DNA from: a virus
IMG/VR virus record: IMGVR_UViG_3300009370_002305
Span: 1-45,719 of that record
Direction: 5' to 3' (one strand)
DNA length: 45,719 nucleotides
Shown: piece after piece, positions 1 through 45,719 of the stretch
Numbering within the stretch: the stretch's first letter is position 1
How the letters are laid out: the number at the start of each line of letters is the position of its first letter
Program-made: the position numbers and the translations under genes
Notes under the pieces: generated by a model
What the model saw: the letters and a program-made list of their open reading frames with translations, nothing else
Databases searched by the model: none
What the model was told of the DNA's origin: nothing

Positions 1-364
1 CTGAAACAAGCTCAGAGAGTCTGTCAGAAACCCCAGATAATCCCGCCTCCTCGAAAGCCAGCTCCAAAGATTTCTTAAGATCTCCAATAGGAGATGCCTC
101 TGACATACGACCTGGCTCTTCATAAGGTTGAAGCAAAGAGCCTCCCTCTTCCTCCAGGTCCTCGTCCTCGCCTCCCGCATCTTCTATCTCGGAAAAGCCC
201 TCCAGATCTCCGTCTGAAGACATCAGAGACGCTATCTCTATTGCGGTATTTAAGTTTGAATGAAGACTGCCAAGGGCAACAACAAATTCGTCTAAAACAT
301 CATCTTTTAACATCCATTCAATAGAAATCTTCTCTACAATTTCCTTAGCTTTTTCTGCGCTCAT
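1..364 (-). CDS. Acidic hypothetical protein (C-terminus beyond window)
   Basis: The reading frame starts with ATG at 364 and stays open for 121 codons to the window edge, so the C-terminus is missing. Its ATGA start overlaps the stop codon of the upstream gene, which suggests translational coupling. The visible part begins MSAEKAKEIVEKISIEWMLK. It has a helical N-terminus followed by a strongly acidic low-complexity stretch around residues 58-75 with runs of Glu, Asp and Gly. I see no catalytic motif or membrane segment. The plus-strand frame over the same bases looks like a shadow. Function unknown; that it is a gene is likely from the overlap geometry and the uninterrupted frame. Confidence 0.7.
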   Translation of the reverse strand, partial: MSAEKAKEIVEKISIEWMLKDDVLDEFVVALGSLHSNLNTAIEIASLMSSDGDLEGFSEIEDAGGEDEDLEEEGGSLLQPYEEPGRMSEASPIGDLKKSLELAFEEAGLSGVSDRLSELVS

Positions 365-1722
365 GAATCCCTCTTTCCTCTAATGCTTTTAACCATCGAT
401 ATTCTATTCTCTACGGAACCTTCTCCATAAACACTATAACCAAAAATACCTTTATAATCATTTCTTATCTGATTTATTAGTAAGTCTATACGACTATATG
501 CCTCTTTTATATGCTCTGCTTCTGACCTTGTTGCTGCAATTAACATCTTGCTAACGCTCCCATCGACCTCTATCCTTCCGGCTTTTGACTTATTTATCAT
601 GCTAATAACATTTTTATCTTTAAAATTAATATCACTTACAAGAGGCGCTTCCTCCAGCCCCACAAGGGCCAGCACCTCTCTTAGCAAAAACGGGTTATTT
701 ATGCAGTCGTTCAGACTCCAGATCGGCTGCGTCGGAACAGCCTTATAATATCTGCCTCCTCGATTATGGTTGAAGAAAATACTGGTCATAATCTTTGAGA
801 GGCAAACACCACTCTTGCTCCACAGGTCTAAATACAAAAGCTTTATAGACTCATTGCCAACTCTAGACAGCGGGGTCGAAACGCCAAGCCCTCGTTCTAC
901 AAACCTCTTCCTTATAGGCCTTCCTGCATTATTAAAGAAAGACTTGTCTTCGGCCAGCAGCCTCTCCACGAACAAGTCTTCATCATATTTGTCTAATAAG
1001 TTTACCAGCGGATAAACCGAATGAACAAAGTTGTTATGCCCCAAAGTGCCGTTAATAAGAAGAGGCGTTTCCACTATCCCGTTGTTATAATGCTTAAAGA
1101 TACAAATCTCTGCTTTTTCAAGCAAATCATCCAAACTCTTTCTGGCCAAGTCATATTCGTCAGGCGAGAGATCTGCTGACACGGTTGGCTTTATTATCTT
1201 TATTCTTTCATAAATAAATCTTCCAAGGCAGTACATCAATATTTGAATTCGAGCCCTCTTCTTTGACAAAGCTGCGCCCTCTGCTTCTATCAACGAATCT
1301 ATGCCCATGGATTCTAAGGCTTCAACATTAAAGTTAGACTGCCCCTTTATGTATGAATCTTGTATTAAATTAATTTCTTTAATTTTAATATCTAAAATAG
1401 ATTTATACAAAGACTCATAAAATTCTATTTTTTTTCTTAATATATTTATTTGACCATTAGTTATAACTCGCTTTTTTAAAGCATTTTTATTTTCATATTT
1501 TTTAAAAAATTCATTTCGATCTGTTTTGAAAAGAAGCATAGCCTCCTTCATTTCTGCCAAATTTTCAACAACCATTTTTTCAAACGGGTATTCGATGAAT
1601 TCATTTTCTGCAGCTAACAGCCTACACTTATATTGCTTCATCTCTCCTTTTTCTAAAAGAGAAATCTTATATTCAGAAATATCCTTTTCATTTCTAATAT
1701 ATTTAAGTAAATCATCATTCAT
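361..1722 (-). CDS. Hypothetical protein, 453 aa
   Basis: This is a long uninterrupted frame whose ATG at 1722 overlaps the end of the sigma-factor gene (stop at 1715-1717). It is predicted to be soluble and largely helical, with Lys/Glu-rich segments in the first 130 residues. The middle holds an LSPDEYDLARKSLDDLLEKA segment, and the C-terminus is mixed and basic. I recognise no Walker, zinc or nuclease motif. It sits at the downstream end of a sigma factor, RecB-like nuclease and SbcC/SbcD run, so a part in replication, recombination or transcription is possible, but that rests on position only. No strong ribosome binding site precedes the start, so expression may rely on coupling. Confidence 0.8.
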   Translation of the reverse strand: MNDDLLKYIRNEKDISEYKISLLEKGEMKQYKCRLLAAENEFIEYPFEKMVVENLAEMKEAMLLFKTDRNEFFKKYENKNALKKRVITNGQINILRKKIEFYESLYKSILDIKIKEINLIQDSYIKGQSNFNVEALESMGIDSLIEAEGAALSKKRARIQILMYCLGRFIYERIKIIKPTVSADLSPDEYDLARKSLDDLLEKAEICIFKHYNNGIVETPLLINGTLGHNNFVHSVYPLVNLLDKYDEDLFVERLLAEDKSFFNNAGRPIRKRFVERGLGVSTPLSRVGNESIKLLYLDLWSKSGVCLSKIMTSIFFNHNRGGRYYKAVPTQPIWSLNDCINNPFLLREVLALVGLEEAPLVSDINFKDKNVISMINKSKAGRIEVDGSVSKMLIAATRSEAEHIKEAYSRIDLLINQIRNDYKGIFGYSVYGEGSVENRISMVKSIRGKRDS

Positions 1723-2434
1723 CTTTGTTAAGTCTATCGCCTAATAAATCTGTAATTATTTTATATTTCTTAAGCTTCTTAAGGCGCATGCTGGCCGCCC
1801 AACCAGTCAGCCCAACTTCTTTTGCTGCATCTTTTATCGAAAAGCCATCTAGACATACCATCTTTAAGATAGTATGAGTTTTGGGGTCTATCATTCTTGC
1901 TATTTTATTTATAGCTAATTCCAAATCTATTCTTTCAAAAATGGTGCCATCATCTGAATATAAAGCGTCAGCATTAGAAAGTGTATTTTGAAACTCCGAA
2001 TATTCCTCTCCGCTTCCAGGGTCTATTTTTACCATAGAGCTAAAGGCCAGCTCCTCTCTTGATTTTCGATACTTCACCTTCTCAGAGGAGCCATCCTCTG
2101 TATCATCTAGATTTCTCAAGCTGCAGGCATCATTCGATAATTTATTAACACTTTTTATTTTAGAAATTAATTTATTTCTCAGATGAGTATGCAGAAAGGT
2201 ACTTAGTTTAACTTTCTTTTCTGGGTCAAAAGCATTCACCCCCTCAATGATTATCATAGACAGTTCCTGCTTTATATCTTCAAACGTATACCCTGGCATA
2301 TATGTTCTTGCAGACCACTTGCACAAGAGGGGATCGATTCTCTCCAGAACTCTAGCATAGCCCTCTTTGGTCTCAGTATTCACATAGACCTTCTCTTCAT
2401 ACATCTCGACATATCCTTCAAAAGCTTTTTTCAT
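1715..2434 (-). CDS. Sigma-70-family RNA polymerase sigma factor
   Basis: The protein has a two-part sigma-70-like layout. Residues about 38-95 resemble region 2, with the YTFEDIKQELSMIIIEG stretch followed by FDPEKKVKLSTFLHTHLRNK, as in the core-binding and -10-recognition helices of small sigma factors. Residues about 200-225 form a helix-turn-helix (SIKDAAKEVGLTGWAASMRL) resembling region 4. The linker is acidic. It probably directs host RNA polymerase to phage promoters, a role like that of T4 gp55. A frame from 2467 is open, but I choose ATG at 2434. It follows an AGGGGTGG ribosome binding site and begins 8 bases after the upstream nuclease stop. Family call is inference from motifs; region 2 is better supported than the exact subfamily. 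Confidence 0.8.
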   Translation of the reverse strand: MKKAFEGYVEMYEEKVYVNTETKEGYARVLERIDPLLCKWSARTYMPGYTFEDIKQELSMIIIEGVNAFDPEKKVKLSTFLHTHLRNKLISKIKSVNKLSNDACSLRNLDDTEDGSSEKVKYRKSREELAFSSMVKIDPGSGEEYSEFQNTLSNADALYSDDGTIFERIDLELAINKIARMIDPKTHTILKMVCLDGFSIKDAAKEVGLTGWAASMRLKKLKKYKIITDLLGDRLNKDE

Positions 2435-2442
2435 ATCCACCC

Positions 2443-3207
2443 CTATTCTGCCCAAGCGTCTTGGCATATCGGCTTATAATCGCACCATCTGCAAAGTACA
2501 GAAGGCTTCTTTACCCACGTATCATCAGTGTCAATAAAAGAAGCTTTCTTCACGAGTAGTTTGTTGCATCTGTCTAAATCATCTATATTAAATACATAAT
2601 CTATTGATTCACAATTATGCTTTAACAATATAAAGGATCCGTGAACAACTCTTACATCAGAAAACTTTCTTCTAATGGCTTCTGCGTAGACAAGAAGTTG
2701 AAAGTCCGTTAAATATTTTTTATTTTTACTAGTCTTATAATCAACAACTCTATATTCTCCGGGGCCGATCCTATCAACTCTGTCCATAAAGCCTCTGACT
2801 ATAGTATTGTCATCAATTTTGAAATTAAAAGGAGTCTCAACCCCAATTACATCAGGTACCCCCTCCCTTCTGAGTTTATAAAGATAATCTTGTATAATCT
2901 CTCTTAAGTATAAGACTCCCGGCTTATCTCCATCCGGAGTCCACACGGGCTCTTCTAAAATGTTTAGATCAAATTTCTTTATAGACTTCTTAAAGCACTC
3001 TTTCATAAATACTGGGAAGTCTTTTTCAAGAACCCCATCTTCAGCAACTCCTTTGTGAAAGAGTTCTAAAACCATATGAGCGCATGATCCAAACTCGGTA
3101 AACCCCCACTTATTAGAGGGCACTTCTGGTTTCTCGATATATCTATAATGATATTTCTTAGGACACTTCTTGTAAGTGTCCATAGATGATACTGATAATT
3201 TTAACAA
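2443..3207 (-). CDS. PD-(D/E)XK nuclease, RecB/Cas4-like with Fe-S cysteines
   Basis: This matches the RecB/Cas4-like PD-(D/E)XK family (PDDEXK_1 type). The N-terminus has SSMDTYKKCPKKYHYRY with Cys15. A GSCAHMVLELF helix carries His44. The active-site core is GFMDRVDRI with Asp142, then VVDYKTSK with Asp156 and Lys158, then a QLLVYAEAIR helix with Gln170 and Tyr174. The C-terminus has C-x2-C-x5-C (Cys239, Cys242, Cys248). With Cys15 these are the four ligands expected for a 4Fe-4S cluster. It likely degrades or resects DNA with the nearby SbcCD pair. The start is TTG at 3207, placed behind a GGAG site 7 bases upstream. This start keeps the N-terminal motif, which an internal ATG would cut. 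Confidence 0.9.
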   Translation of the reverse strand: MLKLSVSSMDTYKKCPKKYHYRYIEKPEVPSNKWGFTEFGSCAHMVLELFHKGVAEDGVLEKDFPVFMKECFKKSIKKFDLNILEEPVWTPDGDKPGVLYLREIIQDYLYKLRREGVPDVIGVETPFNFKIDDNTIVRGFMDRVDRIGPGEYRVVDYKTSKNKKYLTDFQLLVYAEAIRRKFSDVRVVHGSFILLKHNCESIDYVFNIDDLDRCNKLLVKKASFIDTDDTWVKKPSVLCRWCDYKPICQDAWAE

Positions 3208-3220
3208 AACTAAACTCCAA

Positions 3221-4093
3221 TTAGAATAATTGACTTAAGGCCCTATCCTGAATCCACCTATACACAAAAGATTTTCCTACGCCACCTATGTGCAAAGTAT
3301 CTTTGTTAACAGTCTGAACAGACCTTATCCACCTCGACTCTAAGCTTTCCCAATAATAAGAAACATAAAGCTTCGTCTCTGGGTTATAAAAGCTTCTTAC
3401 ATAATTTCCTGTTACAATAGGCTCCTTCTCTCCAAGCCTTTCATTATAAAACTTGCTAACAGGCCCAAAAGTATTGTAAGGACGATTCACTATTTTGACA
3501 ACTTGATTATCAAGATTAGCCTCAGTTGACCCGTCTATAGTTATAAATTTAGCATTTGGATCAAAATTTGCATTATCATTAGGAGAAGACCAAGCAGTCT
3601 CCATTCTCTCTTCTGATTTTTTAGAGAAATTAACAAAGCCAACTGAAGTCTTTCCTTCGCCAACATAGATTCCCGTAGAGTCTGTGAGAGAGGCTTTTAT
3701 CTCTAAGTCAGAAAAGCTTGTGGAAGACATCTGGGCATCGTCTCCATCGGCATCATACGACAAGCTGTCAACGGCATCGTCTCCGTATGACATGACGACA
3801 ATCCCTTCTGTGCCAAGGATTCTTGGGCCATCTAAAGTTGTAGAGTCAGATCTGTATGTTTCCTCTAAAATAGAAGAAGTATCATCTAGAGATATAGCTA
3901 TAGCGCTCAAAGATACTGTTCGGCCAGTCGTAGGCAGGTACACTCTTCCAACTGCTATCAAAGATTCAGAAGAAGGAATTGATCCATCCAAGGTGTAATA
4001 GACTGTAGCAGGCTCATCTGTAGAAAAGGTAACATACTCAGGAAACCCGTCCAAAAGCTCCTGCTCACTTTCTTCCAAAGTTAAAGTTATCAT
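3221..4093 (-). CDS. Putative virion/baseplate protein with chitobiase C-terminal-like Ig domain
   Basis: The 290-residue protein begins with a beta-rich domain. Its ATVYYTLDGSIPSS stretch (about residues 29-42) matches the signature of the chitobiase/hexosaminidase C-terminal Ig-like domain often found in surface and phage structural proteins. The middle is Asp/Ser-rich. The C-terminal half (about 190-285) is aromatic, with a YVSYYWESLESRWIRSVQ segment. A strong GGAGG ribosome binding site precedes ATG 4093. It interrupts the recombination cluster, so context does not explain it. A virion or adhesion role is inference from the domain type. No enzyme motif is visible. Confidence 0.6.
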   Translation of the reverse strand: MITLTLEESEQELLDGFPEYVTFSTDEPATVYYTLDGSIPSSESLIAVGRVYLPTTGRTVSLSAIAISLDDTSSILEETYRSDSTTLDGPRILGTEGIVVMSYGDDAVDSLSYDADGDDAQMSSTSFSDLEIKASLTDSTGIYVGEGKTSVGFVNFSKKSEERMETAWSSPNDNANFDPNAKFITIDGSTEANLDNQVVKIVNRPYNTFGPVSKFYNERLGEKEPIVTGNYVRSFYNPETKLYVSYYWESLESRWIRSVQTVNKDTLHIGGVGKSFVYRWIQDRALSQLF

Positions 4094-4126
4094 AAAACCT
4101 CCAAGCTTACTTAGAAAATTAGCATA

Positions 4127-6232
4127 CTATCTTGTAGAAAATTCTAGCTCGCTTTCTCCATTAACCTTTGTAATGTTTATTACATTATCAAACTTCTCTT
4201 TCAAAGTCTCATCGTGAGTGATTACCAAAATCTTATATTTATCTTCCAATGATTTTATGACACTCACAAAAAGGGTCTCGACACCATATCTGTCTAACGG
4301 TGAGTTTACCTCATCTAGTAACAAAAACTCAAGCGATGAGCCTCCATATCTGCTAGATATGTCACTCAAGGCGATGCGAAGAGCTAAAGATATCCTGAAC
4401 TTCTCCCCTCCGCTGAGAGACTTAAAGTTCTGAAGGTGTCCATCCTTTCTTACTTTCAGATCTAAAGTTTCAATTATAGATACGCCATCCGCTCCGAGTC
4501 TTTGGGTCTCAAGAACAATTACCGCAGGCTCATTGCAAATAGACGACAATATTATATTTGCAGTTTTTTCCAAATCTTCTATCACAAAGTCTAATAAAAT
4601 AGTCTGAATCCCACCCTTCCCAAACATCTTTCCTAACTTCTCAAACAATGCCGACCTCTTTAATTTTGTTGCGATCTTTTTCTTATCCTTTTTTATCCTT
4701 GCCTCTTGTTGAGAAAGCACGGAAAGCCTTTCGGATAATCTTCCAATCTTCTTATCTTCTTCCGAAATCAAACCCTTCAAAGACTCTCGGTCTTCTCTGA
4801 GAGATTTTAACTTTACCCTTAAAGCTTGAAAGTCTTCATTTTTAATAGATTCTAGAATGTCCCTGTTATTCTTTAGTTTAAACTCAATCTGCTCTATTGA
4901 TCTTGCTAGCTTTTCTAGAGCTAACTCTTCTCTTTCGCAAGAGTCAGCCACCAAGTCGAGCTTATAAGTTAAAGACTCAACCTTAGAAGCTGTTTCCTTT
5001 AAGTCTCTATTTTCCCCCTGCTCCTTTAGCACTGCCTCTACTTCTTTCTCTAAAGACAAAATTTCTGTATTAGAATCTGAAAACTGCTGTTTGTAATCTA
5101 AGCTTTTATTTTCATGATCTTTTGCCAAAAGACTATACAGCTCCTCGCTAATAGCCTGATTGCATATATAGCAAGATTCTGAGGAAAGATGCATCTCGGA
5201 CAGCACCCTTAACCCCTCTTCTGCAGAGGCTTTCTTTGCCTTATAATGTATCAATTGTGTTCTTAGGCCCTCAAGCTTTCCCTCTGGGATTTCAGTCAAA
5301 GCCTTTCCGTTAATACTCGATATTAATGGAGCTAGCTTTTTATTTATATCCGACCTGTCCCCCTTATACCTTTTCAACAAAGTCTGAACTGATAGGCTCT
5401 TTTCCTCTAAATCCTTTTTTTGATTTTTTAAAGAGGAGATGTCTTCAATCACCTTATCATAAGTGTCTGTGTCCAAAGATTTTTTTATTAAAAGATACTT
5501 TTTATTAAGAGATTCAATCTCCTCAGAAGCAGACTTCAGCTTTGCGCCTAAAGCCTTAGAAGTCCTTTTGGAGGAATTAACCTCGGCCCTTGTTTCTTCC
5601 AGCCTCTCTACTGTGACTTCATATTCTGCCACTGTTCCCTTTAAAACCTTGCACTCTACGCCTATATCTCTCACTCTCTTTCTTGAAACTTTTTCGTAAT
5701 CATCCCATCTAGAAATATCCACTATTGATTTAAGAATTTCCTTTTTCTTAGATGGCTCAGATTCTGCAAATTCAGAAATATCATTTTGTCTAAAATAAAC
5801 AGAGTTTATAAATGTTTTGTGATCTAACTTTATAGTTAACTCTATCTTCTCATTGGTACCTCCGGACGTTGAACAAGATATATTCTGCCACTCTCCATCT
5901 GCTCCTTTTATAAAAAACTCAACCGTTGATGTTGAATTCATCCGGTTCCTATCTCTTATGACCATATACTTGGCGTCATTATGAGAAAACTCCAATGTTA
6001 CAGAACAAGTCCGCTCTCCCCACCTAATAATATCGTCCATCATAGCGGCTCTCGACTTATTAAAAAGACACCACAATATAGCCTCAAAGATAGCGCTTTT
6101 TCCAGAGCCGTTAGACTTATCATAGTCTCCCTCTGTATTCCCTATTAAAAGGGCTGAATTAAATTTTGAAAAATCTATCTCACTATTTTTGTGAGAAAAG
6201 AAATTTTCCATACTAAGCTTAGACGGAATCAT
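4127..6232 (-). CDS. sbcC: SbcC/Rad50-like ATPase (T4 gp46-like recombination subunit)
   Basis: This is the ATPase partner of an Mre11-Rad50-type double-strand-break processing complex. The N-terminal FFSHKNSEIDF start is typical. A Walker A motif with an extended loop ends in SNGSGKS (residues about 40-46). Long heptad-rich arms flank a CYIC zinc hook near residue 355. The C-terminal lobe has the ABC signature LSGGEKFRISLALRIA (about 605) and Walker B LEFLLLDEVNSPLD (about 635), followed by an ITHD H-loop. At 701 residues it is shorter than cellular SbcC and close to phage gp46 proteins. Its ATG overlaps the sbcD stop (ATGA), so the two subunits are translationally coupled. Confidence 0.95.
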   Translation of the reverse strand: MIPSKLSMENFFSHKNSEIDFSKFNSALLIGNTEGDYDKSNGSGKSAIFEAILWCLFNKSRAAMMDDIIRWGERTCSVTLEFSHNDAKYMVIRDRNRMNSTSTVEFFIKGADGEWQNISCSTSGGTNEKIELTIKLDHKTFINSVYFRQNDISEFAESEPSKKKEILKSIVDISRWDDYEKVSRKRVRDIGVECKVLKGTVAEYEVTVERLEETRAEVNSSKRTSKALGAKLKSASEEIESLNKKYLLIKKSLDTDTYDKVIEDISSLKNQKKDLEEKSLSVQTLLKRYKGDRSDINKKLAPLISSINGKALTEIPEGKLEGLRTQLIHYKAKKASAEEGLRVLSEMHLSSESCYICNQAISEELYSLLAKDHENKSLDYKQQFSDSNTEILSLEKEVEAVLKEQGENRDLKETASKVESLTYKLDLVADSCEREELALEKLARSIEQIEFKLKNNRDILESIKNEDFQALRVKLKSLREDRESLKGLISEEDKKIGRLSERLSVLSQQEARIKKDKKKIATKLKRSALFEKLGKMFGKGGIQTILLDFVIEDLEKTANIILSSICNEPAVIVLETQRLGADGVSIIETLDLKVRKDGHLQNFKSLSGGEKFRISLALRIALSDISSRYGGSSLEFLLLDEVNSPLDRYGVETLFVSVIKSLEDKYKILVITHDETLKEKFDNVINITKVNGESELEFSTR

Positions 6233-7398
6233 GTTTCTCCCATTATTATTTTAGCCTCTTTCAACATCTCTTTTCTATACTTATCATCAATATCCTGCGA
6301 ATTTAAAAATGCTTTGAACATAGAGAAGTCATCTTTATGCTCAAGTATGGAACTATCTCTTACAATTCTTTTCGATACAGCCTCTATAATTATTTTGGAT
6401 ACATGAAACACGCCAAGCTTATACAGGTCAGCTTGGATCTGCTGCTTATCCATTGCTGGCAACACCTTTTCATCTACCAGGAACTTAAATCTAACAATCT
6501 TATCTTTCAAATCGAACTCATCTAATTTTTCCTTTAAAGCATTTTGTATATCAGAAAAGTTAGATGCAGACAAATCTACAGAAGCATCCTCCAGATCTCT
6601 AACAGGAAGCTTATGAAAACTTGCTTTCTTTTCAAAGATATCATAATCAACAAAATATTTATCTATATTAGCGTCACCAAAGTTAGACCTCTCCATAGAT
6701 CCCGCATATATACATACGGGTGCGTGCTTTTGCAATACTCTAAATTGATGCAGATGGCCCATGACGGCAATATCACATCCATTAAAAGAGCCTGGAGCGG
6801 CCATAACCTCTGTTCCTCCATAGTCATTATAACTTCCTTCAAAGAAGAAATTATGCCCTATAGACAGCAGGGGATTCTCCGAGTTAACACTCGCTACTAA
6901 CTCTTTTATGTGTGTATTATACTCTGCAGACTGCTCTCTAATATTATCTCCAGGATACATCCTTCTGTCTCTATAGGGAAGGAGCAGAAGATTCACCTTT
7001 TCATTTTTAGAATTACAAACCTCTACGATCTCAGGCTCAAGAAGCATTCTAACATTAGGATATTCTGCTGCAGACAAAGAAGTTATAGAGCTTGTAAAGC
7101 TTGATCCATTTTTCTTATAATCATGATTACCCATTATAACAAACGTTGCTATATTTGCATTTGATAACCTCTTTAATGCCTTATCTACAATCTTCATATG
7201 CTCAATGCTAGGCTCTCTATGTTCAAACAGGTCTCCTGTTTGAACAAATATATCAGCCTTTGTTTTTATAGTATGGTCTATCACATGCTTCAGGGTCTTC
7301 CTGTAATCCTCAACCCTTGTATTGCCACCCTTCCCATTAGGCCTACCAAGCCCAAAGACAGCACCTACATGTGTGTCTCCACAAATAACTATCCTCAC
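6229..7398 (-). CDS. sbcD: SbcD/Mre11-like nuclease (T4 gp47-like)
   Basis: This is a calcineurin-like metallophosphoesterase of the Mre11/SbcD type. The metal-binding motifs occur in order: GDTHVG (Asp8, His10), QTGDLFEH (Asp56), MGNHDY (Asn91-His92-Asp93), IGHNFF near residue 181 and MGHLHQF near 215. The C-terminal third probably forms the capping and Rad50-binding region. It partners the adjacent SbcC-like ATPase to process DNA ends during recombination-dependent replication. The GTG start at 7398 follows a perfect AGGAGG site and overlaps the stop of the upstream primase-like gene (GTGA). Family assignment is secure from motif order and operon context. Confidence 0.95.
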   Translation of the reverse strand: MRIVICGDTHVGAVFGLGRPNGKGGNTRVEDYRKTLKHVIDHTIKTKADIFVQTGDLFEHREPSIEHMKIVDKALKRLSNANIATFVIMGNHDYKKNGSSFTSSITSLSAAEYPNVRMLLEPEIVEVCNSKNEKVNLLLLPYRDRRMYPGDNIREQSAEYNTHIKELVASVNSENPLLSIGHNFFFEGSYNDYGGTEVMAAPGSFNGCDIAVMGHLHQFRVLQKHAPVCIYAGSMERSNFGDANIDKYFVDYDIFEKKASFHKLPVRDLEDASVDLSASNFSDIQNALKEKLDEFDLKDKIVRFKFLVDEKVLPAMDKQQIQADLYKLGVFHVSKIIIEAVSKRIVRDSSILEHKDDFSMFKAFLNSQDIDDKYRKEMLKEAKIIMGET

Positions 7399-7928
7399 GA
7401 ATACCTCCTGCGAATTAATCCCTTTATTTTTGTTAGCAAAGATTTTGTACGCTTAACGTCATATCGATCAATACTCTCTATATGCTGGTCGGCCCTCTTC
7501 ATAACCTTCTCAATCCACTCTATATCTTCCGGATGAGCCTTTAAGGCTTCTCGAAAAACCTCTGAAAGCTGCAAGAGAGGATAAAAGTTTGTCTTCTTTT
7601 TTCCAGAAGCTACCCTCTGGACTTTGTCCGGGTCCACAAGGCTAGACAGCTCTGTTATGGCTCCAGAGAAGTCTAGATTTGTACATAGAATGTAAAAGTC
7701 TATAACATTATTTGTGGCCCCACATCCAAAGCAGTAGAAATTATTGTTATCTCCATCAATATATAAAGAGCCCGTCCTTTCCGAGCCACTCTTATGCTCT
7801 TTGGACGGACACTTGCATCTATGCGTGAAGTTTCCGCTACTTATCCTCTCCAGAGCTATAGACTCTGCGTTCGCTATATCTAATATAGATATAGATTTTA
7901 AAATCTCTTCTTTCGAATATCTAATCAA
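7395..7928 (-). CDS. Stand-alone CHC2-type primase zinc-binding domain protein
   Basis: Residues about 35-85 match the DnaG-type CHC2 zinc-binding domain. CKCPSKEHKS supplies Cys40 and His45, and NNFYCFGCGATNNVIDF supplies Cys66 and Cys69, the usual CPxH...YxCFGCG...G..IxF layout. This domain normally reads template DNA at priming sites. The protein is only 177 residues and has no TOPRIM or polymerase core. The catalytic part must therefore be elsewhere, or the domain serves another role. The start is TTG at 7928 in a TTGA overlap with the FtsK-like gene. The ribosome binding site is weak, so coupling is likely. It lies in a run with FtsK-like, SbcD and SbcC genes. Confidence 0.85.
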   Translation of the reverse strand: MIRYSKEEILKSISILDIANAESIALERISSGNFTHRCKCPSKEHKSGSERTGSLYIDGDNNNFYCFGCGATNNVIDFYILCTNLDFSGAITELSSLVDPDKVQRVASGKKKTNFYPLLQLSEVFREALKAHPEDIEWIEKVMKRADQHIESIDRYDVKRTKSLLTKIKGLIRRRYS

Positions 7929-9019
7929 AATGAAAACCTGTTCCAGAATGTCTTTTTCTTTTTAGGCGCAGGCTGCACAATGTCAAGTTCTTTTTGAATA
8001 TCTGTAATATATGGAGCTCTAAACAAAAGCGGCTTAGACAAGCTTCCATCCAAATATAAGCCTGTTCCAATATCAGTTATTTTCTCTGCTCCCTTGCAGT
8101 CAAGAATGACCCTGCTGTCTATAGCGGAAGCAACCTTTAAAGCCACTCTTCCTGAAAAATTTGCCTTAATCAATCCAGATATTACTCTGCATGAAGGCCT
8201 TTGTGTTGCTAAAATAATACTTATCCCTGCAGCCCTGCCTTTTTGCGCAACCAAACACAATGACTTCTGTATGGTTTTATCCTGCAAAACTAAATCTGCC
8301 CACTCATCCACGACCATAACAATAGGCTTCATTCTATTTTTGGGCTCGACCCTCCTATTATACTCTATTGCGTTTCTAGCACCAGACTTATGTAGGTGAT
8401 AGAATCTTGTTTCCATCAAAGTCCTAACTTCTTCAATAATATCATTGGTTTCTTCTGCGGAATGAACAAGGGCCTTAACAGCATTTAGGTCTGAATAAAC
8501 TCCAAACTCAACCATCTTTGGGTCAACTAAGTAAAGAAAAGCGTCTGATCCTAACAAAGATAATATGAAGCTATGAAGCAACACGCTCTTCCCTGAACCC
8601 GTAGTTCCTCCTACTAAAATATTTGGGAGGGTGTTTAGATCAACAGACAAAAACTCCCCCAAAGAGTCAATCCCCAATGCTATGGGGGCATAATTATTCT
8701 TGTGAAAAGAATCATAAACCTGCATAAAGGATGGAGATCTAAGCTCCTCTCTTTGAAGTTCCAATCTGTAGATTCCATCTTGAAGAACGGGAAAGCCGTT
8801 CGGGTGAGAATGCGATGACATAGAGAGGCCAATATCAACCAATACTCTGTCTAGCTTTGAAGACCTAACTCCTGGTGCTAGCTTTATGTCATAAACATCA
8901 AAAAACCTCTTCCTATCCAGCTTAACATAATCTGCTTTTATGCCGAAGGACCTTAAAAGCCCAAAAAGCTTTTCTTCTTTTTTTGGCTCAAATATCTCAA
9001 TTACTTCTGTTGCCTTCAT
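7925..9019 (-). CDS. FtsK/SpoIIIE-family DNA translocase motor
   Basis: This is an FtsK/HerA-class ATPase. Walker A is GGTTGSGKSVLLHSFI (near residues 137-152), followed by YLVDPKMVEFGVYSDL. Walker B is IVMVVDEWADLV (near 234-245), and the RAAGISIILATQRPS strand-arginine segment is typical of FtsK. The N-terminal 110 residues resemble the alpha/beta region preceding the FtsK motor. There are no N-terminal membrane segments and no obvious gamma DNA-reading domain at 364 residues. It would pump double-stranded DNA as a hexamer. AGGAG precedes ATG 9019. In a phage it may serve packaging, genome segregation or recombination; which one is not shown by the sequence. Confidence 0.92.
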   Translation of the reverse strand: MKATEVIEIFEPKKEEKLFGLLRSFGIKADYVKLDRKRFFDVYDIKLAPGVRSSKLDRVLVDIGLSMSSHSHPNGFPVLQDGIYRLELQREELRSPSFMQVYDSFHKNNYAPIALGIDSLGEFLSVDLNTLPNILVGGTTGSGKSVLLHSFILSLLGSDAFLYLVDPKMVEFGVYSDLNAVKALVHSAEETNDIIEEVRTLMETRFYHLHKSGARNAIEYNRRVEPKNRMKPIVMVVDEWADLVLQDKTIQKSLCLVAQKGRAAGISIILATQRPSCRVISGLIKANFSGRVALKVASAIDSRVILDCKGAEKITDIGTGLYLDGSLSKPLLFRAPYITDIQKELDIVQPAPKKKKTFWNRFSF

Positions 9020-9203
9020 TAATACTCCTTACCTCATCAAGGGTGTCCTGCAGGGCCTTGCGGTATCCTACAAGAATATTGTATACACCGTTGGAGGTAG
9101 GAGCAACAGAAAATTTACTACATTCGTCCTCTACCATTCTTAACTTTTTATTAACACTTGCTATTTTTTCTATCAAGAGATTAACCACCGCAACCTTGAA
9201 CAT
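8997..9203 (-). CDS. Small hypothetical protein, 68 aa
   Basis: This short helical protein begins MFKVAVVNLLIEKIASVNKK. Its ATG at 9203 shares one base with the preceding stop (TAATG), and its 3' end overlaps the FtsK-like gene by 23 bases. That geometry supports a real, coupled gene rather than a shadow. The N-terminal 35 residues could form an amphipathic helix or coiled coil. No motif is recognised. It may be an accessory factor of the motor encoded next, but this is only positional inference. Confidence 0.65.
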   Translation of the reverse strand: MFKVAVVNLLIEKIASVNKKLRMVEDECSKFSVAPTSNGVYNILVGYRKALQDTLDEVRSINEGNRSN

Positions 9204-9556
9204 TATTTTCGGCCTTGATTCTTCTTAAGCTTATTAATCTCTCTCTTCAGCTCCCTCAACTCTACCTCCAGCTTTATATTGTCATCTTTCAGCTTTAACG
9301 TTGATCGCAAAGACAGAACTATAAGACCAAAGATTCCCTCACCTGGGTTTACTCCATCTAAATCATCAGCAGCAATCAGAAGTCTGTTTAATATTGATAC
9401 AACATTATTATGGTACGCAGGAGTTTGGTTGTCAGGATGAGTCTTGTCTGCAAGCAGCTTCTTGTAATCATTAAAAGCATTTTCAACATTGCTTTGTGCT
9501 TCGCTCTTTTTTGAGTCCATATACTTCGTATTTTTCGGAAGCTTCACATCAGACAT
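9203..9556 (-). CDS. Hypothetical coiled-coil protein, 117 aa
   Basis: The start ATG at 9556 has a textbook AAAGGAGG site 6 bases upstream. The C-terminal third (about 85-117) is a Lys/Glu/Leu heptad stretch (VELRELKREINKLKKN) likely to form a coiled coil with a basic tail. A hydrophobic segment, GIFGLIVLSLRSTL, lies near residue 79. It is bracketed by overlapping genes on both sides. It could be a small scaffold or DNA-associated protein, but no family is recognised. Confidence 0.7.
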   Translation of the reverse strand: MSDVKLPKNTKYMDSKKSEAQSNVENAFNDYKKLLADKTHPDNQTPAYHNNVVSILNRLLIAADDLDGVNPGEGIFGLIVLSLRSTLKLKDDNIKLEVELRELKREINKLKKNQGRK

Positions 9557-9878
9557 TATAATCCTCCTTTAACATTAGCATTATATATATTCCACATTTT
9601 TTATGCATTTTTAAAAACCCCTGTATTCTATGCAGCATATCTTCATCTATAATACCAAATTGTCTATATAAAAAATTAACTATATTAACGCACTTATTAT
9701 AATCATAACATGTTGAATCATATAATCCACACGCATTATCTAGAAAAGAATCTAGCCTAACTCTTCTTGAAGAATCTAATCTTGATAGATCAACTATAGG
9801 GTTTATACATGAGGTGCAATATGTAAATCTCTCAGAATCTACGTGCCCATTGCATCCCAATAAAATATATGCATTCAC
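9549..9878 (-). CDS. Cysteine-rich hypothetical protein, about 109 aa
   Basis: The frame is open from TTG 9890, but I choose GTG at 9878. A GAGG site sits 6 bases before that GTG, while nothing precedes the TTG. The protein has eight cysteines by my count, including YCTSC near the N-terminus and CGLYDSTCYDYNKC in the middle. This suggests a small metal-binding or disulfide-bonded fold. It overlaps the next gene by 8 bases and follows the giant fibre gene closely. I recognise no named zinc-finger family. Confidence 0.6.
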   Translation of the reverse strand: MNAYILLGCNGHVDSERFTYCTSCINPIVDLSRLDSSRRVRLDSFLDNACGLYDSTCYDYNKCVNIVNFLYRQFGIIDEDMLHRIQGFLKMHKKCGIYIMLMLKEDYNV

Positions 9879-9886
9879 AAAATGCC

Positions 9887-12800
9887 TCAATCTACATTGA
9901 ATTGTACGCTAATAGAAGTAAAGGCTCCGGCCAAATCTCTAACTGTTATCTCAAGTATATACTCACCAGGCTCATCGGGCTTAAACTTCATCCATTCGTA
10001 ATTAGTTCCATAAAATATTGGAGGGTTCTCCCATACCGGATTTATAGCTTCTGAGCCAATATTTTTATAACCTGATTGAGCTGGAACTTGTACAAATCTG
10101 GTCTCATAAGTCAAAAGAATCTCTTGATTATTATCCATAAAAACGTTAAGAGAATCTGCGGCACCACCTGTATCTTCTGGATCGAAAGAGAACTCATAAG
10201 AAAGTCCGGTAAGAAGACTCTGTTGAATATTGGCCTGACCTCCCTCTCCAAAGGTAAACAGGTCTCCTCCATTTTGATTATACGTTACAACCGGAGTAGG
10301 AGGCGAGTTTGGATGAACAACATTCTTAATCCCATCATATGTAGCGCTGCCTGTTGCGCCCCCTTCATCTTCAACCTCTAAGTCTAAAACATAATCACCC
10401 GGAGTATCTGGAGTAAAGAAAATAAGGTGTGGAGCGTCATCATTTACATGTACAGAGGAAGTGCTTCCGGCTGGAGTCGTAGAAAGTGTCCATGAATAGG
10501 ACAGGCCTCCGTTCTCTGGATCAGAAGATTCTTCTCCAGAGAAGTCCAGTTTCATGCCAACAACATAAGGCCCCTCAACTGTAGTAAGCAAATCAATTGC
10601 GGCGACCGGATCTTGGTTTACTTGGTTAACTGTAACGGACCTAGTGACCGTTGTTGCAGGAGACTCTAAGCTGTCCGAAACATTGTAAGTTATAATAAAG
10701 TCACCCGAATCATCAGTATTGTAGTCCCACCCACTAACAACGATTGAGCTTGTTAAGTCTCCTTCCTCCATATCAGTTGCAATAGCAAGCGGATCATTAA
10801 ATACTGCGCCCTGATCAACCGTCATACTTGACGCTCCATTGAGCGTAATCACAGGAGGTTGATTTGAAATGGCAACTATATCTCTATCGTCAGTTGCCAC
10901 CCCACCGTTCCCATCATCAACTGATATCTCAACATTAAAAGAACCTGCGGCGTTTATAGTGAAGGCAGTATCTTTAGCAGTAGGCGATGTAAACGTAACG
11001 CTACCCGGGCTTGTTGTGGTCCACTGATATGTTAAGCTATCATTATCTAAATCAGATGATGTAGCATACAGGTTTCCAGACCAACTCAAGCTCTGGTTGT
11101 CGGCGTTCCAAACCCCATAAAGGCTGAGGTCTGAAGTATTTGCATCAATAGTCACAGTTGGATCTTGATTAGGCTGAATTACCTCAATAGACTTTGTATA
11201 AGGAGCGCTCTGAAGGCCATCATTATCCGTAACTATGAACTTAAAGTAAAGAGTTGCGGCACTATCTGGAGCCATGATCCCCAGGGTTCCAACAGAGTTT
11301 GTCCATGGGCCTGCAATGGACTCGCCCACAGCGCTAACCCTCTCCCAAGTATATAAGCTGATTGTTCCATCTGCATCAGAACTCCCCTTATCTTTCAGCA
11401 TGAAAAGCTGGGAAGGATCTAACTGTGTTTGTATAACAATTCCTTCGGTATCATAGTAATCAAATATAGCAACAGGAGCTTGGTTGACAGCCACCGCCGT
11501 TATTGTAGCATTGTCAGAAGCAACTCCTCCCTTGCCATCGTCAACTGTAATTTCAACATAAAAAGAACCTGACGAATCTATAGCGAAAGAAGTATTCTTA
11601 TCATTAGGCGATGTGAACGTAACATTGCTCGGGCTTGTAGTGCTCCACTGATATGTTAACTCATCTCCGTCTGAATCAGATGATGTTGTGTATAGGTTTC
11701 CTGCCCAAAAAACCTGCTCCCCCTCTCCGGTCGGGACTACCACAAGGTCTGAGGAGTCTGCGACAATGGAAACAACAGGGTCCTGGTTAGGCTGGACTAC
11801 GTTAATAGACTTTATAAGAGGGTCACTAGCCTCTCCATCGTTGTCATATACAATCAGCCTGTAATAAAGAGTCATCTCAGAGTCTCCAGCCTGCAATGAA
11901 ATCTCAGTAAGAGCAGGTCCTTCCAAGGTCTCACCCACTGGGGCTCCAGCCCCATTAACGGGAGTCCATGAATATAGGGCTATAGTTCCGTCATCATCAG
12001 AGCTGCCTGCGTCTTTTAGCCTGAAGCCCTCATTAAGCTCAACCTGGGTTATAACGGTTAACTCTTCCGGATCATAAATTTCAAATAAAGCTGTCGGCTT
12101 TATATTAACAGCAGATATAGGGATGGTCTGAGTTGTTGATGCAGACACATTAAGATCATCTTTAACTGTTAGTTTTATTTCAAAATCGCCTTCAACACCA
12201 GGGGTGAAATAAGAGTCTTCTTTGTCAGCGTCTATTATAGTAAAGCTGTCCGGTCCAGAAATCACTTCCCACAGCCAGGACGCTATCGTTCCATCTGGAT
12301 CAGATGAAGTGGAGGTGAGGTTTATCTGAGCCGATGGAACAAGAACTTCCCCTTGATCTGGCGCATACGAAAAACTTGCTATAGGAAGTGCGTTTACAGA
12401 CAGACCTTTGGTTAGAGAAGTTTGTTCATTGCCATCACTTACTGATAAGTCAAAAGAGTAATCCCCATAAGCTGACGGTGTATATGTAAAACTTTCACCT
12501 GTAGTTAGAAACTCAGAAACGTCAAGCGCAGAACTATCTGGGGCCGTAGCTGCCCATGTCCAGACCAAAGCATCATTTTCAGGATCTGATACCGTAGGAA
12601 CAATAGTTACAGTGTCGCCAAGGTTAATTCCAACAACGGGGCCAGCATCGAGCTCAAACACAAAATCAACTAGAGGGGCCAAGTTTACAGCGTTTGCCAC
12701 TATTGTTACAGAGTCGGTATCAATGCCTCCATTTCCATCGTCTACCTCTACCTGTATCTCATAAGATCCAGACGCAGCTATCACAATCTCGGTGTCCTCT

Positions 12801-15406
12801 GAATCTGGAGTGATAAAAGATACGTTTACAGAATCAGCAGTCCACGTATATGTTAAGCTATCATTATCCGGATCAGACGATGTTGCATAAAGGTTTCCTG
12901 GCCAAACTGTGCCTGTATCCGTAGCAACCCCAACAATACTAAGTGTCGAAGCTTCTTCATCAATATTTATAATTGGCGCTTGATTAGCAGAAGCAACAGA
13001 TAAGCTGAAAGAAGCCTCTGTGCTTTCCAGAATTCCATCACTGACTTTTAGCTTTACGACTATATTAGAGCCGCCCATATCCTGAGTGTCTATAGCAAAC
13101 AAGCTTTCTATCGGAGGGCTGTCGTCCGAAACTCCATCGACACTAATGTCCCAAAGGTAACTAACAATAACATCCCCATCTGAATCAAATGAGCTTGTTC
13201 CATCAAAAGTGACATGGCTTCCTTCTTGCACAGAATCACCACTTGTCAGAACAATGGGGTCTTCTTCATTATCGTTATCAATATATACTTCCAGGCCAGC
13301 GTCAGGAGGGTTGTTTGCAAGCTGTTCCTGCCCCTCTATTCCGTGATAATGAGCCGTTATATACCACTCTCTGATTTCTGCGCCTTCTGGATAATTTAAA
13401 GAAAGATGGATTGCTTCATTGGGATGAAGCGTATATGAATTATTAAATATTAATCCGTCTAAAGTATCAAGGCTATCTGGCTCTGATTTAATCAAAACAG
13501 ACACAGGCCCTTGATCTCCTAACATTGTTCGGTTTTTTATAGCAAAGAAGTCCCCATGCCGCCAGGGCTTCTCTGGAATTTCTGGATCTGGAATTTCTGG
13601 AATCAAAACGTGTCCAGCCTGATTCCACTCTTCATCTATGATAATAAGCTTATTAAGGTCTTCCCTTATAACTCTAATGTTGTAATCAAAAACCTCTGGG
13701 TCATCTTGCTCACCTGGAAATGGCCAAGACTTCTTCTTCGGAATAATCCCAGAGTCTTGTTGCTTATAAAAAACGTCTCCTGTTTCAGAATTCCACAGAA
13801 CCTGCTTTCCCTCTCCAGAGGTTAGGTCGTTTATCCTAAGGGGAATCTCTGAATCATCACCCCGAATATGAAGCCTTCTCAGAGGTTCACCATCATTAGG
13901 GTTAATCCCCACCCATGCATTAGAATTTACTTTAATTGCATTAAGCAAGCCAGAACCACTATTTATATTAAAATCCAGTTGAGACTTATCGTCTGCGCTT
14001 TCACCCTCATGAGAAGCCTGTATGTTTGCCAAAGTATATGGAGCGGGTGAATCACCGGCAGCACCCTCTATTCCCTCAAAAGCTAACTCTGTCATTCTTG
14101 CTTCGGCACCATTGCTTTGGTCTAAGTTAGAAATTGTAACCACAGGATGATCAGACGCTGTTCCTTCGCTTTTGTTATAATAAAAACTTCCACTCCCAGC
14201 AAAAGCATCTCCATCCCTATACTGAATTGATCCGTCTGGCCCGTCAGGTTCGGAGGCGCTCATAGACTGAGTCTCCCAAACTCCACTCGTTTCGTTAAAG
14301 ATCAAGACTTCGCCTTCTGTTGGAGCCAGATCATTATCTACATCAGTTAATTCTTTTAATTCTTTTGGTCCGCCAAGAAGATCTACTATATTTCCATCTT
14401 TATCTTTATAATGTAAATGATTTTGGATATGTGAGTGTGAGCCGTCTGAAACAAACAGAGCCCCATAGCCTGCTCCCGTGGGAATCTCATCAGGATCATA
14501 CTCTGACAGGACAAGTCCCGTGGGATCAATTAGGCCAACAACCGTTAACTTCCCTCCTACATCTAAATCTCCAGAGAAATTTCCGCTTCCATCAACATCA
14601 AGGGCCATAGTGGGCGTCTTATTGATCCCAACTCTTCCATCTCCAATTACCCGTATTATGTCTGAACCACCACCGGCTCCATCAAAGTCTCCATACCATA
14701 GGTTAAAGGCAGAGTTCTCAGGTGAGCCCCCTGCTCCAGACTCTCCGTACAGCGTCCACTCGTGACTATCTCCAAACGGGCCAGCATTATCTGCTGTATT
14801 GGTAAATAAAATCCTTCCGCCGTCGTTGTCGTCATCTTCGTGAATTAACAAATGCGGAACACCAGTCCCAGAATCATTCTTTACAGTAAGTTTCCCACGC
14901 GGATCAGATGTTCCTATTCCTACTCTTTGCTCTGCATAATTGTATACGAACCCAGCATCACCACCAAACTCTCCGCCCTCATTGTATTGAACATGCGTAT
15001 CACTCCCGCCTATTGTCATAGATAAGTCTAAGTAGTAACACCTGTCTCCAAAAGAGTCTTCTGTATATTCCGGAATAGCATGGCCGCCGCCGCTTGGTCC
15101 GTATACTGATTCCGAATAACACTGTATGTTTACAGCTTGAACGGCAGGGTCTGTTCCGTCATATCCTCCCAAATTTTGATGTGACAAGACACCTCTTACA
15201 TGTGAACCATTAGTGAGCAACACCTTTGACGCATGACCATCGGCATGAATTCCGTCATGAACATGTCCAGCAACCACCGGATCATGTTCGCCAGCTTCTG
15301 TGTTATAGCCATACTCTCCACCATACAGTGCATTCATAACCTCTGCGGTTACTACAGTCACCGCTGAAGTATAACGAGTTAGCTTATTGTCACTATCGGT
15401 TGCCAT
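9887..15406 (-). CDS. Giant tail-fibre/adhesin with PKD/Ig-like repeats, 1839 aa
   Basis: The start (ATG 15406) has an AGGAG site. Residues 1 to about 65 match the N-terminus of the next fibre upstream, including MATDSD, SAVTVVTA and an HVHDG-x-HADGH histidine motif. This is probably the virion attachment domain. Residues about 130-560 hold phage-fibre phrases such as VGIGTSDPRGKLTVK and WVGINP. From about residue 700 to the end there are ten or eleven Ig-like repeats. Most are PKD type, with NQ(A/D)P starts, SSDxDxD cores and YxW strands; one is a bacterial Ig/DUF5011-like unit (GASSMTVDQGAVF). Such repeats usually act as rigid spacers or carbohydrate and protein binders at the cell surface. 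No signal peptide is seen. Confidence 0.88.
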   Translation of the reverse strand: MATDSDNKLTRYTSAVTVVTAEVMNALYGGEYGYNTEAGEHDPVVAGHVHDGIHADGHASKVLLTNGSHVRGVLSHQNLGGYDGTDPAVQAVNIQCYSESVYGPSGGGHAIPEYTEDSFGDRCYYLDLSMTIGGSDTHVQYNEGGEFGGDAGFVYNYAEQRVGIGTSDPRGKLTVKNDSGTGVPHLLIHEDDDNDGGRILFTNTADNAGPFGDSHEWTLYGESGAGGSPENSAFNLWYGDFDGAGGGSDIIRVIGDGRVGINKTPTMALDVDGSGNFSGDLDVGGKLTVVGLIDPTGLVLSEYDPDEIPTGAGYGALFVSDGSHSHIQNHLHYKDKDGNIVDLLGGPKELKELTDVDNDLAPTEGEVLIFNETSGVWETQSMSASEPDGPDGSIQYRDGDAFAGSGSFYYNKSEGTASDHPVVTISNLDQSNGAEARMTELAFEGIEGAAGDSPAPYTLANIQASHEGESADDKSQLDFNINSGSGLLNAIKVNSNAWVGINPNDGEPLRRLHIRGDDSEIPLRINDLTSGEGKQVLWNSETGDVFYKQQDSGIIPKKKSWPFPGEQDDPEVFDYNIRVIREDLNKLIIIDEEWNQAGHVLIPEIPDPEIPEKPWRHGDFFAIKNRTMLGDQGPVSVLIKSEPDSLDTLDGLIFNNSYTLHPNEAIHLSLNYPEGAEIREWYITAHYHGIEGQEQLANNPPDAGLEVYIDNDNEEDPIVLTSGDSVQEGSHVTFDGTSSFDSDGDVIVSYLWDISVDGVSDDSPPIESLFAIDTQDMGGSNIVVKLKVSDGILESTEASFSLSVASANQAPIINIDEEASTLSIVGVATDTGTVWPGNLYATSSDPDNDSLTYTWTADSVNVSFITPDSEDTEIVIAASGSYEIQVEVDDGNGGIDTDSVTIVANAVNLAPLVDFVFELDAGPVVGINLGDTVTIVPTVSDPENDALVWTWAATAPDSSALDVSEFLTTGESFTYTPSAYGDYSFDLSVSDGNEQTSLTKGLSVNALPIASFSYAPDQGEVLVPSAQINLTSTSSDPDGTIASWLWEVISGPDSFTIIDADKEDSYFTPGVEGDFEIKLTVKDDLNVSASTTQTIPISAVNIKPTALFEIYDPEELTVITQVELNEGFRLKDAGSSDDDGTIALYSWTPVNGAGAPVGETLEGPALTEISLQAGDSEMTLYYRLIVYDNDGEASDPLIKSINVVQPNQDPVVSIVADSSDLVVVPTGEGEQVFWAGNLYTTSSDSDGDELTYQWSTTSPSNVTFTSPNDKNTSFAIDSSGSFYVEITVDDGKGGVASDNATITAVAVNQAPVAIFDYYDTEGIVIQTQLDPSQLFMLKDKGSSDADGTISLYTWERVSAVGESIAGPWTNSVGTLGIMAPDSAATLYFKFIVTDNDGLQSAPYTKSIEVIQPNQDPTVTIDANTSDLSLYGVWNADNQSLSWSGNLYATSSDLDNDSLTYQWTTTSPGSVTFTSPTAKDTAFTINAAGSFNVEISVDDGNGGVATDDRDIVAISNQPPVITLNGASSMTVDQGAVFNDPLAIATDMEEGDLTSSIVVSGWDYNTDDSGDFIITYNVSDSLESPATTVTRSVTVNQVNQDPVAAIDLLTTVEGPYVVGMKLDFSGEESSDPENGGLSYSWTLSTTPAGSTSSVHVNDDAPHLIFFTPDTPGDYVLDLEVEDEGGATGSATYDGIKNVVHPNSPPTPVVTYNQNGGDLFTFGEGGQANIQQSLLTGLSYEFSFDPEDTGGAADSLNVFMDNNQEILLTYETRFVQVPAQSGYKNIGSEAINPVWENPPIFYGTNYEWMKFKPDEPGEYILEITVRDLAGAFTSISVQFNVD

Positions 15407-15414
15407 TCATTCTC

Positions 15415-18400
15415 CTATGGTCCGGCTGGTCCCCAAATTAAAGTCAACAAGGTTTCTGCGATTTGAACTTTTGCAACAAGACTTTCTCCGACATACCTGT
15501 TCCCCGTGCCTTGACCGCCCAGAAGAGTACCGCCAGTTCCCGGTATTACATCAGTAGGTTCACCAGAGTTATTCAGCAAATATAAAGAAAATACTGCCTG
15601 ATCTAAATTCGTTACAGTTGCTGACGCTGGAGCCGCACCGGCCCCGCCCCAGAAGGGATCATGCGTAAAAGAGATCTCGAAATCTGACCCAGCGTTGCCT
15701 GGACCAAGCGGGTCCACTGCAGCCAAAGGAACGCCCCCTGCCGTACTCATCGTAGAAACCAACGCTCCACTATACTTAACGCTTCCATCAAACTGTGTTG
15801 ATATAAATCCTTTGTACGTAAAAGATACTGCATGATGCCCATTGCCTACTGCTTGGCCTTCAGTAAAGCTTAAAACACCATCTATTACAAAGGAGTAGCA
15901 ACCAGGATATCTGGGATAAAATCTTCTGCCAGAAGATGAATGATCATCATCTCCGTCTAAACTTGCTATAAAATCAAAAGTAGTTATTGCGGGAGCCGCA
16001 GCTGGAATCCATATCTTGCCTTCTTCAAGCGTATAATCCCAACTTCCAAACGCTGTCAAATCAAAGGTCTGAGCACTTCCCGGTGCCTTTGGCTCATCAG
16101 GAGTTGCGCTATCTCCAAGCATAACATTTGGAAACTCACCTACAGGGATAGAGGGTTCTCCCGACATCCATCCAGACAACTCTGCCCACCCCGTTATCGG
16201 ATATCCAAGGGATGCATATTTGACGGCAGAAAAGCCCCCTGCAGCCTGTGATACTTGCCCATATAAATAAGAATAGCTCTCTCTGCCACACGCTACTGAA
16301 AAGAAGGGTCTTGGGCTCGGCACTAAGTTAGAGGCAGAGCCGGTACGCAAGTTGCCATCAAACGGCCGTGTATAGCTGGCTATAAAATTAGAAGATCCAT
16401 TTAAAATAGTCGAATGATGACTGCCAGCTATAATGTTAGAATAATAACCAGAGAGCATGTCATAAGGAGGTGCGTTATTTCCGGTGTCATCAATAAAAGT
16501 ACCGCCGCCTAATATGGTAGAGCCCCAAGATTCTAATATATGATTTTGACTTCCACTAACAATAGTCGAATACAAACTGGTATCCGAAAAGCTGGCACTA
16601 GTAGTAGAGGTTATAACGTTTCCTATTCCACTTAAAACATAAGAGGACTGAACCCCAAAGCCCGTAGGCGAGGCAAGTTTAAGCCATGGAGATATATCGG
16701 TATTGTCATGTGCGTTTATTGCATTTTCATACCCACAAACCACTCCTGAGTAATACACATCATCTGAGTCCTGAGCTATAACTATTAAGTTCTTTCCCCC
16801 ATGTCCTATAAAAGAATTTTCTATAACAGGCTTTGGGCTTGGAAATCCGACTCCTGCAGCGGCCATGATCTCATTTTGACTGCCCCCAAAAATCGAGCAA
16901 CTTTGCGGTACAGCCTCACTTCCCCCTATGTTGTTGTATTTTCCCCCTAAGATAAAGTTTAAATCGCCAGAGTTAGAGGCAGACCCGTTTATATGATTGC
17001 TTCTGCCTGAAAAGATTCCAGAGCAAACCGATGTATTCCCCACCACTACTGCGCCCAAAAAGTTGGACCAGTAAGCTTTTCCAATAGTAAGTGTATCACC
17101 AGTTCCTGGGTCAATACCCGTAGCTGTATCTCCATCTCCATCTGCATTATCAATGTCATAATCAGGATTTACCCCGCCTCCTCCTAAAATAACAGAATGA
17201 GGAGAGTTTTCAATTGCGTTGCCAAAACCAGAACCAATAAAGGAATAGTCCGACTGAACAAGATTTCCTGTTCCCCCAGCAATAGTTGAGTATCCGCCCT
17301 CTATGCGGCATCCCGCTCCACCTGAAATATTTGAAAAGACCCCAGTGTTTGAAACCTCATTGTCCTTCCCTCCGGCTACAACCGAATGCTCTTTATAGGC
17401 ATGGTTGTTTTCTCCTCCAGATACAACAGAATAATCTCCCTCTGAGGTATTCCCGTAGCCACCGGAAACAGACGCTCCAATGCTGTTTGATGTATTTTCA
17501 TAACCACCGGCAACCACAGTGTATGCTGCCTCTGAAGAATTCTTTCTGCCTCCGGACACAACAGAGGCTAAGCCACTTGCAGTGTTTATATGATCCGGAG
17601 TTGTGTTGCCTCCGCCACCGGCAACTACAGAATAGTCTCCCTCCGCTGTATTATACTGCCCTCCAGAGACTGCAGAGAGAGACCCAGATGCAGTATTTAA
17701 AGAGCCTCCAGAAACTGTGCTACCTGAATTAGATGCCACATTACTCTGTCCTCCAGAAACTGTGCTGCTCAAGCCAGACGCAGTATTTGAAGCGCCACCT
17801 GAGACAGAGCCATATTCTTCTGTTGCAGAGTTGCCCTTCCCTCCAGAGACCGTGGAGTTGTCTCCGCTTGCAACATTAGAATCGTCTGGATCAGTAGGGC
17901 CTCCGCCCCCTGCAACCACAGAGTGATTTCCGGAAGCCACATTAGTCTCGCCTCCAGATATAACTGAAAATTGGCCGCTAACTTTATTAAGCTTTCCTCC
18001 GGAGACCACAGAGTGTTCTTCGTTAACCTCATTGCTCTGTCCGCCTGAGACCACAGAGTGATGTATGGTAACCTTGTTTTCTTCACCGCCAGATATAACT
18101 GAGTTATTTGAACTATTCTCGTTCTTTAGCCCTCCGGATATGACTGTCTGATTGCCTTCCAAGAGGTTCTCAAAACCTCCGGATATTACAGAATAAGCAC
18201 TTCCGCTAATGGCATTTCCGGCTCCTCCAGATATTGCACAAGCCCACTCCGTCAGACTGCCCGTTATGGAGTTAGACCATCCGCCTGAAACTGTAGAGTA
18301 GATTTGATCAGTCGAATTGGAAATGCCTCCAGCTATTGTAGCATAAAGGCCGAATTGTTCTACAGTATTGCTCCCTCCTCCTGAAATTACAGAAAGCTCT

Positions 18401-19086
18401 CCTATCGCGGTGTTGTTATATCCAAAGGCTGCAGAGTAAGAACCTCTATTAGACTCATCCCACTGATCGCCATCTGCCGATCCCGCCCTGAAAGAAGCAT
18501 TTGATTTATCAAACTGAAGCCTATTATCACCCCTTCCGTCAAGTTCATCGAGATCATTTAATGACTCTGACCCAAAGACAAAATCAAATCCCTCTGTGGC
18601 AAGCCATACGTCCTCTATGTCCTCATAAGAAGATCCGTCAAAGGTTTGGTTTCTTTGTCTTATTAACTTGTTCTCAGAGCCATCTCCAGCAGGATCTTCC
18701 TCTTCTACGAAAGGGAAGTCTGCCCTGATAGCTCTTAGGTCTAAATAATAATATGTCTTTCCCGAGTCTACATCAACTCTATACTCTGGGATTGCGTCAT
18801 CTACGTTTATAGTGTCCCAAACGTTTCTCTTCATCACAGCGTCATCTGCGAGGTTAGGGTTAGTTAGCATGTCTTCAACATGCTCAACTAAATGTATTTT
18901 TCTTCCGTGTCCATCACCATGCTCACCATCGTGTACGTGTCCACGCACACGTGGGTCATCTGCGTCTATTGAAGAGGCATCGGCCGAACCATAAAGGCCT
19001 CCAAATACCGAATTGGCAAAATCTGCCGTAACCACCGTGACTGCAGATTCGAATTTTGTTAGCTTTGAATCGCTATCTGTAGCCAT
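15415..19086 (-). CDS. Giant fibre with YadA-head-like beta-roll repeats, 1223 aa
   Basis: The N-terminus (MATDSDSKLTKFESAVTVVTA, then HVHDGEHGDGHGRK) is homologous to that of the other giant fibre, so both probably attach to the same virion part. From about residue 230 to 640 there are two dozen or more repeats of the form SVVSGGxxNxAxGxx, each about 14-21 residues. They resemble the head repeats of trimeric autotransporter adhesins (YadA/Hep_Hag), which form left-handed beta rolls. More divergent copies continue to about 950 (ILGGKYNNIGG, TILNGSSNFI). The last 200 residues are non-repetitive and may form the tip. The stop lies 8 bases before the next fibre start. Host binding is inference. 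Confidence 0.88.
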   Translation of the reverse strand: MATDSDSKLTKFESAVTVVTADFANSVFGGLYGSADASSIDADDPRVRGHVHDGEHGDGHGRKIHLVEHVEDMLTNPNLADDAVMKRNVWDTINVDDAIPEYRVDVDSGKTYYYLDLRAIRADFPFVEEEDPAGDGSENKLIRQRNQTFDGSSYEDIEDVWLATEGFDFVFGSESLNDLDELDGRGDNRLQFDKSNASFRAGSADGDQWDESNRGSYSAAFGYNNTAIGELSVISGGGSNTVEQFGLYATIAGGISNSTDQIYSTVSGGWSNSITGSLTEWACAISGGAGNAISGSAYSVISGGFENLLEGNQTVISGGLKNENSSNNSVISGGEENKVTIHHSVVSGGQSNEVNEEHSVVSGGKLNKVSGQFSVISGGETNVASGNHSVVAGGGGPTDPDDSNVASGDNSTVSGGKGNSATEEYGSVSGGASNTASGLSSTVSGGQSNVASNSGSTVSGGSLNTASGSLSAVSGGQYNTAEGDYSVVAGGGGNTTPDHINTASGLASVVSGGRKNSSEAAYTVVAGGYENTSNSIGASVSGGYGNTSEGDYSVVSGGENNHAYKEHSVVAGGKDNEVSNTGVFSNISGGAGCRIEGGYSTIAGGTGNLVQSDYSFIGSGFGNAIENSPHSVILGGGGVNPDYDIDNADGDGDTATGIDPGTGDTLTIGKAYWSNFLGAVVVGNTSVCSGIFSGRSNHINGSASNSGDLNFILGGKYNNIGGSEAVPQSCSIFGGSQNEIMAAAGVGFPSPKPVIENSFIGHGGKNLIVIAQDSDDVYYSGVVCGYENAINAHDNTDISPWLKLASPTGFGVQSSYVLSGIGNVITSTTSASFSDTSLYSTIVSGSQNHILESWGSTILGGGTFIDDTGNNAPPYDMLSGYYSNIIAGSHHSTILNGSSNFIASYTRPFDGNLRTGSASNLVPSPRPFFSVACGRESYSYLYGQVSQAAGGFSAVKYASLGYPITGWAELSGWMSGEPSIPVGEFPNVMLGDSATPDEPKAPGSAQTFDLTAFGSWDYTLEEGKIWIPAAAPAITTFDFIASLDGDDDHSSSGRRFYPRYPGCYSFVIDGVLSFTEGQAVGNGHHAVSFTYKGFISTQFDGSVKYSGALVSTMSTAGGVPLAAVDPLGPGNAGSDFEISFTHDPFWGGAGAAPASATVTNLDQAVFSLYLLNNSGEPTDVIPGTGGTLLGGQGTGNRYVGESLVAKVQIAETLLTLIWGPAGP

Positions 19087-19095
19087 TACTTTCCT

Positions 19096-19386
19096 TTATT
19101 CTAAATCTATATTTTTAAAATGCTTCTTTATCTTGTCACTTACTTTAAACTTAACAGATTTGTACGGCTTTAAAAGCATTTCTTCTTGTGTCTTTGGATT
19201 TCTGACTGGGCGTGCTGAATGTTCATATAAAAAGAACTTACCAAACCCAACGATTGATACTTCGCCGTCTTCTTCTAAACCGCCAATAATAGAGTCCACT
19301 AGCTCGTCTATAACCTGTAGAGCCTCTTTCTGTGACAACAGAGTCTTCTCTGCAATCTTTTTCGCTAATTCTCTTTTGTTTATCAT
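19096..19386 (-). CDS. HU/IHF-family DNA-binding protein
   Basis: The 96-residue length and pattern match the HU/IHF fold. An N-terminal MINKRELAKKIAEKTLLSQ helix leads to a second helix, ALQVIDELVDSIIGGLE, and then the beta core VSIVGFGKFFLYEHSARPVR. The ARPVRNPKTQE segment is the typical DNA-gripping arm tip (ARxGRNPxTGE in bacterial HU). The C-terminus is Lys-rich. It would bend and compact DNA, in phage possibly for replication, packaging or transcription. It lies directly behind the two giant fibres and is read with a 7-base-spaced AGGG site. Confidence 0.93.
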   Translation of the reverse strand: MINKRELAKKIAEKTLLSQKEALQVIDELVDSIIGGLEEDGEVSIVGFGKFFLYEHSARPVRNPKTQEEMLLKPYKSVKFKVSDKIKKHFKNIDLE

Positions 19387-19452
19387 ACTCTAACCCTTAA
19401 ACGCATATGTGCGTGCATTGTCGATACAAACACAATTATTAATAGTAGTCTG

Positions 19453-19671
19453 TCATATTACATCTTCTTCTTCAAATTGCTCTGCATGCTCTTTGGACTT
19501 CTGATAATCAACCTCTAACTCCTTTGGGTTACCTCTATAATGCCTGTACACTCTAGACAAGTCGCCGTCATCAGACCCAGTCGGGTCCAAGCCATAATTC
19601 TCATACATCTTATCGACTTTCTTCCTAACTATCTCTGCTTCTGTTTCTTTTATTTCCTGTTTTGATGACAC
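19453..19671 (-). CDS. Small acidic hypothetical protein, 72 aa
   Basis: The start is GTG at 19671 behind a strong GGAGGAG site. The protein is highly charged, starting MSSKQEIKETEAEIVRKKVD, with a central YGLDPTGSDDGDLSRVYRHY segment and an acidic tail. No hydrophobic segment or catalytic motif is seen. It is separated from the HU gene by 66 bases containing a small inverted repeat. Function unknown. Confidence 0.7.
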   Translation of the reverse strand: MSSKQEIKETEAEIVRKKVDKMYENYGLDPTGSDDGDLSRVYRHYRGNPKELEVDYQKSKEHAEQFEEEDVI

Positions 19672-19689
19672 TGCTCCTCCGATACTCCA

Positions 19690-20070
19690 TTACACCATAT
19701 CGGCCGTCTTGACTATCTCTCTACAGACCTCTACCATAGACTCCTTGGACATTTTTAACTTTAATGCGTTAACACAATAAGCGCACCAGACCACATTCCC
19801 CACGACATATCCTAATGTTGGATCTACACAATCCAAGGACATCTTGAAAGGGTCATGCGTTCTGCTTGCATCATCTTTTACAATGTTTAATTTAATTCCA
19901 GAGTAATAACACTTACCATCTTGTTCTTCAAACAAGTTTGTTATATACTCTTTCGTTATGTCAAATGAAATGCCTTTCTTTTCAGCTCTACCTCTAGCAT
20001 TACGAACAGCTCTGCCGAACATAATGCTAGGATAATTCAAACATTTCTGTCTCCAATCAAGACTAGTCAT
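19690..20070 (-). CDS. HNH/endonuclease-VII-like nuclease
   Basis: The core reads GKCYYSGIKL, then FKMSLDCVDPTLGYVVGN and VVWCAYCVNALK. This is the pattern of phage HNH proteins, in which a C-x-x-SG turn leads to a (S/L)DR(I/V)D-x-x-x-GY-x-x-x-N block and a VNxxK helix. The usual Arg of LDRVD is Cys here, and a His-Asp pair (THDPF) precedes it. The second cysteine pair is present as C-x2-C (CAYC). I start at ATG 20070, where a GGAG site overlaps the stop of the KH gene; the longer frame from 20100 lacks such a site. It may be a homing-type or resolving nuclease. Catalysis is not certain. Confidence 0.75.
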   Translation of the reverse strand: MTSLDWRQKCLNYPSIMFGRAVRNARGRAEKKGISFDITKEYITNLFEEQDGKCYYSGIKLNIVKDDASRTHDPFKMSLDCVDPTLGYVVGNVVWCAYCVNALKLKMSKESMVEVCREIVKTADMV

Positions 20071-20074
20071 AAAC

Positions 20075-20329
20075 CTACTCCATGGGCTTGTTAAATACAT
20101 TAACCATAATTCTTACACCAGCTTTGGCTCCAGATGCTTTCGCCACCGTTCTGATGGCATTTGCAACTCGCCCCTGCTTTCCAATAACCTTTCCTACATC
20201 ATCTTTGCCGACCTTCACCTCAAAGAGAATGCCCTCTTTGTCAGTCTCCCCCTCTGCAACGCTGACAGAGGCTTCATCATCTACAATGCTTGTAACCATT
20301 GTTCTTATAAGTTCTTCTATGTTGCTCAT
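20075..20329 (-). CDS. KH-domain RNA-binding protein, KhpA/YlqC-like
   Basis: The 84-residue protein is essentially one KH domain. It has the diagnostic VGKVIGKQGRVANAIRTVAK stretch, whose GxxG loop is Gly50-Lys-Gln-Gly53. The length and preceding beta hairpin resemble bacterial KhpA (YlqC/DUF1447-type), an RNA chaperone for small RNAs and mRNAs. A GGAG site stands 7 bases before ATG 20329. It follows the Hsp20-like gene by 1 base and leads into the HNH gene, so all three are co-transcribed. A phage copy could remodel host or phage RNA; no target is visible. Confidence 0.9.
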   Translation of the reverse strand: MSNIEELIRTMVTSIVDDEASVSVAEGETDKEGILFEVKVGKDDVGKVIGKQGRVANAIRTVAKASGAKAGVRIMVNVFNKPME

Positions 20330-20330
20330 C

Positions 20331-20825
20331 TTAAATCTCCTTTATGTCAATAGGGACAGGGCTTCCCTTTTCCCTCTTTGGAATCAATACTTCTAGCAGA
20401 CCGTTCTTCATAGAAGCCTTTGCTCTAAGCAGATTAAAAGTGGGATTTATAAAATATTTTGCTTTAAAGTTTCTACGGGCAATTCCTCTCACGATCATGC
20501 CCCGCTGAACCCCTATCTTAGGGGCTTTGGCAGGATACTCGTCCTCTGATATGTCTTCTAACTCACTTGTCTCAACCTTATTTCCAAGACCGCTTATGCA
20601 AAGCTCACCATTATTAACAGATACCGCAACATCTCCTGGAGAGTATCCTGCCAAGGCAAATGCCATATGAAATCCGTCCTCATCACACCACTGGTCACAC
20701 CTTGGGAACTTCCCTGCTGATGAAACCTTTTTGTGATTTCCAACGTCTCTATAAAACTCATCATCAGCCCATAATAAATCAAGAATTCTGCCTGGTACAG
20801 ATACTCTATTCAACAATTCTTTCAT
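20331..20825 (-). CDS. Hsp20/alpha-crystallin small heat-shock protein
   Basis: An alpha-crystallin-like domain covers about residues 45-155. It starts with FHMAFALAGYSPGDVAVSVNNGELCISG, which matches the LPGFxxEDIxVxVxxxxLxIxG pattern. It ends with the strand ASMKNGLLEVLIPKREKG, matching AxxxxGLLxIxxPK. The C-terminus PVPIDIKEI carries an I-x-I-like anchor. Such proteins hold unfolding proteins as oligomers. Together with phage GroEL it suggests a phage-encoded folding set. The start at 20825 overlaps the membrane-protein gene by 20 bases and has a GAGG site. Confidence 0.9.
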   Translation of the reverse strand: MKELLNRVSVPGRILDLLWADDEFYRDVGNHKKVSSAGKFPRCDQWCDEDGFHMAFALAGYSPGDVAVSVNNGELCISGLGNKVETSELEDISEDEYPAKAPKIGVQRGMIVRGIARRNFKAKYFINPTFNLLRAKASMKNGLLEVLIPKREKGSPVPIDIKEI

Positions 20826-21138
20826 CGGTTTCCTCTCCGTCTTCTAAGTAAGTTTCTAAAAAAACACTTAATGTGTTAAATGATTCTACCACACTTGAAG
20901 CTCCCCAGCTAAACAAACTTGAAATAGAAGCTCCCATAATTGGATTTATATCATAAAAGCAGGAGATGAGGAGGCCAACCCAAAAACCAGAACACATAGT
21001 GCAGCTAAGAAGCTTCTCTAAATACTCTGACCTTGAACTAATGAAATCTCTAATTGGCTCTAATATAGAACTAAACACAACTAGCACCGTTATGCCTGTA
21101 CAGCCAAATATAAAGACTAACAACTCTACTAAACTCAT
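20806..21138 (-). CDS. Small membrane protein with CxxCxGFW motif (DUF1360-like)
   Basis: A first hydrophobic segment spans about residues 3-24 and a second spans about 44-64, with a possible third at 66-82. The second contains LLSCTMCSGFWVGLLISC, resembling the CxxCxGFWVG signature I associate with DUF1360 small membrane proteins. The C-terminus is acidic and cytosolic-looking. GGAG precedes ATG 21138. Upstream lies the 116-base spacer with the promoter-like element, so this is probably the first gene of a short transcription unit covering Hsp20, KH, HNH and HU. The precise function is unknown. Confidence 0.75.
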   Translation of the reverse strand: MSLVELLVFIFGCTGITVLVVFSSILEPIRDFISSRSEYLEKLLSCTMCSGFWVGLLISCFYDINPIMGASISSLFSWGASSVVESFNTLSVFLETYLEDGEETDERIVE

Positions 21139-21214
21139 GAAACAGCTCCAACTAAGTTATATATACTTAAAAATCATATTAATATCAATATATTTTGAAT
21201 AGATACAAGTGTGT

Positions 21215-21241
21215 TTTTGTCAATCTTTTGCCCAAAATTTT
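21215..21241 (-). promoter_or_regulatory. Repeated promoter-like element, copy 1
   Basis: On the minus strand this reads with core GGGCAAAAGATTGACAAAA, preceded by an AT-rich block. It lies in the 116-base spacer upstream of the membrane protein/Hsp20/KH operon. It contains a perfect TTGACA, with only a weak -10 candidate (TATTCA, 16-base spacing). A second copy at 24460-24486 matches at 24 of 27 positions and has the same orientation and a similar pre-gene location. A role as a phage promoter or regulator site is inference. Confidence 0.4.
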
Positions 21242-21254
21242 AAAGAAATTCAAA

Positions 21255-21905
21255 CTATTTAACCGACAAGCACAGGCTCATTACTGCCTGTTGAATTTCG
21301 AACCCTGTCAGTGTGGGCTTCTGCTCAAGTTTAATAGGCTCTGTCTTTTCAAGGAGGCCATTTGCCTGTGGCGGCGCGAACCGAGGCCTCAAGCCCTTAC
21401 AGCCACCTGTGTTACAAAGGCTTTGTCCTCCGAGAGAAGAACTTACACTGCTTTTCTGATTAATTATTTTGACACTTCTCTTTTTGCTCATAGAAGACTG
21501 CGCCATTACCTTCCCCTCTTCATCATATAGCAATAAAGATATTGTATGACGATCTTTATTCAAAGTAATGATCGGCTGCAGCATCCAATGATTATTCTCA
21601 ACACTACAGCGTAAAGGACTCCTTCTATAATCGCACTCTCCATATAAAAACCCTATATTCAAATCATTATATATAGAAATATTTTTATCTATTAGATGTC
21701 CATGCATATTCATATATACAAAAATCTCTTCTTCGTTATTAAAAAAAGCTTTAGAATCTGTCTGTTTTATTATAGGCTTCTGTATATATATCTTTTCATG
21801 AATTGAGTCATTAACTATCAACTCTGGAACACCATCCTTATCCAAAGGCAAGTCTTCTGCAAGTACACTTCCCGATAAAATTAATCCAAATATAATTGGC
21901 AACAT
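21255..21905 (-). CDS. Exported hypothetical protein with signal peptide
   Basis: The N-terminus MLPIIFGLILSGSVLAEDL is a clear Sec signal peptide with a VLA-ED cleavage site near residue 16-17. The n-region is short and carries no Lys or Arg. The mature part is beta-rich and has a CDYRRSPLRC pair and a CNTGGC pair, which may form disulfides in an oxidising compartment. It therefore probably acts outside the cytoplasm of an infected cell. GGGGG stands 5 bases before ATG 21905. No family is recognised. The exported character is well supported by the sequence; a function such as superinfection exclusion or lysis control would be guesswork. Confidence 0.75.
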   Translation of the reverse strand: MLPIIFGLILSGSVLAEDLPLDKDGVPELIVNDSIHEKIYIQKPIIKQTDSKAFFNNEEEIFVYMNMHGHLIDKNISIYNDLNIGFLYGECDYRRSPLRCSVENNHWMLQPIITLNKDRHTISLLLYDEEGKVMAQSSMSKKRSVKIINQKSSVSSSLGGQSLCNTGGCKGLRPRFAPPQANGLLEKTEPIKLEQKPTLTGFEIQQAVMSLCLSVK

Positions 21906-21921
21906 TTAAACCCCCATTAGT

Positions 21922-22284
21922 TTATTGCTTGTTTTTGCAAGGAGCCTCCAGCCCCTCTATCATCAGGTCGCACACGTTACACTTGAAGGGAGAGGCTAAG
22001 AGGTCCTCATTCTCAATATAGTTGAAAGTTATTTCCTCTCCAACTTTAATGTCTCTTAAAGCCACAACGTGTACACCATCAATTTTGGCCGATGGATCAC
22101 AAGAGTGATTTATGTAACTGCCGACCTCGTCCTCTACATGAATTCCATCTTTGATGCGAATAGACGTTCTAGTGGGGCTTTCTAATACTAATCGTCCAGA
22201 CAAAGAGTATATGACCAGCCCTTCTTCATATGCGCAACCTGCATACACGCCTCCGAAGCCTCCTATTCGATTTATATAAACCAT
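21922..22284 (-). CDS. Minimal SET-domain protein (putative lysine methyltransferase)
   Basis: At 120 residues it is about the size of the smallest known SET enzymes, such as chlorovirus vSET. The N-terminus has GGFGGVYAGCAYEEGLVIY, matching the SET start GxGVFA...GxxI. The key SAM and substrate motifs follow in order: YINHSCDPSA (NHSCDP at 59-64) and GEEITFNYI (83-90), the usual RxIxxGEExxxxY end. A tail PFKCNVCDLMIEGLEAPC carries Cys102, Cys105 and Cys116, reminiscent of a post-SET zinc segment. It would transfer methyl groups from SAM to lysines. The target could be a phage HU-like protein or a host protein; this is unproven. The start has a GGGGG site. Confidence 0.88.
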   Translation of the reverse strand: MVYINRIGGFGGVYAGCAYEEGLVIYSLSGRLVLESPTRTSIRIKDGIHVEDEVGSYINHSCDPSAKIDGVHVVALRDIKVGEEITFNYIENEDLLASPFKCNVCDLMIEGLEAPCKNKQ

Positions 22285-22288
22285 ACTT

Positions 22289-23023
22289 TTACCCCCTAAT
22301 CTTTCTGTATGCTATAACCGAGGTTGGCCACAGGTCTGTCGCCATATCTAAACATGCTCTTGCCACCTGTTGTATCTCCCACTGTGCGCCCTCATGCGTG
22401 CGTAAGTCTATGAACTTTAATAAGTTATTTAAGTTCACACTTCCATAATATTCTGTATAAAGATTTTGAGGCAATACTCCCCTGGCTTGCTCTCTGCATA
22501 TTCCTGCATCAAGCAGTTCGTCATAGAGGCGCAAAGACTGCTCATGGTGGTCTTTTATTATCATAGAAGCCGGAACCTGATGTGGCACAGTGGACTCGGG
22601 ATTCTGCCTTATAATGGCAGGATTAATCAAAGAGTCTAAATTACTAGCCTGTCTGTTAGACTTATGCTGTGTCCTAAATGAATTTGGCTCATAAAACTTT
22701 ATATTAACATCAGTATATCTTCTGCTTATTTCGTTATAAGACCAAGTTCTATGTCTATGATGCTGAGACCTTACGAAGAGTGGCACTACAAACTTAAAAG
22801 TTGCTCCACAATGCTCAAGCGTACTCGTGTGTCTGTGCTTGATTAAATACTGAATAAGCCTTTCGTCCTTATCTGATAATACATCAGAACCAGAGTCTCT
22901 GCCAAAAGAGACTCTGGCAGACCTAACAATAGTCGCATCAGATCCCCAATGTTGTATAAGCTGCACCCTTCCTATGTTATCTCCGTATAACATCTTAGAT
23001 ATATTTTTATTTTCATCATTCAT
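22289..23023 (-). CDS. thyX: Flavin-dependent thymidylate synthase ThyX
   Basis: The ThyX signature RHRxxSxNExSxRY is complete as RHRTWSYNEISRRY at residues 90-103. The surrounding segments also fit: TSTLEHCGATFKFVVPLFVRSQ upstream, and EQARGVLPQNLYTEYYGSVNLNNLLKFIDLR near 185-215. It converts dUMP to dTMP using FAD, NADPH and methylene-tetrahydrofolate, and supplies thymidylate for phage DNA synthesis. The length of 244 residues is normal. The start at 23023 is 3 bases past the DUF3310 stop and has an AAGG site. The enzyme looks intact. Confidence 0.97.
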   Translation of the reverse strand: MNDENKNISKMLYGDNIGRVQLIQHWGSDATIVRSARVSFGRDSGSDVLSDKDERLIQYLIKHRHTSTLEHCGATFKFVVPLFVRSQHHRHRTWSYNEISRRYTDVNIKFYEPNSFRTQHKSNRQASNLDSLINPAIIRQNPESTVPHQVPASMIIKDHHEQSLRLYDELLDAGICREQARGVLPQNLYTEYYGSVNLNNLLKFIDLRTHEGAQWEIQQVARACLDMATDLWPTSVIAYRKIRG

Positions 23024-23026
23024 ACT

Positions 23027-23248
23027 TCAGCCTTTTTCTAATAATTCTATATATCTATCCAGATACCACCTTGCCTTTCTCAAATCTTCCACAGAAGACT
23101 TATGCTTTTTTCCTGCGCGAGATATATATTTTGCCACATTTCCAAGATGGAAACCCAACTCCCAAGCCTCGATTACCTTTATAGCCTCATAAAGATTATC
23201 CTTTCCACCATAATGAGAAGGATGATTCACAAGGTCTTCTCTACTCAC
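23027..23248 (-). CDS. DUF3310-family protein
   Basis: The motif VNHPSHYGG at the N-terminus, followed by EAIKVIEAWELGFHLGNVAKYISRAGKK and EDLRKARWYLDRYIELL, is typical of the phage DUF3310 family. Family members are found across many phages and have no firm biochemical role. I place the start at GTG 23248, which overlaps the M16 stop codon, with GAGG 8 bases upstream. This gives 73 residues and the usual family N-terminus. The longer frame (from 23320) would overlap the peptidase by 80 bases. Confidence 0.85.
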   Translation of the reverse strand: MSREDLVNHPSHYGGKDNLYEAIKVIEAWELGFHLGNVAKYISRAGKKHKSSVEDLRKARWYLDRYIELLEKG

Positions 23249-24443
23249 CTGAAGGGCCTCTGCACAGCAAGGTAAGCCTCCTATCATCATCAAAGATATA
23301 GTTTGCCGCCTCAAGAACATCCTCTCTCGAAACAGCCTCTATATTATCCCTATATTCTTCTATGGATGGAATATCAAATAACCTTCTCTTAATCTCCCAA
23401 TACGCTATGCTGTAACTATCTTCTATGGCAGAATAAAAAGAAGATCTAATTTTATTCTTAGATCTTTGTAATTCTTCCTCTGTCACTAACTCCATTTTAA
23501 TCCGATCTAGCTCTGCGTCCACAATTTCAACAGCTTCTTCCACATTACAATCTCTTGTGGAGAAGTCTACAAGGCTTACTCCTCCATATTCCCAATCATT
23601 ATAACTTGCAGAAACCCCGTAAACCAACCCACGCTTTTCTCTTACCTCTGTGAACAACCTGCAATCCATTCCTCTGCCAAGAATTGTTGTTAAAAGCTGA
23701 CTTGCACAATTCATATCAGAACCAATGTTATATGCGGGCGTACCCATCCACACATATGTGTGCTCAATTCCAGGCTTAACAGCCTCTAAGACTCTGCTCT
23801 CTAGATAATTTGAAGTACTGAACTTATGGCCCTTTCTTATCTTTCCATTTTGCTTTCCAAAATATTTATTTAACAGCTCCTTCGCCTCTTTCTTTTTCAG
23901 ATTGCTGCAAACCGAAACTACTGCATCCTTTCTCTGACAAAACTCGGAATGAAACTTTCTCACCTCATCACATGTAAAGCTAGATATAGACTCTTGCGTT
24001 CCCAGCACTGGATTAGTTAAATAATTATCAAAGAAATTATCTGAAAAGCCTCTCCAGATAAAAGCACCTGGATCATCTAAAGAAGAAAACTCCTCCTCCT
24101 TTACCACCTCCACTTCCTTCAAAAATTCATCTTCTGGAAAGATTGGGTTAAACACCATATCAGAAAGAATCTCCATACATGGCTCAAGATTTTCATACGG
24201 AACAGATATGTAATAAGCAACAGATTCATGGGAGGTAAAAGCATTTGAATATCCTCCAAGAAAGGCTATTTCTCTTTGTATTTCAACACTATTTCTCTTT
24301 GCGGTGCCTTTGAACAAAGAATGTTCAAGCATGTGTGCTATCCCTGAATTGTAACCACCTCTCTCCTCAACTCTCGATCCTGCGTTAAAAGACACTATTA
24401 TAGTGGCCAGCCTACTATGTGTCTTTGATATTACATGTATCAC
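23241..24443 (-). CDS. M16-family zinc peptidase
   Basis: The inverted zinc motif HxxEH is present as HMLEH at residues 37-41. It lies in GIAHMLEHSLFKGT, with the expected downstream acidic ligand in EVEVVKEEE (about 111-119). The C-terminal domain holds FTEVREKRGLVYGVSASYND, the conserved Arg/Tyr-bearing segment of M16 enzymes. So the protein, at 400 residues, has both halves of one MPP/PqqL-like unit. M16 enzymes degrade or trim peptides in a closed chamber. No signal peptide is seen. The start is GTG 24443 with GGGAG 6 bases upstream. It is the first gene after a strong terminator. Confidence 0.93.
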   Translation of the reverse strand: MIHVISKTHSRLATIIVSFNAGSRVEERGGYNSGIAHMLEHSLFKGTAKRNSVEIQREIAFLGGYSNAFTSHESVAYYISVPYENLEPCMEILSDMVFNPIFPEDEFLKEVEVVKEEEFSSLDDPGAFIWRGFSDNFFDNYLTNPVLGTQESISSFTCDEVRKFHSEFCQRKDAVVSVCSNLKKKEAKELLNKYFGKQNGKIRKGHKFSTSNYLESRVLEAVKPGIEHTYVWMGTPAYNIGSDMNCASQLLTTILGRGMDCRLFTEVREKRGLVYGVSASYNDWEYGGVSLVDFSTRDCNVEEAVEIVDAELDRIKMELVTEEELQRSKNKIRSSFYSAIEDSYSIAYWEIKRRLFDIPSIEEYRDNIEAVSREDVLEAANYIFDDDRRLTLLCRGPSGE

Positions 24444-24459
24444 TAAAAACTCCCAAACC

Positions 24460-24486
24460 TTTTGTCAATTTTTTGCCCGAATTTTT
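24460..24486 (-). promoter_or_regulatory. Repeated promoter-like element, copy 2
   Basis: The minus-strand core is GGGCAAAAAATTGACAAAA, 24 of 27 bases identical to the copy at 21215-21241. It lies between the terminator at 24487-24524 and the GTG start of the M16 gene at 24443, where a promoter would be expected. If TTGACA were a classical -35 box, the -10 would fall on the start codon. The element may therefore mark a phage-specific promoter whose transcription starts just after it. Confidence 0.45.
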
Positions 24487-24524
24487 TAAAAAAAAAGGGT
24501 GGAGAGAAAAACCCTCCACCCTTT
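24487..24524 (-). terminator. Strong rho-independent terminator
   Basis: An 11-base perfect stem (AAAGGGTGGAG paired with CTCCACCCTTT, arms 24494-24504 and 24514-24524) has a 9-base loop. On the minus strand it is followed by an uninterrupted U-tract of about 9-10 bases. It begins 3 bases after the stop codon of the VWA-domain gene and so ends the MoxR-VWA unit. It also isolates that unit from the downstream M16-ThyX operon. Confidence 0.95.
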
Positions 24525-24527
24525 ATA

Positions 24528-25670
24528 CTACCGAGTCTTTTGTTCGATAACTACTTTCTTTCCATAAGGAAATTCTACACCGCTATCCTGATCGCATACA
24601 GCCCATAACATTCTTGTTCTTGGCTTGTCTGGAAACGGAGCATAACCATCTGTGAAAACAACAAGACCGTCATACTTCCTTTCGTCTGCGAGTTGGATTA
24701 CCGGGTGAAAGCATGTTCCACCACGACCTATCACATCTATCTTACTAGCCTTCTTGCTAAAAGGTTTTGGCTCGCCATGAATCTGTGTATCAAACTGAAC
24801 AAAGTCCACCTTAACATGATCAATCATTCCATTTAACTCTGTAGCAAAGTATTCAAGCTGGGCATCGGATACTGACCCTGACGTATCAAAGGCTACCAAT
24901 AACTTGCTTGTATAATTCCTCTTTGTCCCAGGAGAGGAGAATCCATAGCGTCTATTAGGTCGCATACGAGTATTCTTTCGACCCATTAAAATAAGCTTGT
25001 TAATAAACCACCGGACTTCCTTCTTCCAATTTACAACAGGCTTATTTGCTGCGATGATTTGAGCAGCAAGGTTTCCACTGATAGTTCCCCAACCCTTCTT
25101 CTCTTGTTCTTTAATTGCTTTTTCAGCAATATTTCTAACCTTTTCTTCTACAATATCATCATCAAACTCGTCCCACATAGAATGGTCATCAACAGTATCT
25201 CCTTTCCCATCGACTAATTGATCAAAGTCCTTCCCTTGACCCTCACATTCTTTCTTAAGCTTTTCATAATACCACTCAGAAGATTGATTGTTTTCAAGCC
25301 CAAACTGACTTGGATACAAAGCTCCGTCTGGCAATCCTTCGATGTGACAATTAATGGCGCAATCAGCAGCAATATTGTAGCCTCTGGGATTATAAGCAAA
25401 GTGCTTTGCTCTAGTCAGATGATGAAGCAAAACGTGCAAAGCTTCGTGCTTCAAAACGCTTCGCAACTCTGTCGATGTAAGTCCAGAAACAAAGTCTGGA
25501 TTATAATACAAAGCTAAGTCAACTCGCCTAATAACACCAACCGCAAGAGTCTGGATGCTCTTGTTTTCCTTCTTATTAAGATGAAGGAAAACCTCTCCAT
25601 ACAGAGGTTGAAATGTAACCAGCTTTGAAATCGCTGACTCTAATTTGTTCTTTACTTGTGAATTCGCCAT
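24528..25670 (-). CDS. VWA-domain protein with N-terminal metallopeptidase-like domain (MoxR partner)
   Basis: The N-terminal half carries LKHEALHVLLHHLTR, an HExxH zinc-peptidase motif at residues 75-79, followed by NIAADCAIN. This is the layout of DUF2201-type putative metallopeptidases. The C-terminal half is VWA-like, with a MIDAS motif FDTSGSVSD near 261-268, then GRGGTCFHP and VVFTDGYAP. Proteins of this kind usually pair with MoxR AAA+ ATPases, and one is encoded just upstream. Such pairs act as metal-dependent chaperones or remodelers. GGAGG stands before ATG 25670. A strong terminator follows the stop. Confidence 0.9.
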   Translation of the reverse strand: MANSQVKNKLESAISKLVTFQPLYGEVFLHLNKKENKSIQTLAVGVIRRVDLALYYNPDFVSGLTSTELRSVLKHEALHVLLHHLTRAKHFAYNPRGYNIAADCAINCHIEGLPDGALYPSQFGLENNQSSEWYYEKLKKECEGQGKDFDQLVDGKGDTVDDHSMWDEFDDDIVEEKVRNIAEKAIKEQEKKGWGTISGNLAAQIIAANKPVVNWKKEVRWFINKLILMGRKNTRMRPNRRYGFSSPGTKRNYTSKLLVAFDTSGSVSDAQLEYFATELNGMIDHVKVDFVQFDTQIHGEPKPFSKKASKIDVIGRGGTCFHPVIQLADERKYDGLVVFTDGYAPFPDKPRTRMLWAVCDQDSGVEFPYGKKVVIEQKTR

Positions 25671-25732
25671 TATTACCTCCGAAATTAAGGCACCTGATAA
25701 CCCTATGCCTTGCCTGTGGGGATGAATAGAAC

Positions 25733-26809
25733 TTATGAAGAAAGATAAATCTTCTTCAAATGCTCTCTAAAGTCTTCATCATTCTGCCATTCCATAACAA
25801 TCTTCTTGCTCTTCTGTCCTGCAAGCAGAGACACCCAAGCTTGAGAGGCAACATCATTCGGAAGCATCATAAAGAATTCTCTCAAATTATTACGCTGCTT
25901 TTCCTTTGTCTTGGTAAGACTACGATCATTAACCTCTGCAACAACAGACCTTGCCAAAGCCGCAATAACCTCAATGTCATTACATGCGGATTCAATCTTT
26001 GGCTTAACCTTTTCAAAGGTGTCCAAAACATCTGCTGGACGCAAGTGAGAGAATTCATTTGTAAGGAACTTCTGAAACATTACAGCAATCTCTCGACCTA
26101 CCCAACCCTTCGTAACCTGTGTAAGCATACCATCATCAGTGCGCGAATCAAGCCCCATGTGCATAAGAGTATCGCTAAAAGCAACCCAACTTCTGCGAGA
26201 AGGATAAATCCGTCCAGCCTCAAGGTTTCCAACAGGAGGGTCTAGCAAGTTTTGGTTGCGGTTAATAAACTCAACCACAGCCTCATGTACCTTAGCTTCT
26301 CTGGCCCATTCCATCCACTCATTAGCAGAGGGATCAAAGTCAATATGAAACCACCTGTCATGCAAGGCAGGGTCAAGCTCTACAACATCATAATCTTCAT
26401 CTGAATTAACCGCAGCAACAACTCTCCAGCCATCAGGTAGCTTCTCGCCATCTAGTCTGCGGTCCAGACAAATCTCAAATACAGCCTGTAGAACGTCCTT
26501 TGATGCCCTGTTAAGCTCATCAAAGAACAAAATGCCCTTACTATTTGGGTCTTTAGGCCACCACTCTTGCTTCAAAAAGCGAGTAATACCCTCTTTCGAG
26601 TCAAGAATTGGCATACCTTTAATATCACCAACCTCACACTGAGAAAGCCGAACGTCCCAAAACCCAACAGCTTCATCAGACTCTTCTGCCATCTCTTCTG
26701 TAACCTGCTTAACAACAGATGACTTACCAACTCCATGCTTGGCATGAAGCATAACCGACTTATCATTCGGCATATTCTTTAAAATTTCTTTTGTTTGTTT
26801 AATATTCAC
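25733..26809 (-). CDS. MoxR-type AAA+ ATPase
   Basis: Walker A is HAKHGVGKSSVV (about residues 22-33), Walker B is GILFFDELNRASKDV (about 92-106), and sensor 1 is VVAAVNSDEDYDV. The phrase LDPALHDRWFHIDFDPS is typical of MoxR/RavA-like proteins. These use ATP to remodel partner proteins recognised through VWA-domain adaptors, and the adjacent downstream gene encodes exactly such a protein. Two GTG codons stand in tandem; I prefer the one at 26809 because AGGAG is then 6 bases upstream. The 62-base spacer before the partner has its own ribosome binding site. Confidence 0.92.
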   Translation of the reverse strand: MNIKQTKEILKNMPNDKSVMLHAKHGVGKSSVVKQVTEEMAEESDEAVGFWDVRLSQCEVGDIKGMPILDSKEGITRFLKQEWWPKDPNSKGILFFDELNRASKDVLQAVFEICLDRRLDGEKLPDGWRVVAAVNSDEDYDVVELDPALHDRWFHIDFDPSANEWMEWAREAKVHEAVVEFINRNQNLLDPPVGNLEAGRIYPSRRSWVAFSDTLMHMGLDSRTDDGMLTQVTKGWVGREIAVMFQKFLTNEFSHLRPADVLDTFEKVKPKIESACNDIEVIAALARSVVAEVNDRSLTKTKEKQRNNLREFFMMLPNDVASQAWVSLLAGQKSKKIVMEWQNDEDFREHLKKIYLSS

Positions 26810-26829
26810 CACTATCTCCTTTCAGCAAG

Positions 26830-26858
26830 AAAAACGACACTTGGAGGGAATCCCCCAA
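26830..26858 (-). terminator. Possible weak terminator or attenuator hairpin
   Basis: A near-perfect short hairpin (TTGGGGGATTCCCTCCAA on the minus strand, 26841-26858) is followed 6 bases later by a run of five U. It lies in the 84-base spacer between the 112-residue coiled-coil gene and the MoxR gene. The tight loop and displaced U-run make it weaker than the two clear terminators. Confidence 0.3.
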
Positions 26859-26896
26859 CAGGACTTAGTAACCGATGCAAAAAATGATTTAAGATT

Positions 26897-27235
26897 TTAC
26901 TCCACCTCTTCCTTTGGCATATCTGCGATTGCATCTTTTATGTAAGAAAGACGATCTTTAAATGACCTCAAAGACCCTACCAGATCTTGTAAAGATTCCG
27001 CATCTGAAGCAGAATCTTCGCTTGTATTAGAGTCTCCTGTCATCTGCGGCCCTAGAAAGCTCGATAGAGTCTCCTTAACAGCATTAAGACCCTCTACGCT
27101 CATAACCCCCTCTCCATCTCCTAAGATGCTGTCTGCGAAGCTTGTAGCTTCGTCAAACTTCTCCTCTATAACAGAAAGTCTATCTTCGATAGAAGATAGC
27201 TTCCCCAGGACTGTGCTTTCAAAAGTGTTCGACAT
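26897..27235 (-). CDS. Hypothetical coiled-coil protein, 112 aa
   Basis: It starts MSNTFESTVLGKLSSIEDRL, with a likely N-terminal coiled coil over about residues 8-30. A Ser/Asp/Glu-rich linker lies near 70-82. A second helical stretch, DLVGSLRSFKDRLSYIKDAI, lies at the C-terminus. The protein is acidic overall and has no catalytic motif. GGAG precedes ATG 27235. It lies directly after the IMPDH-family gene and before MoxR-VWA. It could be a substrate or adaptor of that pair, but only position suggests this. Confidence 0.7.
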   Translation of the reverse strand: MSNTFESTVLGKLSSIEDRLSVIEEKFDEATSFADSILGDGEGVMSVEGLNAVKETLSSFLGPQMTGDSNTSEDSASDAESLQDLVGSLRSFKDRLSYIKDAIADMPKEEVE

Positions 27236-27245
27236 TTATCTTCTC

Positions 27246-28349
27246 CTATGTTCTAGTACCAAACGCATGAGACTCTTCTAAGGCAGATGCGGTAAGTCTT
27301 ACAAATTTAGTATTTTGTTTTAATTCATTTAAATAATGAGAGTTAGTATAGGTCATGGCAGAACGCAAGCCGCCACAAAACTCTTCCAGAATATAATAAG
27401 CTTTGCCTTTCAGCGGTATGTATGTAGAGACTCCTTCTGCACAAGTTCCCGGCCTTAACCCACCTCTCTTATCTTCCTGCACTTCTTTAGAGGCCATCCC
27501 TCTATAAGCCTTCATATTCTTTCCCTCTACACTTACAATTTCGCCTGGAGACTCCAGTGTTCCTGCAAAGATTCTCCCTGCAATAACCGCATCTGCTCCA
27601 GCAGCGATACTCTTTACTAAGTCAGCGGGATACCTTATCCCTCCATCAGCAATGATAGAGACATTCTTACAAGAGGTATTTTCTTTCTTTGCCTTATAGC
27701 AATCCAAAACAGATGCCAAAGTAGGAACTCCCATGCCAGTCATAATTCTCGTCTTACAAATAGACCCACCACCTATGCCAACTCTAATAGCATCAACACC
27801 AGCTTCTGCCAGCCTAACAAAGCCACAGCCCGTAGCAACATTTCCAGCTATTATAGGAATATCTCCATGAGTTCTGTCTCTTACCCAATCAATCATTTCA
27901 AGCATATACTTTGAATTTCCATTTGCAACGTCTATTGCTATAGCTGTCAGCAAATCTCCGAACTCATTATAAAGAGAGGTGAACCTCTCTTTTTCAGAGT
28001 CTCCAACTCCAATTGCAGGAACCACCTTAGCTCTAGATCCAGCGTATGCCCCTCTATTATACTCAACTATAGAAAAAATTTCCTTAAGTTGTTCCTCTCT
28101 TGACATAAATCTATGAACAATCCCCATAGCCCCTCTGCTCCCAAGTGATATTGCCATTTTAGAATCAGTAACAGTATCCATAGGTGACGAAATAATAGGC
28201 ACATCAAGAATGATCTTTTTACCCAAAGCAGTTTGAACACAAGGCTGATTCCTAGATGTCATTTCAGAGTAAGAAGGAACCATGAGAACGTCATCAAAAG
28301 ATGGGGGGTCACCAGAACCCAAGAGGGTATCGGCTGTATACAGAATCAT
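27246..28349 (-). CDS. IMP dehydrogenase / GMP reductase family enzyme
   Basis: The (beta/alpha)8 core is well conserved. The start [28 protein letters not shown], the catalytic-cysteine loop [19 protein letters not shown] (Cys near residue 196), [24 protein letters not shown] and MKAYRGMAS are all typical. There are no CBS domains (367 residues), which fits GMP reductases and some short IMPDHs. The loop and the PEGV-like [13 protein letters not shown] segment lean to IMPDH, which makes XMP toward GMP. GMP reductase, which makes IMP from GMP, cannot be excluded. AGGAG precedes ATG 28349, in an ATGA overlap with the peptidase gene. With the PurA-family gene it suggests purine-pool control. Confidence 0.92.
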
Positions 28350-28990
28350 CTTTTTCTCCTCTTATATGCCTCTTGAAAAGAGGTCGCAAAAATCTCAGAA
28401 TCAATAGAAGTATAACTTTTAACGCACAATCTGTCCCACCAATAATGCCCTAACTCATGAACAAAGACTTCTTCGTTTAAGATGCTCCCCATATCTGTTA
28501 CAAGTATTGCAGAATTTTTCTCTATCTCTAAAGTTGAATCATAATATCCGTACAAAACTTGGTTCCCAAAATTTGTTTTTCCGTTAATGAAGTCTGGAAA
28601 CCTATCCCAATTTTGCAATGTATTATTTCTTAGAACAAATATATTAAGGTTATAATTGTCTCTGCAATCAGCAGAGGGTATCCTTCTTTCGCTTAAAAGC
28701 CGCTGCATCAAAGGCCAGCTCTCCTTCATCAAAGAGGTTATGTAATCAGAATTATGAGGGTGATAAACACTAGGAGGAATCTCTCCACCCATTGTTTCGT
28801 ATGAAACAGTGTATTCCACTCTCCTGTCTTCTAAGATTAAAAACCCTTTATCTTCTACTTTAGTCGAAACATCAGAGATATACTTTGGTTTATAAGGCTC
28901 CTTGCTAATATCTTGAGCGTAACAACCAATTGAAATCAATAAACCAAAAGAAACAAAACTACCTATCTTCCTCCACGAATTCCTTTTCAT
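28346..28990 (-). CDS. Exported HExxH metallopeptidase-like protein
   Basis: From ATG 28990 the N-terminus is MKRNSWRKIGSFVSFGLLIS then IGCYAQD: a basic n-region, a hydrophobic core and a CYA-QD type signal-peptidase site. A lipobox reading (cysteine in IGC) is less fitting. The C-terminus has FVHELGHYWWDRL, an HExxH zinc motif at about 178-182, with a downstream Glu in SIDSEIFA as a possible third ligand. This suggests a gluzincin-like peptidase acting outside the cytoplasm. The chosen ATG has an AGGGG site; the longer frame from 29023 uses TTG without one and spoils the signal peptide. The substrate is unknown. Confidence 0.8.
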   Translation of the reverse strand: MKRNSWRKIGSFVSFGLLISIGCYAQDISKEPYKPKYISDVSTKVEDKGFLILEDRRVEYTVSYETMGGEIPPSVYHPHNSDYITSLMKESWPLMQRLLSERRIPSADCRDNYNLNIFVLRNNTLQNWDRFPDFINGKTNFGNQVLYGYYDSTLEIEKNSAILVTDMGSILNEEVFVHELGHYWWDRLCVKSYTSIDSEIFATSFQEAYKRRKR

Positions 28991-29147
28991 ACCTGTAGCC
29001 CCTATACTGACCCAAAACCTCAATCTTTAGGTTTGAGTTCATCTTTAACATTTCTACATGTTCTAGGGGAACCTTAGTATGAACGTAAATAGCTTTGGTT
29101 TCAAGGTTAGTAACTTTGACCTTAAGAAGAATATTGTTCTTATACAT
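28959..29147 (-). CDS. Small hypothetical protein, 62 aa
   Basis: The ATG at 29147 has a GAG site 8 bases upstream. The product begins MYKNNILLKVKVTNLETKAI and looks like a small beta-rich domain, with charged ends and an RGYRYEKEFVEEDR tail. It overlaps the start of the exported peptidase by 32 bases, so translation is probably coupled. No family is recognised. The spacer upstream (29148-29200) contains an imperfect tandem of TTACTCTATCTA. Confidence 0.55.
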   Translation of the reverse strand: MYKNNILLKVKVTNLETKAIYVHTKVPLEHVEMLKMNSNLKIEVLGQYRGYRYEKEFVEEDR

Positions 29148-29200
29148 TATAATCTCACAATCTTATCTTTACTCTATCTACTTACTCTATCTATCTTCAA

Positions 29201-30133
29201 TTAATCACTAATCTTTCTCTGTAATCTGTCAGAGAGCCAATGATGCTTTGAAGCCGAAGGCATTAACCAAGGGAGATTGTCCCTAGACAAGCAGTCTAAT
29301 AGATTGTCAACAACAGTATAATCAGTACAATCTACAAACAGCATAGCCTTAGCTTCTATCTTGTCAATTTTTTCTTGAAAATGCTTCGTCATTTCCTCCC
29401 AATTGTCGGCATCGTAAGACCTCTTGACCCTATCTCTAGTTCTTTCTAGAGAGCTAATCTTTTCAGAGTAGTCTTTCGTGATCATTCTCTTGAGCCTTTT
29501 TGGGCTGGACTTTGCAAGTCTTTTTAGCAAAGATCCTGACAAAGAGTCATTCTTGAGAGCCCTCTCCAAGATATTCGCCTTAATCTCAATTGCGCCCTTT
29601 TCCCGCTTAACCTTTGACCACAAATAGTCGTAAAGAGCCGAATCTTTAGAGGATGATAGTCCAGCTCGACTCCACAGATCAAGCAGATCGCTCTTATCTG
29701 GATCAAGAGAAAATTTATGAAGTTGAGTTAGATAATCAAAATTCACATCGACTAAGGGAAGAAGTCTAATTCTTAAGACGTTATCCTCAAAATTCTCGTT
29801 ATCAGAAATCTCTTTGTAAAGATTATTTAGAAAGGAATTTGAAAAGTCTTTGGTAATAGACTTAATCCTATGAGACTGGCCGTTTGCTACATTTATTGCA
29901 ACATTTAAAAGGCTATCTCGGACATCAGAAAAGCTGTTCCATACATACCCAAATGTAGCATCTGACAGAATTTCCTGCGCCTCTTCATTAGACCAATAAG
30001 AATCTAGATCAGATACGGCATGAGGAATTGCATACCTTAGCACTTTTACCATAAAAATGTCTTCCTTTGTCTTCTCAAAGACCAAGGAGTCAGACATGAC
30101 AAAATTCTCAACAACCTTGCTTTCGCTACTCAT
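29201..30133 (-). CDS. Hypothetical helical protein, 310 aa
   Basis: This soluble, mostly helical protein begins MSSESKVVENFVMSDSLVFE. Residues about 220-265 form a very charged Lys/Arg/Glu stretch (MITKDYSEKISSLERTRDRV) likely to be coiled coil. Its C-terminus LPWLMPSASKHHWLSDRLQR resembles the C-termini of the next protein upstream and of the protein at 42522-43373 (LP...W..R...RL). An AGGAG site precedes ATG 30133, which overlaps the preceding stop (ATGA). I recognise no enzymatic motif. Confidence 0.8.
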   Translation of the reverse strand: MSSESKVVENFVMSDSLVFEKTKEDIFMVKVLRYAIPHAVSDLDSYWSNEEAQEILSDATFGYVWNSFSDVRDSLLNVAINVANGQSHRIKSITKDFSNSFLNNLYKEISDNENFEDNVLRIRLLPLVDVNFDYLTQLHKFSLDPDKSDLLDLWSRAGLSSSKDSALYDYLWSKVKREKGAIEIKANILERALKNDSLSGSLLKRLAKSSPKRLKRMITKDYSEKISSLERTRDRVKRSYDADNWEEMTKHFQEKIDKIEAKAMLFVDCTDYTVVDNLLDCLSRDNLPWLMPSASKHHWLSDRLQRKISD

Positions 30134-30867
30134 TTTGTTCTCCTGTTTTCAGCAGATAGTCTCTCTTCAAATTTACGTGAAATCCAACTATTTTTAATAT
30201 TTCTATTTGCAACTAACATCGGCAAATACTCTGACGAAATCTTTTCAACCAACATTGAAAAAGGTCCTCTTGCAATTTCCGCAGTTAACTCTTTAAGCTT
30301 GTCATACCCATAAGGAGCCCTCGCTATACCCTCATATCTTATGTCTGCAATTTTATCATCCAGCATTTCGTCTAAACATTCAACTGGCCCCAATCTTTGA
30401 AAGACAACTTTTCTAATCTTAAATGACTTCGATGTTTTTAACTCCCTCAAAGCCTTTATGCTGCAATAGTGTGCTGCCAAAAGCTGACTGCTCCCAGAGC
30501 CATTCTTTGCGGCATAGTCGAGAACTGAAATATCTCTGTATAAGCCGTTGCTAATGGCAAGTTCTCTAATCGAATCAACAGGTGACTCCCTAATTATATC
30601 ATCACCAATATCAGGGAAAAGCTTTATAAGAGTATCCACCGCTCTACGAGCAACCCACTCTGACCTATTGTAACGACCCTCGTTTGAAGGTTTGCTGTAG
30701 AAAGCTTCTTCATAAGCCTTCTCCCTCAGACAAAAGCTTTTGAAAGTCTTTTCGTCCAAATGTTCTGCAACTCTTTTTAGCCCTGCATCAAAAGCACTCC
30801 AATCTTGAGTAGAAAGCTCTTGTAAGTCAGACACCAACTTCTTTGTTTTTTGACTCATCTTCTTCAT
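30130..30867 (-). CDS. Hypothetical protein with HEAT-like helical repeats
   Basis: Pairs of helices such as DVDSIRELAIS-type, SFKIRKVVFQRLG and KIADIRYEGIARAP (about residues 95-190) suggest HEAT/ARM-like repeats, a scaffold for protein contacts. The C-terminus LPMLVANRNIKNSWISRKFE is similar in pattern to the proteins at 29201-30133 and 42522-43373. ATG 30867 has GGAG 6 bases upstream and overlaps the DHH gene by 41 bases. The repeat call is by eye and moderate; function unknown. Confidence 0.75.
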   Translation of the reverse strand: MKKMSQKTKKLVSDLQELSTQDWSAFDAGLKRVAEHLDEKTFKSFCLREKAYEEAFYSKPSNEGRYNRSEWVARRAVDTLIKLFPDIGDDIIRESPVDSIRELAISNGLYRDISVLDYAAKNGSGSSQLLAAHYCSIKALRELKTSKSFKIRKVVFQRLGPVECLDEMLDDKIADIRYEGIARAPYGYDKLKELTAEIARGPFSMLVEKISSEYLPMLVANRNIKNSWISRKFEERLSAENRRTK

Positions 30868-31699
30868 TAGTTACTCCATCTTTTAATATAGATAAATCAG
30901 TTATCCTAAACCCAGAGGCATTTTTATGTCCACCTCCACCAAACCTTGATGCTATTATAGAAACATCCTCACCATCTTCTTCCGATCTCAAAGAGAATTT
31001 ATATCCAATCCCGTCAAAATAATAAGCGGCAGCAAAAGGATTTCCTTCCGCTAATTCAGCAGCTATCTCTGACTGAAAGAATGGAGCGTTTATTATCGGA
31101 ACATTATAACCTACAATATCTTCTGTATAAGCATTCTTTATAAGAGACTTAATCAAGTTCCTTTTATATTGCAAAATACCTTCTCCCATATTCTTGACTC
31201 GTCGCCACCTTACAGACTCTACTGCATCCAAATATCCATGCAGCAGATCCCAATTTTCAAAGGTTTTCTCGAAAGAGTCTACGGCAGATAAAATCTCTTC
31301 TGTATTCTGCAACTCCCATTTCCACAAATCCCTATCCTCTACATACTTAATTAAGAGAGGAACACTATCGTCTGGAAACAAGTGATTCCAAGCGAGAAAT
31401 GCTCCAGAGTGATTCATATCAAAGTAACAAAAGTCTAATTCTCCACAAGTTTCTTCGGCAGACTTATGGTGATCTAACACCACAATGCTTTCTGCCACCT
31501 CTTTTATCCCTAACATTGTAGTCTTATCATAACAAAAGTCCACAATAAATACATTTCGCCCTTTAACGTCTGGTGGTTCCTCTCCGTGAGAGACTGCCAC
31601 ATATTCTATACTCGACCCATACTTTCTCCAGAAAGACCAAGCAGCACCGAATCCATCTGGACAGTTATCGTGGTATAAAACCGTTATGTTCTCATTCAT
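30827..31699 (-). CDS. DHH/DHHA1-family phosphoesterase (NrnA/NrnB-like)
   Basis: DHH-family motifs are present in order: HDNCPDGFGAAW with two metal-binding Asp residues near the N-terminus, VFIVDFCYDK, VVLDHHKSA (Asp-His-His at about 76-78) and a VEDRD-type Asp near 120. The C-terminal DHHA1 part ends in the substrate-binding GGGGHKNASGF. Related enzymes degrade nano-RNA, pAp or cyclic-dinucleotide products. I use ATG 31699, which shares a base with the PurA-family stop (TGATG) and has a GAGG site 7 bases upstream; the TTG one codon earlier has poor spacing. It may recycle short oligonucleotides into the phage nucleotide pool. Confidence 0.93.
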   Translation of the reverse strand: MNENITVLYHDNCPDGFGAAWSFWRKYGSSIEYVAVSHGEEPPDVKGRNVFIVDFCYDKTTMLGIKEVAESIVVLDHHKSAEETCGELDFCYFDMNHSGAFLAWNHLFPDDSVPLLIKYVEDRDLWKWELQNTEEILSAVDSFEKTFENWDLLHGYLDAVESVRWRRVKNMGEGILQYKRNLIKSLIKNAYTEDIVGYNVPIINAPFFQSEIAAELAEGNPFAAAYYFDGIGYKFSLRSEEDGEDVSIIASRFGGGGHKNASGFRITDLSILKDGVTNEEDESKNKEVGV

Positions 31700-32715
31700 C
31701 AAATGACCTCTGGAGAATAAGAAAAATTAACAGATTTAACGTAATTGTTATTAATCTTAATTTTTTCTTCAGCAAAGCCTGTCATATCCTCTAGACATGA
31801 AAAGCTAAGAAGTTCTCCATTATAAAAAAGTTTAAAGACTCCAAGCGATTCAATAACATCACATTTGCTTATTACTACATTCGTAGTGCCAGTAATCGAA
31901 ATAGCCTTATTAAGAAGGTCTAGGTTTAGCCAGTTGACCTTTCTTCTTCGACCCGTTGTAACCCCGTACTCTTGCCCTAAGTCTGCCAAAGTTTTTAAGA
32001 CAGGATCATTAAGAAGTTCTTTTGGGAACCTTGGATCTTCGCCACTCTTTGTATCATAAATCTTAGCCGCACCCCAAATCTCGCCAATCTTTTGGGTAGG
32101 GAATCCGATACTACACGCTCCATAGGGCAAGGTTACGCTGGAAGTAACATAAGGATAAAGACCGTGATCTAAGTCCAGCCATACACCCTGCGCTCCTTCA
32201 CATAATATGTTTCCAGAAAGCTCTCCGTTCCAAATATATTCTTCATCTAATACATCAGAAGCTACTCTTCCCACTCTCGCCGCCTTATCTGCATAACACG
32301 GACCAATGCCTCGGCCAGTAGTCCCAAGTCTTTCTGCCAAAAACTTTCTGTCATAAAGGATATGCTTATCTGTCACAATATGACAATTTGGAGCAACCTT
32401 TATAAGAGAGGTGTTAAAACCATTCTCAGAAAGATAATCAACCTCTTCATAAAATGAGGAAGGATTCAAAACACATCCCGGTCCAATGAGCGACTTAACC
32501 CCATAAAAGATACCAGAAGGAACAAGGTGAGTCTTATACTTCTTTCCGTCAACGTAAACTGTGTGTCCAGCGTTATTCCCGCCACCCCATCTTGCTACCA
32601 ATGAATAATGTGGAGTTCCATCATAATTTAAGAAGGAAGCTAATTGACTTGTTATCTTTCCCTTAGCTTCATCACCCCAGGCTAAACCTACCACAACATC
32701 TGCTTTATCAATCAT
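31699..32715 (-). CDS. purA: Adenylosuccinate synthetase family enzyme (PurA/PurZ superfamily), short form
   Basis: The GTP-binding start VVVGLAWGDEAKGK matches the PurA signature WGDEGKGK, but one Gly is Ala17. The presumed catalytic Asp15 is kept. GGGNNAGHTVY supplies the catalytic His. The segments LGTTGRGIGPCYADKAAR, ILCEGAQGVWLDLDHGLYPYVTSS, TTGRRRKVNWL and SKCDV follow in the usual order. At 338 residues it is well below the roughly 430 of bacterial PurA and near archaeal PurA and phage PurZ lengths. It would join aspartate to IMP, or to dGMP if PurZ-like. ATG 32715 has an AGAGGA site; the ATG at 32730 does not. Confidence 0.9.
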   Translation of the reverse strand: MIDKADVVVGLAWGDEAKGKITSQLASFLNYDGTPHYSLVARWGGGNNAGHTVYVDGKKYKTHLVPSGIFYGVKSLIGPGCVLNPSSFYEEVDYLSENGFNTSLIKVAPNCHIVTDKHILYDRKFLAERLGTTGRGIGPCYADKAARVGRVASDVLDEEYIWNGELSGNILCEGAQGVWLDLDHGLYPYVTSSVTLPYGACSIGFPTQKIGEIWGAAKIYDTKSGEDPRFPKELLNDPVLKTLADLGQEYGVTTGRRRKVNWLNLDLLNKAISITGTTNVVISKCDVIESLGVFKLFYNGELLSFSCLEDMTGFAEEKIKINNNYVKSVNFSYSPEVI

Positions 32716-33295
32716 TTTCTTCCTCTTCATTTCCGATTACAATTTTCATAACCTTTTCAATTTTACTTGCGCGACGAAGAAAAGTAATGCCTTCTTTGTG
32801 AGAAGAGATAGTGGCTGTAAAGGTAATAGTGTCACCTTCCTTATAGTTATAAGCCTTAGAGGTCTTGAAGTACCACTTCCACCCTCTTCCATCAACACAG
32901 ATAATTGCTGGCATTGGATATGCACTATTCATATTGGCCTTTGAAATCTTGTAAACAGGCATTGGATCAAAAGCCTTTTTGACTCCCACTTCAACCTCTG
33001 GAGGATCTAAGACTGCTGCCTTTACAAAAGAATCCACCCACTTATTGATAGAGTCAATCCATTTATCTGAAAGACGATGAGGTCTTTCAGAGATAACTTC
33101 TAGACTAGACTTTAGAAAATCATTATTAGGATTCTCTTGAATCTTCATAGGAAGAAGGGCAAAGGCCAAAGGATGCAGTCTGTCCAGCTTTTCTCTGCCG
33201 ACCTTATCATTTTCAGCAGGGGTTTTTGAACGAGCCTTCTTCTTGCGACTGGTTCTCTTTTTATTGCTTTTATTGTCTTTAAAAATACTAATCAC
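32708..33295 (-). CDS. Hypothetical protein, possible OB-fold, about 195 aa
   Basis: The N-terminus is a basic, Lys/Arg-rich tail (KSNKKRTSRKKKARSKTPAE) that could bind nucleic acid. The C-terminal half is beta-rich, with WKWYFKTSKAYNYKEGDTIT and FTATISSHKEGITFLRRAS, resembling an OB-fold-like barrel. That fold call is tentative. I choose GTG 33295, behind a GGGGA site 6 bases upstream, over GTG 33310, which has none. It ends in an acidic tail and overlaps the PurA-family start. A single-strand DNA-binding or RNA-binding role is possible but unproven. Confidence 0.7.
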   Translation of the reverse strand: MISIFKDNKSNKKRTSRKKKARSKTPAENDKVGREKLDRLHPLAFALLPMKIQENPNNDFLKSSLEVISERPHRLSDKWIDSINKWVDSFVKAAVLDPPEVEVGVKKAFDPMPVYKISKANMNSAYPMPAIICVDGRGWKWYFKTSKAYNYKEGDTITFTATISSHKEGITFLRRASKIEKVMKIVIGNEEEEND

Positions 33296-33389
33296 AGAAA
33301 ATCCCCGCACCTATTCAATACGGAGATAACTGATGTATAAAATACTTTAATATTTTTTTAAGCCTAGCTCTGCGCTCCAGCGTTGAAGC

Positions 33390-35978
33390 TTATTGGGGTG
33401 TGGGCTTATAAGCCTTCTGCCAAACGCCAAGAGCTTCTTCTTTCTTCTTAGACCATCTGCTTCTGCCAAGCTTATCTGGTCGCAAGAACCTGTTGCCACT
33501 CGTATAGTCTTCTAGTTTATTATGTGCTTGAAGAACCGGCTTCAAAAGCTTTCCAGCCCTAGGCCCTGCCTCATTAACAGCAGATGCAATCTCCTTTGCA
33601 GAAAGCTGATCTAACCATTCAGAGGCTCCTTCTACGCCCTCTAGCCCTGCATTGCTACCTCTTCGAGAAATCGGGAAGAGAGCCTTCTTATCTCCGTCCA
33701 TACCAATGTAAAAAATCTTTGTCGGATCTGCCTTTGTTATCCATAGAGTTCCAACCTCATTGTTTCTGGCAAAGTTACCTCCCTCTCCGTGTGGTGGGAC
33801 CAGGAAATATTCCTTAGAATTGCCCTGACTAACGCCAGTCTCCTTCTTATCCTTCTCATCATCTTTGGCATCCTCAAGAACCTTTGCAGCCTCTTGTTCA
33901 GCAGCATAAGCGGAATAAGAAAGATCTTTTTCAATTGCACCAGTTTTGTCAGCCGCCAAGTCTGCCTCATAAGCTTTAATGGTTTGTGCCTTTGCTCTGG
34001 TCAAGAAGTAATCCAAATGTGTTACCTTCTTTGTCTTGTCATCTTTTACCAAAGGAAACGTTATTGTGGAAACCTTTAAGTTTTCTCGATTAGCATACTT
34101 TGTAGTATCGGCTGGAGCCATTAAGTAAGCTGTTAATATTCCATCAGTTGGCGCAGTCTTAGCCTGTCCACCAGACTCTCTAGCACCCCCTCCACCAGAC
34201 TCTCTAGCACCCCCTCCACCAGAAGTGTCTACATCAAGTCCCTTGTCTGAGGATCCTAACAAGCCTCCTGTCGGAGCTTTTATATTTTTCTCCTCAGTAT
34301 ACTTATGCCCTACAGCCCTCCAGATGGAGGCTATATGCTTGTTTGTATGAGACGCATTACTTCCAGTGTCCAACTTTGTATCACCAAAGCCCTCTCCCTT
34401 GAGGTGACTTGCTATTCTAGCGGCTCCATACTTGTCATTTGCCCACTGCCTAAAGGCTAAGCCATCTTGTTGAGTTTTCAAAACATCACCCATATTAGTT
34501 CCAAGCATATTCTTTTCCCCTGTATATTTCTTAGTCGAGCGGGTCGAGCGTTTTGGTCTCTTAACTGTCGGATCGCCACTCTGGTCTACCGGGACATCCG
34601 TGGCCTTCTTGTTTCCTCCATCTTGGTCCGTCGTTACCCATGTTGCTACCGGCTTATCTTCAGGTTTCGCGAACTTTCTCAGGCTATTTGATTCCAAAAA
34701 AGAAGCACTCTTTTCCCAGCTTGTAAGGCCAAGAGCCTTTGCTGCCGACATAGCGGTAGCGTTCTCCTTGCACTTATCCCCCATACATAGTTGAACCCAC
34801 ACTTCTCCATCCAATTTAGAGAAAGCCCAATAACCCTGATCCGAACCTTGTTTTCCGTACCAATCAAACTTATACCGAACGACTGGATCTCCGCCCTCTA
34901 TATATTTTGTACCACCCAATACTAAGTCTGTTTGCCCATATGACAGTTTATTCTTTTCATGTTGTTTCAGAAAGAAGCTCCATAGGGCCTTGCCATCGGT
35001 GTCTATAAAGCTTGGAAACAGTGGTCTGTTTTCTACAAACTCTGTCCTCACTCCGGCCAAAGTGCCATTCCAGTCGCCGCCTGGATGACCAGGACCAGCA
35101 AGCTTCACTTCGTTCTCCCCCGCAGAGGCATATTGGATGGCCTCGTTTAACTTCCCAAGGATGCGATCATAAAACTCTGCCCAAGATTCTTTCTCCCCTT
35201 TATCGTCATCATCTGTGCTGCCATAGGCATCTTGGTAGTAACGAATCAAAGCATTGACCGTCGCCTCATTCGTCCACCAGTTTTCAGATTGCTGTTTCCA
35301 GATTTTTATTTTTTTGTTTTTTGATATATTTTCAACAAAGGCCTTAAGCCCATCAAACACAGCCTTCAAAGCTATATCTGCCGATCCAGCTGTTTTTACA
35401 AAATTTCCCAAAGCCAAATCTCTGACTATGTTGCTCTGCTTTATATGCCCAGAAAGCTTTAAGGCTTTCGATAGTTTGTTTAATTCTCTTTGCTCTGTGT
35501 TCATGTTAGCCCCTAATTTTGGAATCCTTCTTCTTCTTAATCTACCGTCTTCTGAGTATAAGAAGCTAAAGTAATCTTCTGACTCAGTTTTAGATGGAAT
35601 ATTAATAGGTTTTCTTTTATGTAATCTTGATATATTAACTGGCGGTCTACTCTCTTCTGTTTCTATATTACTCTCTGCTCCAAAGAACTTTTCAGCAACT
35701 TCTTTATCTTGCTGTTCATACTTAATTCTCTTTCGGAAACCCTGATGACCACCGGGACTTCCGGCTGGAATACCGAATAGTCCCAGGGCTAACTTTTCTA
35801 TCTTTTCTTTTCTCTTTCGCTTTGTCAAGGTTTTGCCCTGAGCTTCATCATCATCTTCTACATAATGAATTATATTATCAGGTGAGGGATGGGTTATCAC
35901 TGGAGGTCTTTCATGATACGTCATTAAGTCAATAACGGACAACTCTTTTTCATCTTCTGACGGCTCATCCAACCCCAT
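33390..35978 (-). CDS. Large hypothetical protein with internal shared module, about 862 aa
   Basis: I choose ATG 35978, preceded by GGGGG; the frame from 36017 begins with TTG. The first 158 residues are charged and disordered-looking. At residue 159 (ATG 35504, MNTEQRELNKLSKALKLSGH, ending ...GNFVKTAG) a divergent copy of the module shared with three neighbours begins. It stands directly behind an AGGGG site, so a second 704-residue product is plausible. Later parts contain a mixed domain with tryptophan-rich segments (NWWTNEA, LWSFFLKQH) and a Gly-rich linker with two GGGGARES units encoded by a 24-base tandem repeat near 34171-34222. No enzyme motif is recognised. A virion or injected protein is possible from context. 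Confidence 0.8.
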   Translation of the reverse strand: MGLDEPSEDEKELSVIDLMTYHERPPVITHPSPDNIIHYVEDDDEAQGKTLTKRKRKEKIEKLALGLFGIPAGSPGGHQGFRKRIKYEQQDKEVAEKFFGAESNIETEESRPPVNISRLHKRKPINIPSKTESEDYFSFLYSEDGRLRRRRIPKLGANMNTEQRELNKLSKALKLSGHIKQSNIVRDLALGNFVKTAGSADIALKAVFDGLKAFVENISKNKKIKIWKQQSENWWTNEATVNALIRYYQDAYGSTDDDDKGEKESWAEFYDRILGKLNEAIQYASAGENEVKLAGPGHPGGDWNGTLAGVRTEFVENRPLFPSFIDTDGKALWSFFLKQHEKNKLSYGQTDLVLGGTKYIEGGDPVVRYKFDWYGKQGSDQGYWAFSKLDGEVWVQLCMGDKCKENATAMSAAKALGLTSWEKSASFLESNSLRKFAKPEDKPVATWVTTDQDGGNKKATDVPVDQSGDPTVKRPKRSTRSTKKYTGEKNMLGTNMGDVLKTQQDGLAFRQWANDKYGAARIASHLKGEGFGDTKLDTGSNASHTNKHIASIWRAVGHKYTEEKNIKAPTGGLLGSSDKGLDVDTSGGGGARESGGGGARESGGQAKTAPTDGILTAYLMAPADTTKYANRENLKVSTITFPLVKDDKTKKVTHLDYFLTRAKAQTIKAYEADLAADKTGAIEKDLSYSAYAAEQEAAKVLEDAKDDEKDKKETGVSQGNSKEYFLVPPHGEGGNFARNNEVGTLWITKADPTKIFYIGMDGDKKALFPISRRGSNAGLEGVEGASEWLDQLSAKEIASAVNEAGPRAGKLLKPVLQAHNKLEDYTSGNRFLRPDKLGRSRWSKKKEEALGVWQKAYKPTPQ

Positions 35979-36531
35979 GAAGAGCCCCCGTACTTGTTCC
36001 GCGCTGACCCCTCGCAAGAGCTGCCGACTGATCGGTAATCTTATATCCTACTGTTCCGGTCGGAGCAGCGGGTCTTTGAGGCTGTTGTGCCCCCTTACCT
36101 CCCAGTATTGGAGCCACCGTTGTGCCCTCCGTCTTAGTAGCCGTTGGAGTCTTTGGAGGAGACTTATATGTTCTCTTGTTCTTGGGGTCATTAGATTGAA
36201 CAAACTGGACCGCAGATGCTTTTGTAGAATTAATTGATGACTTGAAAGAATCCCAATTTTGTGGCACCGTCATATCTATCAGCACATTGTCCTTTCTAAA
36301 CTTCGGAGCAACAACAGCTCCTGCTGCTTTAACAACAGCTTCAAACGAGGTAGTCATATCCGCCCAATTATTTGATTTCAAAACTAAATTTTGCTCTTTA
36401 AAATAATCTTCAAGAGCAGTCTTTAAAGCTGCACTTTGAGCAATCTTAATAAGAAAACAGACTTCATCTGCGAAGCCTTTTTGTCCAATCTTGCATAAGT
36501 AATTTGCCAAGTGTAACAGCCGAGACTGCAT
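35965..36531 (-). CDS. Hypothetical protein with N-terminal shared module, 188 aa
   Basis: The first 33 residues (MQSRLLHLANYLCKIGQKGF... ending LIKIAQS) are a divergent copy of the module found in its neighbours. A helical part follows (residues 35-75). The C-terminal 80 residues are a Pro/Thr/Lys/Gly-rich, probably disordered tail ending in ARGQRGTSTGALHGVG. GGAG stands 6 bases before ATG 36531. It overlaps the start of the 862-residue ORF. The body has no recognised domain. The module suggests that this protein goes to the same place as the other carriers. Confidence 0.8.
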   Translation of the reverse strand: MQSRLLHLANYLCKIGQKGFADEVCFLIKIAQSAALKTALEDYFKEQNLVLKSNNWADMTTSFEAVVKAAGAVVAPKFRKDNVLIDMTVPQNWDSFKSSINSTKASAVQFVQSNDPKNKRTYKSPPKTPTATKTEGTTVAPILGGKGAQQPQRPAAPTGTVGYKITDQSAALARGQRGTSTGALHGVG

Positions 36532-36533
36532 AA

Positions 36534-37517
36534 CTATCTCCTAACTATGCCATAATATCTCGAAAAATCACTTGCCAACTTTTTAAAAGAAGGCCTTTCA
36601 TTAGCTTCGACAGTTTGCTGGTCCACAGCCTTGTCTTCCTCATCTTTAGGAGGCCCAACTATCGCTTGACCTTCGGCAGACTCAGGAGGAACATCTGTAG
36701 CTACAGCAGTTTCAGACTTATCATCCCACACTCTCATCTGAGCGATTCTCGTATCAACCTGACTTGAGTCAAGACCCTCAACCGCCATCAAAGAGTCTTT
36801 CAAAAACTTGCTCCTGGCTGGATCTCTCATAACTTCTTCTCTATATTTAGAGCCTTCCTCTTTGAACATTCTCACTGACTCTCGATATAAAGGCATATTC
36901 TCTTTTGTATGTTCTGCAAGCCAAGCGTCATAGCTCTCTTTATCCACAGGAGTTTTGTCCATTGACTCTCTGTGCTTTCTGTTTACACTTTGCACAGTCT
37001 CTTGGTTTCTGGACATACCCGCTCTTACCCTGTCGATATTCTTTCCCCAAAAATCAAACATCCCCCTCAAAGTTGGATAATAGCCATTCTTTTCTGCATA
37101 CAAAGTCCAGGCCGATTGATTATTAGAAAGAGTAATTCCTGCCGGAACAATTGCAGCCTCTTCTTCTCCTGACAACTTTGCAAACTCTTCAAATGCAGTG
37201 GAGGTTCCACTGACCCAAGCTGAAGGCACAGACACTGCCTTCATTAACTCCTCTGGATTTGTTCTAACTGAGTGATCTAATTTAGTTGCATCAACTATTT
37301 TCTGATCGAGATTGAGGTCCATCATCAAAGATGCCAGATAAGCATTAAACTCTTGCAAGGTCTTAGGCTTTGATTCAGCCCAAGTATAAGTGCCTCCAGT
37401 ATCAGGATTAATTCCAGTTACCTGCGCCTTCTTTAGAATACTATCAAGCTTATCTGCCAAATCTCTGTGACCAATTTGGTCTAGATGATTTGCTAGTTTA
37501 ACCAGCCCTTCTCTCAT
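36534..37517 (-). CDS. Hypothetical protein with N-terminal shared module, 327 aa
   Basis: It begins MREGLVKLANHLDQIGHRDL with the module ending SILKKAQ, nearly identical to the internal copy in the neighbouring zincin ORF. The rest is helical and charged, with a Lys/Glu/Arg-rich middle (about residues 165-235) and an acidic Asp/Glu-rich linker before a short basic C-terminus (FKKLASDFSRYYGIVRR). AGGGG stands 6 bases before ATG 37517. The high DNA identity of its first 49 coding bases with the neighbour suggests recent duplication or conversion. Function unknown. Confidence 0.8.
   Translation of the reverse strand: MREGLVKLANHLDQIGHRDLADKLDSILKKAQVTGINPDTGGTYTWAESKPKTLQEFNAYLASLMMDLNLDQKIVDATKLDHSVRTNPEELMKAVSVPSAWVSGTSTAFEEFAKLSGEEEAAIVPAGITLSNNQSAWTLYAEKNGYYPTLRGMFDFWGKNIDRVRAGMSRNQETVQSVNRKHRESMDKTPVDKESYDAWLAEHTKENMPLYRESVRMFKEEGSKYREEVMRDPARSKFLKDSLMAVEGLDSSQVDTRIAQMRVWDDKSETAVATDVPPESAEGQAIVGPPKDEEDKAVDQQTVEANERPSFKKLASDFSRYYGIVRR
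37453..37501. repeat. Direct DNA repeat encoding the shared module, copy B
   Basis: These 49 bases match 37845-37893 at 46 positions, with 392-base spacing and the same orientation. They encode the LVKLANHLDQIGHRDLADK part of the module at the start of the 327-residue protein. Confidence 0.85.
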
Positions 37518-37519
37518 GA

Positions 37520-38416
37520 CTATCCCCTATATACCTTGCCGCCGCTATAAGTAAACTCACCCGACATTAGCTTTGCCATCTTAGCAATCCTGTCTGAAGC
37601 TTCTGAAGTTGAAACCATGATGCCATCAGTTTCATCCGAAGCAGCATCCCAAGCTTCATCTAAAGCCATATCAGCTTCCGGGTCCACTGGCGGATCGCCA
37701 GAAACCTCAACAACAGCTTCTGCTACCGAGTTTGCCTCTGCATCACCAGGCTGTTCCTCACCCGTGTAATCATCCGTCTGTTCTGCACCAAAGTCTACAG
37801 CGAAGTCTAGCTCATTAGCAGTCTTCAACACAGCATCTAGCCTGTCTGCCAAATCCCTATGACCAATCTGGTCTAGATGATTTGCTAGTTTAATTAATTC
37901 TTTTTTCATTTTAAGTTCTCCATTAGCACTTAGTTTAACAAAAGCTACATTACTTTTATTATTTTCATTAATAATAGATCTAGAAGCAAAGACTGGAGTA
38001 AAAGAATTCTCTTTCGCCTCCGCAACAGCCTCTCCTCCTGGAAAGTTATGATCTGTATGATCATCAATATGTGCCAACTCATGAATTAGAGTCTTGGCAA
38101 CCCTAGCTATAACTTCCTGAAACGCAGGATCTGAATCCTGCATTTGATTTATTTTAGACAACATACCTTGTGGCCATTCTTTTTCTAAATTTGTAACAAC
38201 AATATTGATAGAATCAAGTATTCCATCATCATTTATATCACCTGTAGACACAAAAGCTTTAGCTCTTGCATCAGCCCCACTAGGCGTTGTTTGATGAAAC
38301 TTTATACGGCCTGGAGAGCTTATAAGCTGACGAACATTATTAGGCAAATTAGTAATGCCTCTCAGTCCAGATAAGATCTTTGGCCAATAAGATGGATCTG
38401 CAGTTTTGTTAATCAT
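37520..38416 (-). CDS. HExxH zincin-like domain fused to shared module, 298 aa
   Basis: The first 169 residues look like a small zinc metallopeptidase. VAKTLIHELAHIDDHTDH carries HExxH at 112-116 with a further HxxDH, followed by FPGGEAVAEAKENSF with a possible Glu ligand. At residue 170 (ATG 37909) a full copy of the shared module starts, MKKELIKLANHLDQIGHRDL ending AVLKTAN, directly after a GGAG site. It is followed by an acidic tail. So the ORF may yield a fusion and a separate 129-residue C-terminal product. ATG 38416 has no clear ribosome binding site. The peptidase call rests on one motif. Confidence 0.8.
   Translation of the reverse strand: MINKTADPSYWPKILSGLRGITNLPNNVRQLISSPGRIKFHQTTPSGADARAKAFVSTGDINDDGILDSINIVVTNLEKEWPQGMLSKINQMQDSDPAFQEVIARVAKTLIHELAHIDDHTDHNFPGGEAVAEAKENSFTPVFASRSIINENNKSNVAFVKLSANGELKMKKELIKLANHLDQIGHRDLADRLDAVLKTANELDFAVDFGAEQTDDYTGEEQPGDAEANSVAEAVVEVSGDPPVDPEADMALDEAWDAASDETDGIMVSTSEASDRIAKMAKLMSGEFTYSGGKVYRG
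37845..37893. repeat. Direct DNA repeat encoding the shared module, copy A
   Basis: This copy lies inside the 298-residue zincin-like ORF, 15 bases downstream of its internal ATG. It differs at three bases from the copy at 37453-37501, and two of the three look silent. Confidence 0.85.
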
Positions 38417-38419
38417 ATA

Positions 38420-41400
38420 TTAAACACTTCTAATAATAGAATTTTTATAAGGTATTTCTTCAAAGATATCATACATTTTCTCAAGATCTGCACTTAAGTT
38501 GTGCTGCCCCAATAGCACTCCCAAAGCAAGTATCTTGTCCGAACTTGTCTTCTTAAACCCAAGTTCCATTATTATTTCCGCTATTCTTAAGTTAATAATC
38601 TTTGACCTAGCTTTTTGGATTCTTTTCTTTGATACGCCAGATTCTCTAAGTTTTTTCTCGCTCTTTCCTAAATACCTCAATATCTCTGTTACAGTATCTT
38701 TATCTGGACTTTTATACTCAATATCAACTTCCCCAAAAAGACTTCTTAATATAGACTCTGCCTCTAAATACTTGTCAACACTAAGCTCCGAGTCCCTCTG
38801 CTCCTGCCGCTCTTTCTTTTTATCCCTTTCCTCCTTAAGCCTTTCATAATAAATGCGCTTATTTTGCATCGGAGTCAATGAATAATCATAATCCCCCTTC
38901 TTCTTTACAGGGAACATATCTCTTAGCTTACCAATGTTCTCTTCAGTAGCAGGAATTTCAAACACATCAACAGACCCAATAGACCCATCAGATGCTTCAA
39001 TTTGAAAGCCCATCTCATTAGCTCCTAAAGCTTTTGGCATTTCTACATAGAGCTTATTTTTTTTCACCTTATTCTGTATAGCGGAGCCTCCTGATTTGAG
39101 CATATAAATATTTTGTCGCCCCATCTTTTGAGCTGTATTTATAGCGCTTATGAGAACTAAGTAAGGATAGTTTTGTGATATAACTTCAATATGCTTCTTA
39201 GCATCATCAACATCTTCCTTTGAATACTTTTCCCTTAAGGCATATAAGCCTTCGGGTATTACCCCCAACTCGTCTAAGCGCTTCCTTATCTTCAAAGCTC
39301 TCTCTCTATATATAGATGATGACTCTTTGTAGGCTATAATCTTTTCTTCTTCAGTTGATGAATATGAAGATGCAACACTATCAGCCTGACTTGCCCTTTC
39401 CTTGTAAGACATAAAGTCATCCTCTGTCATTATCTCCTCGTCTTCTAACGGAAAAGAATACTGATCAGGATCGCGGCCATATCTAGGCCTTCTTAGCTCC
39501 ACTCCATCTTCGTATACAAGATTATATTTAGTTCCAGTCTTAACCTCTCTGTATGGAACACCGCTATATGCAGTTCTGGTGGGAGGCATCCTCTTGAAAG
39601 TTCTGTCTAAAACTACAGGATAATCTGACTGTATTTGTTCAATCATAACCTCTCCTCCATCTGCAAAGCCAAGTCTTTTCCCGAAAACCGGAAAAGAAGC
39701 CAATGCCCAAGCGGAGGTAAATCCAGAACTTCCTATGTTTGTGTGGCCCACGAAGTCTGCTGCACTAACTAAATTTTTATTTATATCATACAACACTAAA
39801 GAAGGGGCTCTGTTATCTTGAGTAAGCTCATACCTAACAGCATTTTCCGTTAAAATAGCCGGTCTTTGAGCATCCTGATAACCAGAATACTTTATCCTAG
39901 ACCCGATGATAGGTTCTACTTCAACATCATTATGAGAATTATCATATATCTCCTTTGCTTCGCCTAACTCTTTTACATGCTCTAATCTTTTTAGAGCAAA
40001 CTCGAAAGGCTTAGGGATTAAAGCGTAAGGGCTGTCATCACTATAGTGTGTATAAAAATGCGAAAAATAAGAATCACTATCATTCTTCTCTATCACTATC
40101 CTTAAAACTTTCTTCATCATTGCGTTCATCCTTCGGTATGTATCTCTCTCAAGAACGCTCTGAGCCTTCCACTTCATTTCCAAATAACATTTATAATTCT
40201 TTTCTAAATTTTCAGAAAGATTTTCAAACCATATATTTGCAAACCTCTCCCTCCAATGAGGGGCCATTGAATCTCTATTATAAAGTAATTCAATTATATT
40301 TACGCAACTATTTTCAGCGGCACTATCAATCAATGCTTGAAAAATCTTACCAGAGTCCTCATAAGTAAACTCAATTAAGTCTCTCCATTCAGAGTGCATG
40401 TCTTCTAGCAGCCCCGATAGAGAGAACTTCCATAAAGCAAACAACTTATCAGGAGGGAACGCAGCAGCAATGTCTTCCTCTCTTATAATTGTTTGATATA
40501 CCGTGGCCACATCTTTTTTGATTTGGTCATCATTAAATATATCTACGGTGTCGCTCATAAAGTGACCGCCTATGATATAGGCCCGTATAGCTAAGGATCT
40601 ATATTTCTCCTTTGACTCTTCTGGAACCTTTTCGTCTATAAGAGTCTTGATTGAGGAGCCATAGTGGCTATCTTTAATATTTAAGAAATATGCTGGATAT
40701 TTATTAGCTAATATTTTTATAACAGAATCTAATAAGTCTGGATATTTCTCTTTGTATTCTTGAAAAAAAGGAATGATAAAGTTATCTTTAAAAAACCATT
40801 CCTTATCTGCGTCGGGCCAACCGGCAGAGTTATCGCTAAAGACTTCAACCATACTAGCGACCATCTTCTTTTCATACTTTGGCAAATACTTTCCGACCTG
40901 TAGCCTTTGCAGAGCCGCTAAATCGCCAGAAGAAACAGCCTTCTTTACCTTCTCAATATATAGCTCTTGATTGTTAGCTATATCAATATCATATCCAGAA
41001 TTTATTTCGTTAACAAATATAGCTTTCGCTTTGTCGCTTAATTCAATTAAGTCTTCAGAAGCAATAATCAATGTCGAAAGGGTGTCTTTATAATACCCCC
41101 TCTTTTCTACAACAGCATCTGCAACTTTATCTAGCCAGAGGGTTAGAGCTTCAGATACCATAGACCTAACTTCATTACTAAGAGACTGCACACCCCTAGG
41201 AACAACCTTCTTAACCTCACTTACAGTATCATAATCAATGCTCTCTATATTCTCAATATAGGTCCCAACTTCATCTAATGTTCTTAAAAACTTATTTAAA
41301 AAATATTGACTCATAATAGAGTCTGTATACATAACATAATTATAATAATCTGGCCCACCAGAAGTCTTGTCGTCTAAAGCGCTTATTACAGACGGATCTT

Positions 41401-41737
41401 GAAGAACTGTAGACATGTTTGCTGCGTCCAAACCCCTGATTGCTCGAACGAAATTAGAAGCATTTGACTCTTCTAGCATCTTTTTGTAAAAAGATGGCAA
41501 CTGCTCAAGGCTCTCATTTACCAACCAGTGTATTATGGCCTTCGGATTTCTAATAGAATCAAAATCCTCACTCATTATATTCTCAAAAGCTTGTGCTAAT
41601 TCCTGATTATCCGAAGGTTCTTCTTCATATTCTGGAAATCTTTTAGATAACATATAGCTTACAAAAAGCGCCTCATCCTCCTCAGATGCTGCTTTTAATA
41701 AATTAATTATATTTTTAAGTCTAACTTTAGGAATCAT
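38420..41737 (-). CDS. Large hypothetical protein with IQSD-type polyvalent-like domain, 1105 aa
   Basis: The first 600 residues are helical and repeat-like with no recognised motif. Near 697-706 is VMIEQIQSDYP. The phrase (I/V)EE(I/L)QSDW marks a domain common in very large phage and mobile-element proteins described as polyvalent. The matching later part, YPYLVLISAINTAQKMGRQN (about 850-880), also fits that domain. Residues about 950-990 form a highly charged Lys/Glu/Arg helix (ERLKEERDKKKERQEQRDSE). Such proteins are thought to be packaged and injected. That role is inference. The start ATG 41737 has only a weak AGAG site. Confidence 0.75.
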   Translation of the reverse strand: MIPKVRLKNIINLLKAASEEDEALFVSYMLSKRFPEYEEEPSDNQELAQAFENIMSEDFDSIRNPKAIIHWLVNESLEQLPSFYKKMLEESNASNFVRAIRGLDAANMSTVLQDPSVISALDDKTSGGPDYYNYVMYTDSIMSQYFLNKFLRTLDEVGTYIENIESIDYDTVSEVKKVVPRGVQSLSNEVRSMVSEALTLWLDKVADAVVEKRGYYKDTLSTLIIASEDLIELSDKAKAIFVNEINSGYDIDIANNQELYIEKVKKAVSSGDLAALQRLQVGKYLPKYEKKMVASMVEVFSDNSAGWPDADKEWFFKDNFIIPFFQEYKEKYPDLLDSVIKILANKYPAYFLNIKDSHYGSSIKTLIDEKVPEESKEKYRSLAIRAYIIGGHFMSDTVDIFNDDQIKKDVATVYQTIIREEDIAAAFPPDKLFALWKFSLSGLLEDMHSEWRDLIEFTYEDSGKIFQALIDSAAENSCVNIIELLYNRDSMAPHWRERFANIWFENLSENLEKNYKCYLEMKWKAQSVLERDTYRRMNAMMKKVLRIVIEKNDSDSYFSHFYTHYSDDSPYALIPKPFEFALKRLEHVKELGEAKEIYDNSHNDVEVEPIIGSRIKYSGYQDAQRPAILTENAVRYELTQDNRAPSLVLYDINKNLVSAADFVGHTNIGSSGFTSAWALASFPVFGKRLGFADGGEVMIEQIQSDYPVVLDRTFKRMPPTRTAYSGVPYREVKTGTKYNLVYEDGVELRRPRYGRDPDQYSFPLEDEEIMTEDDFMSYKERASQADSVASSYSSTEEEKIIAYKESSSIYRERALKIRKRLDELGVIPEGLYALREKYSKEDVDDAKKHIEVISQNYPYLVLISAINTAQKMGRQNIYMLKSGGSAIQNKVKKNKLYVEMPKALGANEMGFQIEASDGSIGSVDVFEIPATEENIGKLRDMFPVKKKGDYDYSLTPMQNKRIYYERLKEERDKKKERQEQRDSELSVDKYLEAESILRSLFGEVDIEYKSPDKDTVTEILRYLGKSEKKLRESGVSKKRIQKARSKIINLRIAEIIMELGFKKTSSDKILALGVLLGQHNLSADLEKMYDIFEEIPYKNSIIRSV

Positions 41738-41746
41738 GTCTATGCT

Positions 41747-42160
41747 CTAAAACTTTGGAACAAATAATCTTGGCTTTTTTGGACGACGATAAACAGTTGA
41801 TGTAGTTAATATATCAATGCCATCCTGTCTTATTATAGAAAAGAAAAAATTAAAAGCCCTTCTTGTTTTCACCTTTCTAATCTCAATCCACTCTCTCTTT
41901 TTAGAAGAAATATCAGAAGAATTAGACAGAAACATATGAACAGCTGAATCTGCACTAGCCGCAAAGTCTTGGGCTATAACATCATTCAACTTTCTGTTGC
42001 TTAAGTCATATAACATGTCTCTTTTGTCTGACCATATTTCATTAAAATACTTTCTATACTTCATCCTTGTTGTGGTAGATACCCTTATAGGCAAGCCGGT
42101 TCTGGGATCAGACAGAGTTGCCTCTTCTATTCCAGCTTCCTTTAAGAATTCTTTGTTCAT
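41747..42160 (-). CDS. Hypothetical protein, 137 aa
   Basis: I choose ATG 42160 (MNKEFLKEAGIEEATLSDPR), which has AGGG 6 bases upstream. The frame extends to 42202 but that part overlaps the promoter region just past the terminator. The protein is basic, with a central helical region and a KTRRAFNFFFSIIRQ segment near the C-terminus. It is the first gene after the strong terminator at 42203-42234, so it should head a new transcription unit covering the module-bearing genes. No family is recognised. Confidence 0.75.
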   Translation of the reverse strand: MNKEFLKEAGIEEATLSDPRTGLPIRVSTTTRMKYRKYFNEIWSDKRDMLYDLSNRKLNDVIAQDFAASADSAVHMFLSNSSDISSKKREWIEIRKVKTRRAFNFFFSIIRQDGIDILTTSTVYRRPKKPRLFVPKF

Positions 42161-42202
42161 TATACGCCCTTTAATTTCATAAGTAATATATATTATTAGC
42201 AT

Positions 42203-42234
42203 AAAAAAAGCCCAACCGTCATGGTTGGGCTTTT
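42203..42234 (-). terminator. Strong rho-independent terminator
   Basis: A perfect 12-base stem (AAAAGCCCAACC with GGTTGGGCTTTT, arms 42206-42217 and 42223-42234) has a 5-base loop. On the minus strand it is followed by seven U. It lies 22 bases after the stop codon of the 87-residue gene and ends the GroEL-led transcription unit. Confidence 0.95.
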
Positions 42235-42256
42235 AATTCATATCAGCATGAATTTA

Positions 42257-42520
42257 TTACAGGGTTACAAAATAAGCCAAGAATTTGAACAAGCCTTCTT
42301 CGCTATCAACCTTAATCTTCTTAGGCATCTTTTCATAACCATGCCTAATCAAATCAACTTTTTGTTCCCTATAATGAGATTCAACCTTATCCTTGGCTAC
42401 TGCCATTATTGATCCATCGAAACTCACTTTCAAAAACTCATTCACTTCCGAATTTTCATCTATAGAAAACCCCGAAACTCGATTCTTATGAACAGGGGAG
42501 TCTAACCATATATATTCCAT
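42257..42520 (-). CDS. Small hypothetical protein, 87 aa
   Basis: The frame is open from 42655, but most of that overlaps the upstream gene. I place the start at ATG 42520, 1 base after the upstream stop, with AAGGA 8 bases before. The product begins MEYIWLDSPVHKNRVSGFSI and looks like a small soluble alpha/beta domain, with a Lys-rich segment HGYEKMPKKIKVDSEEGL. It is the last gene before a terminator. No family is recognised. Confidence 0.7.
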   Translation of the reverse strand: MEYIWLDSPVHKNRVSGFSIDENSEVNEFLKVSFDGSIMAVAKDKVESHYREQKVDLIRHGYEKMPKKIKVDSEEGLFKFLAYFVTL

Positions 42521-42521
42521 A

Positions 42522-43373
42522 TCATTCTTCCTTCGTTGGTTCATTTGCTTTTGCCGCCTCAATTGCTTCAAGCCTATTCTCAATTCTTCTCTTTGCCCAA
42601 TAAAATTCTGTTCCCATAATCGACGTAAGCAGATAATCAGGAAGGCTATCAGCAAGCTGACACACTACCTGCTCATATCTTGAATCTGTAAATTGAAGCA
42701 AAAGTTCATCAGAATTAGAATACAAGTCTACATTGCCAAGAAGAGACTTCAGCCCTTGCAAAGAAGCATCTTCACTTCCGTCACTTCTAATCTTTCTTGC
42801 AGTCTTTTTAGAGAGGAAGCCAGCGGCCACATACCTGTCATACAAAAACCCCCTGACTCCATAACACGGCTTAGTCTTTGTAAAAAAAACAGACTCCTCT
42901 ACATACTCTTTAAAGCCAGAAGGACTATTTTCTGAAAAAGAATCAAGCGCAATTCTATATGGATCTCTCACATAAGGCGTTTGACTTTGATGCAAAGCCA
43001 TCTGCATAAAGAGTTCTTTCCAATCAAAGCCTTTTACCATAGCTGCGGCTGAAAGCAAATAATTACAATGACCTAGCCAAATTGATCTAGCAGAAGTTCC
43101 GCCACTTGTTATATCCTCAGTCATTACATTAATCTTTTTTTTCCAAAAAGGAATTGAATATAGATCAATATCATTCTTCTTTGCTGTCTTGAAAATCTGC
43201 TCTAAAGAGTCATGGTTATCAACTGAACTAAATCTATCAGACAGTATAGATGGATGCAGAAGAACATGCTTTCTAAGCCGCTCTGTATCTACGCAACTAC
43301 TTCTATATCTCTCAAAGATTGAGCTTAAGCCTTTCTCTATTAGAGCTTCTTTTGTTAAAGAATTATCTGTCAT
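42522..43373 (-). CDS. Hypothetical helical protein, 283 aa
   Basis: This soluble protein begins MTDNSLTKEALIEKGLSSIF. It has a conserved-looking middle (SARSIWLGHCNYLLSAAAMV, then HQSQTPYVRDPYRIALDS). Its C-terminus, LPDYLLTS followed by YWAKRRIENRLEAI, resembles the C-termini of the proteins at 29201-30133 and 30130-30867. No catalytic motif is seen. The start has GGAG 5 bases upstream and overlaps the 90-residue gene by 4 bases. It belongs to the GroEL-led unit. Confidence 0.8.
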   Translation of the reverse strand: MTDNSLTKEALIEKGLSSIFERYRSSCVDTERLRKHVLLHPSILSDRFSSVDNHDSLEQIFKTAKKNDIDLYSIPFWKKKINVMTEDITSGGTSARSIWLGHCNYLLSAAAMVKGFDWKELFMQMALHQSQTPYVRDPYRIALDSFSENSPSGFKEYVEESVFFTKTKPCYGVRGFLYDRYVAAGFLSKKTARKIRSDGSEDASLQGLKSLLGNVDLYSNSDELLLQFTDSRYEQVVCQLADSLPDYLLTSIMGTEFYWAKRRIENRLEAIEAAKANEPTKEE

Positions 43374-43642
43374 CGCCTCTCCCCGCTAACCCAAGCTTTA
43401 AAATCTTCACTATGAGAGTCTAAAACAGAAATCTTAACACCATCGTCCAGATGGTCCCACGCTAAAGCAATCTCCCCCAAGGGAAGGGCGAGAAAAGAAT
43501 CCCGCATTTGCTTCTGTTGCGCATCATAACTTCTATTACAAGAATTAACACCTACAGCAATAAGATAATACAAGACCTCTTCTTTGCTTGGGAATTCCTC
43601 TTCAACTATTTCTAAATGAGAATTGTCACTAACGGCAGACAT
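43370..43642 (-). CDS. Small hypothetical protein, 90 aa
   Basis: The ATG at 43642 follows a perfect AAAGGAGG site by 5 bases, which decides the start against the longer frame from 43738 that overlaps groEL. The product (MSAVSDNSHLEIVEEEFPSK...) is acidic and helical, with LPLGEIALAWDHLDDGVKIS near the middle. No family is recognised. It lies 67 bases after groEL in the same unit. Confidence 0.75.
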   Translation of the reverse strand: MSAVSDNSHLEIVEEEFPSKEEVLYYLIAVGVNSCNRSYDAQQKQMRDSFLALPLGEIALAWDHLDDGVKISVLDSHSEDFKAWVSGERR

Positions 43643-43709
43643 AGAACCTCCTTTGTTCAACATAATTTCCCATACTGTAGTAACTGGTGTAAAAAATGAT
43701 TTAAAAAAA

Positions 43710-45317
43710 TTAATCTTCTTGATTATAATTGCTTTCAAAAATTGTGACCTCTGTTGTTAAAAGAGTTCCGCTTGCAGATGCAGCATTTTCTAAAGCAGTT
43801 CTCACAACCTTTACTGGATCTATAATTCCATCTGCAACCATATCTTCTGAATAAGATCCAGACAAAGCGTCAAACCCGCTCAAACAATTTTTTGAATTTA
43901 TGATCCTCTCCATATAAGAGTGAAACTCCGTCCCTGCGTTTAAAAGAACTTGAGAAAATGGTGCTTTTATAGACTTCAATATAACATCAACGCCGACTAA
44001 CTCTTCTGTAATAAGAGGCTCTTGCTTAAAAGCTTCTAACGCAGAGATACAGTGAAGAAGGGCCGCGCCCCCTCCCGGCACAATCCCTTCTTCTATAGCG
44101 GCTTTCACTGCATTAATAGAGTCTTCGACCCTATCCTTTCTCTCCTTAACCTCTGTCTCTGAAAGACCTCCAACCCTCAAGACCGCAACTGAGCCAGACA
44201 AAGATGATAGCCTCTGCCTTAATGCCGCTATCTCAAATGTCTCTAAATTCTGACCCAATTGAGTTTTTATATTCTTAACCCTAGAGTCTACATCTGTTTG
44301 TTCTCCTGCTCCATCAACAATCGAGGTCGAGCCTCTGCTAACAACCACTCTTCTTGCAGAGCCTAAATCCTCAATAGCAACTTTTCTTATTGTAGATTTA
44401 ACCTCATCAGTAAATAGCGTGGCCCCACAGACCGTTGCTATATCTCCTAGCATGTCTCTTCTTATATCTCCAAATCCAGGAGCCCTTACTGCGCAAGATA
44501 TCAAAGCACCTCTAGCCTTGTTTAGAACCAAAGTTTGTAAAGCTTCAGACTCAACAGTTTGAGCCACAATAAGCAGTGACCTAGAAGGCTCAGACGCAGA
44601 AATTGATTCTAAGATAGAAATTATATCATTAGTATTAGATATCCTGCCATCGTAAACAAGAATATATGGGTTGTCTAATTCTGAAGTTAGCTTTTCTAGA
44701 TTCGTAGCAAAAGTGGGGGTTATATATCCTCTGTCAAAAGTCATCCCCTCTGTGTAAGAAACCGAGGTTTCTAACCCCGTAGCCTCTTCAACAGAGATCA
44801 TTCCATCATTACCTACCGCAGATACAACGCCTCCTATTAAAGAGCCTAGCCTCTCATCACTATTCGCAGATATAATCGCAACACTCTTAATCATATCATC
44901 GCTTTCTACAGAAGATTTAATCTCGTTAAGCCTGTTTACAACAACATCTACAGCTTTGTCTATTCCTCTCTTTATCAAAACGGGGTTATGACCAGCAGCA
45001 ACCATCTTAGACCCTTCTGTGTAGATAGCTTGCGCCAACACAGTTGCCGTTGTAGTTCCATCTCCAGCTACAGTATTTGTTGCAGAAGCAACGCTCTTGA
45101 TAAGTTCCGCGCCCATATTCTGAACCTTATCATCTAAGGCAATTGCCCTAGCGACAGTAACTCCATCTTTTGTAATAAGAGGTGGGCCAAAACGCCTCTC
45201 TATAGCCGCATGACGACCCCGTGGTCCAAGAGTTGCTTTCACTGCATTTGCTAAAATATCAAGGCCTTCTTGTAACCCCTGTCTTGCATCGGAACCAAAC
45301 TTTACTTCTTTACCCAT
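43710..45317 (-). CDS. groL: Phage-encoded GroEL chaperonin
   Basis: The whole GroEL fold is present. It has the N-terminal ATLGPRGRHAAIERRFGPP, the ATP-binding GDGTTTATVLAQAI (Asp87-equivalent kept), and the apical-domain KARGALISCAVRAPGFGDIRR. RVEDSINAVKAAIEEGIVPGGGAALL keeps the Asp398-equivalent. The length (535 residues) is near bacterial GroEL, but the C-terminus ends SNYNQED with no GGM-repeat tail. It folds proteins in a ring, here probably virion proteins. I start at ATG 45317 with a GGAG site; the ATG at 45329 lacks one. It overlaps a 52-residue membrane peptide gene by 8 bases. No GroES gene is seen in the window. Confidence 0.97.
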   Translation of the reverse strand: MGKEVKFGSDARQGLQEGLDILANAVKATLGPRGRHAAIERRFGPPLITKDGVTVARAIALDDKVQNMGAELIKSVASATNTVAGDGTTTATVLAQAIYTEGSKMVAAGHNPVLIKRGIDKAVDVVVNRLNEIKSSVESDDMIKSVAIISANSDERLGSLIGGVVSAVGNDGMISVEEATGLETSVSYTEGMTFDRGYITPTFATNLEKLTSELDNPYILVYDGRISNTNDIISILESISASEPSRSLLIVAQTVESEALQTLVLNKARGALISCAVRAPGFGDIRRDMLGDIATVCGATLFTDEVKSTIRKVAIEDLGSARRVVVSRGSTSIVDGAGEQTDVDSRVKNIKTQLGQNLETFEIAALRQRLSSLSGSVAVLRVGGLSETEVKERKDRVEDSINAVKAAIEEGIVPGGGAALLHCISALEAFKQEPLITEELVGVDVILKSIKAPFSQVLLNAGTEFHSYMERIINSKNCLSGFDALSGSYSEDMVADGIIDPVKVVRTALENAASASGTLLTTEVTIFESNYNQED

Positions 45318-45468
45318 TAATCTCTCCATATTTCTTTGCGCCTAAGCCTTCTATCAAAAGACTTTCGTTAACCAGCCCTTGAACCTTATCTGCTATAGAA
45401 TACATAAATAAACCTAGCAATAGTAGTCCTAAAATCTGAATACACATAACAAGCTTATACTCTTCCAT
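45310..45468 (-). CDS. Small single-pass membrane peptide, 52 aa
   Basis: The reading frame runs from ATG 45468, with a GAGGT site just upstream, to a TAA inside the first codons of groEL (ATGGGTAA). The product starts MEEYKLVMCIQILGLLLLGL and continues FMYSIADKVQGLV. It has one clear transmembrane segment (about residues 6-24) followed by a charged, probably cytosolic tail. The start-stop overlap and good ribosome binding site support a real gene that couples translation to groEL. Function unknown. Confidence 0.65.
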   Translation of the reverse strand: MEEYKLVMCIQILGLLLLGLFMYSIADKVQGLVNESLLIEGLGAKKYGEING

Positions 45469-45507
45469 GTCTACCTCATTTTACTCTGATATTCAAAAGA
45501 TTACAAT

Positions 45508-45719
45508 TTATATAAAATTAGAATCATCTTCAGACTTAAGTCTGACTACCCCATCTTCAATCAAAACCCAAGATTGATGAGCTACCCAATCTCCACAGTT
45601 AACATATGTTTTAATGTCCTGCTTGTTATCGACCCAAATTATAGCCTCTGGGTGATGTGAGTGGCCCATTATAATAACATCAACATCAACATTCCATTTT
45701 AATATATCCCAGATCCGTC
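45508..45719 (-). CDS. Metallophosphoesterase, C-terminal part (gene begins beyond window)
   Basis: The open frame ends at TAA 45508-45510 and runs off the right edge, so only the last 70 residues are seen. They read DVIIMGHSHHPEAIIW, then YVNCGDWVAHQSWVLIEDG. The GHSHxPE and NxGDW phrases match the C-terminal part of calcineurin-like phosphoesterases, especially LpxH-like ones. The N-terminal metal ligands lie outside the window. It could act on lipid precursors, nucleotides or phosphoproteins. Family call is good; substrate is not decided. Confidence 0.8.
   Translation of the reverse strand, partial: RIWDILKWNVDVDVIIMGHSHHPEAIIWVDNKQDIKTYVNCGDWVAHQSWVLIEDGVVRLKSEDDSNFI

Follow-up and report, generated by a model that had tools for sequence, protein, structure and literature searches.

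Four minus-strand ORFs in the window, a 45.7-kb stretch of DNA from an uncultured virus record, carry a hairpin-like module. The module comprises roughly 30 helical residues and is predicted to fold as a helix-turn-helix. The features of the locus are as follows; labels such as G001 denote related phage records.

37520-38416, minus strand: 298-aa ORF with a putative zinc metalloprotease (HELAH) at its N-terminus, followed by module copy 1, an acidic middle and a C-terminal tail
37918-37921, minus strand: Shine-Dalgarno GGAG for the start at 37909, with an 8-base spacer; conserved across orthologues
37814-37909, minus strand: module copy 1, MKKELIKLANHLDQIGHRDLADRLDAVLKTAN, after the internal ATG at 37909; profile E 5e-17
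37520-37594, minus strand: common C-terminal tail, DRIAKMAKLMSGEFTYSGGKVYRG, from the tail profile
36534-37517, minus strand: 327-aa carrier ORF (ORF reading)
37422-37517, minus strand: module copy 2, at the N-terminus of the 327-aa ORF; profile E 8e-17
36534-36587, minus strand: related weak C-terminal tail, FKKLASDFSRYYGIVRR; E 1.8e-5 if included in the seed, missed when held out
35965-36531, minus strand: 188-aa carrier ORF (ORF reading)
36436-36531, minus strand: module copy 3 (weak), at the N-terminus of the 188-aa ORF; profile E 0.013, fits the strict signature
33390-35978, minus strand: fourth ORF, 862-aa reading from the ATG at 35978; two genes in G010 and G011
35510-35514, minus strand: Shine-Dalgarno AGGGG for the start at 35504, with a 5-base spacer; equivalents in G001, G005 and G006
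35400-35504, minus strand: module copy 4 (divergent), MNTEQRELNKLSKALKLSGHIKQSNIVRDLAL, after an internal ATG; separate gene start in G010 and G011

An earlier note on this DNA had described a common module in these four adjacent ORFs and had interpreted it as a targeting or packaging tag. The observation is confirmed, with all four coordinates (37909, 37517, 36531 and 35504) being right, while the interpretation is partly supported. Copy 1 at 37909 is near-identical to copy 2 at 37517, while the copy at 36531 is weak and that at 35504 the most divergent. The copy scores come from a profile built on the modules of the relatives, which missed the copy at 35504. The 36531 copy fits a strict signature, [LIVM]..[LIVM]A..[LF]...G....AD.[LIV], for which 20 shuffles of the non-carrier proteins gave 0 occurrences. 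The 35504 copy fits a relaxed signature only, and its orthologues in G006 and G018 fit the strict one. We regard copy 3 as weak but real and copy 4 as a divergent relative. For the fourth ORF, an 875-aa frame, the ATG at 35978 appears the more likely start. Searches of the window's carriers against Pfam and PHROGs gave no convincing match.

The earlier note had proposed a profile search for further module carriers, and many more were found in relatives. Module matches were present in 25 of the 25 records examined. In 2.1 Mb from about 20 uncultured phage contigs, whose genes were called by a simple home-made caller, an iterated profile recovered 154 module copies in 140 proteins, with at most 19 per contig; against shuffled proteins, its best E-value was 2 or above. 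A degenerate DNA pattern for L-A-x2-L-D-x2-G-x4-A-D-x-L-D, run against a viral collection, returned 64 stretches, part of them chance matches. Records G003 and G005 (L076-L087, L112-L117 and L165-L171), obtained from separate metagenomes, have an overlap of 104 kb with 100% identity and therefore represent one phage or nearly identical phages; together they cover at least about 340 kb and contain about 27 module copies. When the module consensus was searched against 50,697 catalogued phage records, the only match was at chance level (E 7), in an RNA phage. Of the 7 stretches that the pattern search of bacterial genomes gave, just 3 encode the motif in an open frame, a number that chance could explain. 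One bacterial match, LATSLDAAGQHGYADLLD in an Armatimonadetes MAG (L186), is encoded close to the beginning of an open frame of 190 codons and may be a chance match or a phage remnant.

Among the 154 copies, 93 stand at an N-terminus, 43 inside a protein and 18 at a C-terminus. The proposal that the module is always placed to become an N-terminus is not borne out, as shown by the C-terminal copies and by the internal copies outside the protease family, most of which have no nearby start bearing a Shine-Dalgarno sequence. In 71% of the N-terminal copies, a class that takes in internal copies with their own start, a Met stands exactly 7 residues ahead of the first conserved L of the LA pair. As for the two internal starts of the window, the GGAG and AGGGG proposed as their ribosome binding sites are both present in the sequence, and both starts are conserved in relatives. 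At the copy-4 locus, G010 and G011 carry two separate genes, the second starting MN(T/I)EQREL; therefore, 35504 corresponds to a gene start in these relatives.

At 37909, all 10 orthologues of the protease-module ORF keep the Met ahead of the module and its Shine-Dalgarno sequence. The residues around this Shine-Dalgarno sequence vary among orthologues (GELK, GDYN, KETN, GRNLN), and in G008 it lies in another codon phase. An equally high Shine-Dalgarno score was found at 8.8% of internal ATGs versus 67% of called gene starts, the latter figure coming from a caller that itself favours starts with Shine-Dalgarno sequences. The short form from 37909 is laid out like its neighbours, with the module, an acidic middle and the common tail. 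In G004 and G007, the protease bears the module near its own C-terminus, an arrangement in which an internal start is unnecessary. The conserved internal start, together with this fused layout, suggests that the fused and the short products are likely both functional. In the window's lineage, the metalloprotease gene would probably yield the protease-module protein at full length as well as a short module protein. In the protease itself, H112, E113, H116 and E129 (HExxH plus a third acidic ligand) and a downstream GE.xxA are invariant in the 10 orthologues; the best Foldseek match of the putative metalloprotease had an E-value of 2.5, with a mediocre model. A 344-aa carrier of G003 was considered as a peptidase M15 from its likeness by eye and was rejected, Pfam giving no support.

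Two genes of G003 revealed how the module spreads. They are identical at 95 of 99 bases in a stretch that opens with the start codon and closes where the module does, and their flanks are unrelated on both sides; the match covers exactly the module, so the module moves as a cassette. A repeated unit in G005 takes in a gene end, the junction and the module that follows. Between genomes, only 42% of identical residues are encoded by identical codons, indicating that selection acts on the protein. These comparisons show that this is a real protein module, exchanged among genes as a DNA cassette of ~95 bp under protein-level selection, and placed mostly at N-termini but at C-termini too. The same data bear on a translation-start cassette, in which the DNA would be kept for the start codon and early codons and not for the protein. 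Such a cassette could explain why the start codon is where identity sets in between the two recently copied G003 genes and why Met recurs at the same offset in most N-terminal copies; however, the low codon identity between genomes largely refutes it, and copies at C-termini, like most internal ones, do not act as starts, so that we consider it highly improbable.

The module could also be the slowly evolving part of tandem paralogues whose ends were conserved while their middles diverged. Carriers are indeed adjacent to one another far more often than expected (36 pairs versus 8.7), and neighbours at the window's locus have a C-terminal tail in common as well. Such a gene-family expansion is nevertheless improbable, since the DNA identity of recently copied pairs ends at the module edges and the module occurs at C-termini and internally. 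The tail, A-x-L-M-S-x-E-F...V-x-R-R, is absent from the earlier note. A tail profile made from the protease orthologues alone recovered the held-out G005 neighbour (7e-12) and one G004 carrier (0.009), and its remaining matches are weak.

We compared the carriers with the head genes, which are clear in G011: terminase, portal, head maturation protease (encoded, phrog_18299, E 7.8e-13) and major capsid protein. Carriers adjoin the terminase and in several genomes sit between the portal and the protease; in G014, they are packed between the portal and capsid genes. They are enriched around the head block, with an odds ratio of 3.6 (p 7e-8) at a margin of 8 kb; this margin is one of four tried, p is 0.04 with no margin, and the orthologues counted are not independent. 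Several accessory carrier clusters are distant from the head block, which speaks against a packaging role.

The gene directly after the protease and before the major capsid protein encodes an acidic protein that ends in two tandem hairpins. We refer to it as the scaffold-position protein, a name given from gene position only, which is that of the T4 scaffold gp22. Its hairpin motif, L-x-K-[IM]-A-x2-[LF]-x3-G-x4-A-D-x-V, has the same register as the module. In AlphaFold models, the module and the scaffold-position hairpins are both helix-turn-helices with the turn at the equivalent glycine, the two tandem hairpins being predicted with confidence above 90 in the core. Outside the carriers, the strict signature matched 12 times, with none expected from shuffles; 8 of these matches fall in the scaffold-position family, and of the other 4, two are copies 3 and 4 of the window or a relative and two lie near N-termini. 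Conversely, the best matches of a scaffold-position profile outside its own family are module carriers, while the profile-profile scores between the module and these hairpins are modest taken singly. A relationship between the module and the tandem hairpins is supported but not proven by these sequence comparisons. A PDB search with the module sequence and Foldseek searches with the protease-module and scaffold-position models found no significant relative. The head protease, which ranked high in a profile scan, was rejected as a module relative because the aligned segments are unlike the module. Outside the module, a GVEVGGxTSxTGESVGG segment occurs in both the scaffold-position protein (L110:13144-13968) and the protease-module protein (L106:13229-14158) of G011, as if a piece had been exchanged.

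Because the hairpin resembles that of a probable capsid-scaffold protein, the module is perhaps an address label for head cargo. We lean slightly towards the reading that it is a portable helix-turn-helix tag that delivers its carriers into the forming phage head. Through the module, a carrier would dock to the scaffold core or to the inside of the capsid, like engineered P22 scaffold-fusion cargo, and a diverse acidic cargo, the putative metalloprotease included, would be packaged and possibly injected. We infer the packaging, the scaffold or capsid binding and the injection by analogy with known systems. More tentatively, and with doubt somewhat outweighing belief, a copy of the scaffold hairpin may have become a mobile packaging tag, passed from gene to gene as a cassette, that brings at least two dozen unrelated proteins into the head. 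If the packaging reading is right, a set of probable head-packaged proteins in an uncultured giant-phage lineage could be read from sequence alone, and the module would be a natural, compact cargo signal.

Instead, the module might be a hairpin of general docking use, unrelated to packaging, whose partner in the phage is for example a chaperonin, a membrane site, a replication compartment or an assembly hub. Carriers with enzyme domains, which include a tRNA-nucleotidyltransferase-like protein and a DUF5591 protein, would suit this role, as would the many carriers away from the head genes. In addition, the scaffold-position model is similar to TPR-type hairpins, whose binding partners are many, in its spacing and its weak Foldseek hits; TPR chains are among the top hits, none of them significant, and a PDB sequence search gave no match. 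However, no non-carrier family is closer to the module than the scaffold-position protein, and the head genes have an excess of carriers nearby; we therefore regard a docking role of this kind as rather unlikely.

Delivery into the head would follow a logic known from T4, whose internal proteins share only an N-terminal leader directing packaging and whose ip genes occupy two separate loci (PMC12373910, PMC3012670). As with the T4 capsid-targeting sequence (CTS) of IPI-III and Alt, one short leader, mostly N-terminal, is found here on otherwise unrelated, fast-evolving proteins, and a head maturation protease is encoded in the same genome. The likeness to T4 internal proteins drawn in the earlier note gains support from the enrichment near head genes and from the scaffold-position hairpins, and the tag may act like the T4 CTS by way of a scaffold-like helical hairpin. 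In contrast to the CTS of 10-20 residues, the module is about 30 residues long, hairpin-shaped, also C-terminal or internal, without a cleavage motif and without a sequence match in catalogued phages. The idea that its K-x-A end marks a processing site is not supported, since K.A after the module was seen 26 times versus 33 expected, and alanine occupies the two module-end positions in only 46% and 37% of copies. T4-type [LI]xE sites after the module were no more frequent than expected (56 versus 57.6), although this motif is that of T4 and may differ from that of this lineage's protease. No conserved cleavage site was found after the module in the module set, and module cleavage is not supported by these sequences.

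In P22, cargo proteins enter particles when fused to the C-terminal part of the scaffold, the site of an essential helix-turn-helix (PMC9962691). The scaffold-position protein likewise has a small C-terminal helix-turn-helix, with similar hairpins on other proteins; unlike in P22, the hairpin is naturally spread over many genes, and the likeness is one of layout, with no homology claimed. The head propeptides of SPN3US and phiKZ are N-terminal as well and have been proposed to direct inner head proteins to the prohead, but they are mostly >100 residues long and cleaved, whereas the module is far shorter and shows no evidence of cleavage. By major capsid protein, the nearest catalogued relative is Bacillus phage G (51% identity). 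The module and the scaffold-position family were not detected in phage G, Tunturi_5 or LR745208, which were chosen as catalogued relatives by capsid protein, in whole-record searches that had no positive control there.

Several other proteins drew our attention. The tRNA-nucleotidyltransferase-like domain of G003 (110494-112848; L081:15494-17848) is joined to a HAD-like region; the protein ends in a module, and a degenerate one can be made out by eye between the domains. In a G002 protein (155144-155623; L096:3144-3623), the module runs straight into a lipoprotein-signal-like stretch, IMIALCFAVAATGASGC, which is an unusual arrangement for a secreted protein. The window also encodes a 1105-aa protein (38420-41737) with an EQIQSDYP stretch, which we take to resemble polyvalent injected proteins; Pfam gave no support for this assignment. 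Finally, two GroEL-like chaperonins per phage were observed in G001 (20753-22357 and 76479-78134) and also in G002, G004, G005, G007, G009, G010 and G011; in these phages, one gene lies near head and replication genes and the other beside the counterpart of the window's locus.
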